Shown piece after piece: positions 1-64,000 of a stretch of 64,000 nucleotides of DNA. The position numbers and the translations under genes were made by a program. The notes beneath the pieces were generated by a model, which was not told the DNA's origin, made no database searches, and worked only from the letters and a program-made list of their open reading frames with translations. How positions within the stretch are numbered: the stretch's first letter is position 1; each line of letters starts with the position of its first letter. Origin of the DNA: Halobacterium noricense (GTDB lineage: Archaea; Halobacteriota; Halobacteria; Halobacteriales; Halobacteriaceae); the NCBI RefSeq assembly GCF_021233435.1, contig NZ_CP089468.1, positions 930,001 through 994,000 of the forward strand. The letters are read 5' to 3'.

Positions 1-1383
1 TCGTACTTCTACCCGCTGGGGACGGTCACGTCGGCGTTCGCGCACGCCAGCCTCGGCCACGTCACGGGGAACCTCGTCGCGACGGTTGCGCTCGCGCCGC
101 TGGCGGAGTACGCGTTCTCGCACTACCCGACTGAGCGCGGCGAGTCCTCGTTCGGCTCGTGGCGCACCAACCCCTACGTTCGCGCGCTCGTCGTCTTCCC
201 GGCGGCGGTCTTCGGCGTCGGCCTGCTGACCGGCGTATTCTCGTGGGGCGCGACAATCGGCTTCTCCGGTGTCGTGTACGCGTTCGCGGGGTTCGCGCTC
301 GTGCGCTTCCCGCTGGCGACCGTGCTCGCCGTGTCGGTTCGCGAGGTGCTGTCGCTCTTGTGGACGGTCGTCCACGACCCGATTACGTACGCCTCCGCGT
401 CGCCGTCGTTCTCGACGCCGTGGTGGGCCGGCATCTCCGTGCAGGGCCACCTCTTCGGCTTCCTCGTCGGCGCAGTGCTCGCCGCCGCGCTCGTCGTCCG
501 CCGCGAGAACCGCCCCTCCGCTGCCCGCATCTGGTTCGGCGCGGTCGTGCTCGCGGCGTCGATGTCGCTGTGGGCGGTGTGGTGGTACGGCGCTGCCGAC
601 GAGTACGTGCTCTTCCGCGCGCTCGGCGTGCTGCTGGTCGCCGCGCTCGCTGTCCTCCTGACTGCGGCCGTGCGCGCCGACACGAGCACGCTGTTCGGCG
701 ACGTCTCCACGCGGAAGGCCGCGTTCGTCGTGTTGCTGCTCCCCGTCGTGACGATGTCGATGGTCGCCGTGCCGGTGAACCTCACCACCGTCGCGGACGC
801 CGACCTCCCCGGCGACCCCGTGGAGATCCGCGGCTACGAGGTGACCTACGCCGAAGACGTCACCAACGAGCGCGTCTCCGGCGTGGACGTCCCGTACTTC
901 TCGCAGGCGACGAACGTCTCCGCGAGCGGCGTCATCGTCGCCAACCCCGAGCGCGACATCTGGACGCAGGAGGTGAGCGCGAGCAGACTCGGCTTCTACG
1001 GCGACCAGTCCGTCACCGTCGGCGGCGTCGGCTGGAAGGAGTCCGTCGGCGTCCACCGCCGCGGCTGGGTGCCCGCGGGCGCCAGCGCCGTCTACAACGT
1101 CTACGTCACGCCGCCCGAGGGCGAGACGCGCCACGTCTACAGCTCCGAGAACGCTACCGCGGACCCGGTCGTCGCCGGCCGACAGGTGCGCGTGACCTCG
1201 TCGAGCGGCGGCTTCGACCTCGACGTCCTGCGCAACCAGACCGTCGTCGGCTCGACGGGGATTCCACAGCAGAACGAGACCACTGACGCGGCCGGGCTGA
1301 CGTTCGTGCGGAACGGGAGTCGGGTGCTGACGGAGCACGAGAACACGACGATTCGCATCGCGAGCCGGGAGACCTACGAGTAG
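1..1383 (+). CDS. Rhomboid-family intramembrane serine protease, 5' truncated by window edge
   Basis: The reading frame is open from the first base, so the true start lies upstream. The visible 460 residues begin with a rhomboid-type stretch (HASLGHVTGN, residues about 15-24). A GFSG motif follows, with the candidate nucleophile Ser at about residue 89, and then a His in GHLFGF at about residue 150. This is the Ser/His dyad arrangement of rhomboid proteases, which cleave substrates within the membrane. Several hydrophobic helices span roughly residues 1-250. The last 200 residues form a soluble extension rich in beta-type sequence, probably facing outside; such an extension is not part of the minimal rhomboid core. 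The gene converges with the methyltransferase gene and their 3' ends overlap by 10 nt. The assignment rests on motif order only; a catalytically inactive rhomboid-like protein is the alternative. Confidence 0.75.
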   Translation, partial: SYFYPLGTVTSAFAHASLGHVTGNLVATVALAPLAEYAFSHYPTERGESSFGSWRTNPYVRALVVFPAAVFGVGLLTGVFSWGATIGFSGVVYAFAGFALVRFPLATVLAVSVREVLSLLWTVVHDPITYASASPSFSTPWWAGISVQGHLFGFLVGAVLAAALVVRRENRPSAARIWFGAVVLAASMSLWAVWWYGAADEYVLFRALGVLLVAALAVLLTAAVRADTSTLFGDVSTRKAAFVVLLLPVVTMSMVAVPVNLTTVADADLPGDPVEIRGYEVTYAEDVTNERVSGVDVPYFSQATNVSASGVIVANPERDIWTQEVSASRLGFYGDQSVTVGGVGWKESVGVHRRGWVPAGASAVYNVYVTPPEGETRHVYSSENATADPVVAGRQVRVTSSSGGFDLDVLRNQTVVGSTGIPQQNETTDAAGLTFVRNGSRVLTEHENTTIRIASRETYE

Positions 1384-1994
1384 TCCGCCCACTCGATGCG
1401 GAAGGCTTCGACGTCGAGGCGCTCGCGCTCGCTCGTGTGGAACTCGAACTGCCGCGCGACGTCGAGTTCCGCGGCGAACGCGTGCGTGACCTCGCCGCCC
1501 TCGTCGGCGGCGAACGACTCCACGAACGACTTGCTGCCGGCGTTGTGAATCGAGTAGGAGGCGCCGGCGATCTCGGCGGTCGCGACGAGGAACGCGCGGT
1601 CGGCGTGCTCGCTGCCGCGCTGGGCGCCGAACGGCGGGTTCATCACGACCGTATCCACCGTTTCCAGCGGCGGCCGCGTCGCGTCCCCGAGCAGCCAGTC
1701 GACGGCGACCGCGGGGTCGACGCGGGGTTCGTTCTCGCGCGCGACTGCGAGTGCGTCCGGGTCGCGCTCGACGGCGAGGACGCGCTCGGGATTTCGCGTG
1801 GCAGCGCCGAGCGCGAGCATCCCCGTGCCAGTGCCGAGGTCGGCGACCGTGCAGCCGGCGAGGTCGCCGTGGAGGTCCGCGAGGTGGAGGAGGTGGGCGG
1901 CGAGGTCGGCGGGCGTCGAGTACTGTTCGAGCGCGGCGCTCGGGTTGCGGAACCCTTCGACCGCCGAGAGGCGCTGTTCGAGCGCGCGCTTCAT
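1374..1994 (-). CDS. METTL5-like N6-adenine RNA methyltransferase
   Basis: A 206-residue class I SAM-dependent methyltransferase. Motif I is DLGTGTG (residues 52-58), the acidic residue of motif II follows in AVERDPD, and motif IV is NPPFG (119-123), the adenine-N6 type (N/D)PP(F/Y). An N-terminal EQYSTPADLAAHLL stretch is typical of the METTL5/YtfP-like archaeal family, whose eukaryotic member methylates an adenosine in small-subunit rRNA. The start ATG at 1994 gives the usual family length. It is convergent with the rhomboid gene. Role in rRNA modification is inferred from the family; the exact target is not visible. Confidence 0.8.
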   Translation of the reverse strand: MKRALEQRLSAVEGFRNPSAALEQYSTPADLAAHLLHLADLHGDLAGCTVADLGTGTGMLALGAATRNPERVLAVERDPDALAVARENEPRVDPAVAVDWLLGDATRPPLETVDTVVMNPPFGAQRGSEHADRAFLVATAEIAGASYSIHNAGSKSFVESFAADEGGEVTHAFAAELDVARQFEFHTSERERLDVEAFRIEWADYS

Positions 1995-2047
1995 ACCCGG
2001 GCCGAGGGCTCCGGGGGCGAAGAAAGCTCCGTCACGAAGAGAGCACG

Positions 2048-2434
2048 TCAGTTCAGGGAGAGGCCGTCGACGTCGACGGCGAGCCCGTCGCGGCGGGCGC
2101 GCTCGGCGACCGCGGAGAGCGCGGGGCGGACTTTCTCGGGGGCGGCGGCCTCGCGGACGTCGACGGTGAGGCGGTTCGCGCCGAGGAAGGAGGCATTTTC
2201 GACGAGTGCGCGGAGGCGGTCGGCCTCGCGCTGGGTGGCCAGCGAGCAGTCCTCGTCGAAGGCGGCGTCGACGGCGACTTCCGCGGGGACGTAGCCTTCG
2301 TCGGCGAGATCGGCGGCGAGCGAGCGCAGGTCCTCGCGGGAGGCGTTGGCGATGGCGGTGGCGTCGACGGTCACGGGGGTGGAGTCGGTGGGGCGACAGC
2401 CTTCGATGGGACTGGTTCGGCGTGACGTGCTCAT
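2048..2434 (-). CDS. Conserved haloarchaeal protein of unknown function
   Basis: A 128-residue soluble, acidic protein that I do not recognise. The reading frame is open up to 2464, but ATG at 2434 gives a typical haloarchaeal N terminus. The longer version would add ten atypical residues that overlap an A/T-rich promoter-like stretch (2450-2475). The sequence is an alpha/beta mixture (NRLTVDVREAAAPEKVRPAL near the C terminus) without cysteines for metal binding or obvious catalytic motifs. It lies 53 nt from the methyltransferase start on the same strand and could be co-transcribed with it. Confidence 0.65.
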   Translation of the reverse strand: MSTSRRTSPIEGCRPTDSTPVTVDATAIANASREDLRSLAADLADEGYVPAEVAVDAAFDEDCSLATQREADRLRALVENASFLGANRLTVDVREAAAPEKVRPALSAVAERARRDGLAVDVDGLSLN

Positions 2435-2510
2435 GCTACTCACACATACATGGTGGAAATACAAAAAGGTTTTCTAATGCTTAGTAGTAATACAGGCGCC
2501 GAACGGGTTA

Positions 2511-4049
2511 ATGTGCTCAGGCTTCCTTCCTGAGGTAATGCCTGTTGGGGACTGGAGCGAGGAATTTCGTAGCCGAACGATTCGCGTTCTCCACGCCGAC
2601 AGCGACGAGACGTTCGCCTCGCTCACAGCCTCCTACCTCGAACGAGGGACGGACCGGTTCGAAGTCACGCACACGGTGACGCGCGAAGACACCGTCGACG
2701 CGCTCTCGACGGCGGACGTCGACTGCGTCGTCTCCGCGTACACGTTCCCCGACGGGAACGGCATCGAACTCCTCAAGCGCATCCGCGAAGCCCATCCGCG
2801 ACTGCCGTTCATCCTCTACACCGGCAAGGGCAGCGAGGAAATCGCCAGCGACGCCATCTCCGCCGGCGTCACGGACTACATCCAGAAACGCGCCGGTGCC
2901 GAACAGTACGAAGTGCTCGCCAACCGCATCGAGAACGCCGTCGAGAAATGCCGCTCCGAGCGCGAACTCGCGGACCAAAACCGCCGCCTCGCAACGCTCA
3001 TCACCAACCTCCCCGGGATGGTGTACCGCTGCGAGAACGACCCCGGCTGGCCGATGGAGTTCGTCGGCGGCGAATGCGAGCAACTCAGCGGCTACGACGC
3101 CGCCGCGCTCGAACGCGGCGACGTCCGCTGGGGCGAAGACGTCATCCACCCCGACGACCGCGGGTCGGTTTGGGCGACCGTTCAGACGGCTATTGCTGAC
3201 GAGCAGTCCTTCGAGGTCACGTACCGCATCCGGACTGCCGACGGCGACCGGCGGCACGTCTGGGAGCGCGGCCGCGGCGTCCCCGACGAGAACAGCGACG
3301 TCGTGGCCATCGAGGGGTTCATCACGGACGTCACCGAGCACGTCGAACGCGAACGCGAACTCCGCCGCCAGCGCAACCGCCTCGACGAATTCGCGTCCAT
3401 CGTCAGCCACGACCTCCGAAACCCCCTGAACGTCGCTGACGGCCGCCTCGAACTCGCTCGCGACGACTGTAACAGCGAACATCTCGACGACGTCGCCGCC
3501 GCCCACGACCGCATGGCGGCGCTCATCGACGACCTGCTCGCGCTCGCGCGGTCGGACGCCGCCATCACCGACCCCGATAGAGTGTCGCTACACGACGTCG
3601 CGACGGACTGCTGGAGGAGCGTCGAGACACCCACGGCGACGCTGCGAGTCGACGGCGAAACGACGGTGTTCGCGGACCGCTCGCAGCTCCGCCGGCTCTT
3701 CGGGAACCTGTTCCGGAATGCTGTGGAACACGGTTCCACAGACCCCCAGAACGCGAAGCGTTCTGAGGATGCCGTCGAACACGGCTCGGCGCAGTCCGAC
3801 GACTGCGTCACGGTCCGTGTCGGCGACCTCGACGACGGCTTCTACGTCGAGGACGACGGCCCAGGCATCCCCGCCGGCGACCGCGAGCGCGTCTTCGAGT
3901 ACGGCTACTCGACGGACGACCGCGGAACCGGCATCGGGCTCAGCATCGTCGCGGAGCTCGTGGACGCCCACGGCTGGAGCATCGAGATTACTGACGGCGA
4001 AACGGGCGGGACGCGCTTCGAAATCACGGGCGTCGAAACCGCGGACTAG
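2511..4049 (+). CDS. Hybrid sensor histidine kinase: receiver-PAS-HisKA-HATPase, with palindromic insert
   Basis: A soluble 512-residue signalling protein. Residues about 22-140 form a response-regulator receiver, 160-290 a PAS fold, about 295-360 the HisKA dimerisation domain with phospho-acceptor His in SIVSHDLRNP, and 370-510 the HATPase (N-box NLFRNAVEHG, G1 DDGPGIP, G2 GTGIGLS). In the receiver the usual phospho-Asp (haloarchaeal VVSDY) is Ala (VVSAY, Ala76, codon 2736-2738), so it is unlikely to be phosphorylated normally. Directly after the N-box an extra segment repeats AVEHGS and coincides with two DNA hairpins (3721-3765). ATG 2511 is placed for a near-leaderless message; ATG 2538, just after GAGGT, is an alternative start. 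Confidence 0.9.
   Translation: MCSGFLPEVMPVGDWSEEFRSRTIRVLHADSDETFASLTASYLERGTDRFEVTHTVTREDTVDALSTADVDCVVSAYTFPDGNGIELLKRIREAHPRLPFILYTGKGSEEIASDAISAGVTDYIQKRAGAEQYEVLANRIENAVEKCRSERELADQNRRLATLITNLPGMVYRCENDPGWPMEFVGGECEQLSGYDAAALERGDVRWGEDVIHPDDRGSVWATVQTAIADEQSFEVTYRIRTADGDRRHVWERGRGVPDENSDVVAIEGFITDVTEHVERERELRRQRNRLDEFASIVSHDLRNPLNVADGRLELARDDCNSEHLDDVAAAHDRMAALIDDLLALARSDAAITDPDRVSLHDVATDCWRSVETPTATLRVDGETTVFADRSQLRRLFGNLFRNAVEHGSTDPQNAKRSEDAVEHGSAQSDDCVTVRVGDLDDGFYVEDDGPGIPAGDRERVFEYGYSTDDRGTGIGLSIVAELVDAHGWSIEITDGETGGTRFEITGVETAD
3721..3765 (+). repeat. In-frame 45-nt double-hairpin insertion in histidine kinase gene
   Basis: Two perfect inverted repeats stand in tandem: CTGTGGAAC/GTTCCACAG (3721-3729 and 3733-3741, loop ACG) and CAGAACGC/GCGTTCTG (3747-3754 and 3758-3765, loop GAA), separated by 5 nt. 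The unit is 45 nt and keeps the frame. The flanking codons for (N/D)AVEHGS occur at 3717-3737 and again at 3768-3788, so the protein carries an N-box-like duplication 17 codons apart. The same hairpin-5-hairpin layout and total length occur in the nitrite reductase gene at 30413-30457. Confidence 0.8.
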
Positions 4050-4050
4050 C

Positions 4051-5088
4051 TTACCAGGTGCCGTGGAACGTATCGAAGGAGAGGTCTTCGAGGGGCTTGT
4101 TGCCCACCGCAATCTCGTACTCGCCGGGGGTCACCATCGGCTTGTGGAACTGCGGGCCGTCGTCGGTCGTGATGCGCGGACAGCCCGTGTTCACGAACGC
4201 GTCCATGTCGAAGTTCCGGAGGCGGTCCGGCGTGACTTCGTCCATCGTGATGAGGTAGGCGTTGTCGTTGTTCTCCACGATTTCGTTGGCCTGGTCCCAG
4301 CGACCCTGCCCGATTTTCGTGCAGAAGATGACGCCCCACTTCTCGGCGCTCATCGCCTTGTGGACGGTGGCGTAGCGCTGCTTGAGGAACTTCTCCGTGT
4401 CAGCGACGGAGACGGAGTTGTTGACGGGGTCGGCGATGACGACCTTCTTCTCGGGGTGCTCCATCGCGAGGCCGAGCGGGTGGAACTTCCCGCCGCCGAC
4501 GTACAGCACCTGGTCGGCGTCGATGTCGGCGCTCGCGTAGTTGCAACCGAGCACCTGTCCCTCGTGAGTGAGGCGGTCGTCGCCCTTCCGGGTGTGGACC
4601 TCGTAGCCGCGGTCGCCCAGCCACGCTTTCATCTCCCCGAAGAGGTTCATGTGCTGGGCAGTCGTGACGAGGCCGACGTCTTCCTCGTCGAGCTCCTCGA
4701 CGGCCTGCTCCATGATGGGTTCGACGTCGACGTTCGAGAACAGCGGCACGTAGATGATCTTCTCGGACTCCTTCATCGGGGAGTGGCCGAAGTGGACGAA
4801 GACGTCCGTCCGCCGCATCATGTACGTGTCGAGGTCGCAGGCACCGTAGCACGGCTGCCCCGAAATCATGACACGCGTGTCGTCGGGGAGCAGCTTGCGG
4901 AGGTCGTCGGCGACTCCGGGCGCGCTGCGCTTCAGCCCCTCGGGGAACTGCAGGCCGACCTTCTCCGCGTCGCGCTCCTCGACCGCCTCCACGATGCGGT
5001 CGAGTTCGTAGTCCCACGTTCGGTCGTGTTTCAGGGAGAGTCCGGTGTTCCGGAGGTCTCCCGCCGAACGGGTCTCTTCGTGGCTCAT
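4051..5088 (-). CDS. dph2: Diphthamide biosynthesis enzyme Dph2 (3-amino-3-carboxypropyl transferase)
   Basis: A 345-residue archaeal Dph2. This noncanonical radical-SAM-type 4Fe-4S enzyme transfers the 3-amino-3-carboxypropyl group of SAM to a histidine of elongation factor 2, the first step of diphthamide synthesis. The cluster cysteines are visible, one in each of the three domains: QPCYGACD (Cys80/Cys84), LGCNYAS (Cys183) and NTGCPRI (Cys304). Length matches the archaeal family. The gene is convergent with the kinase gene and divergent from the YlbF-like gene, with about 100 nt between their starts. No sign of decay. Confidence 0.95.
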   Translation of the reverse strand: MSHEETRSAGDLRNTGLSLKHDRTWDYELDRIVEAVEERDAEKVGLQFPEGLKRSAPGVADDLRKLLPDDTRVMISGQPCYGACDLDTYMMRRTDVFVHFGHSPMKESEKIIYVPLFSNVDVEPIMEQAVEELDEEDVGLVTTAQHMNLFGEMKAWLGDRGYEVHTRKGDDRLTHEGQVLGCNYASADIDADQVLYVGGGKFHPLGLAMEHPEKKVVIADPVNNSVSVADTEKFLKQRYATVHKAMSAEKWGVIFCTKIGQGRWDQANEIVENNDNAYLITMDEVTPDRLRNFDMDAFVNTGCPRITTDDGPQFHKPMVTPGEYEIAVGNKPLEDLSFDTFHGTW

Positions 5089-5189
5089 TACACCGCGATA
5101 CAGGCTTCGCTCGTTTAACCTCGGCGGTTCCGGGGGCGACCGCCCCCGCTTCCGGCAGCTTCAAACCGACCGAGCGCCAACCGCCAGGC

Positions 5190-5588
5190 ATGAGCGTCGA
5201 CTCCGACTCCGCGGCCACGACCGGCACCACGAAGGCCGACGACATCGCCCGCCAGCTCGGCGAAGCCATCGAGGCATCCCCCGAGTACCAGCGCTACGAG
5301 GAGACGAAGGCCGCCGTCGAGGAGAGCGAGGAAGTCCAGCAGCGCATCAGCGAGTTCGAGGACCTCCGCCAGGAGTTCATGCTCGCGCGCCAGACCGGCG
5401 ACGCCACCCAGGAGGACGCCAAGAATGTCGAGGACGCCCAGAAGCGCCTCCACGAACACCCCGTGATGGCGGAGTACCTCGACGCCCAGGACGAACTGGA
5501 AGCCAAATTCGAGTTCCTCAACGACCTGATCTCGGAGCCGCTGGACGTCGACTTCGTCGGCGAGTCCGGCGCGTGCTGTCAGGACTAG
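5190..5588 (+). CDS. YlbF/YmcA (Com_YlbF) family protein
   Basis: A 132-residue, almost entirely alpha-helical acidic protein. It has the YlbF pattern: an A-R-x-L-G-x-A-I-x-x-S-x-E-Y motif (residues about 20-35), then the V-x-x-R-I-x-x-F segment and a Q-x-x-L-x-x-x-P-x-x-x-x-Y-L-x-A-x-x-E-L motif. In Bacillus, YlbF and YmcA belong to a complex that influences RNase Y and developmental regulators; the archaeal role is not established. A C-terminal CC pair (GACCQD) might bind a metal. The 3' end overlaps the stop of the convergent HTH regulator by 4 nt. Confidence 0.75.
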   Translation: MSVDSDSAATTGTTKADDIARQLGEAIEASPEYQRYEETKAAVEESEEVQQRISEFEDLRQEFMLARQTGDATQEDAKNVEDAQKRLHEHPVMAEYLDAQDELEAKFEFLNDLISEPLDVDFVGESGACCQD

Positions 5589-6037
5589 TCTTCGCCGCCG
5601 TACTGTTCGCTGATAGCCGCTTCTTCGGCCGCTAGCTTCTCGATGCCCGTCTTGAGCCCGTACGTGAGCACGGTGTGTCCGAGGTCCGTGAGCGTGTAGT
5701 AGGAGTACGGCTGTTCGGTGCCCGTGTTGGGGTCCCGGCGGTTCCGAACGAGCCCCGTGCGCTTGAGCTTCCGGAGGTGGTAGTGGAGGTCGTTGCCCTC
5801 GCGGTCGAGGAGGTCGGCGAGTTCGCCGGTGGAGAGTCGTTCGACCTCGCTCAGCGCGGTGAGGATGCTGAACGCGGGTTCGCCGGACGCGACGTCGTAC
5901 ATTTCGAGGTACTCCTCGCGCGTGAGGATGCTGTCCTCGGGGAGGTCGACGTCGGGGGCGTCCCGCTGGTCGCCGTCCCGGCCGTCGTCGTCCCGCAGTA
6001 CGCCGCCGTCGGCGCGCGTCGTGGATTGGTCGTTCAT
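5585..6037 (-). CDS. ArsR-like winged helix-turn-helix transcriptional regulator
   Basis: A 150-residue protein with a disordered, Asp-rich N terminus (1-45) and a winged HTH at about 50-125: ILTALSEVERLSTGELADLL is helix 1 to the recognition region, LHYHLRKLKRTGLV the recognition helix, and YYTLTDLGHTVL the wing and following helix. This pattern is widespread in haloarchaeal regulators. No metal-binding Cys motif is visible, so the signal is unknown. It is divergent from the gene at 6135, and the gap holds A/T-rich boxes on both strands (TTAAACATTC near 6074, GATTTAAG near 6112). Confidence 0.8.
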   Translation of the reverse strand: MNDQSTTRADGGVLRDDDGRDGDQRDAPDVDLPEDSILTREEYLEMYDVASGEPAFSILTALSEVERLSTGELADLLDREGNDLHYHLRKLKRTGLVRNRRDPNTGTEQPYSYYTLTDLGHTVLTYGLKTGIEKLAAEEAAISEQYGGED

Positions 6038-6134
6038 GGCTTCCCCGTACTGGTCGCTTCGCCACGAACCGGGTTAAACATTCTTACTGTGGCGGAAGTG
6101 GAGCGAGGCCGGGATTTAAGGCCGCCACCCGGGA

Positions 6135-6746
6135 ATGCCCGACGAGATGCGCGAGCGCCTCCGCGACGCCCTCGAAGACAGCGAGTACGTCTCCCACGAG
6201 GCCAGCAAACCCGAGTTCCTGGTCTACCTGATGGGGCCGTACAAGTCCTTCCCCCCGTACGAGTCGCCGCCGATGGGGACCGACGTCGCGACGACGCGGC
6301 CGACGCTCGACGAAATCGACGAGCGCCTCGCCGCCGGCGACCTCCAACTCGACGCCGACGAGGCGCTGGCGCTGCTCGTCTCGCTGCGCCGCGACCTGCG
6401 CGCCGACACCGGCGTGAATGCCTTCCTCGCGACGGACCCCGAGATTTCCCTCCACGAGATGGACGCCGCCACCCAGAGCATCGAGTTCACGAAGGCGGCG
6501 ACCGCGACCGTCTTCGTCGCGCCGGCGATGGGCGACAACCTCGGCGTCGGCATCGAGGTCGGTTCCGTCTGCGAACACCTCGACGAACGGCCGCTCCTGG
6601 AAGACGTGGTGTTCTACGGGGAGGCCGACGTCGACAGTTCGATGGTCGAAGCCGTCTCCCAGCGGTGGCACGTCACCGTCGACGAGTTCCGCAGCTACGA
6701 CGACCTCTACCGGGCCGTCCGCACGCACCTCCGTGCAGTCGCCTGA
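6135..6746 (+). CDS. Conserved haloarchaeal protein, unknown function
   Basis: A 203-residue soluble acidic protein. It starts with a YLMGPYKSF segment (residues about 31-39), which recalls nucleotide-sugar or deoxyribosyltransferase-like Rossmann folds (G-P motif). The rest alternates helix and strand and ends in a DEFRSYDDLYRAV helix. The fold suggestion is mine and weak. A GATTTAAG box sits about 22 nt before the start, so the message is probably leaderless. The gene lies 44 nt before the hydrolase gene on the same strand and may share its transcript. Confidence 0.65.
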   Translation: MPDEMRERLRDALEDSEYVSHEASKPEFLVYLMGPYKSFPPYESPPMGTDVATTRPTLDEIDERLAAGDLQLDADEALALLVSLRRDLRADTGVNAFLATDPEISLHEMDAATQSIEFTKAATATVFVAPAMGDNLGVGIEVGSVCEHLDERPLLEDVVFYGEADVDSSMVEAVSQRWHVTVDEFRSYDDLYRAVRTHLRAVA

Positions 6747-6790
6747 CCCGACCCCGGAACGCTTAGGGGCGACGCGAGTGACCCGTCAGT

Positions 6791-7633
6791 ATGGTCCACT
6801 CCGACTGGGGCGACTGGCTGCCGACGGCCGTCGAGCAGTCCACGCCCGCTGGCGTCGCGGTCTGGTATCTCGGTTGCAACGGCTTCGTGCTCAAGGGCGA
6901 GGACGGAACGACGCTGTTCATCGACCCCTACATGGGGACCGGTTCCCCGCCGCGCACCATCCGGATGATTCCGGTGCCGTTCGACCCGCGGGACGTCACC
7001 GAGGCCGACGCCGTGCTCGCCACCCACGAGCACACCGACCACGTGCACGGGCCGAGCCAAGCCCCGATTCTCGCCGAAACCGGGGCACAGTTCTACGCGC
7101 CCGACGACTCGCTGGCGGTCGCGCGCGGCGAGGAGGCGTGGGACGACAACTACGCCGTCGACACCGACCAGTACAACGAAGTCGCGGAGGGCGATACGTT
7201 CGAGGTCGGCGAGTTCACGATTCACGTCGAACCCGCCCACGACCCGGACGCAACCCACCCCGTCTCGTACGTCATCGAGCACGACGCGGGCACCATCTTC
7301 CACGGCGGCGACACCAAGCCCAGCGACGAGTTCGAGCGGCTCGGCCGCGAGTACGACGTCGACCTCGGGGTTCTGGCGTTCGGCGCTGTCGGCAACGTCC
7401 CCGACAAGCAGAGCCGCGAACCGAAGCGCACGCGCTGGTACAACGACGAGAATCAGGTCGTGAAGGCCGCCAGCGACCTCCGCGTCGACCGCCTGCTCCC
7501 CTCCCACTGGGACATGTGGAAAGGCCTGACGGCGGACCCGAAGGCGCTACACCACCACGTCCGGAGTTTCGCGTTCCCGCGCCGCCTCGAGCTCGTGGAA
7601 ATCGGCGACCGCGTGGACGTGACAGACGAGTAA
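6791..7633 (+). CDS. Metallo-beta-lactamase-fold hydrolase (UlaG-like)
   Basis: A 280-residue enzyme of the MBL fold. The zinc motif is THEHTDH (HxHxDH, His79/His81/Asp83/His84), with further candidate ligands in HVEPAHDP, FHGGDTKP (Asp) and LPSHWDMWKG (His). The N-terminal VWYLGCNGFVLKGEDG followed by FIDPYM resembles UlaG/L-ascorbate-6-phosphate lactonase-like and related hydrolases rather than beta-lactamases. The substrate cannot be told from sequence. The start ATG at 6791 fits the family. Confidence 0.85.
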   Translation: MVHSDWGDWLPTAVEQSTPAGVAVWYLGCNGFVLKGEDGTTLFIDPYMGTGSPPRTIRMIPVPFDPRDVTEADAVLATHEHTDHVHGPSQAPILAETGAQFYAPDDSLAVARGEEAWDDNYAVDTDQYNEVAEGDTFEVGEFTIHVEPAHDPDATHPVSYVIEHDAGTIFHGGDTKPSDEFERLGREYDVDLGVLAFGAVGNVPDKQSREPKRTRWYNDENQVVKAASDLRVDRLLPSHWDMWKGLTADPKALHHHVRSFAFPRRLELVEIGDRVDVTDE

Positions 7634-7714
7634 CTGACGCCGCGAGTCGGCGGGTAATTTAAGTCCTCGTCCGCGTAGGTGGTGGTATGCACGACCAACC
7701 CGCGGGTGGTTCCG

Positions 7715-9067
7715 ATGAGTGACGAGACGGTCGTCGAGACCGACGGCGTCACCGTCAGCAAGTTCTTCAACGCCGAGGACTTCCCGGTCCCGGCGGTCGC
7801 CTTCGACGTCGACTCCGACCGAGACGACGCGGTCACGCTCCGCATCGTCGACGAGATTCCCGACGAGTTCGGCATCGACCAGATTGGGTTCCACCCCGAG
7901 TACGGCAGCGAGCACTGGACGGCCAGCGGCGACGGCGTCGTCCGCTTCGAGCGCGAAATCGAGCGGGGCGAATCCTTCACCACCGTATACGGCGTGCGCA
8001 TGGAGGAAGGCCAGGACGAGACGCCGTTCCTCTCCGCGCCGACCGTCGAACTGGAGGGCGAGGACATCGACGAGGTCGTCCCGCCGGAGTCCACGTCGGT
8101 CGTCCGCGAGCTCGCGGGCGGCGAGCGCGAGACGGTCCCCGGCCTCGAAGAGGAGAGCGAGGAGGTCGGCCTGGAAGCCGACATCGAGGGCGGCATCGAG
8201 TCCCTCGAAGAGGAGGACGCCGAAATCCTCGAAGGCGATGTCGACCTCGGCGGCGAAGAGGAGTCCGCAGTCGAAGCCGACGAGGAGTCGGTGGACGTCG
8301 AGGACGAGACGTTCGAGGAGGAACCACCAACCGAGCCGGAGGCCGAGGGGTACGGGGCAGAGCAGCCCGAGCCGCCTGCCGCCGACGAGGGGGTCGAGGA
8401 GCCCGAAGCCGAAGGGTTCGGGGAGGAGGAAGCCGAGGCCGAGGCAGAGCCGACAGAAGCCGAGCCCGCACCCGAGTCCGTCGGCTTCGACGCCAGCGAC
8501 CTCGTCGCGACGCTCGCGGAGGCCATCCGCAACGACGAGGTCAGTGACGACGACCTCGCGACCCTACAGGACGCCTTCGGCGGCATCCCCAACAGCACGC
8601 AGGTCGAAATCGACCACCTCCAGAGCCGCGTCTCCGAACTGGAGGCGTACACGAACGCCCTCGAGGAGTTCCTCGACGAGGAGGGCACCGCCCAACAGCT
8701 CGTCAGCGACGTCGAGAACGAGGTCTCCTCGCTGTCCGCGGAACTCGGCGACCTCTCGAACGAGCTCGCGGAAGTGGAGGCCAGCGTCGAGGACGCCGCC
8801 GGCGACCGCGAGCAGCTCCGCGAGCGCGTCGCGGCGGTCGAAGACGACGTCGGCGCAGTCGAGGATCTCCGCGAGGACCTCGAACGCCTGCGCGGCGACG
8901 TCGACGCCATCGACGAGCGCCTCGAAGACACCGAGGACGCCGTCATGGCGGTCGACGACCTCGAAGACGACCTCGAGGGTGTCGCCGAGGACCTCGAAGA
9001 CGTCGAGGAGCACGTCGACGAGATCGAGGAGTGGCGCAGCCAGCTCTCGGACGTCTTCGGCACGTAA
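7715..9067 (+). CDS. Acidic coiled-coil protein
   Basis: A roughly 450-residue, extremely Glu/Asp-rich protein. An N-terminal beta-type domain (residues 1-125) is followed by a low-complexity acidic linker rich in EEE/EAE (about 130-255), then a small helical segment and a long heptad-patterned coiled coil to the C terminus. I chose ATG 7715 because the upstream in-frame ATG (7679) adds twelve atypical residues. No membrane segment or signal peptide is visible, so it is probably cytoplasmic and oligomeric. A structural or scaffolding role is possible, but function is unknown. Confidence 0.7.
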   Translation: MSDETVVETDGVTVSKFFNAEDFPVPAVAFDVDSDRDDAVTLRIVDEIPDEFGIDQIGFHPEYGSEHWTASGDGVVRFEREIERGESFTTVYGVRMEEGQDETPFLSAPTVELEGEDIDEVVPPESTSVVRELAGGERETVPGLEEESEEVGLEADIEGGIESLEEEDAEILEGDVDLGGEEESAVEADEESVDVEDETFEEEPPTEPEAEGYGAEQPEPPAADEGVEEPEAEGFGEEEAEAEAEPTEAEPAPESVGFDASDLVATLAEAIRNDEVSDDDLATLQDAFGGIPNSTQVEIDHLQSRVSELEAYTNALEEFLDEEGTAQQLVSDVENEVSSLSAELGDLSNELAEVEASVEDAAGDREQLRERVAAVEDDVGAVEDLREDLERLRGDVDAIDERLEDTEDAVMAVDDLEDDLEGVAEDLEDVEEHVDEIEEWRSQLSDVFGT

Positions 9068-9135
9068 CGCCGCAACTCCCCCGGCCTGGGGGAATCACAA
9101 CCGTTTTCGGCGCGCGCCGGCTCTCTTCTCGTATC

Positions 9136-10044
9136 ATGACTGCGCCGGTGCGCGTCGCCGTTCCGCGGAAGGGGCGGCCGCTGGAAGCCGTACTCGACAG
9201 ATTCGCCGCTCGCGCCGACGCGACCGCGGTCGCCGACGACGTGGTGTCGACGCTGCGCTACGAGAAGGCCGTCACGAAAGACGAGCAGGACGCCGAGCGC
9301 GGCGTCTACAACCGCCTCGCCGAGTACAGCGAGCCCGCCGAGCCACACGAGCCGGATTTCACGCTGCTGCGGGACGCCCGCGCGGGCAAGCCCCGGCGCG
9401 TCGTCTTCGACTCGCTGACCCTCGACGTCGAGGGGACGCCCGTCCAACTGGTCGGCCGCGAGGAGCCGTTCCGCGCGCTCCGCACGCACGAGTTCGCGCT
9501 CGGGTTCGACAGCGCCGACCTCGTCCTGGAGGAAGTCGTCCAGTTGGAGCCGGAGCCGCTCTCGACCATCGCGGACCTGAACGACCGCATCGACCCCCAC
9601 GACACGGACGTCCGCGTGATTTCGGGGCTCGGCGACACCGTCTACCACACGCTGCTGGCGACGCCCGCGGCCAAGCAGTCCGTCGGTGCCGACGAACTCG
9701 ACCGCGCGTTCCTCGCAGCTTACGAGGGCGAGGTCTGCATTAGCCCGCGCTACGAGCGCCTCGTTCGCGCGGTCCTCGGCACGGACGCCACAGAGGGCGT
9801 GGAGTTCGTCTACCCCGAGGCGGGCCGCGAGGAGGAGGCCGCCATCGCGGACGTCGGCGTCGGCGTCTACCTCACGGTCACGGGTTCGACGGCCCGCGAG
9901 CACGGCCTCGAAGTCGGCGAGCGGCTGTTCCCCAGCGAGACGGTTCTGATGGAGAACCAGTCCGAAGCCGGCGGCGAGGACGTGCAGGCGGTCAAGCGCG
10001 CGCTCGCCGCGGACGCCGACGAAACCGCGATTCCACCCCAGTAG
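9136..10044 (+). CDS. HisG-like protein (periplasmic-binding-fold), unknown substrate
   Basis: A 302-residue protein whose N terminus (RVAVPRKGRPLEAVLDRF) closely resembles the start of ATP phosphoribosyltransferase HisG, which catalyses the first step of histidine synthesis. The remainder is less similar: I do not see the HisG phosphate-binding loop with its usual spacing, and the middle (VFDSLTLDVEGTPVQLVGRE, RVISGLGDTVYHTLLATP) is distinctive. ATG 9136 is used; a longer frame from 9031 would overlap the preceding gene. It may be a haloarchaeal HisG paralogue with another role. Histidine genes are not adjacent. Confidence 0.6.
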   Translation: MTAPVRVAVPRKGRPLEAVLDRFAARADATAVADDVVSTLRYEKAVTKDEQDAERGVYNRLAEYSEPAEPHEPDFTLLRDARAGKPRRVVFDSLTLDVEGTPVQLVGREEPFRALRTHEFALGFDSADLVLEEVVQLEPEPLSTIADLNDRIDPHDTDVRVISGLGDTVYHTLLATPAAKQSVGADELDRAFLAAYEGEVCISPRYERLVRAVLGTDATEGVEFVYPEAGREEEAAIADVGVGVYLTVTGSTAREHGLEVGERLFPSETVLMENQSEAGGEDVQAVKRALAADADETAIPPQ

Positions 10045-10087
10045 TTCGGCGGGAACGACTAACAGTTGCTCGCGCGTAGCGCCGAGC

Positions 10088-11080
10088 ATGCCGCCGACGC
10101 TCGGACTCACCGGCGACGTGATGTTGGGGCGCGCCGTCGACGAGCGCCAGCACACCCGCGACGCGACCGCCGTCTGGGGCGACCTCGAAGACCCGCTCGC
10201 CGGCCTCGAGGGCCTGTTCTGTAATCTGGAGTGTTGTCTCTCCACGCGCGGCGAGCCGTGGACGCGCACGACCCGCGCGTTCCACTTCCGCGCGGACCCC
10301 GAGTGGGCGACTCCCGCGCTGACGGCCGCGGGCGTCGACGGCGTCACGCTCGCGAACAACCACGTCCTCGACTACGGCGAGCGGGCGCTCCGCGACACGC
10401 TCGACGAGCTCGACGACGCCGGCATCGCTCGCGCCGGCGCGGGCCGCGACTGGGACGACGCGTTCGACCCCGCGGTCGTCTCCATCGGCGACTGCACGGC
10501 CGCGTTCGTCGCGTTCACCGACAACACCTCCGAGTACGCCGCCGGCCCGGACAGCCCCGGCACGGCGCGCATCGAGTGCGACGTCGACGACGCGGACACC
10601 CGTGAGGCCGTTCACGAAGCGTTAGACCGCGCGGCCGCCCACGACCCCGACTTGCTCGTCGCGACCCTCCACTGGGGACCGAATATGGTCGAGACGCCGG
10701 CTGAGCAGTACCGCGAGTTCGGCCGGTGGCTCGTCGACGAGGGCGTCGATGTCGTCCACGGCCACAGTGCCCACGTCTTCCAGGGCGTCGAATTCCAGGA
10801 CGGCGCGCCGATTCTCTACGACACCGGCGACTTCGTCGACGACTACGCCGTCGACGAGGACCTCCGCAACGATCGCGGATTCCTCTTCGAACTCGACGTG
10901 ACCGCCGACGGCGACCCGACCGAACTCCGCCTCCACCCCATGGAAATCGAGCACTACAGCGTCCACCACGCCGACACAGAGGCCGCGGCGTGGTGCCGCG
11001 AGACGATGCGCGAGCGCTCCGCCCCCTTCGACACCGAGTTCGAGCGCGACGGCGCGGACCTCGTCGTCGACCTCGGCTAA
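10088..11080 (+). CDS. CapA-family protein (poly-gamma-glutamate synthesis/metallophosphatase-like)
   Basis: A 330-residue member of the CapA/PGA_cap family, which has a calcineurin-like metallophosphatase fold. Family signatures in order: TGDVMLGRAVDER (residues about 7-19), NLECCLS, LANNHVLDYGERALRDTLD, LHWGPNMVETP, and VVHGHSAHVFQGVE (His-rich metal motif). Bacterial CapA takes part in polyglutamate capsule export or retention. This protein has no signal peptide or membrane anchor, so a cytoplasmic role is likely. The gene is 43 nt downstream of the HisG-like gene on the same strand. Confidence 0.85.
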   Translation: MPPTLGLTGDVMLGRAVDERQHTRDATAVWGDLEDPLAGLEGLFCNLECCLSTRGEPWTRTTRAFHFRADPEWATPALTAAGVDGVTLANNHVLDYGERALRDTLDELDDAGIARAGAGRDWDDAFDPAVVSIGDCTAAFVAFTDNTSEYAAGPDSPGTARIECDVDDADTREAVHEALDRAAAHDPDLLVATLHWGPNMVETPAEQYREFGRWLVDEGVDVVHGHSAHVFQGVEFQDGAPILYDTGDFVDDYAVDEDLRNDRGFLFELDVTADGDPTELRLHPMEIEHYSVHHADTEAAAWCRETMRERSAPFDTEFERDGADLVVDLG

Positions 11081-11081
11081 C

Positions 11082-11298
11082 TCACTCCTCTCTCCGCTCG
11101 GCGAGGTAGTCGCGGGCGCGCTCCAGCATCTCCTCGGTCAGCCCCACGAAGACGCCGCCGTCCTTCCCGCCGACGAACGTGTCCCCGGGCTCGATTAGCT
11201 CGTTGACGTCGGGGGTGTTCGACGTCGATGTGTGTGACTTCGGCTACCTCGCCCTTCTCGTGGACGTACACCTTCGCGCCCTCCAGTTCGCTCCCCAT
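11082..11298 (-). pseudogene. Small conserved gene interrupted by a single-base frameshift
   Basis: From ATG 11298 the frame encodes MGSELEGAKVYVHEKGEV and continues to IDVEHP, then turns basic and low-complexity. The sensible continuation (DVNELIEPGDTFVGGKDGG, ending in LERARDYLAERREE and a stop at 11082-11084) is in another frame. Removing one base from the G run at 11211-11215 joins both halves as IDVEHP-DVNELIEP and would give a protein of about 71 residues. It is therefore either a recent null mutation or a sequencing error in a homopolymer. Function unknown. Its 5' end faces the cas operon. Confidence 0.7.
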
Positions 11299-11344
11299 GC
11301 GGAGTGGCCAACGAGTTCTTTTTGAGGGAGATGACACGATTCAA

Positions 11345-11352
11345 CTATTTAA
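11345..11352 (+). promoter_or_regulatory. Putative TATA box of the cas operon
   Basis: CTATTTAA lies 36 nt before the cas6 start at 11388. Haloarchaeal initiation is usually about 26 nt downstream of the TATA centre, predicting a start near 11375 and a very short leader. Inferred from position and composition only. Confidence 0.45.
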
Positions 11353-11387
11353 CGGGTCAGATACACTGTAGTGATAGATGTGATGCG

Positions 11388-12149
11388 ATGAGAGTGCTAA
11401 TCGACCTGCAAGCCGAAGCGGACACATCCTACGATCCTGAGTACCACGGTCGACTTCGGTCCCGGATCTGGGATGCACTCCGCGACACCCCGTACGATGA
11501 ACACGGTGCACAGACACCTGGATTCGTATTCTCTAACCCTTTCCCGTGGAACGATCTAGTATCAGGGGACGAGCACCACTTTCTCGTCGCCTCGCCACGC
11601 GAGGAGCAATTGGCATACATCACTGCCGACCTACTTGAGAACCCAGCGGTGCAAGCGGGATCGATGCCGTTCCACGTGACGGATACGCGGCCGCTCGATC
11701 CCGATGTTGGTCCTCCGGGTACGGAAGGCGTCCTCGAGACCGCGACCGGCGTGTACGCCATCACGCCGCCGCAGTATCTCGACGACCCGGACGAACACGA
11801 CGACGAAACGTTCTGGCGGCCGGAACACGGGATGGAGGCGTTCTTCGAGCACGTGGAGACGCAGCTCCAGCGCAACCACGATCGGTTTATGCCGGCTAGT
11901 GACCCGGGACCGAAGGAGGTCGACGCGCCGCTGTTCGAGTCGTACGAGATGATCAAGAAGCTCTGGCTCGACGTCCAGCTATCGAGTGATGTGGAGTGGA
12001 CGGTGTTGGTGTCGAAATGGCGGTTCCCGTACCGCGTCCGCGACGACCACCACCGCCGCCACCTCAATCTCGCCTTGGACGTGGGCATCGGCCGCCGGAC
12101 GCCGCTCGGCTTCGGCTTCCTCAACAAGCGACAGGAGAACGATGAGTAA
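11388..12149 (+). CDS. cas6: CRISPR pre-crRNA endoribonuclease Cas6 (type I-B)
   Basis: A 253-residue RAMP protein that cuts repeat RNA to release crRNAs and stays with the crRNA 3' handle in I-B Cascade. Visible family features: N-terminal [12 protein letters not shown] ferredoxin-fold strand, [16 protein letters not shown], an LVSKWRF strand, and the C-terminal Gly-rich loop [12 protein letters not shown]. Candidate catalytic histidines are in EYHGRL (near residue 21) and DEHG. ATG 11388 is chosen because the upstream extension (from 11304) is atypical. The stop overlaps the cas8b start (ATGAGTAA). Third codon positions are visibly less GC-rich than in flanking core genes, consistent with transfer. 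Confidence 0.92.
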
Positions 12150-14331
12150 CATCGCTCTCGACGCCGACGAAGACGCGGACGACATCGAGGAAGTACTCCT
12201 CGACCGTCCGGTGGCATCGTTGTACGACGTGGCGCACCTCTACGGGAAGCTCCACGCGCTGAACACGGCGAAGCAGTACGACGTGCCGATTGACGACCGG
12301 TACGTCGGGCGGATGACCCACGAGTCGCGCACCGACTACTACGAGCAGGAGGTCGGCCTGTTCAACGTTCTCGTTGACCTGACGGGAGACGAGCCAACCC
12401 TTGGCGAAGCCGGCGAATTGGACGAGCGACCGGACGACGACGCGTCCCCGTTCGTCGCCGAGTCGCTCGACCGCGAGAAGATGCTCCGCGTCGGATTCAG
12501 CCGCCAGGGTAGTCGTGCGGCCGGTCACAATATGTCCTTGGCACACGACGTGTCGAAGCCGTCCGAGGACTGTGTGAAGTACGTCAGACAGCTGTTCGAC
12601 CGCTGGGCAGCGTCCGACTCCGTCGCCGATGTGGCCGGTGACCACGACGACGGATGGATCCTCGAAGGCCTCAGAGAGGCGGGGGAGGACGGCGACCTGA
12701 TGAACACCCTAGAGAGCGAAGTCGTCGATGCCATCCGCGAGACCTTCGGGGACGAGTTCAACGCTGTTCTCTCCGTGCGCCTGAAGCTCCCCGGAACGGA
12801 CGGCTACACCTATCCCGGCGAAGTGGAAGTACTGAACGAGGCGATGCACTACAGGTGGGTGGAAAAGCGGATGCGGTCGTACTCGGAGGCTGACGACGCG
12901 TCCGGCGAAGGTCGAGGACTCATCACCGGAGACACCGGCGAGGTGTTCGGGCTGAGCGACTCCCCGCTTGAGCGATACAAGGGGAAGATGGCTGAGAAGT
13001 TCCCCAATCTCGTGGTCGACGAGAGCTGGCAGCAGCGCCCGCTTATCGCCGAGGCCGCATTCGCCGTGTCATCGGGCGTGCCGCTGCTGGAGAATTTCAT
13101 CCAACTTCTCAGCGACAGCGGGGACACGAAAGCGTACTACGTCCCATACGTACCCAAACCGACGGCCGAGCAGGCGGTCGCACTGTACGAGCTGGCGATG
13201 GAGGCCGCCGACAACAGCGGGGCGGTCGTCGGCGTGATCAAGGACGCGGCAACCAATCCCGTCAACCCGCTGCACGATGACCTCCAGATCCACTACGTGG
13301 CCGCCTATACGCCGGGAAACAAGCGCAAGTTCATCGAGGAGGAGCCGTGCGTCGACTCGGAGCGGATTCGCGCCATCAAGCAAGCACACACCAACGTTCT
13401 GACGGACGGACTCGTCGCCCCCGAAGACGACAGTCCACCCCTGTTCCCTTCGCCATCGTACGGTCGGCTGACCGACGACGGAGACGACGAACAGGGGAGC
13501 AAGTACCTACGGTCGAACGCACCGGTCGTCACTGGCGTCCTCACGGGCGGGTACTTCCAGAGCACCTTCCGTCACCAGAGTACGGATGAGGACAGGGATG
13601 ACCACGGGACGACTGACCTCCGCGCGGAGGCGACGAGTACCGCCCTCGCCTCCAACGGCCAGATCGACCCGGACTGGCTCCTCGCACAGTACGTCCCACG
13701 TCTGATCAGCGATCAACGGAGTGCATTCGAGGACAGCAACGAACTGCCCGAGTCGCTACTCACCCGCCAGTACGTCCAGATGCAGGCGCTCGCCCGCGCC
13801 GGCGTCCTCGGTAACTCTTCCTCTGACGACCCACGAACCATCCCAACAACCACCGAAATCATGAGCGACACGAACGACTTCAGCGACAGAGACGACCGAC
13901 TCGCACAGTTCATCGACAGCCATCCCGCCCTCGGCGAAGACGAGGAGCGCCGCGCGGCGTTCCTCCTCGGGGCTCTGGTCGGCCGCGTAGCCGCCTACCA
14001 GAGCCGGAACGGTATCTCTCGCACTGTCATCCGCCAGCATCCCATCGACGCGATGACGCGGCGTCGAATCTCCACCACGCTCGGGAAGGTGTTGGAGAAG
14101 AACGCCCACTACTCGGACGACGACGAGAAGGCAGGAATGCTGATGAACGACCGGTACATCACGCGACTGAACGACATCGTGAACCGACGTCCGCCGGAAG
14201 AGTGGTCAATTTCGACGGATGACCTCCGGATGCACTACGGCCTCGGACTCACCTACGGCAAGAACGACACGACGTTCGACGACTCAGACGAGACCGAAGC
14301 GGCAGCAACCGAGGCACAGACTGACAACTAA
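12142..14331 (+). CDS. cas8b: Type I-B Cascade large subunit Cas8b (Csh1-like, haloarchaeal)
   Basis: A 729-residue protein of the length typical for haloarchaeal Cas8b, starting at the ATG that overlaps the cas6 stop. In I-B Cascade, Cas8b recognises the PAM and recruits Cas3. Recognisable segments include the N-terminal [16 protein letters not shown], a central [12 protein letters not shown] region and [14 protein letters not shown] low-complexity linker (about residues 555-573, [18 protein letters not shown]) separates a helical C-terminal module. No Cas10/HD domain is present. Identification rests on position between cas6 and cas7, length and family-like sequence. The C-terminal module may also be translated separately (see 13861). 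Confidence 0.88.
13861..14331 (+). CDS. Possible internally initiated small subunit Cas11b within cas8b
   Basis: An in-frame ATG at codon 574 of cas8b (13861) starts a 156-residue helical product beginning [17 protein letters not shown], directly after a low-complexity linker. In several I-B, I-C and I-D systems the small subunit (Cas11) is made by independent internal translation from the large-subunit gene. The domain boundary, helical content and size fit. No Shine-Dalgarno-like sequence precedes the ATG, though haloarchaea often do not need one. This is an inference. Confidence 0.45.
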
Positions 14332-14360
14332 CACCTCCGATCAACCAGACACAACCAACG

Positions 14361-15395
14361 ATGATAGAGAACACCGACGATACGATCCAGAACCGCTCCG
14401 AAATCGCTTTCGTGATTGACGCCAAGGACACCAACCCCAACGGCGACCCGCTCACGGCCGACAACGAGCCCCGCATCGATCCCGTCACCGGCCAGTGCGT
14501 CGTCACCGACGTGCGGCTCAAGCGGTACCTTCGCGACCAGCTCGTTGAGGATGACCACATCGTGCTTATTGCCAATCCGAACGACGATGTGCTGACCCGC
14601 GAGGAGATGTACGACGCCGTCGAAGAAGAGATGGGTGTCAGCACAGAAGACGCGGAGCCCGAGGAACTTCTCGAGGCATTCGTCGAGACCGCCGCCGACG
14701 TGCGGTACTTCGGGGCCACAATCTCGCTTGACACGGAGCTAGCCGACGACCTCCCAGACCAGTTCGAGGGGCCGGTGCAGTTCAACCACGGCCGCAGCTA
14801 CCACGAGGTCGCCCGCAACACCGAATCCAAGCAGCTCGCCACCGTCATCGCCAACGAGGACGACAGCGAGGAAGGCGGCAAGAAGGATCAGGGCACGTTC
14901 GCCACAGACAATCGCATCAGTTACGGCGTCATCGGGTTCGGTGGCCGAATCAACGACAACGCCGCCGAGGATACCCGCCTCACCGAGGAAGACGTTGAGC
15001 GGCTCGACACGCTCTGCTGGCGGGCACTGAAGAACCAGACCGTCACCCGCTCGAAGGCCGGTCAACAGCCGCGCCTCTACGTCCGCGTCGAGTACGAACG
15101 GGACGGGTTTGAGATCGGTCGGCTCAACGACCGCATCGGTGTGGCCAGCGACCTGCCCGAAGACGAGATCCGTGGAATGGACGACTTCCAGCTCGATGTC
15201 TCGGAATTCGTGACTACGCTCGCCGACAACGACGCTCGGATCGACACCGTCCACGTCACCGCCGACAGTGCCGTCGACTTCGCGCTCCCCGACGGCGAGA
15301 CGGGCGACAGCAAGGCCTTCTACGCCGCCCTTGAGGACGCCCTCGGCACCGAGGCCGTCGACGCCTACGATGTGTACGAGCGGTACACGAACTGA
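14361..15395 (+). CDS. cas7: Type I-B Cascade backbone subunit Cas7 (Csh2)
   Basis: A 344-residue RAMP protein that polymerises along the crRNA spacer. The N terminus has the conserved FVIDAKDTNPNGDPL segment of Cas7/Csh2, followed by RIDPVTGQCVVTDVRLKRYL. The fold continues through VRYFGATISL and the FNHGRSYHEV region to YGVIGFGGRIN. An acidic loop (NEDDSEEGGKKDQG, about residues 165-180) is probably surface-exposed. It lies 29 nt after cas8b and 23 nt before cas5 in one operon. Confidence 0.93.
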   Translation: MIENTDDTIQNRSEIAFVIDAKDTNPNGDPLTADNEPRIDPVTGQCVVTDVRLKRYLRDQLVEDDHIVLIANPNDDVLTREEMYDAVEEEMGVSTEDAEPEELLEAFVETAADVRYFGATISLDTELADDLPDQFEGPVQFNHGRSYHEVARNTESKQLATVIANEDDSEEGGKKDQGTFATDNRISYGVIGFGGRINDNAAEDTRLTEEDVERLDTLCWRALKNQTVTRSKAGQQPRLYVRVEYERDGFEIGRLNDRIGVASDLPEDEIRGMDDFQLDVSEFVTTLADNDARIDTVHVTADSAVDFALPDGETGDSKAFYAALEDALGTEAVDAYDVYERYTN

Positions 15396-15418
15396 CACAG
15401 TCGCCCACCTATCCACAT

Positions 15419-16267
15419 ATGACGCAACAAGACTTCACCGACTACGCGTCCGATGGCGACGACATGGCGTCAGCGGACGCCGAGGATGGGCCGCCGGACT
15501 CGCGGTTCGTTCCCGAAACCTGCATCGGATTCGACGTGACCGCCGACTTCGCCCACTTCCGGAAGGTGGGCAACAACAGCGCCAAGCCCAGCTACCGCGT
15601 CCCGCCGCGGACGACCGTCGCCGGCCTGCTCGCGGGGATCATGGGAATGCCGCGAGACAGCTACTATGACCTGTTCTCCCCGTCGTCTTCCGCGGTTGCG
15701 GTCGTCCCGAAGACGCTGCCCCACACGTACACGATGGGGATCACGACAGTCAACACGAAGGCAGACGACGCCATCCAGTACCTCCCCCACGAGAAGAGCT
15801 ACCATCATAGTGCGGAGATGTTGACGCCCGAGTCCTACGTCAAGTACGACCGGCAGCGTGACACCTACGAGATGCTCGTCGACCCAGTGTACCGTGTCTA
15901 CGTCGCTCTCGCCGACGAGGATGTCAACGACGAACTGCGGGAACGGCTTGAAGACTCACGGTATCACTACTCGCCCGCGCTCGGCCTCTCCGAATGCATC
16001 GCCGACATCCGAAACGTGGAGACGCATCCGGTCGATCCAGCGGCTACGGACGCCGTCGACTCCGCAACGTACGACGATTCTGCGGTCGTTCCCAGGCCCG
16101 GAGTCACGGTCAAGCGCGAACGGGCGCAGCTCTACGTGGAAGCGACCGACGGCGGCCGACGCACGACCGCGTTCGGCAACATCACGTACGCGACTGGTGA
16201 CGACCGGCTACCCGTGGACGTGTCACGAGCCCACTCCGTCGGCGCCCACGATGTCGTCTTCTACTGA
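15419..16267 (+). CDS. cas5: Type I-B Cascade subunit Cas5 (Cas5h)
   Basis: A 282-residue RAMP protein that caps the crRNA 5' handle. After a disordered acidic N terminus (1-30) come the Cas5 signatures: FDVTADFAHFRKVGNNSAKPSY, then PPRTTVAGLLAGIMGMPRDSY, the N-terminal RRM and the nearby Gly-rich stretch. LGLSECIADI and a C-terminal beta region follow. The stop is 10 nt before the cas3 start. Length is within the range of haloarchaeal Cas5. Confidence 0.92.
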   Translation: MTQQDFTDYASDGDDMASADAEDGPPDSRFVPETCIGFDVTADFAHFRKVGNNSAKPSYRVPPRTTVAGLLAGIMGMPRDSYYDLFSPSSSAVAVVPKTLPHTYTMGITTVNTKADDAIQYLPHEKSYHHSAEMLTPESYVKYDRQRDTYEMLVDPVYRVYVALADEDVNDELRERLEDSRYHYSPALGLSECIADIRNVETHPVDPAATDAVDSATYDDSAVVPRPGVTVKRERAQLYVEATDGGRRTTAFGNITYATGDDRLPVDVSRAHSVGAHDVVFY

Positions 16268-16277
16268 TGCCCAAACT

Positions 16278-18866
16278 ATGACCTTCAACAAGTACATCTC
16301 GCATCCGGCTAAGACCGAGGACGGCGAGCCGACGCTCCTCATCGGCGAAGGGGGACGGTTCGACAGCGATGGACACCTCCGGACGGTCGCCGACCGGGTG
16401 GTGGAGGCGTGCTACGGGCAAAGACTGGCCGATGGCACGCCGGCGGAGGCAGTCGCGGAAGTGGTTGGCCTCATCCACGACTTCGCCAAGTTGACTCGAT
16501 GGGCGCAGAAGCACCTCCGCGACGAGCCCTTCAAACACTCCGACGAGTATCGGTACCACGCCTTCCCGAGTGCCCTCGTCACCCTGTACTGCCTCCAGAA
16601 GTGCCGTGACGACGTCGGTGCCCACGCGGCCGAGGTGGCCACGCTCGTGGTCGCGGGCCACCACGACACTCAGTCGCCCCCGGAGTCCTCCAAACTGGCG
16701 GAGAACTACGGTCGAACCACCGCCGAAGTTCGAGAGAACTACGAGCGCGTCAACGACCAGTTGGAAGACATCGGCGACGAGGTGCCGGAGCGCGCCGACC
16801 ACATCATCCGCACGGCGACCGACGGTACGGGGTCGTGGGAGGACTTCCGCCAGTGGCACGACGACCGCACAGAGCCCGTCGGCGGCGCCCACGACCAGCA
16901 GATGTACTTCGCCCGGATGGATGATGGAGACACTGAAGCCGGCTACTACGGGGACGTGGTTCGGCTCTGGACGGCACTCAAGTTCGCCGACCAGACCGCG
17001 GCGAGCGGGATCGAAGACCACGACCTCGGCGGAACGTTCCCCGAGCAGAGCGATCTCAAACGGCACGTCGACGACCTCGAAGAGGGCGATGGCGTGCTGG
17101 CGAATCTCAACGATCTCCGAGACCGGGCCAGACGGGACGCGACGGAGAACGTTGAGGCCCTCGTCGAATCTGACGACGTGGGCCTGGTCACGCTCCCGAC
17201 GGGGTTTGGGAAGACCTACACCGGGCTCTCGGCTGGCCTCCGCGCTGCAGACATCAACGACAGCAGGCTGGTGTACGTCCTCCCCTACACGAGCATCCTC
17301 GACCAAACCGCGAGCGAGATCCAGTCCGTCTTCGGGGTCAGTCCCTACAGTCGAGCGTTCACCCTCCATCACCACCTCTCGAACACCTACACCGGACTCG
17401 GCGACCATTACACAGACGCCGACATCGGCCGCTCGCCGGGCGCCCTGCACGCGGAGTCGTGGCTGAGCGGGCTCACCCTCACCACCACCGTCCAACTATT
17501 CGAATCACTGGCGGCCCCGACGGCGCGGCAGGCCACCCGTGTGCCGTCCCTCCACGAGTCCGTCGTCGTGATTGACGAGCCACAGGCCATCCCCGAAGAC
17601 TGGTGGCAGATCGTCCCCGTGCTCGTCGAACTGCTCGTCGACACCTACGACGCCACCGTGATCCTGATGACGGCCACACAGCCCGGCCTCGTCGAGTACG
17701 GTTCCGACGAACTCACCACACGGGAACTCACCGACGACACCGATCAGTACACGGACTTCCTCGCCGATCACCCCAGAGTCACCTACCGACTGCACGACAC
17801 CGTCCGAACGGACCTGGGTGACGAGTACGCAACGCTCGACTACCCTACCGCAGGCGGTCGGATATCCGAGGCAGCAGAAAACGGAAGGGATGTCCTCGCC
17901 GTCTGTAACACGCGGGCGAGCGCCGAAGAACTCTACCAGCACGTCACGCCGATGGTGGGTGTCGAAGGGAACGCACCGGTCGAACTCGGTCGCCACCTCC
18001 ACGACGATGTGGAGGAGACCGGCGAATTGCCGAGCCCCGTCGCACTCCGGCGACTCGCACTCGATGCCGTGGCCGAGCAGGAAGCCGACACCGTCTACGC
18101 GTTCCTCTCGGGCAATGTGCGCCCCGACGACCGCAAGCTGCTCATCGACGCCCTCTATGACGACGAGGCGGGCGATGAGAATGACCCCGACCCGCTCCTC
18201 GACGGCGACGAGTCGGTCGTCCTCGTCTCCACGAGCGTCGTTGAGGCCGGCGTCGACGTGAGCTTCGACACCGTGTTCCGCGACTACGCCCCCATTCCCA
18301 ACATCGTCCAGTCCGGCGGGCGGTGCAACCGCTCGTTCGGCGGCGAGACCGGCGATGTGGTCGTCTGGCGGCTCGCCGAGCCGGAAGACGGTAGTGCCGT
18401 TCCCTCGCTGGTGATCCATGGCGGTGACGGCGGCGACGCGCTGCCGCTCCTGCGGGAGACCGGACACGTATTGCGGCGATACGCGGCGGACGGCAGCATC
18501 GACGAATCGACGATGGTCTCCGACACTGTGGGTGAATTCTACGAGTCACTGTTCGAGGGGGAGCTGGACCCCGGGAATAAGCGGCTCGCAGACGCTGTCG
18601 CCTCGGCATCGATGTCCGAGTTAGAGGGCGAACACATGATCGACGAGATTGAGGGATACGAGGACGTGATCGCCTGCCTCACCGACGAGGAGCGAGGCGA
18701 CCTGCTCGTCGACGATTTTGGCGCGGGCGATATAGGAACACATCCGGGAGCGCAGGTTAATACCGACCCAGACGCGTGGACGAACGAGGTCACGATCGGA
18801 AACTCGCGGTACCTGCTGGTGGACGCTCGCGATGCGCCCTATCACCCCGTATTCGGCGTTCGATGA
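16278..18866 (+). CDS. cas3: CRISPR nuclease-helicase Cas3 (HD fused to helicase)
   Basis: An 862-residue effector nuclease that degrades target DNA after Cascade binding. The N-terminal HD nuclease domain shows LIHDFAKL (His67-Asp68), FKHSDEYRYHAF (His87, His94) and AGHHDT. The SF2 helicase follows: Walker A PTGFGKT (about residue 305), Walker B/motif II DEPQ (about 431), motif III MTATQ and motif VI QSGGRCNRS (about 678). All core residues look intact. ATG 16278 is used; the frame is open further upstream only because it overlaps cas5. It is the last cas gene here: no cas4, cas1 or cas2 follows. Confidence 0.93.
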   Translation: MTFNKYISHPAKTEDGEPTLLIGEGGRFDSDGHLRTVADRVVEACYGQRLADGTPAEAVAEVVGLIHDFAKLTRWAQKHLRDEPFKHSDEYRYHAFPSALVTLYCLQKCRDDVGAHAAEVATLVVAGHHDTQSPPESSKLAENYGRTTAEVRENYERVNDQLEDIGDEVPERADHIIRTATDGTGSWEDFRQWHDDRTEPVGGAHDQQMYFARMDDGDTEAGYYGDVVRLWTALKFADQTAASGIEDHDLGGTFPEQSDLKRHVDDLEEGDGVLANLNDLRDRARRDATENVEALVESDDVGLVTLPTGFGKTYTGLSAGLRAADINDSRLVYVLPYTSILDQTASEIQSVFGVSPYSRAFTLHHHLSNTYTGLGDHYTDADIGRSPGALHAESWLSGLTLTTTVQLFESLAAPTARQATRVPSLHESVVVIDEPQAIPEDWWQIVPVLVELLVDTYDATVILMTATQPGLVEYGSDELTTRELTDDTDQYTDFLADHPRVTYRLHDTVRTDLGDEYATLDYPTAGGRISEAAENGRDVLAVCNTRASAEELYQHVTPMVGVEGNAPVELGRHLHDDVEETGELPSPVALRRLALDAVAEQEADTVYAFLSGNVRPDDRKLLIDALYDDEAGDENDPDPLLDGDESVVLVSTSVVEAGVDVSFDTVFRDYAPIPNIVQSGGRCNRSFGGETGDVVVWRLAEPEDGSAVPSLVIHGGDGGDALPLLRETGHVLRRYAADGSIDESTMVSDTVGEFYESLFEGELDPGNKRLADAVASASMSELEGEHMIDEIEGYEDVIACLTDEERGDLLVDDFGAGDIGTHPGAQVNTDPDAWTNEVTIGNSRYLLVDARDAPYHPVFGVR

Positions 18867-18880
18867 CCGAATTGTCTCAA

Positions 18881-19223
18881 TCAGATCGTCACCAACAGCG
18901 GCATGTGATCGCTCGCGTCAATCCAGTCGTCGTATCCACCGACCGTCACCTCAACATCCGACTCCATCAGTCCTCGCGGGACGAACGCGTAGTCGATGTG
19001 GTAGGGCCGTTCCTCTTTCTTGTGCATGTAGAACGTTGCCTTCGTCTCCTCGCCGAACTCGTACTACACACGGCGTGGTATGCGCTGCACAGCCCGTTCT
19101 GGTTCAACACCCCTCGTACGTCGGCGAAGTCGCCACAGAGCGGACTATATCCGGCTCAATATCGAGTAGCTGATGCTGCTTCTTTCGGAATGCTTGGTTG
19201 CAGTTCCACGTAGCCAGTTTCAC
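18881..19223 (-). pseudogene. Degraded endonuclease/exonuclease/phosphatase (EEP) family gene
   Basis: Read on the minus strand from a GTG at 19223, the sequence gives KLATWNCNQAFRKKQHQLLD, an EEP N terminus, then ILDIEPDIV-type sequence and a stop (TGA) after SPTYEGC. The middle of the family is missing. In another frame LNQNGLCSAYHAV follows, and in a third YEFGEETKATFYMHKKEERP, a HIDYAFVP motif and DASDHMPLLVTI up to a stop at 18881. These are recognisable C-terminal EEP pieces (the DHMP motif holds catalytic Asp/His). So the gene has an internal deletion plus frame changes. It lies immediately after cas3, convergent with it. Confidence 0.72.
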
Positions 19224-19480
19224 ATCCAGTATCTTTCTGCCAGATAATTCAATCTAAGGAGTGATCAGATCTGCCACAGTATTGCTTTGATTTCCTCGTC
19301 TGTGGGAGTACTATCGGACATATACGAACAATAGGTGTTGATGGTCTTTCACTTTCTAAAACGGCCTCCCAGACGCCTGGTTCCCTCAACCAGAATGCGG
19401 TTTACGCGTGGCGTTCGCCGACTCGTCGGACTACCGCGCCCACCCAATTATGATACCGTACTGCCAACGCTGGCACACGA
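19224..19480. other. Intergenic stretch after the EEP remnant
   Basis: A/T-richer DNA between the EEP remnant and the MFS gene. It contains an 18-codon open frame on the minus strand (19265-19321, MSDSTPTDEEIKAILWQI), which is probably the truncated start of a lost gene. I see no CRISPR repeats, tRNA or further coding sequence. Confidence 0.5.
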
Positions 19481-20794
19481 ATGCCGGCCGACGACCGCAC
19501 CGTCGACCCGCGCGCGCCGCTCCGGCAACTGGTCTCGATGGAGCGGGACGTGCTCGTCCTCTCGGCGGCGATGTTCGCGTTCAGCCTCGGCTTCCAGATG
19601 ACCAGCCGGTACGTGCCGCGGTACCTGAGCGTCCTCGGTGCGGGCGCGGGTATCATCGGTCTCTACGGCAGTCTCGGCAACCTCATCAGTGCCGTCTACC
19701 CGTACCCGGGCGGAGCCGTCTCCGACCGCCTCGGCTCGCGGCGCGCGCTCACCGCGTTCGGCTTCCTCTCCGCGCTCGGGTTCCTCTTCTGGCTGCTCGC
19801 ACCCCGACTCGGCACCGTCGCCGTCGGCCCGCTCGCGGTGCCGCCGTGGACGTGGATTTTCGTCGGCCTGTTCCTCACGCAGGCGTGGAAGTCGTTCGGC
19901 CTCGGTGCGACGTTCGCGGTGGTCAAACAGAGCGTCCCGAACGAGGAACTCGCGGCCGGCTTCGCGAGCACGGAGACGTTCCGCCGCGTCGGCTTCCTCG
20001 TCGGGCCGCTGCTCGCGTCGGGGCTCATCGCGTACGCCAGCGACTTCACGCTCGGCTTCCAGTGGGTGCTCGCGGCCGCCGTCGCCTTCGCCGCCGCCGG
20101 CACCGCCGTCCAGCACTTCCGCTACGACCCCGCTGCGGACTCCATCGGCGAGGAGTTCGAGGGCGTTCGGCAGGTCCTCGACGACCTCCGTGGACTCCCC
20201 GCGGAACTCCGGCCGCTGCTCGTCGCGGACGTGCTCGTGCGGTTCGCCAACGGGATGGCGTACGTGTTCTTCGTCATCGTCGTTACGGAGTTCCTGAACG
20301 GCGGGGACGGCGTTGGATTCACCGGCTTCGGCGTCTCGCTGAGCCCGGAGGCGTTCTTCGGCGTGCTGCTCGGCGTCGAGATGCTGGTCGCGTTGCTGTC
20401 GATGCTGCCGGTCTCGCGGCTCGCCGAGCGCGTCGGCCTCAAGCCCGTCATCGCAGTCGGCTTCGCGGTGTACGCGACGTTCCCCGTGCTCCTCGTCAAC
20501 GCGCCCGGTGACCAGTGGGTGCTCGTCGCGCTGTTCGCGTACTCCGGCCTCCGGTTCGCGGGTCTCCCCGCGTACAAGGCGATGATCGTCGGACCAGCGG
20601 AGAAGGAGGCCGGCGGCCGCGTCACCGGGACGTACTACCTCGTCCGGAACGCCGTCGGCATCCCGAGCACCGCCATCGGCGGCGCAATCTACGCGTTCTC
20701 GCCGACGCTGTCGTTCACGCTCGCCACCGTCGTCGGCCTGCTCGGAACGGGCTACTACGTCGCGTTCGGCCGCGAGTTCGTCGCGTACGCCTAG
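19481..20794 (+). CDS. Major facilitator superfamily transporter
   Basis: A 437-residue membrane protein with about 12 hydrophobic helices. The loop between helices 2 and 3 carries the MFS motif A in the form GGAVSDRLGSRRAL (residues about 78-91), and a second copy-like segment LAERVGLKPVI occurs after helix 8. SFGLGATFAVVKQSVPNEELAAGFA marks the helix 4-5 region. The substrate cannot be inferred. Start ATG 19481 follows an A/T-rich TTATGATA box at about 19448. It is convergent with the iron-transport-type lipoprotein gene, whose 3' end overlaps by 4 nt. Confidence 0.85.
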   Translation: MPADDRTVDPRAPLRQLVSMERDVLVLSAAMFAFSLGFQMTSRYVPRYLSVLGAGAGIIGLYGSLGNLISAVYPYPGGAVSDRLGSRRALTAFGFLSALGFLFWLLAPRLGTVAVGPLAVPPWTWIFVGLFLTQAWKSFGLGATFAVVKQSVPNEELAAGFASTETFRRVGFLVGPLLASGLIAYASDFTLGFQWVLAAAVAFAAAGTAVQHFRYDPAADSIGEEFEGVRQVLDDLRGLPAELRPLLVADVLVRFANGMAYVFFVIVVTEFLNGGDGVGFTGFGVSLSPEAFFGVLLGVEMLVALLSMLPVSRLAERVGLKPVIAVGFAVYATFPVLLVNAPGDQWVLVALFAYSGLRFAGLPAYKAMIVGPAEKEAGGRVTGTYYLVRNAVGIPSTAIGGAIYAFSPTLSFTLATVVGLLGTGYYVAFGREFVAYA

Positions 20795-21849
20795 AGCGCC
20801 AGCGTCACCGACGCCGTGTCGAGGAACGCCGTCTCGTAGCCCTCGTGGCGCGCGACCTGCGGCGGCGTCCGCACCGAAAGCGTGAGTTCGCTCCCGGCCT
20901 CGACGCTCGGAACCGCGGCTCCGTAGTGATAGCCGAGGTCCGGGCTGAGCGTCCGCGCCAGCGCGCCCTCGTAGACAGTCTCGCCGTCGCGTTCGAGCGT
21001 CGCGTCCAGCGCCATCCCCGAGAGCTCGTAGCTGTTGTAGCGCGTTCGCGCCGACACTGCGAGATACGCGTCCTCCGGCCTGCCAACGCGCTCGGCGGAC
21101 GCGAGGCCGGTGACGACGAGGTAGGCGTCGTCGATAGCCGCAGTCCCGCGAACCGTCCCCGGCAGGTCCTCGGGAGCGGACGCAATCGACTTCAGGTAGC
21201 TGGTTGTCCGGGGCGCGAGCGCGCCCGGTTCTCCCGCCTGTTCGATGGGTGTAGAGCCGACTCGTGCGCGCGTCTCCTCGGTGAACTCGACAGTCATCTC
21301 GGCGGTCTCCGCGCTTTCGAAGCGCCCGTCGAACGCGCCCGTGGTACGCGCTGTGATGCCGCCGATGGAGACGTTCGCGGTGTACGTGCCGTCGCCGGCG
21401 AGCCCGAAGTTCCCGCCGTAGTGGAATCCCATCGGCTGGGAGAGCATCGGATACATGACCTCCTGCGCGAGGAACTCCGCGCGCTCCAATTCGACGGAGA
21501 CGCCCGCATCCGGCAGCACGGTCCCGGTCTCGTCGTCCCAGACGACCGCCATCAGGTGGATGGCGTTCTCGCTGGTCTTCGCAGTCTTCGAGCGCTCCGT
21601 GTTCGTCAGCGTCCAGAACGTGTGCGGCACCGTGAACATGAGCGCGACCGTGTAGTCGCCGACGGTCGTCGTCCCCTGCATCGCCATCCGCTCCTCGAAG
21701 GACTGCACGTAGACGCCCTCGGGCTTTGTGCTGGTCGTTCCCGCGGGCGTCGTCGCTGTCGCGTCCGTGCTCGTGTCGCCCGTACAGCCAGCGAGGAGGG
21801 TCGAAGCGGCGAGGCCGGAGCCGAGCGCGAGGAACCGTCGGCGGCGCAT
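20791..21849 (-). CDS. Tat lipoprotein with P19/Tp34-type iron-transport domain
   Basis: A 352-residue exported protein. It begins with a twin-arginine signal (RRRRFLALGSG) and a lipobox LLAGC, so it should be folded, exported by Tat and lipid-anchored outside the membrane. The mature N-terminal half (about 55-200) resembles the P19/Tp34 iron-binding family: a VGDYTVALMFTVPH strand, AIHLMAVVWDDETG, and MGFHYGGNFGLAGDGTYTANV with Met/His ligands. A second beta-domain follows (about 215-350). The likely role is metal (iron or copper) capture at the cell surface. ATG 21849 is selected because it gives the signal peptide. It is divergent from a surface-protein gene. Confidence 0.75.
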   Translation of the reverse strand: MRRRRFLALGSGLAASTLLAGCTGDTSTDATATTPAGTTSTKPEGVYVQSFEERMAMQGTTTVGDYTVALMFTVPHTFWTLTNTERSKTAKTSENAIHLMAVVWDDETGTVLPDAGVSVELERAEFLAQEVMYPMLSQPMGFHYGGNFGLAGDGTYTANVSIGGITARTTGAFDGRFESAETAEMTVEFTEETRARVGSTPIEQAGEPGALAPRTTSYLKSIASAPEDLPGTVRGTAAIDDAYLVVTGLASAERVGRPEDAYLAVSARTRYNSYELSGMALDATLERDGETVYEGALARTLSPDLGYHYGAAVPSVEAGSELTLSVRTPPQVARHEGYETAFLDTASVTLAL

Positions 21850-21934
21850 ACCCCAGACGGGAGGCGGCGAACCCATAGCCCCTGTGGTCCTGCGCTCCAG
21901 AAGCGTTAACCTCGCGTCCCGGGTAGACGCCGGC

Positions 21935-22882
21935 ATGCGTCGCGCCGCCCTCGCCGCCCTCCTCGCGCTCGCGCTCGTGGCGTCCGCCAGCCCCGTCGCC
22001 GCGCACGGCAACCACGTCGAGGTCGATAGCCAGCACTCCGCAAACGGCACCGTCGTCGTGGAGGCCGTCCGCCCGCTCACGGACGGCTTCGTCGTCCTCC
22101 ACCGCGCGACCGAGGACGGCGAAATCGGGAACCCGGTCGGCCACAGAAAAATCGACTTCGACGATGGCTTCCAGCAGAACGTCCCCGTCGAGATGGACGC
22201 CGACGCGTGGGCCGACTGGCCCGCCAACGGGTCGCTGTGGGTGGTGTTCCACGCGGACCGCGACGACGATGGCGAGTTCGACCCCGGCGTCGACGAGCGC
22301 GCGTCGGCGTTCGGCGCGACGACCAGCCAGTCGGTGACGCTCGCCAAGCGCGACCAGCCAGCCAGCGTCGTCGCCGAGCGCGCGCAGGCCCAGCAGACCG
22401 CGTCCGCGACAGCCACCGTCGACAGCGCCGTGCTCCCCGACGACGGCTTCCTCGTGCTCCGGACGGAAACCGGTACGGACGGCCGCGTCGTCGGCACGAA
22501 AGCGCTCGATGCCGGCGCTCACGCGGACGTCAGCGTCGACTTCGACTCGTCCCTGTTCTCCGAGAACCGTTCGACAGTCGGGCTGTACGCGCAACTGTAC
22601 ACCGACGACGGCGACGGCGAGTTCTCCGAGCGTGACCGGCTCGTGCGCGCCGGCGACAGTCCCGTGAGCACGTACTTCCTCGTTTGGCAGGTCGATGAGA
22701 ATTTGGCGACCACCACGAGCGAACCGGTCGTGCAGACGCCCGCGAACGACGACAGCGTCGTCACACCCACGGAAACCGCCGACGCGACCACCAGCGAGTC
22801 CGGCACGTCGGTCCTCGGCTACGGCGTCGTCCACGCTATCGCGGCGCTCGCACTCGCGGCAGTCCTGCTCGTCCGGCGGTAG
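21935..22882 (+). CDS. Secreted surface protein with two DUF7282-type beta domains and C-terminal membrane anchor
   Basis: A 315-residue protein. A Sec signal peptide (residues 1-25, ending VAAHG) precedes two related beta domains (about 30-140 and 150-255), each with a V-x-P/L-DGF-V/L-VLR/H motif and an acidic loop of the form DDDGEFDPGVDE/DDGDGEFSERDR. A Thr/Ser-rich stalk follows (about 260-290), then a C-terminal hydrophobic helix ending in RR. It is likely a cell-surface protein anchored in the membrane. It is transcribed divergently from the iron-transport-type lipoprotein gene, 85 nt apart. Confidence 0.75.
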   Translation: MRRAALAALLALALVASASPVAAHGNHVEVDSQHSANGTVVVEAVRPLTDGFVVLHRATEDGEIGNPVGHRKIDFDDGFQQNVPVEMDADAWADWPANGSLWVVFHADRDDDGEFDPGVDERASAFGATTSQSVTLAKRDQPASVVAERAQAQQTASATATVDSAVLPDDGFLVLRTETGTDGRVVGTKALDAGAHADVSVDFDSSLFSENRSTVGLYAQLYTDDGDGEFSERDRLVRAGDSPVSTYFLVWQVDENLATTTSEPVVQTPANDDSVVTPTETADATTSESGTSVLGYGVVHAIAALALAAVLLVRR

Positions 22883-22930
22883 TGTTGCTACCCGGACTTA
22901 CTTCGGCCGGTGGCCGCTATCCGGGCACGC

Positions 22931-23236
22931 ATGATTGTACTCCACGCGACCTTCCCCATCGACCCGGCGCGCCGCGAGGACGCCCTCGACCTCGCCGACC
23001 ACCTCGTCGAGGAGTCGAACCGCGAGGACGGCGTCGTCGACTACCGGGCGGCCGTCGACGTTCAGGACGAGAACCGGATTCGATTCTTCGAGCAGTACGA
23101 GGACGAAGCCGCCGTCGAAGCCCACGAGAACAGCGAGCACTTCCAGCGATTCGAAGAAGAACTCCCGGACTTGCTCGCAGGCGAACCGGAAATCCTGAAA
23201 TTCGACGTCAGCGACGCCACCGAACTCGACCTGTAG
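22931..23236 (+). CDS. Antibiotic biosynthesis monooxygenase (ABM) family protein
   Basis: A 101-residue protein with the ABM/dimeric alpha-beta barrel pattern: strand IVLHATFPIDP, helix DALDLADHLVEESNRE, strand GVVDYRAAVD, then FFEQYEDEAAVEAHENSEHFQRF, which is the hallmark segment with a central His. These cofactor-free or heme-binding oxygenases act on quinones or similar substrates; the substrate here is unknown. ATG 22931 is preferred to the upstream frame start at 22910. Its stop is next to that of the convergent Tat-protein gene. Confidence 0.85.
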   Translation: MIVLHATFPIDPARREDALDLADHLVEESNREDGVVDYRAAVDVQDENRIRFFEQYEDEAAVEAHENSEHFQRFEEELPDLLAGEPEILKFDVSDATELDL

Positions 23237-24520
23237 TCACGGGGAAGGTTCGGGGAGCGCGCGCAACGCCCGCGGCGGCACGAGGAAGTAGCCGCGCCGG
23301 CGCACGAAAATGTACTCCAAGAGTCCGTTGTTGACGCGCTGCCGGACGGCCGGCGTCACCTCCGTCACGTCCGTGCCGTTCATCGCGCGACGCACGTCCT
23401 CGAACGTCGAAATCTCGCGCTGGAGCGACGGGAAGTGGAGGCTCGCGACGGCGCGGTCGGAGCCGATGTCGTCCGTGGATTCGAAGTGGCGCCGGAGCAC
23501 GCGCACGTTCCCATCGCTGTCGCGATTCGCACGGGCGGCTTTCTGCGCGTGCCCGACGCGGCCGTGCTCGTGGGCGTGGTCCTCGACGTCGTCGACGTAG
23601 TCGTCCACGCGGCTGTTCGCGCCGAGGTTGTTCCCGACGCCCTCCACGAAGCCGTCGGCCGCGTGGCCGGGGCTGAACAGTTCCATCACGCGCTCGTCGT
23701 AGTTCTGCTCGCCGTACCAGTCGTCGAGGCGCTGGCGGAGGTTCGAGACGACTTTCGTGGTGCCGCCCGCGAATGGCCCTGACTGGATGGTGACGTAGTC
23801 CTCGGTCGCCTGATTCTCGCGGAAGCCCGCGGTGAACCCCATGAACAGCGGCGACTTCTCTGGTACCGGCTTCGAGCCTGGGATGCCGGCGGCGTCCTGG
23901 TGCTCGGCGGGCATCCCCGCGCCGACGAAGCCCGTCCGCCGCGAATCGACCGAGAGTACGTCAATCAGCGCCGCATCGACGCCAACACCGTTGGCTTCGT
24001 CGTTTCCCCCCGTGAGCGCGTGTTCGGCTTCGAGCACAACGTCTGCGCGGTCGCTGGCGAGGTGGACGAGCACGTCCTGTGTGTCGAAGACCGGGTCCTC
24101 GAACGGCGACAACGGCTCCGGCTGCGGGAGGTCGACGCCCGACAGCGCGCTGTCGAAGCGCTCGAAGTACGCCGGCGAGTACGCCACCGAGAACAGCAGG
24201 CCGTCGCTGGACCACTCGTAGGCCTCGTCGAGCACGGCGAGCGCGCGTTCGACGGTCTCGCGGTCGGATTCCGTGGGCTGCCCGTCGCGGTCCAACGAGA
24301 GGTAGAGGAGCGTCTGGTGGCGCGGCAGTTCGACGTTTCCGTGGTTGTCGGCGCGCACGTGGTCGTTCCACGCGTGCTGGCGCGCCGGCTTCGACGCGGG
24401 GGAGCCACGCAGCGGCCTCTTGTCGGGTTCGAGGTCCAGACACGCAGCGAGGGCGGCCGTCGAGCCGGTAGCGACGGCAGCCTTCAGCACGTCGCGGCGC
24501 GACCAGTCGGAGGACGGCAT
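23237..24520 (-). CDS. DyP-type peroxidase-like Tat lipoprotein
   Basis: A 427-residue protein with a twin-arginine signal (SRRDVLKAAVATG) and a lipobox-like AAC at about residue 27, so it is probably exported folded and anchored. The C-terminal half (FMGFTAGFRENQ, about 225, then VGHAQKAARANRD, VLRRHF and SLHFPSLQREIS) resembles dye-decolourising peroxidases, where a His binds heme. The canonical GxxDG motif is not evident, so heme peroxidase activity is uncertain. Haloarchaeal homologues are usually annotated by a DUF or as Tat proteins. No neighbouring partner is seen. Confidence 0.6.
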   Translation of the reverse strand: MPSSDWSRRDVLKAAVATGSTAALAACLDLEPDKRPLRGSPASKPARQHAWNDHVRADNHGNVELPRHQTLLYLSLDRDGQPTESDRETVERALAVLDEAYEWSSDGLLFSVAYSPAYFERFDSALSGVDLPQPEPLSPFEDPVFDTQDVLVHLASDRADVVLEAEHALTGGNDEANGVGVDAALIDVLSVDSRRTGFVGAGMPAEHQDAAGIPGSKPVPEKSPLFMGFTAGFRENQATEDYVTIQSGPFAGGTTKVVSNLRQRLDDWYGEQNYDERVMELFSPGHAADGFVEGVGNNLGANSRVDDYVDDVEDHAHEHGRVGHAQKAARANRDSDGNVRVLRRHFESTDDIGSDRAVASLHFPSLQREISTFEDVRRAMNGTDVTEVTPAVRQRVNNGLLEYIFVRRRGYFLVPPRALRALPEPSP

Positions 24521-24751
24521 TCGGCGTGGATTCGGTCCGCCGCGGCTTGGGTGTTGTCGTTACTGCATTTCGAGCCGGGCGCGCGGCTCAGGAAGTGGAC
24601 GACGGTCCCGAGCGATTGTAGACCGCTCGCGGAGAAGTGCGCCAGCAGGCCGCTAAAGTGCTATTTGTGGACGATTTCGTCGAAAAGACGACCACGTTCC
24701 TCACCCCCATTCGATATATCAACATGCAATTTACGTATTGCCGTTCCAACG
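24521..24751. other. Intergenic region between Tat protein and recombinase genes
   Basis: This 231-nt gap lies upstream of the minus-strand Tat protein gene and downstream of the recombinase gene. It has an A/T-rich patch (24713-24735, GATATATCAAC) but no gene, and I find no recognisable att-like duplication in the window. Confidence 0.4.
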
Positions 24752-25798
24752 TCACGTCAGCGAGTACACGTTCGCGAGGTAGACCTCGCGGACCCGATCG
24801 CCCCAGTTGTGGGTGTACGTGTCGATGATGTCGTCGGCAACGTCGCCGCGGAGATACTTCACGATGCCGCGGTCACCGGTGCGGTCCCGGAGGTGTGTCG
24901 TGAAGAAGTGACGGAAGTAGTGGGGCGTGACGTTCTCGGCGGCGTCAGCACCGCTGCGGTACCAGCCCGCGCGCTCGGCGTGCTCGCGGACGAACGACCG
25001 CACCATCTCCGGCGTGAGTCGCTGGCCCCACGCGTCCCGCGTGCTCGCGAACAGTGGCTCCGCCGGCGACGGCGTGTCCGGGCGAATCGCCAGCCAGCGC
25101 ACGAGTGCGCCCCTCAACTCCCCGTCTACGGGGACGAGCGTCGCGCGCTTGCGCTTGTTCGACGCCGTCCGCTCCTCGGCGTTCGTCATCTCGCCACGGC
25201 TCACGTCCGGGTCGACGAACAGCGTGTCCAGCCGCCCGTCCAGTTGCGCGCGCGTCCCGAGGTTGTAGGCAGCCTCGACCGCGGGCGCGTCCAGAGCGAG
25301 ATCACGGATGTCGAGATTGCAGAGCTCGCCCACGCGCAGCCCGGTTTTCAGCAGTGTGAGGACGACCGCTCGCTCCAGCGGGTGCGTGATTCCGGCCACG
25401 AACGACCGCATCTGGGCTATCGAGACCTCGCGGCGAGTCGGGTCCGTGTCGATGGCCTCGTCCATCTCCTGGGTGACCAGCGTCATCGGGTTGCCGTCGA
25501 ACTCCCCGACCTGGGTCATGTAGCCGTAGAACCGATTGAGATACGAGGCGTACGTCGCGACGGTGCTGTCGGCGTGGTCGCCGCGGAGTTCGTGTACCCA
25601 CGCCAGGCAATCCCGACGGTCGGCCTCCGCGGGCTCGGTCCCGGTCTCCGCGAGGAACGCCTCGAACTCCCGGAGGACGCGGCCGTACGCCTCTCGTGTG
25701 CGCTCGGACTTCCCGTGGTAGGCCATGTCTTCGAGGAAGTACTCGATCGGGTCCTCGGCGTCGTGGCCGCGCCCGGCGTCGACAGACCGCTCGCTCAT
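24752..25798 (-). CDS. Tyrosine recombinase/integrase (XerC/D-like)
   Basis: A 348-residue site-specific recombinase. A SAM-like core-binding N-terminal domain (about residues 18-105, with TREAYGRVLREFEAFL) precedes the catalytic domain. The catalytic residues are visible: Arg in TGLRVGELCNL, Lys in the NKRKRATLVPVD beta hairpin, His-x-x-Arg in TPHYFRHFFTTHL and the Tyr nucleophile in DDIIDTYTHNW. The position of the usual second His carries Arg/Gly (YLRGD), as in some archaeal members. The start ATG overlaps the stop of the small upstream gene by 4 nt, so the two are co-translated. Confidence 0.9.
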   Translation of the reverse strand: MSERSVDAGRGHDAEDPIEYFLEDMAYHGKSERTREAYGRVLREFEAFLAETGTEPAEADRRDCLAWVHELRGDHADSTVATYASYLNRFYGYMTQVGEFDGNPMTLVTQEMDEAIDTDPTRREVSIAQMRSFVAGITHPLERAVVLTLLKTGLRVGELCNLDIRDLALDAPAVEAAYNLGTRAQLDGRLDTLFVDPDVSRGEMTNAEERTASNKRKRATLVPVDGELRGALVRWLAIRPDTPSPAEPLFASTRDAWGQRLTPEMVRSFVREHAERAGWYRSGADAAENVTPHYFRHFFTTHLRDRTGDRGIVKYLRGDVADDIIDTYTHNWGDRVREVYLANVYSLT

Positions 25799-26172
25799 CG
25801 GTCCTCCTGACGGACGTAGCCACCCTGCCGCGGGTCGTGGCGAATCTTCCCGCCCTCGACCAGCGACTGCACCGCGTCGTCGAGGCGGTCCTCGAAGTCA
25901 CCCGAGAGTTCCTCGACGAGTCGGTCCCACGACACGACGTCCGCCGCGGACACCGATTCGAGAACCCGGTTTTCGAGGCCGCTCCCCCCAGGGGTAGCGT
26001 CCCCAGAACCACCTTCCTCGTGGTCGTCCAGGAACCCTCGTCGCCCGGCCTGCACCATCGTCCGCAGGTACTCGCTCTGGGACATGTCGAGCTCGTCGGC
26101 GTGCTCGCTCCACGCCGATTTCTGCTCGGTCGGCACGTACGTCTTCGCGACCGCGCGGTCGTCACCAGTCAT
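25795..26172 (-). CDS. DUF5805-type small protein coupled to the recombinase
   Basis: A 125-residue acidic protein starting at ATG 26172 (MTGDDRAVAKTYVPTEQK). The N-terminal part looks like a ribbon-helix-helix: strand AVAKTYVPT, helix KSAWSEHADELD, helix SQSEYLRTMVQAG. A linker rich in Gly follows, and then a C-terminal winged-helix-like module (SWDRLVEELSGDFEDRLDDAVQSLVEGGKI). DNA binding is therefore likely. It overlaps the recombinase start (ATGA) and may control the operon or act as a directionality factor. An inverted-repeat operator lies upstream (26219-26234). Confidence 0.72.
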   Translation of the reverse strand: MTGDDRAVAKTYVPTEQKSAWSEHADELDMSQSEYLRTMVQAGRRGFLDDHEEGGSGDATPGGSGLENRVLESVSAADVVSWDRLVEELSGDFEDRLDDAVQSLVEGGKIRHDPRQGGYVRQEDR

Positions 26173-26218
26173 ACTCCCCGCATTTCCGCCCGGCAACTTC
26201 AGTGTTCCCCCACACACA

Positions 26219-26234
26219 GATAAGGTGCCTTATC
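26219..26234 (-). promoter_or_regulatory. Inverted-repeat operator of the recombinase operon
   Basis: The arms GATAAGG and CCTTATC (26219-26225, 26228-26234) form a perfect 7-bp dyad with a 2-nt centre, 47 nt before the DUF5805 start. A TATA-like CTTATAGG on the minus strand (26250-26257) lies upstream, so the dyad should overlap the transcription start and could block it. Binding by the RHH-like protein is an inference. Confidence 0.55.
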
Positions 26235-27690
26235 GTCTGAAACAGCACCCTATAAGGGGTAAATACAGTACTACTTTGAATGATTTGCAGAGCCAAAGAA
26301 CCGGTTAGAACGATATTTGCTTTTGGTGGGTGGTGCTTATTTCCGTGATATAGAATTCACCGTCGTTTCGGTTCTCCGATCACTCGCGAGCAACCGAGTC
26401 GAATCCTCTCGCAGTAGTCGTCGTTTTCCCTCGCGTCGTCGAATCGAACGGCTTCGATACAGCCGGTGCTGATTGAAGAACTCGCTCACAATCACTCGGT
26501 CCGCGCTCAGTCGGAACTCGTTCTCGAACGACTGTTCGACCCGTCGGAACGAATCTCGTCACGAATCTGACCTAGCTCAGTCCAGGAGGAATACACGTTC
26601 GGGGGACGTTGGATTGCTGCGATTAGAGTCGACCGTACGAGTTCAGCTCCCCACATCGAGAAGCGCACTAACCTGTGGAGTCGTTCGAGACCTCGTTCGA
26701 GGAGCGAGTAGTTCTGATGGATAGCCCGGAGTGCGCGCCACGTCGCTTTCGACGCGCTAAGGTACCGAATCGACGAGTGAGGCGTCACTCCATCGAGTGG
26801 CGACGACGAGACTCTATCACGCGCAGCAGCAGCGACCTCGTTGCTTCTCCGTCGCCCGGTTCACGAGGAGGGAGACCGCCAGATGGAACGATTCTCGCTG
26901 GCGTATATGGAAAAGCCGCTGTCACGCCGTCTCGAAGACGGAAATCTACTGAGGTTCGTCGAGCCCCTCGAAAACGGAAGTATAGACCGGGGCTACGCAG
27001 GGAGGGTCTCGGGACCTCGCATCCCCGCGTGCTACGCTTCGATTGCTCGAACACAGGCCGACTCGCACGGGCACACTCCTACCCGAAACTCGTTCTTTCG
27101 TCGGCTGTGCCTGGAGTTAGCGGAGGGTATCGAAATGACTGGCTACGATGATGTCGACGACCGAACGCGCTCTCGCATCTATTCAGCGGCGATTTCGTGC
27201 CACTTGATAGCACGTTCGTCGACGCGCCGGTTTCTCGTGCCCCGCACGCCGAACGAATAAATTCTATTTCGCTATATCAATTCTGGGTTCGAAAGCCACC
27301 CGTCGCCGCCACCGAATCCAGTCAGCACGAGCGCTAACACAGTCGTTATCGCGAATCAGCGCTCGACGCGTCCGCGTAGCGACCACGCAGCGGTTCGCCG
27401 AAGCGCGGCCGTTTTCGAACCACGGGAGCCGAACGTATTCGGCATTCGTACTCTTTTCCCGCCGACAAGTGCCCGTTCAAACTCCTTAATGTGGTGGTAT
27501 CCATCCTAATACTGGTCGCACACTAGTCAGAACACGATATTATCGCCTAAACGTCAACGCGTAGGTTAATGTGGTTGGTAGCGCTCGATTTTCGCGTATC
27601 GATGTGGCCTCACATCCAGGGTAGCGTAGAATCAGTGGACGAACGGTTTAGCGAAATCGAATTTGTTGGACGTTCGGGTGAAACTGAGGG
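26235..27690. other. Gene-poor, compositionally distinct stretch upstream of the nas genes
   Basis: About 1.45 kb with lower GC than its surroundings and no confident gene. The best open frame is on the minus strand (26507-26788, GTG start, 93 codons). It has a plausible helical segment (LRAIHQNYSLLERGLERLHRLV) but mixed third-position composition. Plus-strand frames at 26675-27151 and 26841-27260 look random (Arg/Ser-rich). A partial tandem repeat CTCGAA(G/A)ACGGAA occurs at 26931 and 26967. The 3' part is A/T-rich and probably holds the narK promoter region. It may be the remains of an integrated element. Confidence 0.4.
27486..27575 (+). promoter_or_regulatory. Direct repeat upstream of narK
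   Basis: TTAATGTGGT occurs twice, at 27486-27495 and 27566-27575, 80 nt apart, in the A/T-rich region before narK. It could be a regulator site for nitrate-responsive control, but there is no supporting motif knowledge; a chance repeat is possible. Confidence 0.3.
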
Positions 27691-27696
27691 GGTAGC

Positions 27697-29016
27697 ATGG
27701 CGCTGATACGGATGACCAAGTACCGGACGCTGTTGCTCGCGACCATCGGGTTCAACTTCTCGTTTCTCATCTGGTTCTCGTTCGCGCCGTTCACGGAGCC
27801 GATGGCCAACGAGTTCGGGCTGTCGCTGGCGGAGATCGGCCTGCTCGCCAGCGCGAACATCTGGCTGGCACCGTTCGGGCGCGCGCTGACCGGCTGGCTC
27901 TCGGACAAATTCGGCGCGCCGTCGGTGTTCGCCATCGTGTTGGGGTACGTCGGCGTGTTCTCCATCGCGTCGGCGTTCGCGCAGTCCTACGAGGTGTTCT
28001 TCGTCGAGCGCCTCATCGTCGCGACGGCGGGCATCACGTTCGTCGTCGGCATCCAGCACGTCGCGGAGTGGTTCGAGGAGGAGAACCTCGGGCTCGCGGA
28101 GGGCATCTACGCGGGCGTCGGGAACGCTGGCGCTGCGGGTGGCGCGCTCATTCTCCCGCGCGTGTTCGGGACGAACTGGAACGGCCCGCTGTTCTCGACG
28201 AACTGGCGGGCGGCGTTCTTCTACACGGGCATCGTCTCGATTCTGCTCGGGGTGACGTACTTCACGCTCGGGGAGGCCGCCAAGAGCGAGGAGAAACGCC
28301 AGGCGACCAAGGACAGCGCGAGCTTCGGGGGCTGGGTGCACACCGCCACCCGGTACGGGACGCTCGTCCTCGCGCTCGCGTACGTGATGACGTTCGGCCT
28401 CGAACTGTCGATGAACGGCTGGCTCGCGACCTACTACCGCGAGGGATTCGACACGAACAACCTCGTGCTCGCGAGCACGTTCGCGGCGACGTTCTCCGTC
28501 GCGGCAGGCCTGCTGCGGCCCATCGGCGGCTACGTCAGCGACCGGCTGGCGCGCGCCGAGCGTAACATCCTCCCGTTCTTCACGGGCCACTACCGCGAGC
28601 AGTGGACGTTCACGGCGATGTCGTTCGTCGTCGTCGCGATGTTCGGGATGACGCTCGCCGGAATGTCGGGCGAGGTGTTGCTCGCGGTCGGCGCGGGGTT
28701 CCTCGTCGGGATGGGTTGTGCGTTCGCGGAAGGCGCCATCTTCGCACAGGTGCCCGCGATGTTCCCGAACAGTTCGGGGGCGGTCGCGGGCGTCGTCGGC
28801 GGCGTCGGCACCATCGGCGGCATCGTCTACCCGCTGGTGTACTCGGCGCAGTTCATGCCGAACCTCCACACGGGCTACTCGGTGGTCGCGGCGTCGATGA
28901 TTCCCATCCTGGTGTTGACCGCGTGGGTGTTCCAGCCGAGAATCGCGAGCGTCGCCAACGAGGCCGGCTTCGGCGACTCGACGTCGTCGGCGGTCGAAGC
29001 GCCGGGTGACGACTGA
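27697..29016 (+). CDS. narK: Nitrate/nitrite transporter of the NarK/NasB type (MFS)
   Basis: A 439-residue MFS protein with about 12 membrane helices. The N terminus [18 protein letters not shown] and the segment [20 protein letters not shown] with [11 protein letters not shown] are NNP-family (nitrate porter) features, and the conserved Gly-rich nitrate signature recurs late ([20 protein letters not shown]). It imports nitrate for assimilation. ATG 27697 is used; ATG 27712 (MTKYRTLLL) is an alternative. The stop TGA overlaps the mobA start by one base (TGATG). The context with mobA, nitrite reductase and nasA matches the nas cluster of Haloferax mediterranei (there called nasB). Confidence 0.92.
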
Positions 29017-29597
29017 TGCGGACGGGGCTCGTGCTCGCGGGCGGCCACTCGACGCGCTTCGGCGAGGCGGACAAGTCCGTCGCCGCCGTCGACGAACAAC
29101 CGATGGTGCGCCGCGTCGCCGAGCGAGTCGACAGTGTCACCGACGAGCTCGTCGTGAATTGCCGGGACGAGCAGCGCGCTGCGATTACAGAGGCCCTCGA
29201 CGGCCTCGACTATCGGCTGGCCGTCGACCCGATTCCCGACGAGGGCCCCGTTGCGGGAATGCGGACCGGGCTCCGGGTCGCGCGCGGCGACGCGGTCGCC
29301 GTCGTCGCCTGTGACATGCCGCTGGCCGACCCGGAGTTGTTCGAGCGACTCTTCGAGCGTGCGGACACCGCCGCGGTCCCGCGTGCAGACGGCCACCTCC
29401 AGCCGCTGCACGCCGTCTACGGCCGCCACGCGGCGCGGTTCGCGTGCGACCGGACGCTCGCGAGCGGGTCGCGTCGGCTGGCCGAGGCGCTCGCGCGCCT
29501 CGACCCAGTGGTCGTCGACGTCGCCTCGGAAGACCCGTTCACGAACGTCAACACGAAGGGTGATTTAGTGGGCGTACGTGGGGCACTCGGCGGGTAG
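29016..29597 (+). CDS. mobA: Molybdenum cofactor guanylyltransferase MobA
   Basis: A 193-residue nucleotidyltransferase. The signature LAGGHSTRFGEADKS (residues 7-21) binds GTP, and VVACDMPLADPELF (about 93-106) holds the Mg-binding Asp. MobA attaches GMP to Mo-molybdopterin to make the MGD cofactor needed by the nitrate reductase NasA encoded downstream; in haloarchaeal nas clusters this gene has been called nasC. It is translationally coupled to narK by the TGATG overlap. Confidence 0.9.
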   Translation: MRTGLVLAGGHSTRFGEADKSVAAVDEQPMVRRVAERVDSVTDELVVNCRDEQRAAITEALDGLDYRLAVDPIPDEGPVAGMRTGLRVARGDAVAVVACDMPLADPELFERLFERADTAAVPRADGHLQPLHAVYGRHAARFACDRTLASGSRRLAEALARLDPVVVDVASEDPFTNVNTKGDLVGVRGALGG

Positions 29598-29683
29598 GTG
29601 GCAAATATATCTGTATAAGGTCCTTTAGATTCTGACGTTCGTCTGCATACACATACCGTAATTTGACTTTTTCAACGATGACC

Positions 29684-29690
29684 TTTATTA
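29684..29690 (+). promoter_or_regulatory. Putative TATA box of the nirA-nasA operon
   Basis: TTTATTA lies 83 nt before the nitrite reductase start, predicting initiation near 29713 and a leader of about 60 nt. Another A/T box, AAATATAT, occurs at 29603-29610. The assignment is positional only. Confidence 0.4.
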
Positions 29691-29733
29691 TCTAGACGAG
29701 AGACTCATCTGACTGTACTAGACGCGACGGTTG

Positions 29734-29749
29734 TCCGGATATTTCCGGA
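29734..29749 (+). promoter_or_regulatory. TCCGGA-N4-TCCGGA repeat in nirA leader
   Basis: Two palindromic hexamers TCCGGA (29734-29739 and 29744-29749) flank TATT, 24 nt before the nirA start. It lies downstream of the predicted transcription start, so it could be a repressor site or an RNA hairpin that affects translation of the nitrite reductase message. Confidence 0.4.
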
Positions 29750-29773
29750 AAACAAGCCCAAACACAAACCACG

Positions 29774-31597
29774 ATGGCACACAAGAAAGAAGAGTGGAAG
29801 GCCGAGCAGTACGGTGACGAAGTCAGAGCACGGCTCGAGGAGTTCGCCGAGCGCGGTTGGGAGGCGATTCCCGAGGAGGAACACGACGAGTGGTTCTCCC
29901 GGTTCAAGTTCTGGGGGGTGTTCCACCAGCGCGGCGGCCAGGAGAGCTACTTCATGATGCGGTTGACCAACTGCGGCGGCGTCCTCGAACCCGACCAACT
30001 CCGGGCCATCGGCGAGGTCGCCCGCGACTACGCGCAGGGGCCCGCCGAGAACCCCGAATTCGGGAACGGGTGGATCGACCTCACGACCCGCCAGTCCATC
30101 CAACTGCACTGGCTCAAACTCGAGGACATCCCCGAAATCTGGGAGAAACTCGAAGCCGTCGGCGTCTCCTCGCGCTCGGCGGGCGGGGACACGATGCGCA
30201 ACATCTCGGGCTGTCCGGTCGCCGGGAAAGCAGAGGAGTACGTCGAGAGCCGCGAACTCCTGGACGAGATTCAGGACGGCATCCGCGGGGACGACGACCT
30301 CGCGAACATGCCCCGGAAGTTCAACATCTCGGTGACGGGCTGCCGGCAGGGCTGCGCGCAGGACGCGCTCAACGACATCGGCCTCGAACCCGCGCACAAA
30401 TTCGTCGACACCGATGAGCAGAGCTCATCGAGCAATCGGGAATCACAGATTCCCGATAATGGGGAGGAGGTCGAGGGCTTCAACGTCCGCGCCGGCGGCG
30501 GGCTCGGCGGCCGCGAGCCTCGCGCCGCACGCCCGCTGGACATCTTCGTCACGCGCGACCAGGCCTACGACACCGTTCGCGCGTTCGTCGAACTGTACCA
30601 CGAGGAGGGCAACCGCGAGAACCGCTCGAAGAACCGCGGGCGCTTCTTCGTCGACGAGTGGGGCACCGACGAGATTCGCGAGGCGCTCGACGAGCGCCTG
30701 GATTTCGACCTCGAATCCGCGGGCACCGACTTCCGCGGCGAGTACACGTACAACGCCGGCAAGCCGTCCGAGCGCGGCGCACACGACCACGTCGGCGTCT
30801 ACGACCAGACGGACGGGCAGAACTACGTCGGAATCAGCGTCGCCCTCGGGCGGCTGCGCGCCGACGAAGCAATCGAACTTGCGGACCTCGCCGACGAGTA
30901 CGGCAGCGGGGAAGTCCGCTTGACGCGCCGGCAGAACCCCATCATCACGGACGTCGCGGACGAGGACCTCGACGACCTGCTCGCGGAGCCGCTGCTGGAC
31001 AAACACGAGCCCGAGCCCAACCCCTTCGAGCAGGGCGCGATGGCCTGCACGGGCACGGAGTTCTGCTCGCTCGCGCTCACGGAGACGAAGGCGCGGATGG
31101 CGCGGTTGCTGCGCTGGCTCGGGGACAACGTCGAGGTCCCCGACGACGTCGACCGCATCAAGATGCACTTCTCGGGCTGCACCGCGGACTGCGGGCAGGC
31201 GATGACCGCGGACATCGGCCTGCAGGGGATGCGCGCACGCAAGGACGGCGAGATGGTCGAAGCTGTCGACGTCGGCGTCGGCGGCGGCGTCGGCGAGGAG
31301 CCGACGTTCATCGACTGGGTGCGCCAGCGCGTTCCCGCCGACGAACTCCCGGGAATGATTGCGAACCTCGTGCGGGCGTTCGCCGCGCTCCGCGAGGACG
31401 GCCAGACGTTCCGCGAGTGGGTGGAGGCGACCGGCCACGAGACTATCGTCGAACTCGCGGAACCCGAGGAAGTCGAGGGGTACACCGACCCCTGCCTCTA
31501 CGACGCCAAGCAGTCCTGGTACCCGTTCGCGGAGGGAGACAGTCCGGCACCGACCGCCCCAGACGGCACGCCGCTGGCCACCGAGAGCGATGACTGA
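29774..31597 (+). CDS. nirA: Ferredoxin-dependent nitrite reductase (siroheme/4Fe-4S)
   Basis: A 607-residue assimilatory nitrite reductase that reduces nitrite to ammonium using ferredoxin. The duplicated nitrite/sulfite-reductase fold is clear. The siroheme/4Fe-4S cysteines lie in ACTGTEFCSLA (C-x5-C, about residue 424-430) and SGCTADCGQ (C-x3-C, about 469-473). NISGCPVAGK and NISVTGCRQGCAQD are the first-half equivalents. Residues about 213-228 (DEQSSSSNRESQIPDN) are absent from the otherwise conserved line GLEPAHKFV...GEEVEGFNVR and come from a double-hairpin insertion (30413-30457). The stop overlaps the start of a 32-aa ORF. In Haloferax the gene is nasD. Confidence 0.92.
   Translation: MAHKKEEWKAEQYGDEVRARLEEFAERGWEAIPEEEHDEWFSRFKFWGVFHQRGGQESYFMMRLTNCGGVLEPDQLRAIGEVARDYAQGPAENPEFGNGWIDLTTRQSIQLHWLKLEDIPEIWEKLEAVGVSSRSAGGDTMRNISGCPVAGKAEEYVESRELLDEIQDGIRGDDDLANMPRKFNISVTGCRQGCAQDALNDIGLEPAHKFVDTDEQSSSSNRESQIPDNGEEVEGFNVRAGGGLGGREPRAARPLDIFVTRDQAYDTVRAFVELYHEEGNRENRSKNRGRFFVDEWGTDEIREALDERLDFDLESAGTDFRGEYTYNAGKPSERGAHDHVGVYDQTDGQNYVGISVALGRLRADEAIELADLADEYGSGEVRLTRRQNPIITDVADEDLDDLLAEPLLDKHEPEPNPFEQGAMACTGTEFCSLALTETKARMARLLRWLGDNVEVPDDVDRIKMHFSGCTADCGQAMTADIGLQGMRARKDGEMVEAVDVGVGGGVGEEPTFIDWVRQRVPADELPGMIANLVRAFAALREDGQTFREWVEATGHETIVELAEPEEVEGYTDPCLYDAKQSWYPFAEGDSPAPTAPDGTPLATESDD
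30413..30457 (+). repeat. In-frame 45-nt double-hairpin insertion in nitrite reductase gene
   Basis: Two perfect inverted repeats stand in tandem: GATGAGC/GCTCATC (30413-30419, 30423-30429, loop AGA) and ATCGGGAATC/GATTCCCGAT (30435-30444, 30448-30457, loop ACA), separated by GAGCA. Total 45 nt, frame kept. Arm sequences differ from those at 3721-3765, but layout (3-nt loops, 5-nt spacer, 45-nt total) is identical. It encodes a hydrophilic Ser/Asn/Gln stretch, unlike the rest of the enzyme, between two conserved segments and probably in a surface loop. Confidence 0.8.
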
Positions 31598-31688
31598 CGA
31601 CGCGACGGTGTCGACGGCGCCGATGGACGTCGCCCCCGAACTGTTCCCGGCGAACACCGACCACTCCGCCGAGGTGGACGACGCGTGA
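31590..31688 (+). CDS. 32-residue ORF between nirA and nasA
   Basis: A very short acidic protein that starts inside the nirA stop region (ATGACTGA) and ends by overlapping the GTG start of nasA (GTGAGTGA-type junction), so translation could be coupled on both sides. The sequence has no Cys, no membrane segment and an SLiM-like centre (VAPELFPANTD). It may be a real small protein of the nitrate assimilation operon or a coupling leader for nasA. I do not recognise a family. Confidence 0.5.
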   Translation: MTDDATVSTAPMDVAPELFPANTDHSAEVDDA

Positions 31689-33778
31689 GTGAGCCGGTCC
31701 AGACCACGTGCATGCGGTGTGCGGTCGGCTGCGGCCACCTGACCGACCGCGTGGACGCCGGCTACGGCATCGGGACGGTGCGCGGTGACGTCACTCACCC
31801 CGTCAACCGCGGGCTGGCGTGCTCGCGCGGCGTCGAGGAGACGAAATCCCCCGAGGGCACGTGGTTGACGCGCCCACTCGTACGGATGGACGGCGACCTC
31901 CAGCCGACGACGTGGGACGTGGCGCTCTCGCACATCGCCAACGAGTTCGGGGCAGCCCTCGACCGCGACCACGACAGCGTCGCCGTGCTCGGGAGCGGCC
32001 AGCAGACCAACGAGGCGGCGTACGCGCTCGGCAAACTCGCACGCGGCGGGTTCGGCACGCGCTACTACGACGCCAACACCACGCTCTGCATGGCGAGCGC
32101 GGTCACCGCCTACTACGACGCGTTCGGCAGCGACGCGCCGCCGTGCACGTACGACGACATCGAGGACGCGAAGACGCACGTCGTCTGGGGCGCGAACCCG
32201 GCGGTCGCCCACCCGGTGATGTTCCGCTGGATCTCCGAGAGCGCGACCGCCGACGACAGCGAACTCGTAGTCGTGGACCCGGTCGGCACGAAGACCGCCC
32301 AGGGAGCCGACGAACACGTCGCGCTCGAACCGGGGACGGACCTCGCGCTCGCGCGGGCCGTGCTCGCTCGCGTCGTCGAACGCGGCGACGTCGACGAGGA
32401 GTTCGTCGAGGAGGCGACGACGGGGTTCGAGGAGTTACGCGGCGACCTCCCGGACCCGAAGGCGGCAGCAGCGACTGCCGATGTCGATATGGAGACGGTG
32501 GACAAACTCGCTGACGCCTTCCAGGAGGAGACGCTCGTCTACTGGGGGATGGGCGTCAACCAGAGCACACAGGGGACGGAGACGGCGGGCGCGCTCGTGG
32601 ACCTCTGTCTCGCGACCGGGAACCTCGGTCCCGGTACCGGGCCGTTCTCGCTGACCGGGCAGGCGAATTCGATGGGCACGCGCGTGTGTTCCTCGAAGGG
32701 CTCGTGGCCGGGAATGCGGTCGTTCACGGACCCGGACGAGCGTCAGGTCGTCGCAGAGGCGTGGAACGTCCCGGTCGAACGGCTCCCCGACGACCCCGGA
32801 CCGGGGCCGGTCGGCCTCGTGAACGCCATCGACGACGGGCCGGTCGAGGTTGTCTGGACGGTCGCGACGAACCCCGCGGCGGGCCTGCCGGACGCCTCCG
32901 CAGCGCGCGAACACCTCGAAGACGCGTTCCTCGTCGCGCAGGACGCCTTCCACACCGAGACCACGGAACTCGCGGACGTCGTGTTGCCGGCGGCGACGTG
33001 GGGCGAGTCCTCGGGGACGGCGGTGAACATGGAGCGCCGCGTCTCCCGCATCCGGCCAGCGTCGGACCTCGTGCCGGACGTCCGCACCGACCTCGACATC
33101 ATCACGACCATCGGCGAGCTGCTCGTGCCCGGACTCCTCGGCGACCCCGACCCCCGGGACATCTTCGACGAACTCGCGGCGCTCACCGCGGGCACGCTGG
33201 CGGACCTCTCGGGCATCAGTTACGCGCGCCTCGACGACCAGCAAGCGGTCAGGTGGCCCGCGCCGGACGCCGTCTCGGAGGGCGGCTACCGCTACTACGA
33301 CGACGGCGATTGGTCGTTCCCGACGCCCTCCGGGAAAGCCCGGTTCTCCACGGGACGCCACGAGGGCCTCCCGGAGCCGACCAACGAGACGTACCCGCTG
33401 ACGCTGACGACCGCCCGCGAGGCGGACGGTTACAACACGGGCGTGCGCTCACGGGGCGAGGACGCGCCAGCGAACCCGCTCGCGCGAATCAACCCCGAGA
33501 CCATCGAAGCCGCCGACATCTCGGCGGACGCCGACGTCGCGGTCGTCGAATCTCGCCGCGCGAACGTCCCCGTCCGCGTGGAGGTCGACGATGCCGTGCC
33601 CACGGGCCTCGTCTGGCTGCCGATTCACCACCCGGAGACGAACGCGCTGACGCTCCCCGAGACCGACCCCCGCTCGGACGAGCCGAACTTCAAGCAGTGC
33701 GCGGTGCGCGTGCGGCCGGTCACCGACGAGGCGGTCGCGGGCACGCTTGGGGACGCGGAGGCGCCCGCCGACGACTGA
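31685..33778 (+). CDS. nasA: Assimilatory nitrate reductase, molybdopterin (bis-MGD) oxidoreductase
   Basis: A 697-residue molybdopterin oxidoreductase that reduces nitrate to nitrite in the cytoplasm. The N-terminal 4Fe-4S site is TCMRCAVGCGH with the fourth Cys in GLACSRGVEE. The Mo-binding core follows (SGQQTNEAAYALGKLAR; CMASAVTAYYDAFGSDAPP), and the C-terminal MopB-binding beta-barrel domain starts near residue 555. No signal peptide is present, as expected for an assimilatory enzyme. The GTG start overlaps the 32-aa ORF. Electrons probably come from ferredoxin; no NAD(P)H-binding module is fused. Confidence 0.92.
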   Translation: MSEPVQTTCMRCAVGCGHLTDRVDAGYGIGTVRGDVTHPVNRGLACSRGVEETKSPEGTWLTRPLVRMDGDLQPTTWDVALSHIANEFGAALDRDHDSVAVLGSGQQTNEAAYALGKLARGGFGTRYYDANTTLCMASAVTAYYDAFGSDAPPCTYDDIEDAKTHVVWGANPAVAHPVMFRWISESATADDSELVVVDPVGTKTAQGADEHVALEPGTDLALARAVLARVVERGDVDEEFVEEATTGFEELRGDLPDPKAAAATADVDMETVDKLADAFQEETLVYWGMGVNQSTQGTETAGALVDLCLATGNLGPGTGPFSLTGQANSMGTRVCSSKGSWPGMRSFTDPDERQVVAEAWNVPVERLPDDPGPGPVGLVNAIDDGPVEVVWTVATNPAAGLPDASAAREHLEDAFLVAQDAFHTETTELADVVLPAATWGESSGTAVNMERRVSRIRPASDLVPDVRTDLDIITTIGELLVPGLLGDPDPRDIFDELAALTAGTLADLSGISYARLDDQQAVRWPAPDAVSEGGYRYYDDGDWSFPTPSGKARFSTGRHEGLPEPTNETYPLTLTTAREADGYNTGVRSRGEDAPANPLARINPETIEAADISADADVAVVESRRANVPVRVEVDDAVPTGLVWLPIHHPETNALTLPETDPRSDEPNFKQCAVRVRPVTDEAVAGTLGDAEAPADD

Positions 33779-33838
33779 CGTTCCCGCGGGCTGGGAGCGT
33801 GGGCAATCTGCTTTTGGCAGCGCCGCGAACGCCACTCC

Positions 33839-34255
33839 ATGAACGAGGTTACGGAGACGCGGTACATCGCAGCGCCACCCGACGCCGTCCGGGACGCGAT
33901 GGCGGACGTGGAAGCGTTCGTCGAGTCCGCCGGGTTCGACGACGTGGCAGTCGACGGGGAGACGATTCGCGTGGCTAACCAAGTGGGTCTCGCGGAAATC
34001 GAACTGGAACTCGTCGCCGTCGAACGCGAGGGCGCGGACGTCGCCCACGAGCAACGCGACGGCATCTTCGAGGAGATGTGGACGACGTACACCGTCGAAC
34101 CACGCGCGGGCGGCGACGAGGCCGAAGTCACGGCGCACACAGAGTTCGCGCTCGACGTCCCGCTCGTCGGTGACGTCCTCGACGCGACGGTCATTAAGCG
34201 GCAGCGCCGCAAGGAACTGAACGCGCAACTGGACTGGCTAGAGGCAGAGGCCTAA
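33839..34255 (+). CDS. SRPBCC (START/Bet v1-like) family protein
   Basis: A 138-residue protein with the SRPBCC pattern: starting strand EVTETRYIAAPPDAVRDAM, helix ADVEAFVESAGF, central strands VANQVGLAEIELELVAVERE, and a C-terminal amphipathic helix ATVIKRQRRKELNAQLDWL. Such proteins bind lipids, polyketides or coenzymes. The substrate is unknown. It sits 60 nt after nasA but has its own start region, so the link to nitrate assimilation is unproved. Confidence 0.75.
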   Translation: MNEVTETRYIAAPPDAVRDAMADVEAFVESAGFDDVAVDGETIRVANQVGLAEIELELVAVEREGADVAHEQRDGIFEEMWTTYTVEPRAGGDEAEVTAHTEFALDVPLVGDVLDATVIKRQRRKELNAQLDWLEAEA

Positions 34256-34361
34256 CTTTCGTTCCCGACGCCGAACGAAGAACCCGCATTATCAACTACT
34301 GGGAACCCGGACGAACTCGTTCGGGACAACTTCCTCCGAGGGTGCGTCACGACGCTCCACT

Positions 34362-34511
34362 ATGTCGGGTGACGCGAACGACGGGAGCGCGCCGTGGCCC
34401 CAGCAACTGCTCGACAGCGAGTGGCTGCTGGCGGGCGCGGCCATCCTGTACTTCATGGTGTCGTACGTCCTGTGGGGTGTAATCGACATTTTCACCGTTC
34501 CCGCGGGGTGA
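34362..34511 (+). CDS. Small single-helix subunit of ba3-type terminal oxidase (CbaD-like)
   Basis: A 49-residue protein with one hydrophobic helix (WLLAGAAILYFMVSYVLWGV, residues 21-40) after a polar N terminus. It is 4 nt before the subunit II gene. Small one-helix proteins of this kind are subunits of the ba3-type oxidases of Natronomonas and Thermus, where the helix completes the subunit II membrane part. The identity is inferred from position, size and topology. Confidence 0.7.
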   Translation: MSGDANDGSAPWPQQLLDSEWLLAGAAILYFMVSYVLWGVIDIFTVPAG

Positions 34512-34515
34512 CACG

Positions 34516-35493
34516 ATGGGCAACGACGACCACTCCCCGCTGGAGTCGCCGGAGGGCCACTGGTGGAACCAGTCAGTCAACCGCCGGGAGTCCATCTGGC
34601 TGGGCGTCTCGGGCGCGTGGGCGGTGTCGATGTTCGGCTGGATGCTCGGCTGGACGCAGGTCGGCGAACAGAACCAGACCGGGCAGACCTACGAGGTGAG
34701 CACGGAGCGCTTCCGGCAGAAGGTCCAGTCGTTCAAGGAGGCGGCGGGCACGCTGGAAGTCGACGGCGAGGAACTGCTCGTGCCGGACGGCAACGACGTC
34801 TACGTCGGCGCGCTCCAGTGGGCGTGGGACGGCCTCCCGGTCGTCCTGCGACCGGGCGAGACGTACAAGTTCCACCTCGGCTCCTACGACGTCCAGCACG
34901 GCTTCGGGGTACGCCCGGAAGGGAACCTCAGCAAGCAGATTTCACTCCAGATTCTCCCGGGCTACGAGTGGGTCGTGGAGATGTCCTTCGACGAGACGGG
35001 CACCTACCACGTCGTCTGCAACGAGTTCTGCGGTGTCGGCCACCGCTCGATGCACGGGACGTTCGTCGTGCAGGACCACGAGCCCGTCGAGACCGGCAGC
35101 GGCGGCAGCGAGACCTCGAACGCTGCCTACGACGGCTGGTTCACGAGCGACGCGCGCGGCGGCGCGACAGATTTCGACGGCGAGCCGACCGACGCCACCG
35201 ACCAGAGCGAGGTCACCGTCGAGGTCGGGGCAGACGACAACGGCGGGCCGTACGCGTTCGCGCCGACGGCGGTCCAGGTGTCGTCGGGGACGATGGTGAC
35301 CTTCGAGTGGGTGTCGGACAACCACAACGTCCTCGTGGAGTCCCAGCCCGACGGCGCGGGCTGGCAGGGCGTCGAGTCCTTCGAAAACGAGGGGTACAGT
35401 GAGTCGTTCACGTTCGACGAGCAGGGCGTCTACGAGTACTACTGCGAGCCCCACGTCGCCATGGGGATGAAGGGCGTCGTGGAGGTGGTCTGA
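34516..35493 (+). CDS. Terminal oxidase subunit II fused to a halocyanin-like blue-copper domain
   Basis: A 325-residue protein. One membrane helix (about 25-47) precedes the CuA domain: the first His is in YDVQHGFGV, and CNEFCGVGHRSM (about 169-180) supplies the two Cys, His and Met ligands. After a Gly/Ser linker (about 195-230) a second cupredoxin follows with type-1 copper ligands His in DNHNVLV and Cys/His/Met in YYCEPHVAMGMKG. This second domain resembles halocyanin, the haloarchaeal mobile electron carrier, so the electron donor seems tethered to the CuA acceptor. It is followed 1 nt later by the subunit I gene. Confidence 0.88.
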   Translation: MGNDDHSPLESPEGHWWNQSVNRRESIWLGVSGAWAVSMFGWMLGWTQVGEQNQTGQTYEVSTERFRQKVQSFKEAAGTLEVDGEELLVPDGNDVYVGALQWAWDGLPVVLRPGETYKFHLGSYDVQHGFGVRPEGNLSKQISLQILPGYEWVVEMSFDETGTYHVVCNEFCGVGHRSMHGTFVVQDHEPVETGSGGSETSNAAYDGWFTSDARGGATDFDGEPTDATDQSEVTVEVGADDNGGPYAFAPTAVQVSSGTMVTFEWVSDNHNVLVESQPDGAGWQGVESFENEGYSESFTFDEQGVYEYYCEPHVAMGMKGVVEVV

Positions 35494-35494
35494 G

Positions 35495-37204
35495 ATGTTC
35501 GGCTTGAGCACGTTCGACTACGACGAGGACGGCTTCCGGGAGTGCGGCGTCACGGGGCTGACGGTCCACAAGTCTGCCGAGGACCTCGTGAAACTGTTCG
35601 GCGTGACCGCCATCGTCTCGCTGGCGGTCGGCGGCGCGTTCGCGCTCACGGTCGCGCTCACGCGCTGGGAGGCCATCGGCTTCCTCGATCCCGGGCAGTA
35701 CTACCGGTTCACGAGCCTGCACGCGTGGTTCATGATTCTGTTCTGGATGGTGTTCATGGAAATCGCCATCCTCTACGTCGGCGGGCCGTTCGTCCTCGGC
35801 CGCAAGCTCTCACTGCCGCGATTGGGCTGGGCGGGCTACGGCATCATGCTGACCGGCGGCGCGCTCGCCGTCTTCAGCATCGCGACCTACGACCTCCCAA
35901 ACCAGGCGCCGTTCTACACGTCGTACGTCCCGTTGCCGTCGCCCGCGCCGTACTTCGCGGGCGCCGTGCTCTTCCTGCTCGGCGCGCTCGTCGCCGCCGT
36001 CCCGTTCTTCGTGACGCTGTGGCACGAGAAGCGCGAGCACCCCAGCAAGACGCTGCCGCTCATCACGTTCGGCGCGTTCATCACGGGCGTCATCGCCCTC
36101 GAAGCGCTCGTCGGCGGCATCACCGCGCTCACGCCCGCGTTCCTCTGGCGCATCGGCTTCCTCGAACACCTCGACGCGGCGTGGTACCGACAGATGTTCT
36201 GGACCATCGGCCACGGCAGCCAGCAAATCAACCTGCTGGCGATGATTACGGTCTGGTACTTCATGACCCACGTCATCGGCGGCGCCGAGGTCGCCTCCGA
36301 GAAGATCTCCCGCATCGCGTTCGTGCTCTACCTCTTCTTCATCAACCTCGGCGCCGCCCACCACCTGATGTCCGACCCCGCGCTGTCGTCGTCGTGGCGC
36401 ATGTGGAACACCTCCTACGCCGCCTACGGCGCGGTCGTCGCGTCGATGATTCACGCGTTCGCCATCCCCGCGGGCCTCGAAGCCGGCCGCCGGCGGAAGG
36501 GCGCGGGCGGCGGCCTGTTCGGCTGGCTGTGGTCCGCGCCGTGGAAGGACCCCGGGTTCTCCTCGACGATTCTCTCCATCATCCTGTTCGGGTTCCTCGG
36601 CGGCATCACGGGCGTGATGATGGGGCAGATGCAGCTCAACATGAGCTGGCACAACAACCTCGCCGTCCCCGGCCACTTCCACGCCACCGTCGTCACCGGC
36701 ACCACGCTGGCGTTCATGGGGCTGGCGTACTACGTGCTCCGGCTGGTGTTCGGCCGCGACTGGTTCGCCAGCCGGCTCGCCTCGATACAGCCGTTCTTCT
36801 ACGGCGGCGCGATGGCCGTCGTCTGCCTGATGATGATGTACCTCGGCCTCCTGTTCGGCGTGCCGCGCCGCCACCCCTCCGTGATGGACATCCCCGGGAC
36901 GGCGTTCGACTTCTCGCCGTCGGAGCCGTTCTTCGTGGTGTTCGGCATCGCGGCCATTCTCTCTGTCGTCGGCGGCGCGCTGTTCGTCGTCGTCGCCGTC
37001 GGCACGCTGCTCGCCGGCGGCACGTTCACGCCACCAATCGTTGAGGACCGCGCCATCTCGCCAGTCAGCGGGGACGCCGCGCCGCCACACGAGCAGAGCA
37101 TGCGCGGGACGTTCGTGCTCGTGCTCGTGTTCTTCGCGGTGTTCGTCGTGCTGTACGCGCTGAACTGGTTCCTGCTCTCGCAGGTCTGGGAAATCGGGGC
37201 CTGA
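35495..37204 (+). CDS. ba3-type terminal oxidase subunit I (heme-copper oxidase, B family)
   Basis: A 569-residue integral membrane protein with about 13 hydrophobic helices. It binds the low-spin heme and the heme a3-CuB centre and pumps protons while reducing oxygen. Conserved parts: FTSLHAWFMILFWMVFMEIA (low-spin heme His in LHAW), WTIGHGSQQINLLAMITVWYF (CuB His region), HHLMSDPALS, and MSWHNNLAVPGHFHATVVTG (heme His pair). The B-family (ba3) assignment follows from the short subunit II with CuA, the 49-aa subunit and the absence of the A-family K-channel motifs. The stop precedes a TATA-like box. Confidence 0.9.
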   Translation: MFGLSTFDYDEDGFRECGVTGLTVHKSAEDLVKLFGVTAIVSLAVGGAFALTVALTRWEAIGFLDPGQYYRFTSLHAWFMILFWMVFMEIAILYVGGPFVLGRKLSLPRLGWAGYGIMLTGGALAVFSIATYDLPNQAPFYTSYVPLPSPAPYFAGAVLFLLGALVAAVPFFVTLWHEKREHPSKTLPLITFGAFITGVIALEALVGGITALTPAFLWRIGFLEHLDAAWYRQMFWTIGHGSQQINLLAMITVWYFMTHVIGGAEVASEKISRIAFVLYLFFINLGAAHHLMSDPALSSSWRMWNTSYAAYGAVVASMIHAFAIPAGLEAGRRRKGAGGGLFGWLWSAPWKDPGFSSTILSIILFGFLGGITGVMMGQMQLNMSWHNNLAVPGHFHATVVTGTTLAFMGLAYYVLRLVFGRDWFASRLASIQPFFYGGAMAVVCLMMMYLGLLFGVPRRHPSVMDIPGTAFDFSPSEPFFVVFGIAAILSVVGGALFVVVAVGTLLAGGTFTPPIVEDRAISPVSGDAAPPHEQSMRGTFVLVLVFFAVFVVLYALNWFLLSQVWEIGA

Positions 37205-37212
37205 CCGCGCGC

Positions 37213-37220
37213 AAATATAT
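37213..37220 (+). promoter_or_regulatory. Putative TATA box before the oxidase-associated membrane protein
   Basis: AAATATAT lies 54 nt before the GTG start at 37275, just after the subunit I stop. It may give the membrane-protein gene its own promoter. The 11-nt string TTCGGGACAAC that follows also occurs upstream of the oxidase operon at 34320. Confidence 0.4.
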
Positions 37221-37274
37221 TCGGGACAACCCCCACCGGCCGCGACCGCCAACCACGACACAGGGTGATGCGCC

Positions 37275-37991
37275 GTGGCTAATCCGACCGAGACGTCGCC
37301 GTCCGCGCTCGCCGTCGTCACCAGCGCCGTCCGCAACGGCTGGCGGACCGCCAAGACCGTCTACTACGCGAATTCGGTGAGTTGGCGGGTGTTGAAGAGC
37401 GGCGCGCTCCTCTTCCTCGGGTTCTTCCTGTGGGCGGGGTCGAACGTCCTCCAGTCGTACGTCGGCTGGCGCGTCCTCGACTACACGATGGCGTACGGGT
37501 TCGTCGTGCTGGTCTACGGGCCGGCCCATCACCTCGTCGTGATTCCGCTGGCGTTGCGCTGGCGGCGGTCGTCGGGGCTGCGCCAGCGCGTCGGGAAGCG
37601 CTTGCCGACAGCGATGCTGGCGGTGTTCCTCGCGGTCGTCCTGATTTCGGGGACGTTCCCGGCGGGTGCGATGACCGTGGGCTTCGGGGCGGCAATCGGG
37701 ACGTCCGACAGCGCGACGGCCGCCCAGCCGGAGTTGGCGTGTACGACGGAGTCTGGCGGCGAAACCGTCGCCTGCGAGGTCACGAACGCCGAGCGCGTGG
37801 ACCGCGTGGTCGTCACGAGCGCGGGCGACCAGTTGCTCGCGGTCGACGACCCGCCGTACGAGTTCACCGTCGAGGCGGCGAATGTCGAGTCGACGATGGA
37901 CCGCGAGCAGTTCCGCGTCCACCTCTACGACGAGAACGGGAACCTCGTGCGGCAGTACACGCGCCGGCTCTCGACTATCGGGCTGAACTAG
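37275..37991 (+). CDS. Oxidase-linked membrane protein with C-terminal extracytoplasmic domain
   Basis: A 238-residue protein starting at GTG 37275. Three hydrophobic helices are visible (about 40-62, 70-92, 112-130), and a pair of His in GPAHHLVVIPLALRW lies at the end of helix 2. Residues about 140-238 form a beta-type soluble domain (ACTTESGGETVACEVTNAER), probably outside the cell, with two Cys that could pair. Haloarchaeal ba3 oxidase loci carry additional membrane subunits or assembly factors at this place (cbaE-like). The exact function is not known. Confidence 0.6.
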   Translation: MANPTETSPSALAVVTSAVRNGWRTAKTVYYANSVSWRVLKSGALLFLGFFLWAGSNVLQSYVGWRVLDYTMAYGFVVLVYGPAHHLVVIPLALRWRRSSGLRQRVGKRLPTAMLAVFLAVVLISGTFPAGAMTVGFGAAIGTSDSATAAQPELACTTESGGETVACEVTNAERVDRVVVTSAGDQLLAVDDPPYEFTVEAANVESTMDREQFRVHLYDENGNLVRQYTRRLSTIGLN

Positions 37992-38920
37992 TCCGCAGGC
38001 TGGGACGGCGCGCCGTCGGCGAATCGCCGGAGTTCGGTTCTGATGGCGCGCCACTTCGCGGCGAGGAAGCCCGCGAGGATGAATACGAAGCCGGTCGCGG
38101 TGGTTACGGTCACTTCCTGGCCGAGGACGAGCCAGCCCGCCAGCGCCGCGAACACCGGAATCACGTACTCGATGAAGCTCATCTCGATGGGGCCGAGGTC
38201 GTCCAGGAGCGTGAAGTACAGCAGGAAGCCGCCGGCACCGGCGACGGCGGCGAGGTACGCGATAGCGCCCAGCGCGGCGGGCGTCCACGTCGCGGCCGCG
38301 AACGACTGGCTGGGGAGCGCGAGCACGGCGACGTGGAGGACGAGCGCGCCGACGGCCATCATCCACGCCTGTGTCGCGAGGAACGGCAGCGACGGATTTC
38401 GGCTGTGCGTGAGGACGGCCGCGAGCGCGAACGCGAGTGCGGAGGCGAGCACGAGCGCGACGCCGAGCACGCCGTCGGCAAGGTTCGCGGGGTCGGGATT
38501 CGCGATGACGACGACGCCGGCGAACCCGAGCACGACGCCCAGCGCGGTCGCCGCGGTGAACTCCTCGTCGGTGGAGACCAGACGGGTGAGCGCGGGCGTC
38601 ACGACCGGGATGAGCCCGAGGAGGACGGCGGCGACGCCGCCGGCGACGTACTGCTGGCCGGCGAACAGGAACGCGTGATGGACGCCAATCGTGAGCGCGC
38701 CGCCGACGAGCACGTAGACGTAGTCGTCGCGAGTGCGCGGGCGGACCTCGGTGCCGGAGACGAGGACAGCGGCGAACAACAGCGCGGCGGCGACGTCGAA
38801 ACGGACGGCCGCGAACGGTACAGCCGGGAGGTCAGCGAGGCCGACATCCGTCGCCATGAACGCCGTCCCCCAGATGGCGGCCAGCAGCAAGTACTTGCCC
38901 GTGGTCCGGTAGCGACCCAT
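37988..38920 (-). CDS. EamA/DMT-superfamily transporter
   Basis: A 310-residue membrane protein with about 10 helices and the internal two-fold EamA repeat (about residues 8-140 and 155-290). Each repeat has the family-typical pattern: LLLAAIWGTAFMATDVGL at the start and IEYVIPVFAALAGWLVLGQE in the second copy. Substrates in this family range from amino acids to nucleotide derivatives; none can be assigned. It converges with the oxidase-linked gene (4-nt overlap of ends). Its 5' end lies 29 nt from the kynureninase fragment. Confidence 0.85.
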   Translation of the reverse strand: MGRYRTTGKYLLLAAIWGTAFMATDVGLADLPAVPFAAVRFDVAAALLFAAVLVSGTEVRPRTRDDYVYVLVGGALTIGVHHAFLFAGQQYVAGGVAAVLLGLIPVVTPALTRLVSTDEEFTAATALGVVLGFAGVVVIANPDPANLADGVLGVALVLASALAFALAAVLTHSRNPSLPFLATQAWMMAVGALVLHVAVLALPSQSFAAATWTPAALGAIAYLAAVAGAGGFLLYFTLLDDLGPIEMSFIEYVIPVFAALAGWLVLGQEVTVTTATGFVFILAGFLAAKWRAIRTELRRFADGAPSQPAD

Positions 38921-38949
38921 TCACGAGGAGGTCGCCGCCCGACGGGGAT

Positions 38950-39477
38950 ATGTGCGTCGAACCGGGCGGATCACCCGAGCGCTCGAACGCGCGCTGCGAC
39001 CGAGAGCTGGTGCCACTCCGGGACGCCGACGAGACGCAGTTCGACCCCGCCCGGGGCGCTGCTGCGTTCCAAATCGGGACCGTGCCCGTCTTCGCCGCCG
39101 CGCCGCTGTTCGGGACGCTCGACGTCACCGAGGCTGCGGGCATCGATTCGCTGCGCGAGCGCTCCGTGGAATTGACGCACTACCTCGTCGGGCTCGTGGA
39201 CGAACGGGTCCCCGAGTGTGAAATTGGGACGCCCCGCGGGGCCGAGCGCCGCGGCGGCCACGTCGCCGTCGAACACCCCGACGCCGGAAAACTCAGCCGC
39301 GCGCTCCGCGACCGGGGCATCGTCGTGGACTTCCGCCCGCCGAACGTCGTCCGCGTCGCACCCTCCCCGTACTTCGTCGGCTTCGAGGACGTCTGGCTCG
39401 CCGTCGACGAACTCCGCGAAATTCTGGACGCGGACGCCCACCACGCGTACGGCGAGAGCGACGAACAGGTGACCTGA
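38950..39477 (+). pseudogene. C-terminal fragment of kynureninase
   Basis: From about 39025 the frame encodes the C-terminal third of kynureninase: FDPARGAAAFQIGTVPVFAA, then AGIDSLRERSVELTHYLVGL, RRGGHVAVEHPDAG and RGIVVDFRPPNVVRVAPSP. These match the substrate-binding small domain. The PLP-binding large domain with its Lys, normally about 240 residues, is missing and not found in another frame upstream, where the EamA transporter gene begins within 30 nt. So this is probably a deletion remnant without activity, although the remaining frame is still open (175 codons). Confidence 0.8.
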
Positions 39478-39480
39478 CGC

Positions 39481-41775
39481 CTACACCCGGAACTCGAAGC
39501 GCGCGCCGCCGTCCTCGCTCTCCGTGACGCTGGGCGTCCAACCGTGGGCTTCCGCGATGTTCTTCACGATGGCAAGCCCGAACCCGGTGCCCTCGTCGTT
39601 TCTCGTCTCGCCGTACTCGAAGACGCGCTCGCGGCGCTCGGGCGGGATGCCGCGGCCGTCGTCCTCCACGAAGAAGCCCGGCTCGCCAGCGAGGCGGCCG
39701 ACGGACACGGCCACGTCGCTGCCCCCGTGTTCGACCGAATTCCGAAACAGGTTCTCTAGGAGCGAGCCGAACCGCGAGGGGTCGGCTTCCAGCGTGGCGT
39801 CGTCGGCGACGTCGAGGGTGGCGTCTGCAGTGTCGACGTTCGCCCACGCGTCGGCGGCGGCGTCCGAGAGCGACAGTTCGCGGACGTCGTCGAGGCTGCG
39901 GCCGTGGCGCGCGAGCGCGAGCACGCTCTCGATGATTTCGTGCATGCGGTCCAACGACGCGTCCATGCGCTCGAAATACTCGCCGTCGCCGGTCTGCTCG
40001 GCGAGTTCGAGGTAGCCGCGGGCGACGTTGAGGGGGTTGCGGAGGTCGTGGCTGACGATGCTCGCGAACTCCTCCAGGCGGTCGTTCTGCCGTTCGAGTT
40101 CGCGCTCGTGTTCCTTCCGGTCGGTGATGTCCGTGTACATCGCGTAGCCGTGGATGTTCGGCTCGTCGAGGCGGAACGGCACGACGTCCAGCAGGAAGTC
40201 GCGGGGGCCGTCGGCGGTCTCGCGGCGGACTTCGACGTTGATGTTCCGGCCGTCGAAGAGCTTCTGGTTGTACTCGTCGGCCTCCGCCTGCGCGTCGGCG
40301 GGGATGATGTAGTCGTCGATGTTCTCGCCGACGAGTTCGGCCTCGCTGTAGCCGAACACGTCCTCGAAGGCGGGGTTGACCGCGCGCACGATGGGTTCGT
40401 CGTCCTCCACGACGAAACTCGCCGTGGGGCTGGGGACGTTCTCGAACAGCGCCGCGAGCCGGCTGTGTTCGTGGCGCAGGTCGGCTTCGCGGCGGCGGAG
40501 CTGGCGGATGTGCTCGGCACGGTCGAGGGCGGCTTCGGCGTTCGTCGCGAGCACGCGCACGAGGTCGTGGTCGGTGCCGTCGAAGCTTCCGGCTTCGGTC
40601 GCGCCAATCATCAAGACGCCGTGGTCGCCCAGCGGATGGATGATTTCCTCGCGGATGACCGTCTCGGGATTGTGGACGTTGGGCTGCCTGTGGACGTCCG
40701 TGAACGTCTCGGGCTCGCCGGCGTCGTAGACGTCCCACGCGAGGCTCTCACCGGCCTCGAAGGTCGGCGGCGTGTCGCCGGTGACGGGGTCGGAAACTGA
40801 CGCCGGCCGGAGTTCGTCGGCGTCTGTGGCGGCGTAGAACACGCCGACGTACGGGAGTTCGAGGAGGTCGTCGGCGGCCTCCACGATGACCGCGGCGATG
40901 CCGTCGCGGTCGTTCTCCACGAGCATCCGCCGGGTCGCGTCGTGGAGCCCGGTGAGGGTGTGTTCGCGGTGGCGCTGCTCGGTGACATCGCTGACGACCG
41001 CGAACGCGTCGGGGCCGTCCTGGTGGAGGAACTGCTTGACCGTGACCTCGAAGATGCGGCCGTCGCCGGCGAACCCGGCCTCGAACGTCTTCGCGCCGTT
41101 CCCGGGGACGAACTGCTCGGGGTGTGCGTCGAAGCACGCGGCCAGCGACTTCCCGCGGAGGTTGGCTTCGTCGGTGCCGACGACGCGCTCGGCGGCGTCG
41201 TTGACGAGGCGGACTTCGGTGTCGCCGTCGGCGGTGACGTCGTAGAGGATGAGCGCGTCGTCGTTCTGCTCGAACAGTTCCCGGAAGCGCGCTTCGCTCT
41301 CGCGGAGGTCGCGCTGCGAACGGATGCGCTGGACGGCCTGGTAGGCGTGGGAGGCGAGCAGCTCCGCGAGTTCGACGTCGTCCTCGTCGAAGCCGTCGGG
41401 TTCGTCCATGCCCGCCTGAAAGACGCCGATGTCGCCGATTGGGATGCTGACGACGGACTGCGGCGCGCCGACTGGCGGGTCCGTGACGCGGGGGTCCTCG
41501 TGGACGTCCGCGACTAACTGGGGTTCGCCCGTGCGGTAGGTCTCGCCGGCGATGCCCTCGTCGGTGGGGATGCCGTCGACGCTCGGCGGGCGGCCGCTCC
41601 ACGACCGCACGGCCAACATTCCGTTGGTCTCGGTCTCGACGACGGCAGAGGAGAAGTCGAACGCCGCCTCCGCGGCGTCTGCCATCGCGTCGTAGACCAC
41701 TTCCACGTCGTCGGCGCTCGCCACTTCGGTGGCGTACGAGAGGAGGTCGCTCCGGTGGTCGCGGTCACTCGTCAT
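39481..41775 (-). CDS. Multi-sensor histidine kinase GAF-PAS-GAF-PAS-HisKA-HATPase
   Basis: A 764-residue soluble kinase. GAF (about residues 8-150), PAS (165-275), GAF (280-425), PAS (435-555), HisKA with phospho-acceptor His in SIVSHDLRNPLN (about 565-630), and HATPase to the C terminus (N-box LLENLFRNSVEHG, G1 DDGRGIP, G2 GTGFGLAIV). All core residues are intact, and the N-box lacks the insertion seen in the kinase at 2511. It is transcribed after the HalX response regulator with an 11-nt overlap, making a two-component pair. The signal is unknown. Confidence 0.92.
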   Translation of the reverse strand: MTSDRDHRSDLLSYATEVASADDVEVVYDAMADAAEAAFDFSSAVVETETNGMLAVRSWSGRPPSVDGIPTDEGIAGETYRTGEPQLVADVHEDPRVTDPPVGAPQSVVSIPIGDIGVFQAGMDEPDGFDEDDVELAELLASHAYQAVQRIRSQRDLRESEARFRELFEQNDDALILYDVTADGDTEVRLVNDAAERVVGTDEANLRGKSLAACFDAHPEQFVPGNGAKTFEAGFAGDGRIFEVTVKQFLHQDGPDAFAVVSDVTEQRHREHTLTGLHDATRRMLVENDRDGIAAVIVEAADDLLELPYVGVFYAATDADELRPASVSDPVTGDTPPTFEAGESLAWDVYDAGEPETFTDVHRQPNVHNPETVIREEIIHPLGDHGVLMIGATEAGSFDGTDHDLVRVLATNAEAALDRAEHIRQLRRREADLRHEHSRLAALFENVPSPTASFVVEDDEPIVRAVNPAFEDVFGYSEAELVGENIDDYIIPADAQAEADEYNQKLFDGRNINVEVRRETADGPRDFLLDVVPFRLDEPNIHGYAMYTDITDRKEHERELERQNDRLEEFASIVSHDLRNPLNVARGYLELAEQTGDGEYFERMDASLDRMHEIIESVLALARHGRSLDDVRELSLSDAAADAWANVDTADATLDVADDATLEADPSRFGSLLENLFRNSVEHGGSDVAVSVGRLAGEPGFFVEDDGRGIPPERRERVFEYGETRNDEGTGFGLAIVKNIAEAHGWTPSVTESEDGGARFEFRV

Positions 41776-42361
41776 CGGCGGAGAGCCGGCGGAACAGGAC
41801 TTCGTAGTCGTCCTCGTCGAACTCGTTGACGACGTCGTTAAGCCGGCTCCGGAGGTCGTCGAGGCGGTCTTCGAGCGCTTCGAACTCCGCCGATTCGGTG
41901 ACGCTCGGGTCGTTGGATTCGGTGAGTAACGCGTGTTTCCGGGCGGCGGCGAAGTACTGCTGGACGGTCTCGTCGTAGGCCGAGCGGCGGAGGAGGCGGT
42001 TGACGGTTTCGCGGAGGGTTTCGCGGTCGACGGGCTTGCGGAGGTAGTCGTCGAAGCCGAGGTCGACGATGTCGAGTTCGGGTTCGACGGCGGTCACCAT
42101 CGCCACCCGGCAGTCGAGGCCGCGCTCGCGGATGGTGTCGAGGACGTCGTCGCCGGAGACGCCCGGCATCTGTCGGTCCAGCAGGACCGCGTCGACGTCC
42201 TCGCCGAGGGCGGCGAGGGCAGCTTCGCCGTCGTAGGCGGTTTCGACGGTGTATCGGTCACGGAGCCAGATGGCGTAGAGGTCGGCGAGTCCCTCCTCGT
42301 CGTCGACGACTAGCACTGTGGCTTCGTCGGCACTCGCGTCGTCCGTACCTTTCTCTGTCAT
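41765..42361 (-). CDS. Response regulator with HalX domain
   Basis: A 198-residue protein starting at ATG 42361. The receiver domain (about 15-125) has acidic pocket residues in VVDDEEGLADL, the phospho-Asp in AVLLDRQMPG, and the switch Thr/Lys in VTAVEP and LRKPVD. The C-terminal HalX domain (about 130-195, helical, coiled-coil-like) is typical of haloarchaeal response regulators such as HoxA/Bat-linked proteins and carries no DNA-binding motif I can recognise. It overlaps the downstream kinase gene, its probable partner. Confidence 0.9.
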   Translation of the reverse strand: MTEKGTDDASADEATVLVVDDEEGLADLYAIWLRDRYTVETAYDGEAALAALGEDVDAVLLDRQMPGVSGDDVLDTIRERGLDCRVAMVTAVEPELDIVDLGFDDYLRKPVDRETLRETVNRLLRRSAYDETVQQYFAAARKHALLTESNDPSVTESAEFEALEDRLDDLRSRLNDVVNEFDEDDYEVLFRRLSADDE

Positions 42362-42431
42362 AGTTGTCCGCGCACCGCGGGTCTGGCAAACCTTCGACGT
42401 GTACCTATTTATCATTTGTTGGTGCCAGTAT

Positions 42432-42447
42432 TTTTGGCAAGCCTAAA
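42432..42447 (+). promoter_or_regulatory. Imperfect iron-box-like dyad before the GT2 gene
   Basis: TTTTGGCAAGCCTAAA differs from the pattern TTTAGGC..CCTAAA (see 50398, 50427) mainly by T for A at position 4, and lies 25 nt before the glycosyltransferase start. It may be a weak DtxR/Idr-type site. The A/T tail could also simply be a TATA element. Confidence 0.35.
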
Positions 42448-42472
42448 ATAACGCGGCGTCCTACCGGCTGCC

Positions 42473-43180
42473 ATGTCCGAGTCGGACGCCGCGTACACGC
42501 TCAACGACGTCACCGTCGTCATGGGAACGTACAACGAGGAAGCCGCAATCGCGACCGTCCTCGAAGACATCGACGATGTCACCGACGGCCGCACGGACGT
42601 CGTCTGCGTCGACAGTTCGTCCGACCGAACGCCCGAAATCGCACGCGAGCACGGTGCTCGCGTCGTCGAACAGGAACCGCTCGGCTACGGCGTCGCCGTC
42701 CGCTCGGCGCTGTACGAGGCCGACACCGAGGTCGTCGTCACGACCGACTGCGACGACACCTACCCGATGGAGCGCATCCCGGACTTCCTCGAATACGTCA
42801 ACGAGGGCTACGACGTCGTCAGCGGCGACCGCCTCTACTGGGGGGCCGACGAGATGCCCGCCGTCAATCGCCTCGGCAACGCCACGTTCGCCGCCATCGC
42901 GTCGCTGTTCGTCGGCGAGCACGTCCACGACACCACCACGGGGATGCGCGCGTACCGCCGCGACGTCATCGAGGCCATCGACTGGACGCAGAACACCGGT
43001 CTCTCCGCGGAACTGCTGATTCGGCCGCTCTGCCGGGACTACGACGTCGTCGAGGTCCCCATCGAGTACGACGAGCGCCTCGGCGAGACGAAACTCGATC
43101 CGCTGGAGGGTGGCGCCGAAATCATGGGCTCGATTCTGAAGGTCTGTGCGGAGGAACGGCTGGGCGGGCTGCTCGCGTAA
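42473..43180 (+). CDS. Glycosyltransferase family 2 (dolichyl-phosphate sugar synthase-like)
   Basis: A 235-residue soluble GT-A enzyme without membrane helices. VVMGTYNEEAAIATVLEDID and VVCVDSSSDRTPEIA bind the nucleotide sugar, TTDCDDTYPMERIPDFL holds the metal-binding Asp motif, and TTTGMRAYRRDVIEAID with the ENTGLSAELLIRP-like segment is acceptor-side. The family includes AglJ-type enzymes that load sugars on dolichyl phosphate for N-glycosylation. It converges with the GT39-like membrane glycosyltransferase gene, which supports a joint role in surface glycan assembly. Confidence 0.85.
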   Translation: MSESDAAYTLNDVTVVMGTYNEEAAIATVLEDIDDVTDGRTDVVCVDSSSDRTPEIAREHGARVVEQEPLGYGVAVRSALYEADTEVVVTTDCDDTYPMERIPDFLEYVNEGYDVVSGDRLYWGADEMPAVNRLGNATFAAIASLFVGEHVHDTTTGMRAYRRDVIEAIDWTQNTGLSAELLIRPLCRDYDVVEVPIEYDERLGETKLDPLEGGAEIMGSILKVCAEERLGGLLA

Positions 43181-43232
43181 ACCTACGGTGAGTCACATTT
43201 CTACGCTCGCCGTTTCGAGGCGAAGTACTGAC

Positions 43233-45269
43233 TCACTCGCGTCTCACCGACGCGTTCACGTACGAGCCGTCCGGCCCGACACCGGGCACGTACGCCGCGC
43301 TACCCTCGCAGTTCCGCAGGTCCGTGCAGAGTTCGCGGTACGGCGTCATCGTCCGGTACTCCCCGTCGGCCCGCTCGACGGGGAAGCGGACGCGGTACGC
43401 GAACCCCGCGCCGTAGCCGCCGTCGACGTGTGCGTCCAGCGCGACGCTGTCAGTGTCGTCCAGCGGAATCGACGCGTTCTCTCCCGCAAACCCGACGCGC
43501 CCGTCCGCGACCACGAGTTCGACGTTCGCACTGGACGCATTTTCGGGGGTTAGCGTGACGTACGTCTCCTCGTCGCCCGCCGACAGCGTGACCGTCACGG
43601 TCTGCGTCCACGACGGCAGCCCCAGTTCCGTGTCCACGGCCAGCGACTCGCCGCTTGCAACGTGGATTCGCCGGAGGTCGGGATCGACCGGATCGCCGCC
43701 GTACGGCGACCAGGACCCCCGATAGACGTAGCGGTAGAGCGCGCGATCGGGGTAGGCGTCGGCGACGGCGAGCGGCCGTTCGTCGAGCGCGTAGACGGTG
43801 CGGCCGTCGAAACCCGGGTCGTTGCGCAGCGCCTGGAACGGATGGTTCAGCCAGTCGCCGTACGGGTCCGGGAGGAAGACGACGCTGTTCGCGGGCGGGT
43901 GGGGTTCGAACGGCGCGTAGGCGGCCTCGTAGTGGTCCGTGAGTTCGGCGTTGTCCCGCACCTGCTCGGCGGTCGCCGACGCCGCCACGCCGCCGAGCAC
44001 GGCGCTCGAAACGAGCAGGACAACGAGCGTGGCGACCACGGCGCGATTCGCGGAGAGGCGGCTCGTGGCCGCGTCCCGAACGCGGTCGGCGGCGGCGAGC
44101 ACGCCCGTGGCGACGAACGCGCTCACGGGCACGAGCAGGTCGAAGTGGTAGTACGGCCCGAGCGTCGTAATCAGGCCGTTCGGGTCCTCGACGTCCCCGA
44201 GGACGTTGAAGTTCCCCCAGAAGTAGACGTTCCCGACGACGACGCTGACGGCGACGCCAGCGAGCACGGCCTGCTGCCACGCCCAGCCCCGCCGCTGCGT
44301 CACGAGCGCGCCGACGGCCGCCAGCGGCACGCCGAGGACGCCGAACGGCGCCCAGTCGGTGACGAACTGTTCGAGGACGCCGGCGTTCGCGCGCAGCGCG
44401 AGCCGGAGCGTGTACTGGATTTCGTGGTTCAGAATCTCGCGGCGGCCGAAGCCGAGGCCGTCCAGCGGCGCGAACGCCTGATACGGAAACACCAGCGGGT
44501 CGCCCGTGACGACGGCGTTGTACGCGAGCGCGACGGCGACGCCACAGAGCCCGAGGCCCGCGGTCGCGACGCGCCGCCGGAACAGCGGGGAGACGTGGCG
44601 CTTCCGGAGCGGTTCGCGGAGCGTCCAGACGGCGTGGGACACGAACGGCGCGGCGAACAAAACGCCCGTGTAGGGACGCGAGAAGAACGCGAGGCCGACG
44701 GCGGCCCCCGTGACGGCTGCCCAGCGGACGCTGCCGGTGCGTTCGGCGCGGAAGTACGCGAGCGCGAACGCGAGGTTGAGCATCGTCGTGGGCGCGTACG
44801 GGAGGAAGACGGCGGACTGCACGAGGAACAGCGGCGAGCACAGCAGTACGACAGCGGCGAGCAGCCCCGTGCGGTGGTCGAAGGCCTCGCGGACGACGCC
44901 GTAGAGGAGCGCGACGTTGGCGGCGGCGACGGCGGGGAGCGCGTACCGATACGCGCCCACAATTTCGCCGAGCGCGTAGATAACCGGGACGACGGGTGAG
45001 TACTTCGAGTAGAGGCCGCGCGGCGAGTCGACGAAGAACCACGGGCGGAACGAGCCCTCGACGGGCGGGTGGAGGAACAGTTTGCCGTCCAGCAGCATCG
45101 CGGCCTGCTGGAGGTAGACAGCTTCGTCGTGGTTCGTGGAGTGGTACGGAAAGACGGTGACGGAGAGCGCGTACGCCGCGAGTGCGGCGACGACCGCGAG
45201 CGCCGCGGGTGCGAGAAACTGACTGCCGCGGGCGCGAGCGACGAGTCGGCGGATGCGCCCGCCCGTCAT
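43233..45269 (-). CDS. GT39-like (ArnT/PMT-type) membrane glycosyltransferase
   Basis: A 678-residue protein with about 11-13 membrane helices in the first 430 residues and a large extracytoplasmic C-terminal domain. The conserved first loop STNHDEAVYLQQAAMLLDG (about residues 48-66) carries the Asp-Glu pair of GT-C enzymes that use polyprenyl-phosphate sugars. DSPRGLYSKYSPVVPVIYAL follows, as in PMT/ArnT proteins. The probable role is transfer of a sugar to a protein or lipid outside the cell. ATG 45269 overlaps the ABC ATPase stop (ATGA), so it belongs to the iron-transport operon. Confidence 0.78.
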   Translation of the reverse strand: MTGGRIRRLVARARGSQFLAPAALAVVAALAAYALSVTVFPYHSTNHDEAVYLQQAAMLLDGKLFLHPPVEGSFRPWFFVDSPRGLYSKYSPVVPVIYALGEIVGAYRYALPAVAAANVALLYGVVREAFDHRTGLLAAVVLLCSPLFLVQSAVFLPYAPTTMLNLAFALAYFRAERTGSVRWAAVTGAAVGLAFFSRPYTGVLFAAPFVSHAVWTLREPLRKRHVSPLFRRRVATAGLGLCGVAVALAYNAVVTGDPLVFPYQAFAPLDGLGFGRREILNHEIQYTLRLALRANAGVLEQFVTDWAPFGVLGVPLAAVGALVTQRRGWAWQQAVLAGVAVSVVVGNVYFWGNFNVLGDVEDPNGLITTLGPYYHFDLLVPVSAFVATGVLAAADRVRDAATSRLSANRAVVATLVVLLVSSAVLGGVAASATAEQVRDNAELTDHYEAAYAPFEPHPPANSVVFLPDPYGDWLNHPFQALRNDPGFDGRTVYALDERPLAVADAYPDRALYRYVYRGSWSPYGGDPVDPDLRRIHVASGESLAVDTELGLPSWTQTVTVTLSAGDEETYVTLTPENASSANVELVVADGRVGFAGENASIPLDDTDSVALDAHVDGGYGAGFAYRVRFPVERADGEYRTMTPYRELCTDLRNCEGSAAYVPGVGPDGSYVNASVRRE

Positions 45270-46405
45270 CCCTGCTTGGGGTACCACGCCAGCGAGTGGT
45301 CGGCGACGAGGTCGACGGTGACGGGTTCGCCGACGGTCATGTCCTCGGCGTGGTTGTGGAGGCAGCGCACGACGTCGCCGTTGTCCAGTTCGACGTGGTA
45401 GATGAACGAGGGGCCGGTGTACTGTCGGCGGACGATGGTGCCGTTGGCGTTGGCCTCGTTGTCGGGGACGGCGCGGAGGTCGTCCGGGCGCACAAGCACG
45501 TCGACCATCGCGCCCGCGTAGCCGTCGGCGAGCCCCTTCAACAGGGTGCGGTCGTAGCTCCCGATGGACGTGTCGACGGTGTCGCTGCCGACGCGCGCGG
45601 AGAGGAACCCCGCCTGCCCGAGGAACGACGCGACGAACCGCGACTCGGGGTGCTCGAACACCGCCTCGGGGTCGCCAATCTGTTCGAGTTGGCCGTCGTT
45701 GAGCACCGCGACGCGGTCCGAGATGGAGAGCGCTTCCTCTTGGTCGTGTGTAACGGAGACGGCGGTGACGCCGGCTTCCTTGAGGATGCGCCGGACTTCC
45801 TCGCGCATCTCCACGCGCAGGCGGACGTCCAGATTCGAGAACGGCTCGTCGAGCAGCAGGATGTCGGGTTCTGGCGCGAGGCTGCGCGCGAGCGCGACGC
45901 GCTGCTGTTGGCCGCCCGAGAGCTGGTCGGGCGAGCGGTCGCCCATCCCGGGCATGTCCACGAGGTCGAGGAGGTCGTCGACGCGGTCGTCGGCGGCGTC
46001 GCGGTCGCGGTCGGTGAGCCCGAACGCGACGTTCTCCCGGACCGAGAGGTGCGGGAACAGCGCGAAGTCCTGGAAGACGATGCCGACGCCGCGGGATTCG
46101 GCCTCCACGAACGTCGACGGGCCGGCCACCTCGTCGCCGGATAGCGAGATGACGCCCTCGCTGGGGCGTTCGAGGCCAGCGAGCATGCGCAGCGTGGTCG
46201 TCTTCCCGCAGCCCGACGGCCCCAGGAGTGTGAGGAGTTCGCCGTCGCGGACGGACAGCGAGAGGTCCGTGACCGCGGTCTCGGTGCCGTAGCGCTTGGT
46301 CACGCCGTCGAGTTCGAGGACCGCGTCGGTCGGGCTGTCGGCGTCGGTCGGTCCGTCCGTGTCGGGCTCGACCGCCGCGTTCGTCGTGAGTTCGCTGTCA
46401 GCCAT
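45266..46405 (-). CDS. ABC transporter ATP-binding protein, iron(III)/FbpC-like
   Basis: A 379-residue ATPase starting at ATG 46405. A disordered acidic N terminus (1-28) is followed by the ABC core: Walker A GPSGCGKTT, Q-loop FQDFALFP, signature LSGGQQQRV, Walker B ILLLDEP and switch His in VTHDQEEA. A C-terminal TOBE-type regulatory domain (about 270-379) contains VDVLVRPDDLR. This is the PotA/FbpC group that energises iron, polyamine or thiamine import. The gene partners are a duplicated permease and an iron-type binding protein. Its stop overlaps the glycosyltransferase start. Confidence 0.9.
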   Translation of the reverse strand: MADSELTTNAAVEPDTDGPTDADSPTDAVLELDGVTKRYGTETAVTDLSLSVRDGELLTLLGPSGCGKTTTLRMLAGLERPSEGVISLSGDEVAGPSTFVEAESRGVGIVFQDFALFPHLSVRENVAFGLTDRDRDAADDRVDDLLDLVDMPGMGDRSPDQLSGGQQQRVALARSLAPEPDILLLDEPFSNLDVRLRVEMREEVRRILKEAGVTAVSVTHDQEEALSISDRVAVLNDGQLEQIGDPEAVFEHPESRFVASFLGQAGFLSARVGSDTVDTSIGSYDRTLLKGLADGYAGAMVDVLVRPDDLRAVPDNEANANGTIVRRQYTGPSFIYHVELDNGDVVRCLHNHAEDMTVGEPVTVDLVADHSLAWYPKQG

Positions 46406-48008
46406 TGTATCGTTCCTGTGCGAGGATGACGACCATCGAGAGCGCGGACACGCCCACGAGCACGAGCGCGGGTATCGCGGCCGCGCCGTACGAGCCGGCC
46501 CCTCTGACGAGCCAGATGTACGAGACGAGGGTTTCAAAGCCTATCGGACTCAGCATCAGCGTCGCCGGCAGCTCCTTCATCGTCGTGAGAAAGACCAGCG
46601 CCGCGCCGGCGGCGACGCCGGGCGCGATGAGCGGCAGCGTCACTTTCCGGAACGCGCCGAACGGCGACCGGCCGAGCGTGCGCGCGGCCTCCGTGAGCTT
46701 CGGGTCCACCTGCAGGACCGACGAGCGCACGGTGCCGACTGCTTGCGGGAGGAAGCGCACGACGTACGCGAACACGAGCAGCGGCACGGTCTTGTACAGC
46801 GACTGGGCGAACTCCGTGGAGAGGTACAGCAGTGCGAGGCCGACGACGACGCCCGGGACTGCGTAGCCGACGTACGTGAGGCGGTCCGCGAGCGTCGAGA
46901 ACAGCGACGTCGAGCGCGCGGCGTACCCGGCGACGGGCAGCGCCAGCAGCGAGGCGGCGACGGCGGCGGCGACGGCGACTTTCAGGGAGTTCCACGCGAC
47001 CGCGGGCTCGAACTCGAAGACCGCGGCGCCGGCCTGCTCGAACCACCACGCGAGCACGCCCAGCGGCACGCCCAGCGAGAGCACGGCGATGCCCGCACAG
47101 AACGCCAGCGCGGGCCACTTCCACGCGCCGAGCGTGATTTGGCCGGGCTGGCGCGAGCCCCGGGAGACGTACGACGCGTTGGCGTCGCTGCCGATGCGGG
47201 ACTCCAGCGCGAGCACGACCGCGACCACTGCGAGCAACTGCAGCGAGAGTAACGCGGGGTAGCCCTCGGGGACGCCGAGGCTGCGCTGGGCGACGTAAAT
47301 CTGCTGGGTGAACACCTCGTAGCGCATGATGGAGGGCGTCCCGAAGTCCGAGAGCGCGTACAGCGCGGCGAGCAGCGCGCCCGCGGTCACGCCCGGAAGT
47401 ATCTGGGGGACGGTGACGCGCTCGAACGCCTCCCACCGCGAGTGGTTGAGGGTGCGCGCGGCTTCGACGAGCGTGCCGTCGAAGGAGAGCAGCGCGGCCC
47501 GCGTGGTGAGGAAGACGTAGGGGTACGTGAACAGAATCAGCACGAGCGCCGTGCCGTGGAGCCCGTAGATGGCGGGGATGCGTTCGACGCCCAGCGGGGC
47601 GAGCGCGTCCGCGAGGTCGCCTTGCGGGCCGAACGCGGAGACGAACGTGAACGCGCCGATGTAGCTCGGGACGACCAGCGGGAGCGCCGCGACGACCGTC
47701 CAGGCGCGCCGCCCCGGGAGGTCGGTCTGGACGGTGAGCACGGCCAGCGGCACGCCGACGAGCACGCAGCCCAGCGTCACCCAGACCACGAGCACGAAGC
47801 TGTTGACGAGCACGTCGAGGCTGCCGGTCTCCGTGAGGAGGCCGACGAGGTGGCCGAGCCCGTAGTTCGACGCGCGGACGAGCAGGCCGACCAGCGGCAG
47901 GGAGACGAACGCCGCGACGGCGCCGGCCAGCACTGCGAGCGAGAGCCCCGGCTCGTCGTCGCCGTCGACGGCGTCGCGGAGGCGTGCGAGGCGCTCGCGG
48001 GCTGCCAT
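46398..48008 (-). CDS. ABC transporter permease, fused double-domain FbpB-like
   Basis: A 536-residue membrane protein with about 12 helices forming two consecutive permease domains (about 60-265 and 330-535), as in FbpB-type iron permeases. Each half has an EAA loop that docks the ATPase: LVEAARTLNHSRWEAFERVT followed by PQILPGVTAGAL in the first, and LTEAARTLGRSPFGAFRKVT followed by PLIAPGVAAGAA in the second. It starts directly after the binding-protein stop and overlaps the ATPase start by 8 nt. Confidence 0.9.
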   Translation of the reverse strand: MAARERLARLRDAVDGDDEPGLSLAVLAGAVAAFVSLPLVGLLVRASNYGLGHLVGLLTETGSLDVLVNSFVLVVWVTLGCVLVGVPLAVLTVQTDLPGRRAWTVVAALPLVVPSYIGAFTFVSAFGPQGDLADALAPLGVERIPAIYGLHGTALVLILFTYPYVFLTTRAALLSFDGTLVEAARTLNHSRWEAFERVTVPQILPGVTAGALLAALYALSDFGTPSIMRYEVFTQQIYVAQRSLGVPEGYPALLSLQLLAVVAVVLALESRIGSDANASYVSRGSRQPGQITLGAWKWPALAFCAGIAVLSLGVPLGVLAWWFEQAGAAVFEFEPAVAWNSLKVAVAAAVAASLLALPVAGYAARSTSLFSTLADRLTYVGYAVPGVVVGLALLYLSTEFAQSLYKTVPLLVFAYVVRFLPQAVGTVRSSVLQVDPKLTEAARTLGRSPFGAFRKVTLPLIAPGVAAGAALVFLTTMKELPATLMLSPIGFETLVSYIWLVRGAGSYGAAAIPALVLVGVSALSMVVILAQERYNG

Positions 48009-49172
48009 CTACGAGAGGATGCCGACGTCCTCGAGGAGTTGGATGGTTGGCTGGACGTCCGACAGCGCCTGGAGGTCCAGGTCCGGCGGCGAGAGCTCCT
48101 CGATGGTGGGGAGCGGGCCGACCGGCTCGACGCCCTCGATCATCGGGAAGGCGAAGCCGCGGGTGGCGAGGAACTCCTGGGCTTCCGCGGAGAGCAGGTG
48201 GCGGACGAACAGGTCCGCGAGTTCGGGGTCGGCAGCGCCGTCGAGGACGCTCGCGCCGGCGGTGTTGACGAGCGCGCTGGCGTCGTTCTCGGTGAACGCC
48301 AGGTCGAGGGGGGCGTCGGGAGTGTTGGCGAACACGAGCATGGGGTAGTAGTGGTTCGTCAATCCGAGGCCGACCTCGCCGTTCGTGATGCCCTGCGAGA
48401 CGGTGGCGTACTCGCTGTCGTAGCGCGCGGGGTTCTGGTCGAGCATGTTGTTCAGCCACTCGCGGGTGCCGTCCTCCCCGCGGAGCTGGCGCATCGCGGT
48501 GACGAACCCGTGGAACGCGCCGTACGTGGGAGCCCACCCGATGGTGTCGGTGAAGCGGTCCTCGGTCGCAATCGCGTCGACGCTGGCGGGAATCTCGGAC
48601 GCGCTGAACTGGTTCGTGTTGTAGGGAATCGCGCGCGACCGGCCGGCGACGCCGGCCCACTGGTCGGTCACGAACCGGTCGTCGGCGACCATCGAGGTGG
48701 CGTCGCTGGAGAGGTCGAGGGTGGCGCTGTTGTCCGCGACGTACGCCAGCGAGCCGGCGTCGACCGACCAGAAGACGTCGGCCTGCGTGGTGTTGCTCTC
48801 GTACTCGTCGACGATGACGTTCGCGAGCTGCGAGGACGGCTGCGTCTGGGCGGACGCCTCGAAGCCGTCGTAGTACTGGTTGAGGAGGTCGATGAGCGTG
48901 GTGTAGCGGCCGCCCTCGCCGCCGCCGAGGTAGATGGAGAGTTCGCCGTCGAGGTCGGGGAGGTCCTCGATGGAGGTGCCGCCGGGCGCGGGCCGGCCGG
49001 AGACGAGTTCGCCGGAGCCACGGAAGTCCGCGAGCGTCGGCTGGTCGCCGTCACCGCCGCTGCCGCTCCCGCCGTCGCCGAGGATGCCCGTACAGCCCGC
49101 GAGTGCGGTCGTCGAAGCTACACCCGCCGCCGCGAGGAAGCGCCGGCGCGTCTGGCTGTGTCGCTCACTCAT
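48009..49172 (-). CDS. Iron-type ABC transporter substrate-binding Tat lipoprotein (FbpA/FutA-like)
   Basis: A 387-residue exported protein. A twin-arginine signal (TRRRFLAAAG) with lipobox ALAGC (about residues 22-26) places it outside, lipid-anchored. The mature protein is a two-lobed binding protein: GELSIYLGGGEGGRYTTLI starts lobe 1, and tyrosines in IPYNTNQF and the adjacent pair in NHYYPML are candidate ferric-iron ligands as in FbpA/FutA. A perfect TTAGGCCGGCCTAA palindrome lies 9 nt before the start, supporting iron control. It is the first gene of the operon SBP-permease-ATPase-glycosyltransferase. Confidence 0.88.
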   Translation of the reverse strand: MSERHSQTRRRFLAAAGVASTTALAGCTGILGDGGSGSGGDGDQPTLADFRGSGELVSGRPAPGGTSIEDLPDLDGELSIYLGGGEGGRYTTLIDLLNQYYDGFEASAQTQPSSQLANVIVDEYESNTTQADVFWSVDAGSLAYVADNSATLDLSSDATSMVADDRFVTDQWAGVAGRSRAIPYNTNQFSASEIPASVDAIATEDRFTDTIGWAPTYGAFHGFVTAMRQLRGEDGTREWLNNMLDQNPARYDSEYATVSQGITNGEVGLGLTNHYYPMLVFANTPDAPLDLAFTENDASALVNTAGASVLDGAADPELADLFVRHLLSAEAQEFLATRGFAFPMIEGVEPVGPLPTIEELSPPDLDLQALSDVQPTIQLLEDVGILS

Positions 49173-49180
49173 GTGTTGGA

Positions 49181-49194
49181 TTAGGCCGGCCTAA
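49181..49194 (-). promoter_or_regulatory. DtxR/Idr-type iron box before the ABC transporter operon
   Basis: TTAGGCCGGCCTAA is a perfect 14-bp palindrome located 9 nt before the binding-protein start. A minus-strand TATA-like GTTATAAG lies directly upstream (49199-49206), so the box covers the likely start site, where a repressor would block transcription. The sequence resembles sites of DtxR-family iron regulators (TTAGG..CCTAA). Confidence 0.78.
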
Positions 49195-49232
49195 AACTCT
49201 TATAACTACCGGTTCCGGTGCCCGCGGCCGGG

Positions 49233-50381
49233 TCAGTCGTCGGCGGGCGCAGGCGCGCGCTGGTCCGCCAGCGCCGCACAGCAGTCCACCCAGTCCAGCA
49301 GGTACTCCCCGCACTCCACGAGGAACGCGCCGTTGTTGTACTCCTCGTAGTCGCCCTCCACGAGGCGCTCGCCGACTGCACGCGCAACAGCCTCGTAGGA
49401 GTCCTCCTCGGGCTCGACGGCCGCGACCTCCGTCCAGAAGTGCTCGTTGAGTTCGAGGCCCGCGACCTCGTTGGCGAGGTCGTCGAACGTCGACCGCGGA
49501 GCCTTGTTGTGCTTGCACAGCGGCGCGCCGTTGTAGAGTTCGCCGCCCACCACGTCGGCCGCACGCTTCAGGAGTACGCCGCTCCAGATGTCGTCGAAGC
49601 GCCCGACTTCCCACGCGTTGTCGTCCATCGGGAACTGGTAGAACGCGGGCACGACCTCGCGGCGGAACGCGAGGTTCATCGAGCACACCGTGAGATAGTC
49701 GCCCTCCGCCGCGACGAAGTCGCGGTCGAAGTCCTCGAAGCCCGTGCGCGTCTGCGCCTGGCCCTGCAGGTCGCCGTCCATCAGGATGCGCACCGCGTCG
49801 AGGTCCGGGACGTTCGTCCAGAGGCCCTGCGAGGCGACCACGTGGTCCGTCTCGGTCGTGTCCGTCTCGACGTCCTCGTCCATCGCGGAGTAGGGGTAGC
49901 CGCGCGGGTAGAGGTCGGAGTCGGACTGGTAGAGGACGTTCACCCAGTGCTCGTCCGAGGACACTTCCTCGACACTCCCCTCGTGGGCGAGGTTGTCGAG
50001 GTGCGTGCCGAAGAAGTCCCACTCGTCGTGGGGGAGCGTGTCGTCGTCGATGAACACGCCGTACTCGAAGTCGTTCGCCCAGAGGTAGAGCAGGCCGAAC
50101 GACGTCTGGGCGTGGCTGGCAGCGGGAATCAGGTGGCTGTACTGTTCGAGGCCCTGCTCGTCGAACCACGCCTCGCGGTCGCTGCCGTCGAAGACAGCGC
50201 CGGCGACGCCCTCCTCGTCGAGCATCTCGCGCATCCCCTCGGTGTCACAGAACTCCTCGGTGACGAGGACGACGAACAGGCGGTCCAGGTCGAAGCCGTG
50301 GTCGCGGGCGTTCCGGAAGTACTCGCGCATGCACTCGTACTCCCGAATCGTCGGCACGACCACGCAGACGTCTCGGGTCAT
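49233..50381 (-). CDS. Reversibly glycosylated polypeptide (RGP)/alpha-1,4-glucan-protein synthase-like
   Basis: A 382-residue soluble protein with a GT-A-like fold. It begins DVCVVVPTIREYECMREYF and carries EYGVFIDDDTLPHDEWDFFG, the Asp-rich motif of the RGP family. SMNLAFRREVVPAFYQFPMD and DDIWSGVLLKRAAD are further family segments. Plant RGPs act as UDP-arabinopyranose mutases or self-glycosylating proteins; the archaeal function is unknown, but sugar-nucleotide chemistry is likely. Two iron-type boxes precede it (50398-50413 and 50427-50442), so it is probably regulated by iron together with the adjacent ABC transporter. Confidence 0.8.
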   Translation of the reverse strand: MTRDVCVVVPTIREYECMREYFRNARDHGFDLDRLFVVLVTEEFCDTEGMREMLDEEGVAGAVFDGSDREAWFDEQGLEQYSHLIPAASHAQTSFGLLYLWANDFEYGVFIDDDTLPHDEWDFFGTHLDNLAHEGSVEEVSSDEHWVNVLYQSDSDLYPRGYPYSAMDEDVETDTTETDHVVASQGLWTNVPDLDAVRILMDGDLQGQAQTRTGFEDFDRDFVAAEGDYLTVCSMNLAFRREVVPAFYQFPMDDNAWEVGRFDDIWSGVLLKRAADVVGGELYNGAPLCKHNKAPRSTFDDLANEVAGLELNEHFWTEVAAVEPEEDSYEAVARAVGERLVEGDYEEYNNGAFLVECGEYLLDWVDCCAALADQRAPAPADD

Positions 50382-50397
50382 CCGTTGGAGGCGTCTA

Positions 50398-50413
50398 TTT
50401 AGGCCACCCTAAA
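50398..50413 (-). promoter_or_regulatory. Iron box 1 before the RGP-like gene
   Basis: TTTAGGCCACCCTAAA lies 17 nt before the start of the RGP-like gene. It has the same arms as the box at 50427 (TTTAGG and CCTAAA), and the inner TTAGGCC matches the palindrome at 49181. It would overlap the predicted transcription start if the TATA lies near 50440. Confidence 0.75.
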
Positions 50414-50426
50414 GTACGTGTCGATG

Positions 50427-50442
50427 TTTAGGCCGTCCTAAA
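50427..50442 (-). promoter_or_regulatory. Iron box 2 before the RGP-like gene
   Basis: TTTAGGCCGTCCTAAA is the second copy, centred 29 nt upstream of the first, about three helical turns. On the minus strand its edge forms AGTATTTAGG, which may serve as the TATA element. Two spaced boxes suggest cooperative binding of a DtxR/Idr-type regulator. Confidence 0.75.
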
Positions 50443-50445
50443 TAC

Positions 50446-51153
50446 TCAGGTGAGGCCGGCGACCGACTGCTGGAGGCGCACCGTCGGCGGCACCAGCAGG
50501 CCGCCCAGCAACACCAGAAACACGTGGAACACGCCGTCGGCGACCGCAGCGGGCGCGAGCAGCGCCAACGCTTCGGCGGCCGCCACGCCGGTCGCGCACA
50601 CCAACACGAGCAGCAGGTGGCGGCGCAGGCTGTCCAGCGCGGTGCCGTGCGCCAGCGTCTCCAGGCGCTCGCTGAACACGACGCCGTACGCCGCGAACCC
50701 GAGCGCGCCCAGCGCCTTCACGCCGGCCGCTATCGCGGGCTGGTCGATGAGCAACACGACCAGCCACTCCGCGGCGATGACGACGACGAACCCGAATTCG
50801 AGCCGTCTGACCCGGTCGAGCGAAACCGCGCGCTCCTCGGGCGACGGCGCGAGCGCGCTGTTGAAGTACACCTCCCGCAGCGCGAACGTCAAAAACGCGA
50901 TGGCCACGAGCAGCGAGACGTCCGCGAACGCGCGCACCACGCTCGCGTCCCGCACCGTCAACACGAGCCCGAGCACGCCGAAGGCCGCGAACGCCAGCCC
51001 GAGGTACGTGAGGTACCCCCAGAAGTCGTCGTACCCCTCCAGTCGGTCGAACGCGTAGTTCTGGACCGCGTAGTACGTGAACGCCAGCCCGGCGACGAGG
51101 ACGATACCGTAGGCCGCGAACGCGACCGCCGACAGCGTCTCCGCGGCGGTCAT
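50446..51153 (-). CDS. Seven-helix membrane protein, unknown function
   Basis: A 235-residue protein with about seven hydrophobic helices and few charged residues in them. Short loops carry DRLEGYDDFWGY (between helices 1 and 2), SPEERAVSLDRVRRLEFG (mid-protein) and a C-terminal LVPPTVRLQQSVAGLT tail. No channel or transporter signature is visible. The start overlaps the stop of the HEAT-pseudokinase gene (ATGA), so both are made together and may interact. Confidence 0.7.
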   Translation of the reverse strand: MTAAETLSAVAFAAYGIVLVAGLAFTYYAVQNYAFDRLEGYDDFWGYLTYLGLAFAAFGVLGLVLTVRDASVVRAFADVSLLVAIAFLTFALREVYFNSALAPSPEERAVSLDRVRRLEFGFVVVIAAEWLVVLLIDQPAIAAGVKALGALGFAAYGVVFSERLETLAHGTALDSLRRHLLLVLVCATGVAAAEALALLAPAAVADGVFHVFLVLLGGLLVPPTVRLQQSVAGLT

Positions 51154-52658
51154 CCGCCCACCCCGTCGAGGTCGGCGGCGAAGTCGTCGAGCGCGCGCTG
51201 GAAGTCCAGCAGGGTGGCGAACCGCGCGCGCTTCTCCGGGGCCAACGCCCGCGCGAACAGGTCGTCGGCGCTCGCCGGAAGCGCCGGATTCTGTTCGGAC
51301 GCCGGAATTCGTCCCTCGTCGTCGCCCGGCGGTTCACCCGTCAGCAGGAAGTACGTCAGCGCGCCCAGCCCGTAGACGTCCGTCGCCTGGTCGAAGCGGC
51401 CGTACGTCTCCGGGTTGTGGTGCTCGGGGGCCGCGAACGCGGCCGGAACCGGCGGCGTGCGGCGCGCGCTGGCGGCGTGCGCGAACCCCCAGTCGCCGAG
51501 CAGCGGCGCGTCCCACGTCCGCGCGCCCGTCTCCACGAACCGCACCGCGCCCGAGCGGATGCCGCCGTGGACGACGCCCCGCGAGTGGGCGTGACTGACC
51601 GCGCGCGTGAGGACGCTGGCGTCCCAGACGGCCTCCGCTAGCGTCACCGGCGCGCCGCGGCCGTCGAGCGTGTCGCCGTCGTCGTAGCGCGTCGCCAGCC
51701 AGCGCGCGCCATAGCCGAGCACGGCGACCACGTGGTCGTGATCGTCGACGCCCGCCCACTGCTCGACGGCGTCAGCGAACGCCGACGCGACCGCGCTCTC
51801 GTCGGCGTGCAGCCGCCGGACCGTCGCCAGCCCGTGTTCGAGCACGTCCTCGTCGACGTCCGCGCGGTAGTCGGTCGTCAGCACGCCCTCGCGGAGTTTC
51901 AGGTTCGGCGAGACGGCCTCGGCGTCGAGTGTCACGTCCGGCGGGTCCGGAATCTCCGCAGGCGGCCCCGCGTCGGCCTCGTCAGTCTCGGTCTCCTCGC
52001 CGCGGACCGGCGCGTTCTGCCCGAACGAGACGTGAACCGGCCGCGAACGGTCGTCGTCGGCGTTCACCGTGACCACGGAGACGCCGTCGGGGAACAGGTC
52101 CGCGTACGCCGGGTGCGAGCGCACGACCATCGGGTAGCCCGCGTCCTCCGCGCGCTCCGCGATGGCGGCCGTCACCTCGGCGACCGCCTGCTTCGCGTAC
52201 CGCTGGACGAGCGCGTCCTCGGACTGCGTGAGCGGCGCAATCGCCGACAGGCCCGTCGAGGCCCGGGCGGGGTAGGACTTCGTGACGCCCGCGAGCGCGA
52301 CCACGCCGTTCTGCCGGACGAGCGGGTCGTCGGCCCGCGTCAGCGAGACGAGGTCGGAGAACTGCACGGAGAGCGCGTCGGGCTGGCGCTCGGCGAGTTC
52401 CGCGAGCACCCACGTCGCGCCCCGCCGCACCCACACGTCGTCGTCACGGATCGCGTCGCGGACGTCGTCGAGGACGGCGCGGACCTCGGTCGGCTCGGTG
52501 GTGACGGCCTCCACGAGCCGCCACGCGGCACCCGCGCGCTCGTCGGCGTCGTCGCTGTGGAGGCGCTCGGCGAGCTCCTCGACGCCGTCGGCGTCCACGG
52601 ACTGCCGGAGCGCGGCAACCCGTTCCTCGTCGACCGGGCCGTCTGTGTGACGTTCCAT
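51150..52658 (-). CDS. HEAT-repeat protein with degenerate protein-kinase domain (pseudokinase)
   Basis: A 502-residue protein starting at ATG 52658. HEAT-like repeats occupy about residues 1-180 (DDADERAGAAWRLVEAV, DDDVWVRRGATWVLAELAE, DDPLVRQNGVVALAGV). The C-terminal half is a Ser/Thr-kinase fold: hinge-like RYDDGDTL, then HSRGVVHGGIRSGAV where the catalytic loop should read HRDxKxxN, a DWG in place of DFG, and APEHHNPETYGRFDQATDVYGLGAL (APE helix). The catalytic Asp, Lys and Asn of the loop and a clear beta-3 Lys are missing, so phosphotransfer is unlikely. It may be a scaffold linked to the co-encoded membrane protein. Confidence 0.8.
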   Translation of the reverse strand: MERHTDGPVDEERVAALRQSVDADGVEELAERLHSDDADERAGAAWRLVEAVTTEPTEVRAVLDDVRDAIRDDDVWVRRGATWVLAELAERQPDALSVQFSDLVSLTRADDPLVRQNGVVALAGVTKSYPARASTGLSAIAPLTQSEDALVQRYAKQAVAEVTAAIAERAEDAGYPMVVRSHPAYADLFPDGVSVVTVNADDDRSRPVHVSFGQNAPVRGEETETDEADAGPPAEIPDPPDVTLDAEAVSPNLKLREGVLTTDYRADVDEDVLEHGLATVRRLHADESAVASAFADAVEQWAGVDDHDHVVAVLGYGARWLATRYDDGDTLDGRGAPVTLAEAVWDASVLTRAVSHAHSRGVVHGGIRSGAVRFVETGARTWDAPLLGDWGFAHAASARRTPPVPAAFAAPEHHNPETYGRFDQATDVYGLGALTYFLLTGEPPGDDEGRIPASEQNPALPASADDLFARALAPEKRARFATLLDFQRALDDFAADLDGVGG

Positions 52659-52749
52659 GCGCGTTGCTATCGAGCCAACTTCGCCGGCACCCGCATTGAA
52701 CCTTCGGCTTTCCCCGGTGGTTTTGCTGCCCCGGCACCTCTCGCCCGGT

Positions 52750-54078
52750 ATGGGAGACATCTGGGACCGGGCGACGCTCGCCGAGACGCCCGCCCGCGAG
52801 ACGGCGCTGGCGTGCGTCGAGGCCGGCATCGACGCTGCACACCCCGCTCGCGTCGTGGCCGACGAAATCGCGGTCGACAGAGAGACGCTCCGCGTCGCGG
52901 ACGCGACCTACGACCTCGCCGGCCACGACCGCGTCGTCGTGCTCGGCGGCGGGAATGCGGCCGCACACGTCGCTCGCGTGCTCGCCGACGCGCTCGGTGA
53001 CCGACTCGACGGCGGGTGCGTGGTGACCGACGACCCTATCGACGTGCCAGGCGTGGCCGTGCTCCCGAGCGACCACCCCGTGCCTTCGGAGCGCGGCGTC
53101 GCCTCCACCAAGGAACTGCTCGACGCCGCCCGCGGCTGCGACGCCGACACGCTCGTGCTCGCGGTGATAACCGGGGGCGGCAGCGCGGTGCTGCCCGCGC
53201 CCGCAGACGGACTCTCCCTATCTGACTTGCAGGCCACGACGGAGGCGCTGTTGCGCTCGGGCGCGCCGATTCACGACGTGAACGCCGTCCGCAAACACTG
53301 CTCGGCGCTGAAGGGCGGCCAGCTCGCGCGAGCGCTCGCGCCGGCGACCGTCGTGACGCTCGTGTTCAGCGATGTCGTCGGCAACGACCTTGACGTCGTC
53401 GCCAGCGGACCCACAGTCTCGGACACCTCGACGTACGGCGACGCCCTGGCCGTCCTCGACGACTACGCGGTCGACGTTCCCGCCGCAGTCCGCGACCGCC
53501 TCGAACGCGGCGCGCGTGGCGATCTCCCGGAGACACCTAGTGAGGACGACCCGGCATTCGAGGACGTCGACACGCACGTGCTCGCGGACGGCTCTACTGC
53601 GCTCGCCGCGGCCAGCGACGCCGCCCGCGAGCGCGGCTACGAGACCCTGATTCTGTCCTCGTGTATCGAGGGCGAAGCCCGCGAGGTCGGTGGAGTCCAC
53701 GCCGCGATTGGAACGGACGCCGCGAACACGGGCAACCCGGTCGACCCGCCCGCCGTCGTGCTCTCGGGCGGCGAACTCACGGTGACCGTCGAGGGCGACG
53801 GCGACGGCGGCCCGAATCAGGAATGCGCGCTCGCCGCCACCCATCGGCTCCCCGACGGCGCGGCGTTCGCGTGCGTGGACACGGACGGCATCGACGGCGC
53901 GAGCGAGCACGCCGGCGCGCTCGTCGACAGCGAGACGGTCGACGACCTGGCCGACGCCCGCGCGGCGCTCCACGAAAACGACGCCGGCGGCTTCCTCGCC
54001 GACCAGAACGCGCTGCTCCGTACTGGTCCGACTGGAACGAACGTCAACGACCTGCGCGTGCTCGTCGTCGAGAACTGA
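52750..54078 (+). CDS. Glycerate 2-kinase (GckA/MOFRL family)
   Basis: A 442-residue enzyme of the DUF4147/MOFRL type, which phosphorylates glycerate to 2-phosphoglycerate in the semi-phosphorylative and serine/glycerate routes. Visible family parts: VVVLGGGNAAAHVARVLAD near residue 60-78, LPSDHPVPSERGV, AVITGGGSAVLPAP (ATP/phosphate loop), NAVRKHCSALKGGQLAR, VFSDVVGNDLDVVASGPT, and the C-terminal MOFRL signature VVLSGGELTVTVEGDGDGGP with NQE. ATG 52750 is chosen by homology-type length; the frame continues upstream. It is divergent from the HEAT-pseudokinase gene. Confidence 0.88.
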   Translation: MGDIWDRATLAETPARETALACVEAGIDAAHPARVVADEIAVDRETLRVADATYDLAGHDRVVVLGGGNAAAHVARVLADALGDRLDGGCVVTDDPIDVPGVAVLPSDHPVPSERGVASTKELLDAARGCDADTLVLAVITGGGSAVLPAPADGLSLSDLQATTEALLRSGAPIHDVNAVRKHCSALKGGQLARALAPATVVTLVFSDVVGNDLDVVASGPTVSDTSTYGDALAVLDDYAVDVPAAVRDRLERGARGDLPETPSEDDPAFEDVDTHVLADGSTALAAASDAARERGYETLILSSCIEGEAREVGGVHAAIGTDAANTGNPVDPPAVVLSGGELTVTVEGDGDGGPNQECALAATHRLPDGAAFACVDTDGIDGASEHAGALVDSETVDDLADARAALHENDAGGFLADQNALLRTGPTGTNVNDLRVLVVEN

Positions 54079-54102
54079 GCGCCTACCTGAATCAAGGAGG
54101 GT

Positions 54103-54119
54103 CCCGGCCTTTGGCCGGG
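54103..54119 (+). repeat. Left-end hairpin of the IS1341-type element
   Basis: CCCGGCC and GGCCGGG with a TTT loop form a perfect 7-bp hairpin 24 nt after the glycerate kinase stop. Subterminal hairpins of this type are recognition structures in IS200/IS605 elements. Confidence 0.65.
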
Positions 54120-54159
54120 CGTGAATCCGACACCCCACGCCACTACCCACGTTCGACGC

Positions 54160-54297
54160 TCATTCCGGGGTATCTTCTCTGACTTTCTTCTCGCCTTCGA
54201 GGAGTAACCCTTTCCACGTCAATCCACGGTGCTTCTTCAATTCCTTCAACCGCTTGTACTGTTCTTCGTCATCGAACTCGATTCGGACTGCAACCAT
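54160..54297 (-). CDS. Small RHH-like protein carried by the TnpB element
   Basis: A 45-residue protein encoded opposite to tnpB. It starts MVAVRIEFDDEEQYKRLKEL and continues with LTWKGLLLEGEKKV, which fits a ribbon-helix-helix or short coiled fold. Small ORFs of this sequence type are often seen upstream of haloarchaeal IS1341 transposase genes. Its start is 53 nt from the tnpB start, so it may control tnpB from the shared A/T-rich promoter region (CATATTTATG at about 54316). Confidence 0.6.
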   Translation of the reverse strand: MVAVRIEFDDEEQYKRLKELKKHRGLTWKGLLLEGEKKVREDTPE

Positions 54298-54350
54298 ATA
54301 GTAGCACACAGAACACATATTTATGTGTGTTCGGGTGCAACCAGTAGTTG

Positions 54351-55625
54351 ATGAAGCGATCCAACACGTTCGATGTGGTGCCTCAGTCCGAGGAGGACGA
54401 GGAGTTGCTTCGACGCCTGTTGGACGCTTCTGCCGCTCTCTGGAACGAAATCAACTACGAGCGCCGCGAGAACTACGCCGACCCCGACGGAGACGTGTGG
54501 GACATCAGCGAGTATCGTGGGCGCTATGGCGGGACGGTCGGTGCTTCGACGGTTCAGCAAATCGAACGTAAGAACCGCGAAGCATGGAAGTCGTTCTTCG
54601 CGCTCAAGGAGAAGGGCGAAGCTAACGGCAAGCCCGGATTCTGGGGGAACTCGGAAGATGGACGCGAACTCCGGGCGTACATACGCAACACGTCGTACTC
54701 CGTTGAGTGGGGTGAATACTCCCGGCTCGAAATTCTCGTCGGCCAAGACCTAAAAGACGAGTACGGGCTTGGATACCGCGAACGCCTCCGGCTTGAAGTT
54801 CGGGGCAATCCCAATTGGAAGGAGTACGAGAAGCAGGGTCGGTTGGAGTTGTTCTACGACGAGCAAGCACAAACGTTCAGGGCCTTTCAGCCAGTCACCG
54901 TTGATGATTCTCGACTGGCACACCCACTGGCTTCGGAAGAAGCCGCTCTGGACATCGGTGCGAACAACCTCGTCGCCTGCACAACCACAACCGGCACCCA
55001 ACTCCTGTACGAAGGACGCGACTTGTTCGAGCGGTTCCGCGAGACGACGCGAGAAATCGCGCTACTCCAATCACTCTTGGAGGAAGGTCGGTACAGTAGT
55101 CACCGTATCCGACGCCTGTACGACCGACGCACCAAGCGGCGTGACCACGCCCAAGACGCGCTCGCCCGTGACCTCATCGAACGGCTGTACGACGAAGGCG
55201 TTTCGACAGTGTACGTAGGGGCGTTGACGGACGTACTTGAAACGCACTGGTCGGTGGAGACGAACGCGAAGACGCACAACTTCTGGGCGTTCCGAGCGTT
55301 CATAAACCGGCTGGCGTGTACTGCCGAAGAATACGGTATCTCAGTGGAAGTACGGTCTGAGGCGTGGACGAGTCAGGAGTGTCCGAACTGTGGTTCGATA
55401 GAAGATACGACGCGTCACCGCGACACGCTGACGTGCCCATGTGGATTCGAGGGTCACGCTGACCTCGTGGCCTCAGAGACGTTCTTGAGACGGCAGACAA
55501 CGGTAACACGGTCGATGGCACGGCCTGTATGCCTCAAGTGGGACGACCATCACTGGTCAGAGTTACCACGCTCAGTTCCCAACGAGGAGCATACGAACCC
55601 GCAAGTTGCCTCCGTGGGCCGGTAA
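54351..55625 (+). CDS. tnpB: TnpB family RNA-guided nuclease-like protein (IS1341-type transposase)
   Basis: A 424-residue OrfB/TnpB protein. The RuvC-like domain starts with [17 protein letters not shown] (Asp about residue 205) and has a zinc finger of SQECPNCG...[10 protein letters not shown] form. It ends with [14 protein letters not shown] (third RuvC motif, Asp). At the second motif the sequence is [10 protein letters not shown], where the canonical family has an acidic residue (E/D-D-L type). Catalytic competence is therefore uncertain. TnpB proteins are guided by an omega RNA from the 3' end of the element. Start ATG 54351 is preferred to the TTG just upstream. Confidence 0.88.
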
Positions 55626-55648
55626 GCGATACCCCCAGCGCGAGGAAA

Positions 55649-55668
55649 CCCCGGCGTTCACGCCGGGG
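55649..55668 (+). ncRNA. Right-end hairpin, probable 3' part of omega RNA
   Basis: CCCCGGCG and CGCCGGGG with loop TTCA form a perfect 8-bp hairpin 24 nt after the tnpB stop. In TnpB elements the omega RNA scaffold ends at this right end and the following genomic DNA serves as guide. The 5' boundary of the RNA cannot be seen; it probably overlaps the tnpB 3' end. Confidence 0.5.
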
Positions 55669-55674
55669 AGGATG

Positions 55675-56544
55675 TCATAGCCAGCGGGAGAACACGGACT
55701 CGTCCGTGTCCCGGTGGACGGTTAGGACCGGGCCGGACTCGCCGTCCTGTTCGACTTCGTCGGTCGTCGACCCGAAGAGGAACCGCCTGAGCCGCCCCTT
55801 CTCGGGCGCGCCGAGCACCGTCACGTCGTGGTAGCCGGCGTGCTCGATGATTTCGTCCGCGGGCTCGGCGGCCTCGACGACGTGGTGGTCGACTTCGACG
55901 TCGTCGCCCAGCCGGTGCTCGTAGGCGTCCAGCAGCGCGTCAACGTCCCCTCGCTCCGACTCGCTCGCGTCCTCGCCGACGACGTGGAAGAGTTCGATCC
56001 AGCAGCCGGAGGCGCGCGCAATCGCCTCCGCGATGCGCGTCGCCAGCCCCGAGTGTGGCCCCTTCGCTACCGGCACGAGGATGCTGGACGGCGACTCGAA
56101 GGTGTCCATGCGCGTCCCGACGACGTTGTGACACCGCGACGCGACCGTCTGCTCGTCGCGGCCCCGCGAGAAGAAGCCCTGTTCCTCGCGGTCGACGACC
56201 GTCGCCGTTATCGAGTGCGAGTCGACGAACGCGTCGAGGACCCCGTTCGAGAACTCGTCCTCGAACTGCGCGACGGGGACGTCGAACTCCTCGCGGACCG
56301 CCAACTCCAGTTCCGCCTCGTCGCGCAGTTCGTTCGCGTCCGCCAGCCCGCCCGCCTCGGTCGCGTGCAGGATGTACAGTTCGCCGTCGCTCCCGAACGT
56401 GATGCTCGCGCCGAGGAGGCTCGTCTCCGTCCGGTTCGCGGCTTCGCAGAACGGCACGAGGATGCGCTGCTCGTCGGCCGGCCAGTCGACGCCCTCGTGG
56501 TCGAGGACTTGCGGCCACGGTCGGTCGCCGGAGTTGATGCTCAT
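55675..56544 (-). CDS. Tandem universal-stress-protein (UspA) domain protein
   Basis: A 289-residue protein with two USP-like domains (about residues 22-160 and 165-285). The first has RILVPFCEAANRTETSLLGA, the second SSILVPVAKGPHSGLATRIA and ends near HDVTVLGAPEKGRLRRFLFGST. This resembles the ATP-binding G-x2-G-x9-G(S/T) region of USPs, though the spacing is not perfect. ATG 56544 is used. The stop codon at 55675-55677 lies inside or at the border of the TnpB element right end, so the last residues could have been changed by the insertion. Confidence 0.78.
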   Translation of the reverse strand: MSINSGDRPWPQVLDHEGVDWPADEQRILVPFCEAANRTETSLLGASITFGSDGELYILHATEAGGLADANELRDEAELELAVREEFDVPVAQFEDEFSNGVLDAFVDSHSITATVVDREEQGFFSRGRDEQTVASRCHNVVGTRMDTFESPSSILVPVAKGPHSGLATRIAEAIARASGCWIELFHVVGEDASESERGDVDALLDAYEHRLGDDVEVDHHVVEAAEPADEIIEHAGYHDVTVLGAPEKGRLRRFLFGSTTDEVEQDGESGPVLTVHRDTDESVFSRWL

Positions 56545-56680
56545 GGGGGCTGTTCGGCCGACGAAGTGATAAATTACCGCCGTCGTCGCCACGGTTCTGA
56601 GACGTTGTGTAAATTTTGTTCGTCCAGATTATTCTATAATATCGGAACAGAGGGACAGCAGTTCGAGCGTAGTTCAAACG

Positions 56681-56688
56681 TATATATT
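56681..56688 (+). promoter_or_regulatory. Putative TATA box of the PAS kinase gene
   Basis: TATATATT lies about 70 nt before ATG 56753 (about 50 before 56735). It is the strongest A/T block in the 190-nt gap between the stress-protein and kinase genes. Confidence 0.4.
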
Positions 56689-56752
56689 GTAATAGTGGAA
56701 TTTAGTTTTCGAGCGGGAAGAAACATACGTGTGGATGTGGAACGGGGGGACG

Positions 56753-57799
56753 ATGGAAGGCAACGACTCGAACCCCCTCGAACCCCGCGAGGACGCCGGT
56801 CGGTTCCGCTACCTCTTCGAGCACGTGCAGGACGCCGTCGTGGAGTTCGAACTGGACGACGAGGAGCCCATCGTCGCGACGGTCAACCACTCGTTCTGTG
56901 AGATGTTCGGCGTGGACCGCGGGGAAGTCGTGGGTGCGTCGCTGAACGACCTCATCGTCCCGAGCGAGCGGGTGACCGAGAGCAACCGCTTCGACCAGCG
57001 CACCGCCGCGGGCAAGTCGAACTACGCCATCGTCGACCGGCGCACCGAGGACGGCCTGAAGACGCTGCTCTACCGGGGCATCCCCTCCGACGGCGGCGAC
57101 GGCGGGTTCGCGCTGTACACCGACCTCACCGACGAGATTCGCCAGGAGCGCGAATTGTCGGTGCTCAATCGCGTGCTCCGGTACAACCTCTCCGAGGAAG
57201 TCGACGCCTTGCTCGATCACGCCGAGGCCCTCGCCGCGTCGGTCGAGGACCCCGAACTGGTCGACACCGCGCGAGGAATCCGGGAGCGCGCGCTCGCACT
57301 CGACCGCACCAGCGAGGAAGCGAGGGATATCGAGCGCGTGTTGGACGCGGACCCGGACCTGGAGCCGACCGACCTCGGCCACGTGGTGCAGTCGGCGCTC
57401 GACGACGTGCCCTTGGTCGACTACGCGGACGTGACCGTCGACGTCGAGGACGCGCCGCGAGTCATGTCCGGGGGCCACCTCGACCGTGCGGTCGCCGCAC
57501 TCGTCGACAACGCGATTCGCTACACCGACGACGAGACGCCCAGCGTCCAGGTTACCGCGCGCCGGACGGACGGCGAAGTCGCGCTGACGGTGAGCGATGA
57601 CGGGCCTGGCCTCCCGGACAAGGAGCGGCGGCTCCTCACCGGCGACATCGACCTGACGCCGCTCGACCACGGGAGCGGGCTCGGCCTGTGGCTGGTTCGG
57701 TGGATTGCGACCGCCTACGACGGCGCTGTCACGTACGAAGAGCGTGCGAGCGGCGGGAGCGACGTCACGCTCGAACTCCGCGTCGCGTCGGAGCGCTAA
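56753..57799 (+). CDS. PAS-domain histidine-kinase-like protein with altered phospho-acceptor
   Basis: A 348-residue protein: PAS (about residues 12-130), HisKA-like helices (135-205) and HATPase (225-348; N-box ALVDNAIRYTDD, G1 DDGPGLP, G2 GSGLGLWLV). In related haloarchaeal kinases the phospho-acceptor box reads LNRVLRHNLRND; here it is LNRVLRYNLSEE, so His is replaced by Tyr. Normal autophosphorylation on His should be lost while ATP binding looks intact. It might act as a partner for another kinase. ATG 56753 is preferred; 56735 is possible. Confidence 0.82.
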   Translation: MEGNDSNPLEPREDAGRFRYLFEHVQDAVVEFELDDEEPIVATVNHSFCEMFGVDRGEVVGASLNDLIVPSERVTESNRFDQRTAAGKSNYAIVDRRTEDGLKTLLYRGIPSDGGDGGFALYTDLTDEIRQERELSVLNRVLRYNLSEEVDALLDHAEALAASVEDPELVDTARGIRERALALDRTSEEARDIERVLDADPDLEPTDLGHVVQSALDDVPLVDYADVTVDVEDAPRVMSGGHLDRAVAALVDNAIRYTDDETPSVQVTARRTDGEVALTVSDDGPGLPDKERRLLTGDIDLTPLDHGSGLGLWLVRWIATAYDGAVTYEERASGGSDVTLELRVASER

Positions 57800-57937
57800 A
57801 CGACGGTGGGAGTGGGATGAGACGTATTCGAGGACGAGAATTCGGACAGACCACCGTGCAGCGGCGACATTTCTTGTCCGGTCGCGTGTCGGCGCGAACG
57901 TGAAAGCGTAAAGACCCCGCTCCGAGACGGTGGGGGT

Positions 57938-59089
57938 ATGGACCGCGTAGCAATCATCGGTGCGTCGATGACGACGTTCGGCGACCGCGACGCGTGGGTG
58001 CGGGAGTTGCTGGCGGAGGCCGGCGACGCCGCCCTGCGGGACGCGGGCGTGGACGGCGACGACCTCGACCACCTCTACGTCTCGAACATGGCCAGCGGCG
58101 AGTTCGAGGGACAGACCGGCGTCCCGAACGCGCTCGCCCACGACCTCGGCGCGCTCGGCGCGTACACCCAGCGCGTCGACCAGACGAGCGCCTCCGGCGG
58201 CGCGGGCATCTACGCCGCGTGGCAGTCCGTCGCCTCCGGCGCGAGCGACATGACGCTGCTCGTCGGCGGCGAGAAGATGACCCACAAGACCACGGGCGAG
58301 GCGACGGACGTCATCGCCAGCCTCACCCACCCCGTGGAGTACAAGCACGGCGTCACGCTCCCGAGTTTCGCGGGCCTCACCGCGCGCAAGTACCTCGACG
58401 AGTACGACGCGCCCCGCGAGAGCCTCGGCAAGGTCGCCGTGAAGAACCACCGCAACGGCGTGGACAACCCCCACGCGCAGTTCCGCAAGGAAGTCGACCT
58501 GGAGACGGTGCTGGACTCGCCAATCGTCGCGGACCCGCTGCGGCTGTACGACTTCTGCCCCATCACGGACGGCAGTTCCGCGCTGCTGTTCTGTCCGGAG
58601 TCCGTCGCCGAGGAGTACGCCGACGACTACGTCGTCGTCTCCGGCATCGGCGGCGCGACCGACACCCACGTCGTCCACGAGCGCGAGGACCCGACGACCA
58701 TGCAGGGCGTCGTGGAGTCCTCCGAAATCGCCTACGAGATGGCCGACTGCGGCCCCGAGGACGTCGACTTCGCGGAGCTCCACGACATGTTCACGATTCT
58801 GGAGTTCCTCCAGAGTGAGGACCTCGGCTTCTTCGAGAAGGGCGAGGGCTGGAAGGCCGTCGAGGAGGGCGTCACCGACCGCGACGGCGACCTCCCCATC
58901 AACACGTCCGGGGGCCTCAAGTCGAAGGGCCACCCGCTCGGCGCGAGCGGCGTCGCACAGGCGTACGAACTCTACGTGCAGTTGCTCGGCGACGCGGGCG
59001 ACCGACAGGTCGAGGGCGACGTCGGCCTCGCCTGCAACGTCGGCGGCTTCGGCAACTGCGTGACCACCACCATCCTCGAACAGCCATGA
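57938..59089 (+). CDS. Thiolase-fold protein, active-site Cys replaced by Ser
   Basis: A 383-residue thiolase-superfamily protein. Archaeal thiolase/HMG-CoA-synthase-linked features are clear: NMASGEFEGQTGVPN, the active-site strand region QTSASGGAG (about residues 87-95), the His motif NTSGGLKSKGHPLGASGV, and the C-terminal NVGGFGNCV. The normal nucleophile in CASG is Ser here (SASG), whereas the His is kept. So a standard acyl-enzyme thiolase reaction is doubtful. It overlaps the DUF35 gene by 4 nt; archaeal thiolases form complexes with such proteins. Confidence 0.82.
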   Translation: MDRVAIIGASMTTFGDRDAWVRELLAEAGDAALRDAGVDGDDLDHLYVSNMASGEFEGQTGVPNALAHDLGALGAYTQRVDQTSASGGAGIYAAWQSVASGASDMTLLVGGEKMTHKTTGEATDVIASLTHPVEYKHGVTLPSFAGLTARKYLDEYDAPRESLGKVAVKNHRNGVDNPHAQFRKEVDLETVLDSPIVADPLRLYDFCPITDGSSALLFCPESVAEEYADDYVVVSGIGGATDTHVVHEREDPTTMQGVVESSEIAYEMADCGPEDVDFAELHDMFTILEFLQSEDLGFFEKGEGWKAVEEGVTDRDGDLPINTSGGLKSKGHPLGASGVAQAYELYVQLLGDAGDRQVEGDVGLACNVGGFGNCVTTTILEQP

Positions 59090-59451
59090 GCTTCGACGCA
59101 CACCGCTGCCCGAACGGCCACGTCACGTACCCCGGACACACGCGCTGCCCGGAGTGCGGGGAGGAACAGACCGGGACCATCGACCTCGCCGAACGCACCG
59201 GCACGGTCGTCACGTGGACGACCGCCACGGCGACGCCGCCGGGCGTCCGCGAGCCCAACCACCTCGCAATCGTCGAGTTCGAGGTGGAGGGCGAGAGCGT
59301 GCGCGCGCTCGGTCAGCTCACGACCGCCGACGGCGTCGAAATCGGCGACGACGTCGAACCGGTGTACGCAGAAGAGCTACGCGACCCCGAGGCGGGCATC
59401 CGCGAGCCCGACAGCCACGAGTGGGACGGCTACCGGTTCGAACCGGTTTAG
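59086..59451 (+). CDS. DUF35 Zn-ribbon/OB-fold partner of thiolase
   Basis: A 121-residue protein. A rubredoxin-like zinc ribbon is at the N terminus (HRCPNGHVTYPGHTRCPECG; the Cys/His ligands are visible, with His in one position), followed by an OB-fold (GTVVTWTTATATPPG, LAIVEFEVEGESVRALGQL). In archaea DUF35 proteins bridge acetoacetyl-CoA thiolase and HMG-CoA synthase and bind CoA. Here the partner is the overlapping thiolase-like gene. One ligand being His rather than Cys is unusual but compatible with zinc. Confidence 0.85.
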   Translation: MSFDAHRCPNGHVTYPGHTRCPECGEEQTGTIDLAERTGTVVTWTTATATPPGVREPNHLAIVEFEVEGESVRALGQLTTADGVEIGDDVEPVYAEELRDPEAGIREPDSHEWDGYRFEPV

Positions 59452-59454
59452 TTT

Positions 59455-60024
59455 TCACTCGAGGCGGTCTCGTAGCTGAGCAACGTAGGGGCTATTGCCC
59501 CAGTTCCGGTGTGGACTAATCGTTGCCAACAGCGTTCGTGCGTCGTCGTCGCTCATGTGGTCGTTCCGAGCGTAGTCACAGACGAGTCGTGGCGTCGGGG
59601 CGATCCGTGGCCCCTGCAAGACCGCGTGGATGAGCGGGAAGTTCGTCCCGCCGAACTCGTCAGTGAGGAAGCCATCGACGGCAAGCGCGTTCGCGAGCAC
59701 GATTCCATCGGTTTCGCCGTCGTCGAGGCCAAACGTTGGCCGCGAGTCCGGAGTGTCGTCACGCTCGTAGGGGTCCTCGATGGTGTAGTAGTCGCGAGCC
59801 GCGAGGACATTCGTCGCTGCGGCGCCGTGAATATCCTGATACTGCGTGAGCGCCTGAAGTTCCGTGACGACTTCCGGCGGGACGGATACGTCACACGAGG
59901 TGAGCAGATACTGCAGCGGGTCCGGAGCGGTACCAGTATCGTACGTTGCGTCAGCACGAGGCACAGCCAGACTGACTATCGCGCTCGTGTCGGTGACGAC
60001 CGTCCGCAGTCGGTGGCCGGTCAT
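59455..60024 (-). CDS. PIN-domain nuclease-like toxin
   Basis: A 189-residue PIN-fold protein. The acidic active-site residues appear in VVTDTSAIVSLAV (Asp about 11), PPEVVTELQAL (Glu) and LDDGETDGIVLANALAVDGFLTDE (Glu/Asp cluster), with the last region preceding FGGTNFPLIHA. PIN toxins (VapC group) cut RNA such as tRNA or rRNA. It starts inside the stop of the small upstream gene (4-nt overlap), the organisation of a toxin-antitoxin operon. It is longer than classical VapC (about 130 residues). Confidence 0.75.
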   Translation of the reverse strand: MTGHRLRTVVTDTSAIVSLAVPRADATYDTGTAPDPLQYLLTSCDVSVPPEVVTELQALTQYQDIHGAAATNVLAARDYYTIEDPYERDDTPDSRPTFGLDDGETDGIVLANALAVDGFLTDEFGGTNFPLIHAVLQGPRIAPTPRLVCDYARNDHMSDDDARTLLATISPHRNWGNSPYVAQLRDRLE

Positions 60025-60386
60025 CGCTCGTCGTCGGCGGTATCGACCTTCGTCGCGTCGTCACCGTAGATGTCGACGTCCTCAGGGGCCCCGATATCCA
60101 GTGGCTCGTCTTCAAGGTCCGCCTTGAGGAGGCGGAGGCGCTGGGCGGTTTCGGTGCCAACCAGTTGCTTGACGGTCTCGAATTCGAGCTGGTCGTCATA
60201 GTACTTCGTCGCGACCAGTTCTTGGAACGTTTCGCTGTCGGCCGTTTCTTCGAGGTACTCGCGAATCGCTTCGACGAGCAGATCTGTCCGGTCGGTATCG
60301 AAGAGGTCGGCGACCGCGTCAAGCCGCTCGACGAGGTACTCTGGGGACTGGAAGTGTACCCGTCGTGGCTCGTCGCTCGCGTTCAT
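60021..60386 (-). CDS. RHH-type antitoxin partner of the PIN protein
   Basis: A 121-residue protein starting at ATG 60386. The N-terminal part is ribbon-helix-helix-like: RRVHFQSPEYLVERLDAVAD and RTDLLVEAIREYLEE. The C-terminal half (about 60-121) is acidic and probably binds the toxin. The frame is open upstream to 60449, but that part contains the likely promoter with repeated TGTGCA (minus strand, 60398-60448). Overlap with the toxin gene (ATGA) supports co-translation. Confidence 0.75.
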   Translation of the reverse strand: MNASDEPRRVHFQSPEYLVERLDAVADLFDTDRTDLLVEAIREYLEETADSETFQELVATKYYDDQLEFETVKQLVGTETAQRLRLLKADLEDEPLDIGAPEDVDIYGDDATKVDTADDER

Positions 60387-60469
60387 ACTATGCGCGTCTT
60401 CTGCACATAGACTGATAACCGTTTCGGCGACTGCACACAGCTTGCACATCTATCTTCGGCCGCGAGTTG

Positions 60470-60652
60470 TCAATCGTTGCTTGCGGTATCGAACTCGCCG
60501 ACCTCCGTGTGCTTCGTCGAGCGGTCGAAGACGCTTGCCGGGACGGCCTCGACGGCCGCCCGAATCGACGCCAGCGCATCGTCCGGAAACGCCTCGGATG
60601 AGGTCCGGGTGCGGCGCTCGCTCAATCGGGTGGCCTCCTCGACGACGACCAT
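60470..60652 (-). CDS. Small hypothetical protein
   Basis: A 60-residue ORF with a plausible haloarchaeal composition (FPDDALASIRAAVEAVPASV in the centre, acidic C terminus). It lies between the antitoxin gene and the OYE-family gene on the same strand. No family is recognised; it could be a truncated longer gene. Confidence 0.45.
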   Translation of the reverse strand: MVVVEEATRLSERRTRTSSEAFPDDALASIRAAVEAVPASVFDRSTKHTEVGEFDTASND

Positions 60653-60743
60653 ACTGGCTCTCGACGACCAGCGACCTGATAAAACCCGTCGCGAGCGGCG
60701 GTCTCGCGTCGAAGGCCGGACGACGCATCCGTATTCGGGACGG

Positions 60744-61841
60744 TCAGAACGCGCGGTGGTACTGGACGGGCACGTCGACCCTCTCCTCGCGGCCGAGTTC
60801 CTTCGCGGCGTGCAGCGGGAAGTAGGGGTCGCGGAGGAACTCGCGGCCGACGATGGCGAGGTCCGCGCGGTCGTTGCGGATGATGGCGTCGGCCTGCTCG
60901 GCGGACGTGATGCCGCCGACGGTGCCGACTTTGACGTCCGTCTCTCGGCTGTTCCGGATGTGTTCGGCGAACCGGAGCTGGTAGTTCGGGCCGGTCCACT
61001 CGATGTTCTGGTCGGGGTGAATCCCACCGGAGGAGACGTCGACGAGGTCCGCGCCGACCTCGTAGAGGTCGTCGGCGAGGCGGGCGGACTGCTCGACGTC
61101 CCAGGAGTCGCGGTCGTCGAGCCAGTCGGTCGCGGAGATGCGCACGAAGACGGCTTTGTCCTCGCCCATCTCCTCGCGGACGGCTTCCGTGACCTCGCGG
61201 ACGATGCGGGTGCGGTTCTCGAAGCTCCCACCGTACTCGTCGTCGCGGTCGTTGGTCACCGGGGAGAGGAACTCGTGGAGGAGGTAGCCGTGGGCAGCGT
61301 GGACTTCCGCGATTTCGAAGCCGGCTTCGCGGGAGCGCCGGGCGGCCTCGCGGAACGACTCGACGACTTCGTCGATGCCGTCCGGGTCGAGGGCTTCGGT
61401 CGCGGGCGGCTCCTGCTCGTAGGGCCACGGCTCGTCGGAGGGGCCGACGACCGTCCAGCCGCCGTCCTCGGGGTGGACTGGTTCGGAGCCCTCCCACGGT
61501 CGGGACTTCGAGCCCTTCCGGCCGGCGTGCGCGAGCTGGATGCCGGGCGTCGCGCCCTGCGACTTCACGAAGTCGACGATGGGGTCGAGCGCGTCGCGGT
61601 GCTCGTCGCTCCAGATGCCGAGGTCCTCGGGCGTGATGCGGCCGCGGGGTTCGACGGCGGTGGCTTCGGTCATCACGATGCCAGCGCCGCCGGTGGCGCG
61701 CGAGCCGAGGTGGACGCGGTGCCAGTCCGTGGCGAGGCCGTCGCGGTCCTCGACGGAGTACTGACACATCGGGGACACGACGAACCGGTTCCGGGCGGTC
61801 GTCTCGCGGAGTTCGAGCGGCGAGAACACGTCGTCTGTCAT
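60744..61841 (-). CDS. NADH:flavin oxidoreductase/OYE-family (YqjM-like)
   Basis: A 365-residue FMN-binding TIM barrel of the old yellow enzyme family. MTDDVFSPLELRETTARNRF opens the barrel, and MCQYSVEDRDGLATDWHRVHLGSRA (about 26-50) is typical of YqjM-like members with a Cys near the flavin. HAGRKGSK supplies the substrate histidine, and EVHAAHGYLLHEFLSP holds the His pair region. GGITSAEQADAII and LAIVGREFLRDPYFP end the phosphate-binding strands. It reduces activated alkenes with NAD(P)H; the natural substrate is unknown. The start is 138 nt from the divergent DUF7504 gene. Confidence 0.9.
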   Translation of the reverse strand: MTDDVFSPLELRETTARNRFVVSPMCQYSVEDRDGLATDWHRVHLGSRATGGAGIVMTEATAVEPRGRITPEDLGIWSDEHRDALDPIVDFVKSQGATPGIQLAHAGRKGSKSRPWEGSEPVHPEDGGWTVVGPSDEPWPYEQEPPATEALDPDGIDEVVESFREAARRSREAGFEIAEVHAAHGYLLHEFLSPVTNDRDDEYGGSFENRTRIVREVTEAVREEMGEDKAVFVRISATDWLDDRDSWDVEQSARLADDLYEVGADLVDVSSGGIHPDQNIEWTGPNYQLRFAEHIRNSRETDVKVGTVGGITSAEQADAIIRNDRADLAIVGREFLRDPYFPLHAAKELGREERVDVPVQYHRAF

Positions 61842-61942
61842 CGCGTCGTCGTAGCGCTTCCGGGGGTTTATCGGCGGTGTCCCAGGGGCTGCTTGCCGGC
61901 TTCGCGCCCGGCCACGGATTTTCTCACCCGGAGAAAACCCAC

Positions 61943-61950
61943 AATATTTA
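61943..61950 (+). promoter_or_regulatory. TATA box of the DUF7504 gene
   Basis: AATATTTA ends 29 nt before the ATG at 61980, the spacing expected for a leaderless or near-leaderless haloarchaeal message. Confidence 0.55.
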
Positions 61951-61979
61951 TCGGTTTGGTTGGCGTGCGTACACGTACG

Positions 61980-62657
61980 ATGTCAGACGGTTCCACGGCG
62001 CGTGGGTGGGTCGACGACCCGGCCACCTTCGCGGCGGCCCTCGACGACCTCAAATCCACGGGGTGTCTCCTCCTCGTCCTCGAAGCCGGCGGCAGCGACG
62101 CCGGCGGTGCCGGCTGCCGGCGGCTCCTCGGCAGCGGCGACGAGGAGCGCAAACGCCTGCTCGTTCGCAGCGAGACGGACACGCACACGACCAGTTCGTC
62201 GCCGGCCGGCGACGACCCCGACGAGCGCACCGTCGTCTACCGGTCCACCGCGCGCGACGCCGCTGCCGCAGCCCCGCCGTCACCGTCGCTGCCGGCGACC
62301 ACGGTCGCCTCGGACGTGGACGCGCTCGGCGACGCCGTCGAGGACGAAGTCGACTCGCTCGCGCCGCTGGGCGGCTACGAGTCCGGACAGCTCCGCGTCT
62401 GCATGGACGCGCTCGGCACGCTCCTCGAAGACGACGACCTCCTCAGCGTGCTCGAATTCACGAAGACCCTCGGCACCGCAGTCCGCGAGCACGACGGCAT
62501 CGCGCACGTCCACGTCGGCCAACACGTTCCCGGCATCGCGGTCGAAGGGCTTCTCGGGCAGTTCGACGCGGTCGTCGAAGTCGGCGGCGACGACGACCCG
62601 CGGCAGCGCTGGCACCTCCCCGACGAGTCGCTGTCCACGCGCTGGCTGGAACTCTAG
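61980..62657 (+). CDS. DUF7504 family protein (RecA-like fold, HTR-associated type)
   Basis: A 225-residue haloarchaeal protein. After a PATFAAALDDLKSTGCLLLVLE beginning, the sequence has a RecA/KaiC-like arrangement without a functional Walker A in the Gly-rich loop (GGSDAGGAGCRRLLG). It continues with ERKRLLVRSET, then GGYESGQLRVCMDALGTLLEDD and ends in WHLPDESLSTRWLEL. Such proteins are found near halobacterial transducer genes in other genomes; none is seen here. The function is unknown. It converges with the acidic small protein gene (adjacent stops). Confidence 0.7.
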   Translation: MSDGSTARGWVDDPATFAAALDDLKSTGCLLLVLEAGGSDAGGAGCRRLLGSGDEERKRLLVRSETDTHTTSSSPAGDDPDERTVVYRSTARDAAAAAPPSPSLPATTVASDVDALGDAVEDEVDSLAPLGGYESGQLRVCMDALGTLLEDDDLLSVLEFTKTLGTAVREHDGIAHVHVGQHVPGIAVEGLLGQFDAVVEVGGDDDPRQRWHLPDESLSTRWLEL

Positions 62658-62938
62658 TCTTCCTCCGACGCTTCTTCCTCGGTCTCGGCTAGTTCCATCC
62701 CCTCGGCTTCCGGCGCGTAGTACCCGTCTTCGCCCCCCTCGGCTTCCTCGCTCTCTTCGGCTTGCTCGCCTTCGTCGCCCTCTTTCTCGCCGGCGACCTC
62801 GATTTCGGCTTCCACTTCGATGGAGACGCCCGGCGCGTCCAGTTCCGCCTCGAACACGTCTTCCTCGCCGGCTTCGACTTCGAGTTCGGTCGAGTCGACT
62901 TCCACTTCGACCTCTGTGTCGACGTACGTATCGGACAT
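62654..62938 (-). CDS. Small, extremely acidic protein
   Basis: A 94-residue protein starting at ATG 62938. The N-terminal 50 residues alternate V/E/D in a beta-like pattern (TEVEVEVDSTELEVEAGEED), the remainder is Glu-rich and likely disordered. No Cys or aromatic motifs except YY near the C terminus. The function is unknown, and the low-complexity composition limits any homology argument. Confidence 0.6.
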   Translation of the reverse strand: MSDTYVDTEVEVEVDSTELEVEAGEEDVFEAELDAPGVSIEVEAEIEVAGEKEGDEGEQAEESEEAEGGEDGYYAPEAEGMELAETEEEASEED

Positions 62939-63025
62939 ACTCGGAGCCACACCACGACGACTGGTAAACGGTGTGGCCGGCCGCGGCGCTGTCGGCCGTG
63001 AAAATACTGCAGGAGAGCGGAGCCC

Positions 63026-63667
63026 TTAGAAAGTTTCGCGGTGGAGGACGTCGTCGACGTCGCGGCGCGGCAGGCGCTCGGGCTCGTCGCCGCCGCTCGG
63101 GCCGACCGCAATCAGGACGACCGGAATCGTGTCCTCGGGGAGGTCGACGAAGTCAGCGGCGGCCTCGAAGTCGAAGCCGGTCATCGGCGTGGCGGTGAGG
63201 CCGCGGGCGTGCGCGGACAGCAGGAGGTTCTCCGCGGCGAGGGAGGCGTTGCGAATCGCGTAGTCGCGGCCCGCGCGGTCGGACTCGTAGCCGGCGACGG
63301 TCTGCTCTTTCATCGCCTCGCCGGTCTCGGCGTCGACGCGGCCGGCCTCGACCCACTCGTCGAAGACGCGGTCGGCGGTCTTCGGCTCGGTGTGGCCGGC
63401 GACGAGAATCGCGGTGCCGGCCTCTGCGATGTGCTCTTGGCCGTTCGCAATCTCGACGAGTTCGTCGAGGCGGTCGTCGTCCTGAATCGTGACGAACTCC
63501 CACGGCTGGAGGTTGAACGAGGAGGGCGCGAGCGTCGCGTCCTCGACGATTGCTTCGAGGGTCTCGTCGTCGACGTCCTCGTCGGGGTCGAAGTTGTGCC
63601 CGGAGCGGCGGCTGCGCAGCGCCTCGGTGGCGGCGTCGGTTCGCGACTGCTGGCTGGCTTCTGACAT
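63026..63667 (-). CDS. Nitroreductase family protein (FMN)
   Basis: A 213-residue FMN-dependent nitroreductase-like oxidoreductase starting at ATG 63667. RSRRSGHNFDPDEDVDDETLEAI is the flavin phosphate-binding N terminus, APSSFNLQPWEFVTI the core motif, and ASLAAENLLLSAHARGLTATPMTGFD the dimer and flavin segment. The C-terminal VVLIAVGPSG strand completes the fold. The substrate is unknown. The longer upstream frame (to 63787) is discarded because its residues are atypical. Confidence 0.88.
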   Translation of the reverse strand: MSEASQQSRTDAATEALRSRRSGHNFDPDEDVDDETLEAIVEDATLAPSSFNLQPWEFVTIQDDDRLDELVEIANGQEHIAEAGTAILVAGHTEPKTADRVFDEWVEAGRVDAETGEAMKEQTVAGYESDRAGRDYAIRNASLAAENLLLSAHARGLTATPMTGFDFEAAADFVDLPEDTIPVVLIAVGPSGGDEPERLPRRDVDDVLHRETF

Positions 63668-63840
63668 CGACTTACGATACGTTACCCGTACGGAGGGGGC
63701 TGGCGGTCCCAGCGCGTCCCGCCGATTGGAGTGCGTGAGCGCGCACCACGTCCAAACTGTCTCACACGTCGCAGACGGCGAAGGCACGCTCCCTCGACCA
63801 CCGACATCACTATCCGGTTCGCCTGACTACCCGTTCGCCG

Positions 63841-64000
63841 ATGGTGGACGCTCACCCGTTCTCCGGCGAGCCGGCGACCACGCGGGAAGCGATAATGCAG
63901 GCGACGTTCCGCGCGCTCCGCGAGCACGGCTACGCGGGGTTGACGATTCAGCGCATCGGCGACCACTTCGAGAAGAGCAAGTCGCTGCTCTACCACCACT
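63841..64000 (+). CDS. TetR/AcrR-type transcriptional regulator, 3' truncated by window edge
   Basis: The first 53 residues are visible. TREAIMQATFRALREHGYAG and LTIQRIGDHFEKSKSLLYHH form the TetR HTH: helix 1, helix 2 (TIQRIGDHF) and recognition helix 3 (SKSLLYHH). The ligand-binding domain lies beyond the window. ATG 63841 is the natural start. It is divergent from the nitroreductase gene with a 173-nt gap, so it may regulate that gene, a common arrangement. Confidence 0.85.
   Translation, partial: MVDAHPFSGEPATTREAIMQATFRALREHGYAGLTIQRIGDHFEKSKSLLYHH

Follow-up and report, generated by a model that had tools for sequence, protein, structure and literature searches.

The window, the whole 64-kb stretch of the Halobacterium noricense genome (G000) analysed here, contains two unrelated genes that each carry a 51-nt palindromic insert. 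The host genes, their elements and the parts of these are as follows (R1 and R2 are covariance models described below; G-numbers denote genomes and L-numbers loci).

2511-4049, forward strand: histidine kinase, host gene 1 (response regulator, PAS_3, HisKA, HATPase_c; from Pfam and the open reading frame)
3721-3771, forward strand: 51-nt palindromic element in the kinase N-box loop (R1 and R2; 51-nt indel against G010)
3721-3741, forward strand: kinase hairpin A, 9-bp stem, 3-nt loop, CTGTGGAAC-ACG-GTTCCACAG
3747-3765, forward strand: kinase hairpin B, 8-bp stem, GAA loop, CAGAACGC-GAA-GCGTTCTG
3720-3737 and 3771-3788, forward strand: AVEHGS-coding copies 1 and 2, spacing 51 nt
3772-3804, forward strand: probable remnant of a further unit, AVEHGSAQSDD (weak R1 match, 17.6 bits, E 0.1)
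29774-31597, forward strand: ferredoxin-type assimilatory nitrite reductase nirA, host gene 2 (Pfam NIR_SIR; PDB relatives)
30411-30461, forward strand: 51-nt palindromic element of nirA (filled in G010; site empty in G004, in G002 and in other genera; R1)
30412-30430, forward strand: nirA hairpin A, 8-bp stem, CGATGAGC-AGA-GCTCATCG
30435-30457, forward strand: nirA hairpin B, 10-bp stem, ATCGGGAATC-ACA-GATTCCCGAT

The kinase hairpins are separated by a 5-nt spacer, the element together with a flanking codon reads AVEHGSTDPQNAKRSED, and the predicted insert peptide contains VEHGSTDPQNAKRSED; in nirA the spacer is the 4-nt AGCA and the predicted peptide contains DTDEQSSSSNRESQIPDN. An earlier note on this DNA had reported the double hairpins, which are real. 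Its stem lengths stand for the kinase (9+8 bp), but the nirA stem given as 7 bp has 8, and the spacer there is 4 nt rather than 5. It had also given both structures a length of 45 nt. Measured against empty orthologues the inserted unit is 51 nt in both genes, so the agreement at 45 nt is fortuitous and depends on where the stems happen to end; elsewhere in the family 45 nt is the commonest unit length.

At 3-nt loops, stems of at least 7 bp and spacers of 3-6 nt, these two pairs are the only ones in the 64 kb. Could they have arisen by chance? Third-order Markov windows of 64 kb contain no hairpin pair in 150 replicates, and no synonymous-codon shuffle within either host gene keeps its pair (0/2000 for the kinase, 0/2000 for nirA). 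Simulation gives no such structures, and a chance origin is ruled out by both nulls. Under relaxed settings, 464 kb of the window genome hold 12 hairpin pairs, versus 0 in shuffled sequence. A lone 9-bp hairpin with a 3-nt loop (ACGCGAGCACGGTGCTCGCGT) stands at 42643-42663 without a partner.

Close relatives provide the empty sites. The G010 orthologue of the kinase gene lacks the 51 nt, and exactly 51 nt are absent at the insert position from nirA of G004, whose protein is 98% identical, and of G002; in relatives the segment does not appear written in non-palindromic codons. The nirA of G010 has the element, with one pair of hairpin B changed on both sides (T-A to C-G) and a different loop. 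Tobacco nitrite reductase has no counterpart of this stretch, aligning 4 residues to query residues 210-234. The nirA site is filled in G000 and G010 and empty in G002 and in G004, the nearest of the four genomes to G000. Such a pattern takes one precise loss or more, or else another insertion or the transfer of a short segment; a precise loss would also fit IS605-type excision. The nirA of G029 (L025) has a single in-frame TAG exactly at the insert loop of the window NirA (LEDGD*VTGFNV).

Sibling kinases of the window genome carry zero (L004, L007), one (L002) or two (L003, L006, L010) tandem units of 16-17 residues each, all at one point after the N-box. Three of them have in common a near-identical 49-nt stretch, CTGTGGAACAYGGTTCCACAGACCCCCAGAACGCGAAGCGTTCTGAGGA, although this region is only about 50-80% identical among the kinases of the set. 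Simple gene conversion between kinase paralogues is ruled out, since inserts also occur in unrelated proteins; the kinase copies could have spread partly by this route. In the N-box the unit follows AAC-G; it has GACG at its end, and its first hairpin re-encodes AVEHGST. The AVEHGS repeat on either side had been likened to a target duplication. The repeat itself is real, but this reading of it is uncertain, because its spacing is the period of the element-encoded tandem unit and a non-coding filled/empty pair shows no duplication. The residue preceding VEH agrees between both copies in 38 of 48 kinases, which could reflect target duplication, N-box selection, or both. With a first hairpin that encodes the AVEHGS residues it displaces, the N-box loop would be a safe and repeatedly used site.

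Insertions of this kind extend to other genes. Syntenic regions of about 400 kb from G000, G010 and G002 and a 199-kb contig of G004 (about 1.4 Mb, four genomes) were aligned, and all indels of 24-150 nt were listed; genomes entered the analysis as stretches. The commonest length is 51 nt, and filled and empty orthologues are seen in at least 11 unrelated genes. Besides those of the kinases and NirA, filled/empty alignments place the following clean in-frame inserts, host names that lack a Pfam call being our reading of the sequence.

NAD-kinase-like protein: 60 nt
C-terminus of the protein at G002:815414: 60 nt
Adenylate-kinase-like protein: 51 nt
Trm5-like protein: about 111 nt
Aldehyde-dehydrogenase-like protein: 48 nt
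NAD epimerase: 45 nt
Protein at G000:926380: 48 nt

Compared with random segments of the same genomes, 13 of the 35 insertions with in-phase coding flanks form hairpins at p<0.05, where 1.8 are expected, and 8 do so at p<0.01; the inserts at G000:1118558 and G000:870875 have degraded hairpins or none. A third element type (ASSEGxSPSDRSSGRSPREDGE) is found in a Trm5-like methyltransferase of one species (G010:C1:1158734, L089) and in an endonuclease III-type (HhH-GPD) protein of another (L254, G000:C1:519829-519871).

Are the two window elements related? Their arms had been called unrelated, a view that the covariance models overturn. R1 was built from 21 N-box units out of 80 haloarchaeal kinase loci in several dozen genera, all of them kinase inserts and none from the window's genus. 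Within that genus it picks up the insert of the epimerase (E 1e-11), that of NirA in G010 (E 9e-8) and the element of the window kinase (34.8 bits, E 1.7e-6), each match spanning the exact indel length, and with filters off it matches the window nirA element (31.5 bits). One model thus fits both window elements, which also share sequence signals, so the kinase and NirA elements are kin. Of 59 genomes of the order, 35 have R1 matches, and the non-kinase hosts include HerA, acyl-CoA carboxyltransferase, DUF302 and zincin proteins. Different element copies occupy one protein position in HerA of G000 and G067 (L252, L273) and one site in the acyl-CoA carboxyltransferases of three families (L269, L271, L281); these shared positions point either to hot spots of repeated insertion or to inserts of great age.

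Hairpin B of the kinase element leads to a second family. As CAGAACGC-NNN-GCGTTCTG it occurs at 15 sites in G000 with at most one mismatch (control 0) and in 9 of 13 congeneric genomes, its loops varying freely. Once the copies are aligned in one orientation, it often forms the right half of a 56-60-nt element, TTCGGAAGACG..CGTCTTCCG-CAGCCCA-TCAGAACGC..GCGTTCTGAGGACG. The model of this class, R2, has 49 matches in G000 at E<0.001 and finds matches in 28 of 40 genomes of the order; its hosts include TruD, two MinD-like ATPases, a DUF84 NTPase, and DsbH-type, GNAT and DUF2070 proteins. The window kinase element is matched by R2 as well (41.5 bits) and thereby bridges both families. These two related families, of 45/51 nt and 56-60 nt, lie in frame in unrelated proteins and also between genes, and together they are present in most of the haloarchaeal genomes sampled. 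Intergenic arrays of four to six consecutive triloop hairpins (CGAGAGAC, CGGAAGACG and TCAGAACGC types) are seen at L057:14387-14499 and L064:16247-16682.

Could the palindromes instead have formed locally, with no mobile element? Template switching during replication (quasi-palindrome formation) would then have made them in surface loops that tolerate them, and slippage would have expanded the tandem units. The kinase and adenylate-kinase hairpins do include or adjoin duplicated host sequence, and stems stay perfect while loops vary freely. However, near-identical 56-60-nt elements are spread over many genomes, between genes as well as within unrelated ones, and the model trained on kinases from other genera also detects inserts in unrelated proteins. 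Template switching is an unlikely explanation, already disfavoured by the dispersed copies.

A different possibility is that selection acts on the protein: the peptide would be functional, for example as an acidic loop or one that is phosphorylated, and codon choice would produce the DNA hairpins incidentally. One reading frame is indeed reused across many hosts (QNAxRSED, SxSxRTxSGD), and the composition is hydrophilic and halophile-like. The stems speak against it. In alignment A2, 98% of cells pair and 11 pairs have changed in both partners, and a shift of one side by a single column lowers pairing to 29-44%; alignment A3 gives 98.9% pairing, with 8 pairs changed on both sides. Perfect hairpins were the criterion by which A2 was chosen, which biases its pair counts, so the test was repeated on all VEH.S sites, picked by protein alone, with a permutation that keeps the relatedness of the kinases in. 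The third bases of Val and Ser (V3:S3) pair at 65 of 82 sites, against 34.9 expected and a maximum of 51 over 20,000 permutations; for Glu and Gly (E3:G3) the figure is 57 of 73 (33.2 expected; best permutation 49). These third codon positions are largely synonymous, and the covariation of the kinase stems at them identifies the conserved object as nucleic acid, not peptide. Non-coding copies retain the stems of the coding ones. With synonymous positions pairing far above chance, the same stems outside coding sequence, and no synonymous shuffle keeping a hairpin pair, peptide selection appears highly improbable. A known RNA family is ruled out, Rfam having no match above gathering score in the 64-kb window.

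A conserved nucleic acid could also act as an mRNA element that is bypassed or spliced, leaving the segment untranslated (as in translational bypassing elements or archaeal bulge-helix-bulge introns), and both the strong coding-strand hairpins and the choice of conserved proteins as hosts are in line with this. Frame and length, however, are as translation demands. R2 copies with coding flanks on both sides are in phase in 10 of 11 cases, and 28 of the 35 coding indels in the survey are multiples of 3; there are no internal stops and no Rfam match, which leaves very little probability for an untranslated segment. One 58-nt copy with coding-like flanks (L316, G001:C1:1927195-1927252) is out of phase, its gene possibly broken by the insertion. 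Coding elements of the 56-60-nt class are mostly 60 nt and several non-coding copies 56-58 nt; in one coding copy a stem A shortened by 2 nt goes with a stem B lengthened by 2 nt, the length still being 60 nt.

A view of the ends comes from a repeated non-coding element of about 490 nt in G004, of which two copies have a 56-nt insert (L113, L158) and two related copies are empty (L157, L159). GGCG^GGGCC becomes GGCG-TTCG...GAGGACG-GGGCC without duplication: a host tetranucleotide is followed by an element that brings its own GACG. Of 25 R2 copies, most have NRCG as left site and 20 have GACG as right end; R1 copies have GACA/CACG-like left sites and right ends that are mostly GACG. Insertions thus follow a host RCG, end in GACG and lack a clear target duplication.

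Dispersed copies, empty sites in close relatives, covarying stems, the kept frame of coding copies and the site preference agree with the earlier proposal of a palindromic element tolerated in frame, and on this comparative evidence the window segments are very probably copies of a haloarchaeal superfamily of small mobile palindromic elements. Its unit has 45-60 nt, two perfect hairpins with 3-nt loops, a conserved spacer of 4-8 nt and a GACG end, and inserts 3' of a short RCG-type host site. An in-frame insert that lands in a surface loop would be retained and translated as a hydrophilic loop of 15-20 residues, exposed on the surface and probably devoid of a selected function of its own in most hosts. 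The remaining copies lie between genes or within the ends of IS605-type elements.

What would move such elements? They carry no gene, so movement would be in trans. IS605-type elements move as single-stranded DNA, have palindromes near their ends and use a target oligonucleotide of 4-6 nt without duplication (PMC3119063, excerpt), and the site rule and hairpins found here agree with this chemistry. The mobiliser could be an IS200/IS605-type (HUH, Y1) transposase handling single-stranded hairpin DNA, a reading that we place just short of an even chance; hairpin perfection might then be kept by transposase recognition, by hairpin-templated repair, or by both. Genes for TnpB or TnpA lie near 5 of 49 R2 loci, versus 7 of 141 windows of the window genome. 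This overall association is weak, so the mobiliser can only be inferred, and strong tnpB linkage is rejected as a proof of it. The window genome has six Y1_Tnp matches, and none of the same double hairpins were found at its Y1 loci. In congeneric genomes a hairpin pair with the shared hairpin B, GACGAGACGC..GCGTCTCGTTCGCACAC-CAGAACGC..GCGTTCTGGGGACG, lies directly upstream of tnpB genes (L135, L150, L143, L128) and possibly represents the left end of IS1341-type elements. Removal of the element at L320 and L322 restores a perfect TCCCACGGCTAAAGCCGTGGGA palindrome; L322 adjoins tnpB and is a TnpB-linked copy that splits an IS605-type end palindrome. Such a palindrome is restored on joining the flanks in 2 of 53 R2 copies, most copies being elsewhere, and as a general target it is rejected. 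Three R2 copies (L319, L336, L339) lie, judging by eye from TnpB-like C-terminal words, apparently within the 3' part of tnpB genes or immediately behind it.

In the way they work, the elements resemble Rickettsia palindromic elements (RPE) and the CGTC-tagged REPs, which are likewise short, gene-less palindromic repeats, both intergenic and in frame in unrelated conserved proteins, with several families per genome, frequent paired hairpins and no known dedicated transposase (PMC10969869, PMC3733652). The CGTC REPs carry CGTC at one end by an 8-9-bp stem; here GACG is its other strand (20/25 R2 copies), by a hairpin B of 8-10 bp. Every comparison includes features that do not clearly match here. 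RPEs are bacterial and about 100-150 nt, whereas the present elements, compared with them by description and not by sequence, are haloarchaeal and 45-60 nt; CGTC REPs are single 8-9-bp hairpins with 4-5-nt loops and AT first stem pairs, unlike these double hairpins with 3-nt loops and stems starting TCAG or CGGA.

Within haloarchaea, SMR-A and SMR-B of Haloquadratum walsbyi are also gene-less, with inverted repeats and no target duplication, and they are reported to insert into near-terminal palindromes of IS605-type elements, as the L320 and L322 copies appear to do (PMC3119063, excerpt). Unlike the present elements, SMR-A has about 110 nt and SMR-B goes down to 80 nt, and protein insertion is unmentioned for them in that excerpt; one Haloquadratum genome has only 5 R2 matches. 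PATEs and other non-autonomous IS200-IS605 (IS1341) elements share the subterminal palindromes, the short target oligonucleotide and the lack of target duplication, but PATEs are generally longer, with unrelated interiors between the end palindromes, whereas here the two hairpins are the whole element (same excerpt). Set beside SMRs by description, not by sequence, the elements may be kin of haloarchaeal SMRs and PATEs. Like IS200/IS605-type elements they have a fixed short host site on the left (NRCG) and an element-borne right-end tetranucleotide (GACG). A hairpin-B/spacer pair stands directly upstream of tnpB (L135, L150), a transposase link that is statistically weak.

Bacterial REP/BIME-REPIN systems with RAYT resemble them in that the mobile unit is paired hairpins and an HUH-type enzyme is suspected; the tag is GTAG there and GACG/CGTC here, and no RAYT-like partner gene was found beside the copies. 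Bacterial REP/BIME elements are mostly extragenic. A 2025 survey of bacterial and archaeal REPs concerns intergenic regions, and the word stem 'halo' is absent from its text (PMC12306157). Searches of the open-licence literature gave no account of such inserts in haloarchaea, an earlier one elsewhere being possible, and the large double-hairpin family is apparently undescribed.

It is possible, rather than probable, that an order-wide superfamily of 45-60-nt double hairpins moves as folded single-stranded DNA via IS200/IS605-type enzymes, gives a standing source of in-frame loops in Archaea, and re-inserts harmlessly in kinases, where the hairpin encodes the AVEHG of the site it splits. The finding would extend to Archaea the phenomenon of mobile palindromes that add protein sequence, at dozens of copies per genome, on the evidence of filled and empty orthologues in close relatives and of insertions in conserved enzymes. 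It also offers an explanation for the AVEHGSTxxRTxSGD repeats of haloarchaeal histidine kinases. Haloarchaea are genetically tractable, which makes movement, excision and cost of the elements testable.

Follow-up and report, generated by a model that had tools for sequence, protein, structure and literature searches.

A palindromic insert in the nitrite reductase gene of Halobacterium noricense is one copy of a two-hairpin haloarchaeal element family

The nitrite reductase gene nirA of Halobacterium noricense, which lies in the 64-kb stretch of DNA analyzed here (the window), contains a palindromic segment inside its coding sequence, and this raises the question of what the segment is and how it came to lie there. 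The nirA product matches solved nitrite reductases, and its best NCBIfam match is PRK09566, ferredoxin-nitrite reductase, with a score under the curated cut-off. A first-pass annotation had called the host an essential metalloenzyme, an attribute that is unsupported for an assimilatory nitrite reductase in a narK-mobA-nirA-nasA group (Table 1), a type of gene that is dispensable in the presence of ammonium. As described below, the palindrome is one copy of a haloarchaeal element family, which the first-pass annotation had missed.

The palindrome itself is real and exceeds chance expectation. The RNA fold of positions 30393-30477 has an energy of -33.5 kcal/mol (z -4.76), equaled by 0 of 200 shuffles, and the window holds a single copy of the element versus 0 expected; no second copy was found in its 64 kb. 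Both hairpins, CGATGAGC-AGA-GCTCATCG and ATCGGGAATC-ACA-GATTCCCGAT, are perfect. Hairpin 2 has the 10-bp form, compared with 7 bp in the form used for our covariance model R1, which matches positions 30407-30460 with 47.6 bits. The segment had been described as one palindrome at 30413-30457 adding about 16 residues; it is indeed palindromic and inserted in frame, but it consists of two hairpins joined by AGCA, and the empty site in relatives sets its extent at 51 bp, or 17 codons.

Table 1. Coordinates of nirA, its neighbors and the parts of the inserted element (positions in the window; a slash marks the point of insertion)
Feature	Position	Strand	Description	Basis
NarK-like MFS transporter	27697..29016	+	upstream neighbor	NCBIfam TIGR00886, under cut-off
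MobA-like protein	29016..29597	+	upstream neighbor	NCBIfam TIGR02665, under cut-off
nirA	29774..31597	+	ferredoxin-type assimilatory nitrite reductase, 607 aa, insert-bearing	ORF
Asp codon GAC preceding the element	30407..30409	+		empty sites GTC GAC/GGC (L068) and ATC GAC/GGC (L031)
Inserted palindromic element TDEQSSSSNRESQIPDN	30410..30460	+	51 bp, 17 codons	presence/absence in nirA of relatives
Hairpin 1	30412..30430	+	arms 30412-30419 and 30423-30430, loop AGA	fold and family alignment
Unpaired linker AGCA	30431..30434	+		family alignment, where the seed pattern fixed the linker
Hairpin 2	30435..30457	+	arms 30435-30444 and 30448-30457, loop ACA	fold and model alignment
Terminal codon AAT	30458..30460	+	GAC here in 42/44 compared copies and in the G008 nirA copy	
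NasA assimilatory nitrate reductase	31685..33778	+	downstream neighbor	NCBIfam NF041323, above cut-off

In the nirA gene of a relative from the same genus (L068), GTC GAC is followed directly by GGC GAA, a clean empty site, and another gene among the nearest on the tree (L067), with GAG in place of the GAC codon, is likewise 51 bp shorter. The other insert-bearing nirA genes, from Halobacterium (L066), Halosimplex carlsbadense (L030), and Halorubrum lipolyticum, halophilum and salipaludis (L048, L051, and L063), all carry the insert after the same codon; it has 51 bp and related arms in L066 and L030, and 45 bp and other arms in Halorubrum. Comparison of the two copies in Halobacterium shows that one outer pair in hairpin 2 has changed on both sides (ATCGGG..CCCGAT to ACCGGG..CCCGGT). 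On a quick NirA tree of 36 rows, built with the insert segment cut out and with some forks open (5 of the 41 nirA loci were unparsed), the insert is present in 6 rows and absent from 30, the fewest changes are six, and each carrier groups with insert-free relatives of its own genus. The three Halorubrum inserts encode one identical peptide, so that one gain with losses or transfers explains them as well as three gains. The shared position in three genera would also fit a loop already present in the ancestral haloarchaeal NirA and lost on several occasions. Because 30 of the 36 rows, close relatives of every carrier included, are without the insert, it is not an ancestral conserved loop, and the comparison of sister strains proposed in the first-pass annotation thus speaks for an insertion. 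The scarcity of residues at this place in tobacco nitrite reductase and the match of the insert to copies in unrelated genes argue likewise; by the nirA tree and the empty sites, an ancestral loop is strongly disfavored, and we regard it as having next to no probability.

AlphaFold prediction with 34 haloarchaeal NirAs places residues 213-229 between the strands 202-212 and 230-240, with pLDDT below 50 for residues 214-227. The model is only moderate (mean pLDDT 67.8, pTM 0.68), and nitrite reductases top its Foldseek list with target-normalised TM scores of 0.60-0.63. In a sequence alignment, the tobacco enzyme (3b0g) has few residues at the place of the insert (...PATKDGRFGFN...). The prediction for the insert is accordingly a disordered loop that connects two strands, and this placement, together with the tobacco sequence, suggests that the loop is likely exposed. 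Structure modeling had been proposed as a check for a solvent loop, and it yields a low-confidence loop joining two strands, a predicted location that lends no support to the earlier placement in a core region. The claim that an in-frame loop insertion is tolerated is supported by the predicted loop, by the tobacco enzyme, and by the relatives that are without the insert. The cluster cysteines are present as had been noted: C425, C431, C469, and C473, which we take to be the cluster-holding residues, are invariant in 34 aligned haloarchaeal NirAs. A second NirA/SirA-like paralogue in the same genome (L080, C1:2822848-2824590), 55% identical, has no insert at this place.

Members of the family have the form codon-arm1(7)-NNN-arm1'-GAGCA-arm2(7 or 10)-NNN-arm2'-GAC, measure 45 or 51 bp, and add a loop of 15 to 17 residues to their host proteins. 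The pattern GAGCAATC-N-GATGAC prescribes the linker and three outer bases of hairpin 2 and places no constraint on hairpin 1; it occurs in 201 of the 391 genomes of the class, versus about 30 for the reversed control pattern, and a hairpin lies directly 5' of the linker in 43 of 45 rows found by a script that required hairpin 2 and not hairpin 1. In 18 aligned 48-nt copies, 270 of 270 cells are paired; these seeds were picked for pairing, which makes the percentage partly a product of construction but not the paired changes. Nine of the 15 pairs are changed on both sides, compared with a mean of 3.9 in shuffles and 0-4 with slid partners. Since pairing is kept while the arm sequence changes, the fold, whether of DNA or RNA, is what the element appears to need.

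At E<=1e-8, the covariance model built from these 18 copies, all of one length, has matches in 283 of 391 Halobacteria genomes, representing 68 of 86 genera; the other 108 genomes have no match at this threshold. At most 15 candidates were scored per genome, and copy numbers are therefore lower bounds; the H. noricense genome has at least five copies at 1e-8 and at least six at 1e-7. When genomes drawn from the whole phylum were searched at 1e-7, 36 of 294 gave a match, all of them from the order of the window or nearer; 17 non-matching genomes of this order are listed, and the 238 genomes outside the list should fall outside the order, since the list is sorted by kinship. In GC-rich DNA, the model calls too many matches and its E-values run too low; matches weaker than 1e-7 were not used, and the count of 368/391 at E<=0.01 was set aside for this reason. 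Among 110 strong matches, 98 are free of Watson-Crick mismatches in the 15 pairs and 12 have one, and the linker reads AGCA, GGCA, or AGAA, although the conservation of linker and arms and the pairing in these matches stem partly from selection, the model seeds having been chosen by linker and arms. The Halobacterium copies L307, L308, L316, and L317 are without the outer pair of hairpin 1. At gathering scores, Rfam gave no family for 11 loci or for window positions 29700-31700, and no tRNA was found in six of the non-coding loci. One exact match to the hairpin-2 pattern among viral contigs was judged to be chance, as no hairpin 1 adjoins it, and a search of plasmids with a 21-residue peptide, a weak test given the short query, returned no match.

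Clean empty sites are found well beyond nirA. For nine of ten filled copies compared, from eight genes, the one to three relatives read per site are without exactly 45 bp (51 in nirA), and 49-60 of the 60 flanking positions are identical. The ETF gene presents the same kind of empty site, with its row off register: relatives have GGC GAC GAC GTC versus GGC GAC-insert-GAC GTC in the filled gene. Within Halobacterium, empty sites were read for an epimerase, a zincin, a HerA-like gene (in two genomes), DUF302, HisC, V-ATPase subunit E, and L318. The empty site has one codon, mostly GAC and otherwise CAC, GAT, or GAG, versus 16 codons in the filled gene. At the epimerase and HisC sites, one of 13 Halobacterium genomes is filled, and the other 12 are shorter by 14-16 codons as estimated from match lengths.

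The sites share a sequence preference. Of 44 copies that do not belong to the kinase class, 38 have GAC, which makes up 8% of codons, as the 5' codon, and 42 have it as the 3' codon. The base after the 3' codon is G in 40 of the 44, A in four, and never C or T (p 1.3e-7, against an expectation for G of 54% taken from 990 other GAC codons of the same genes); the 3' junctions comprise 39 GACG, 3 GACA, 1 GATA, and 1 AACG. The preferred site is thus a GAC codon followed by G, which reads CGTC, sometimes TGTC, on the other strand. The rule that defined this set and the 37-copy set mentioned below dropped kinase-like copies and orthologues, together with some copies from other genes (L278 and L282 among them), and retained HerA (L248, L307) and beta-CASP (L070, L276, L304) more than once.

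The copies are biased in phase and orientation. We read 110 of the strongest matches (30 + 80 loci; 96 distinct sequences): 82 are in phase 0 of the longest sense ORF, 16 are antisense in one conserved non-coding context, and 12 have a longer GC-rich ORF in another phase, yet with phase 0 open. In phase 0, six of these 12 look like histidine kinases, and five of the other six either have Pfam support or are orthologues of a gene that does, L285 having no Pfam match. The 94 copies taken as coding all lie in one phase and one orientation and are open across the element; by motif, 52 are histidine-kinase N-box-like and 42 lie elsewhere. Across 129 coding copies, the coding frame is the most acidic of the six (mean net charge -2.4 versus -0.4 to +3.3) and hydrophilic (GRAVY -1.57), whereas its zero stops are meaningless, because stop-bearing rows had been removed from this set beforehand.

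Of the 43 host ORFs prepared for copies other than those of the kinase N-box class, 40 were scanned; 38 have a Pfam family, with 35 different best families. The hosts include core enzymes, i.e. a class I tRNA synthetase (L092), adenylosuccinate synthetase (L122), aconitase (L300), and a PEP synthase-type enzyme (L256), as well as phosphoglycerate mutase (L098), phosphohexomutase (L129), ThiI (L161), V-type ATPase subunit E (L271), an AMP-binding synthetase (L303), pyridine-nucleotide oxidoreductases (L186, L269), an aminotransferase (L084), ETF (L085), SelR/MsrB (L282), HerA-like proteins (L248, L307), a tRNA-binding domain (L245), and signaling proteins (L229, L288). In a loop of a beta-CASP-type protein (L070/L177, L276, L304), copies occupy slightly different positions in different genomes, which suggests repeated insertion into a tolerant loop; L304 has a Pfam assignment, and the other loci look like the same protein. 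Compound, partly decayed multi-hairpin inserts in coding sequence were also seen in the H. noricense genome (L015, at about 1400-1560, and L005), the latter having 23 exact bases in common with nirA hairpin 1. At 3768-3803, the window has a kinase N-box-like sequence, GATGCCGTCGAACACGGCTCGGCG, that is close to hairpin 1 and a weak model match; the element may have begun at such a sequence or may prefer it.

The distribution could in principle reflect homologous recombination or transfer of insert-bearing alleles, including those of histidine-kinase paralogues, as the main route of spread. The shared nirA position in Halobacterium, Halosimplex, and Halorubrum fits allele transfer or a hot spot, L248, L307, and L316 have a HerA-like gene with the insert at one and the same site (L259 looks like the same gene), and recombination between paralogues could spread the 52 N-box-like copies. 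Tandem arrays of units with 45-bp spacing, whose arms differ between units, occur in histidine-kinase N-box regions (L310, L311, L314) and are likewise of the kind expected from recombination. However, the nirA inserts differ in length and arms between genera, the quick gene tree, some of its forks being open, keeps the carriers among insert-free relatives of their own genus, and the host ORFs of the copies have 35 different Pfam families as best matches. We therefore consider spread mainly by recombination or transfer unlikely.

Another candidate origin is a terminal-only PATE, i.e. fused ends of an IS605-type transposon as in Haloquadratum walsbyi. According to the available part of the source (PMC3119063), a 52-bp terminal-only PATE exists and PATEs are without target duplication; the 16 antisense matches share a conserved context, part of which is the 3' region of TnpB-like genes. 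In the same description, however, one of the two direct palindromes near the termini is left after deletion of the core, whereas the element has two different hairpins and a fixed linker. In 36 Y1/TnpB loci of the H. noricense genome, R1 gave nothing above 19.7 bits and no link to an enzyme. A PATE, set apart here by description, is an improbable source.

The antisense hairpin pair is found in a conserved region ending in GGGGAATCCTCGCCCTTTAGGGCGGGGAGGATGTCAA at L166, L167, L170, L171, L175, L181, L228, and L242, and further at L251, L252, L261, L263-L266, and L279. In five of six loci read, L175 being the exception, the region is directly preceded by a TnpB-like C-terminus; L171 and L166 have extra two-hairpin inserts in this region. 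The H. noricense genome also has a dispersed, mostly uniform repeat (L016-L028), GGGAGAGC-AAC-GCTCTCCC-GAGGCC-TCGGAAATC-NNN-GATTTCCGG and then CGGATTGAAAGGGCGAGG; in 13 loci, the vicinity has no TnpB motif.

Two further explanations concern how the hairpins themselves could arise. Arm 1 could be a target duplication with arm 1' as its fold-back copy, and L096, L161, L282, and the kinase N-boxes do look so. The excess of identity over 37 copies is small (4.81 versus 4.45 of 10, p 0.0175) and is carried by a handful, most copies being without clear similarity, and identical arms are found again at targets unrelated to each other; target-templated arms were rejected on this weak signal and appear very improbable. 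An intron or otherwise removed RNA segment would account for precise insertion in core genes, but the insert is in frame, open, and a multiple of three in length, its fold consists of two closed hairpins with only a short flanking helix, and Rfam has no match. We give an intron hardly any credence.

Several known families of small palindromes resemble the element in part; the articles cited here were available in part. Rickettsia palindromic elements (RPEs) are palindromic, lie in frame in many unrelated protein genes, and yield translational fusions, and they have about 150 bp (PMC10969869). As compared by description, the haloarchaeal element is likewise palindromic and in frame in protein genes, but has 45 or 51 bp, consists of two separate hairpins with 3-nt loops, and occurs in Archaea. 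CGTC-tagged REPs, which include RPE-4, RPE-6, and dRS3, have some intragenic copies and no dedicated transposase known (PMC3733652). As in these REPs, CGTC or TGTC adjoins a hairpin that often begins with AT on the other strand (PMC3733652); in the haloarchaeal empty sites read, however, the outer base of the tag is that of the target. The REP stem has 8-9 bp and starts with AT pairs; haloarchaeal hairpin 2 has 7 or 10 bp, and many copies start with AT, others with GT, AC, or GC. In the copies inspected, the haloarchaeal loops have 3 nt instead of 4-5, the linker is of the AGCA type, and there is no CCA tail, a form that the model favors; the unit has one tag and a fixed order of two hairpins, while REPs are mostly head-to-head dimers. 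The element was not filed with the RPEs because of its length, nor with the CGTC REPs because of its loop, tail, and dimer form.

The small mobile repeats of Haloquadratum, PATEs among them, are also short, transposase-free, palindromic or with inverted repeats, haloarchaeal, and without target duplication (PMC3119063), but they are either associated with IS605 ends or use other mobile elements as insertion sites, and in-frame coding insertion is absent from the part of that article available. GTAG REPs, hairpin elements thought to be moved in trans by a Y1 transposase, the RAYT (PMC3733652), differ in that no GTAG occurs at the ends of the 18 aligned haloarchaeal copies and in being mostly extragenic, whereas the strong haloarchaeal copies read are mostly intragenic. 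Intragenic REPs are known in other bacteria (PMC3733652), and coding palindromes have been described in nematomorph mitochondria. The literature matches listed, mainly open-access, include no in-frame palindromic element of haloarchaea. Protein-coding palindromes have reportedly been presented, in the title of a 2002 paper by Ogata, as a unique but recurrent feature of Rickettsia.

Taken together, the nirA insert is most probably a copy of a haloarchaeal DNA element with two hairpins that is, or recently was, mobile. Our best reading is that this element works like the Rickettsia palindromic elements and the CGTC-tagged REPs, in Archaea and as a member of neither. A unit of 45 or 51 bp would insert behind a GAC codon, usually one with G as the next base. 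Copies in the right phase and orientation would add a flexible loop of 15 or 17 residues and survive in active, often core, enzymes, since the unit is a multiple of three with an open, acidic, and hydrophilic frame; copies in other phases would presumably be lost, and selection of this kind may cause the frame bias. The element would spread by transposition, rather than by recombination, and a single-strand DNA transposase acting in trans, such as one of the Y1/IS200 type, could move it; the H. noricense genome has six Y1 and 39 TnpB-domain matches as candidates. A more far-reaching reading is a class-wide archaeal palindromic transposon that moves as single-strand DNA by a trans enzyme, targets CGTC opposite the coding strand, remodels core enzymes with acidic loops, has a common ancestry with a hairpin pair in the 3' (omegaRNA) region of TnpB elements, and keeps its hairpins by paired changes; as a whole, we regard this as conceivable but rather doubtful.

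For annotators, these results are a warning that an apparent indel loop in a haloarchaeal protein can be an inserted element. The element is an archaeal counterpart of these coding palindromes, spread across most of a class, and its clean empty sites in core enzyme genes amount to natural loop-insertion experiments. Several haloarchaea are genetically tractable, and the element opens to testing the question of how small palindromes that encode no transposase are able to spread.
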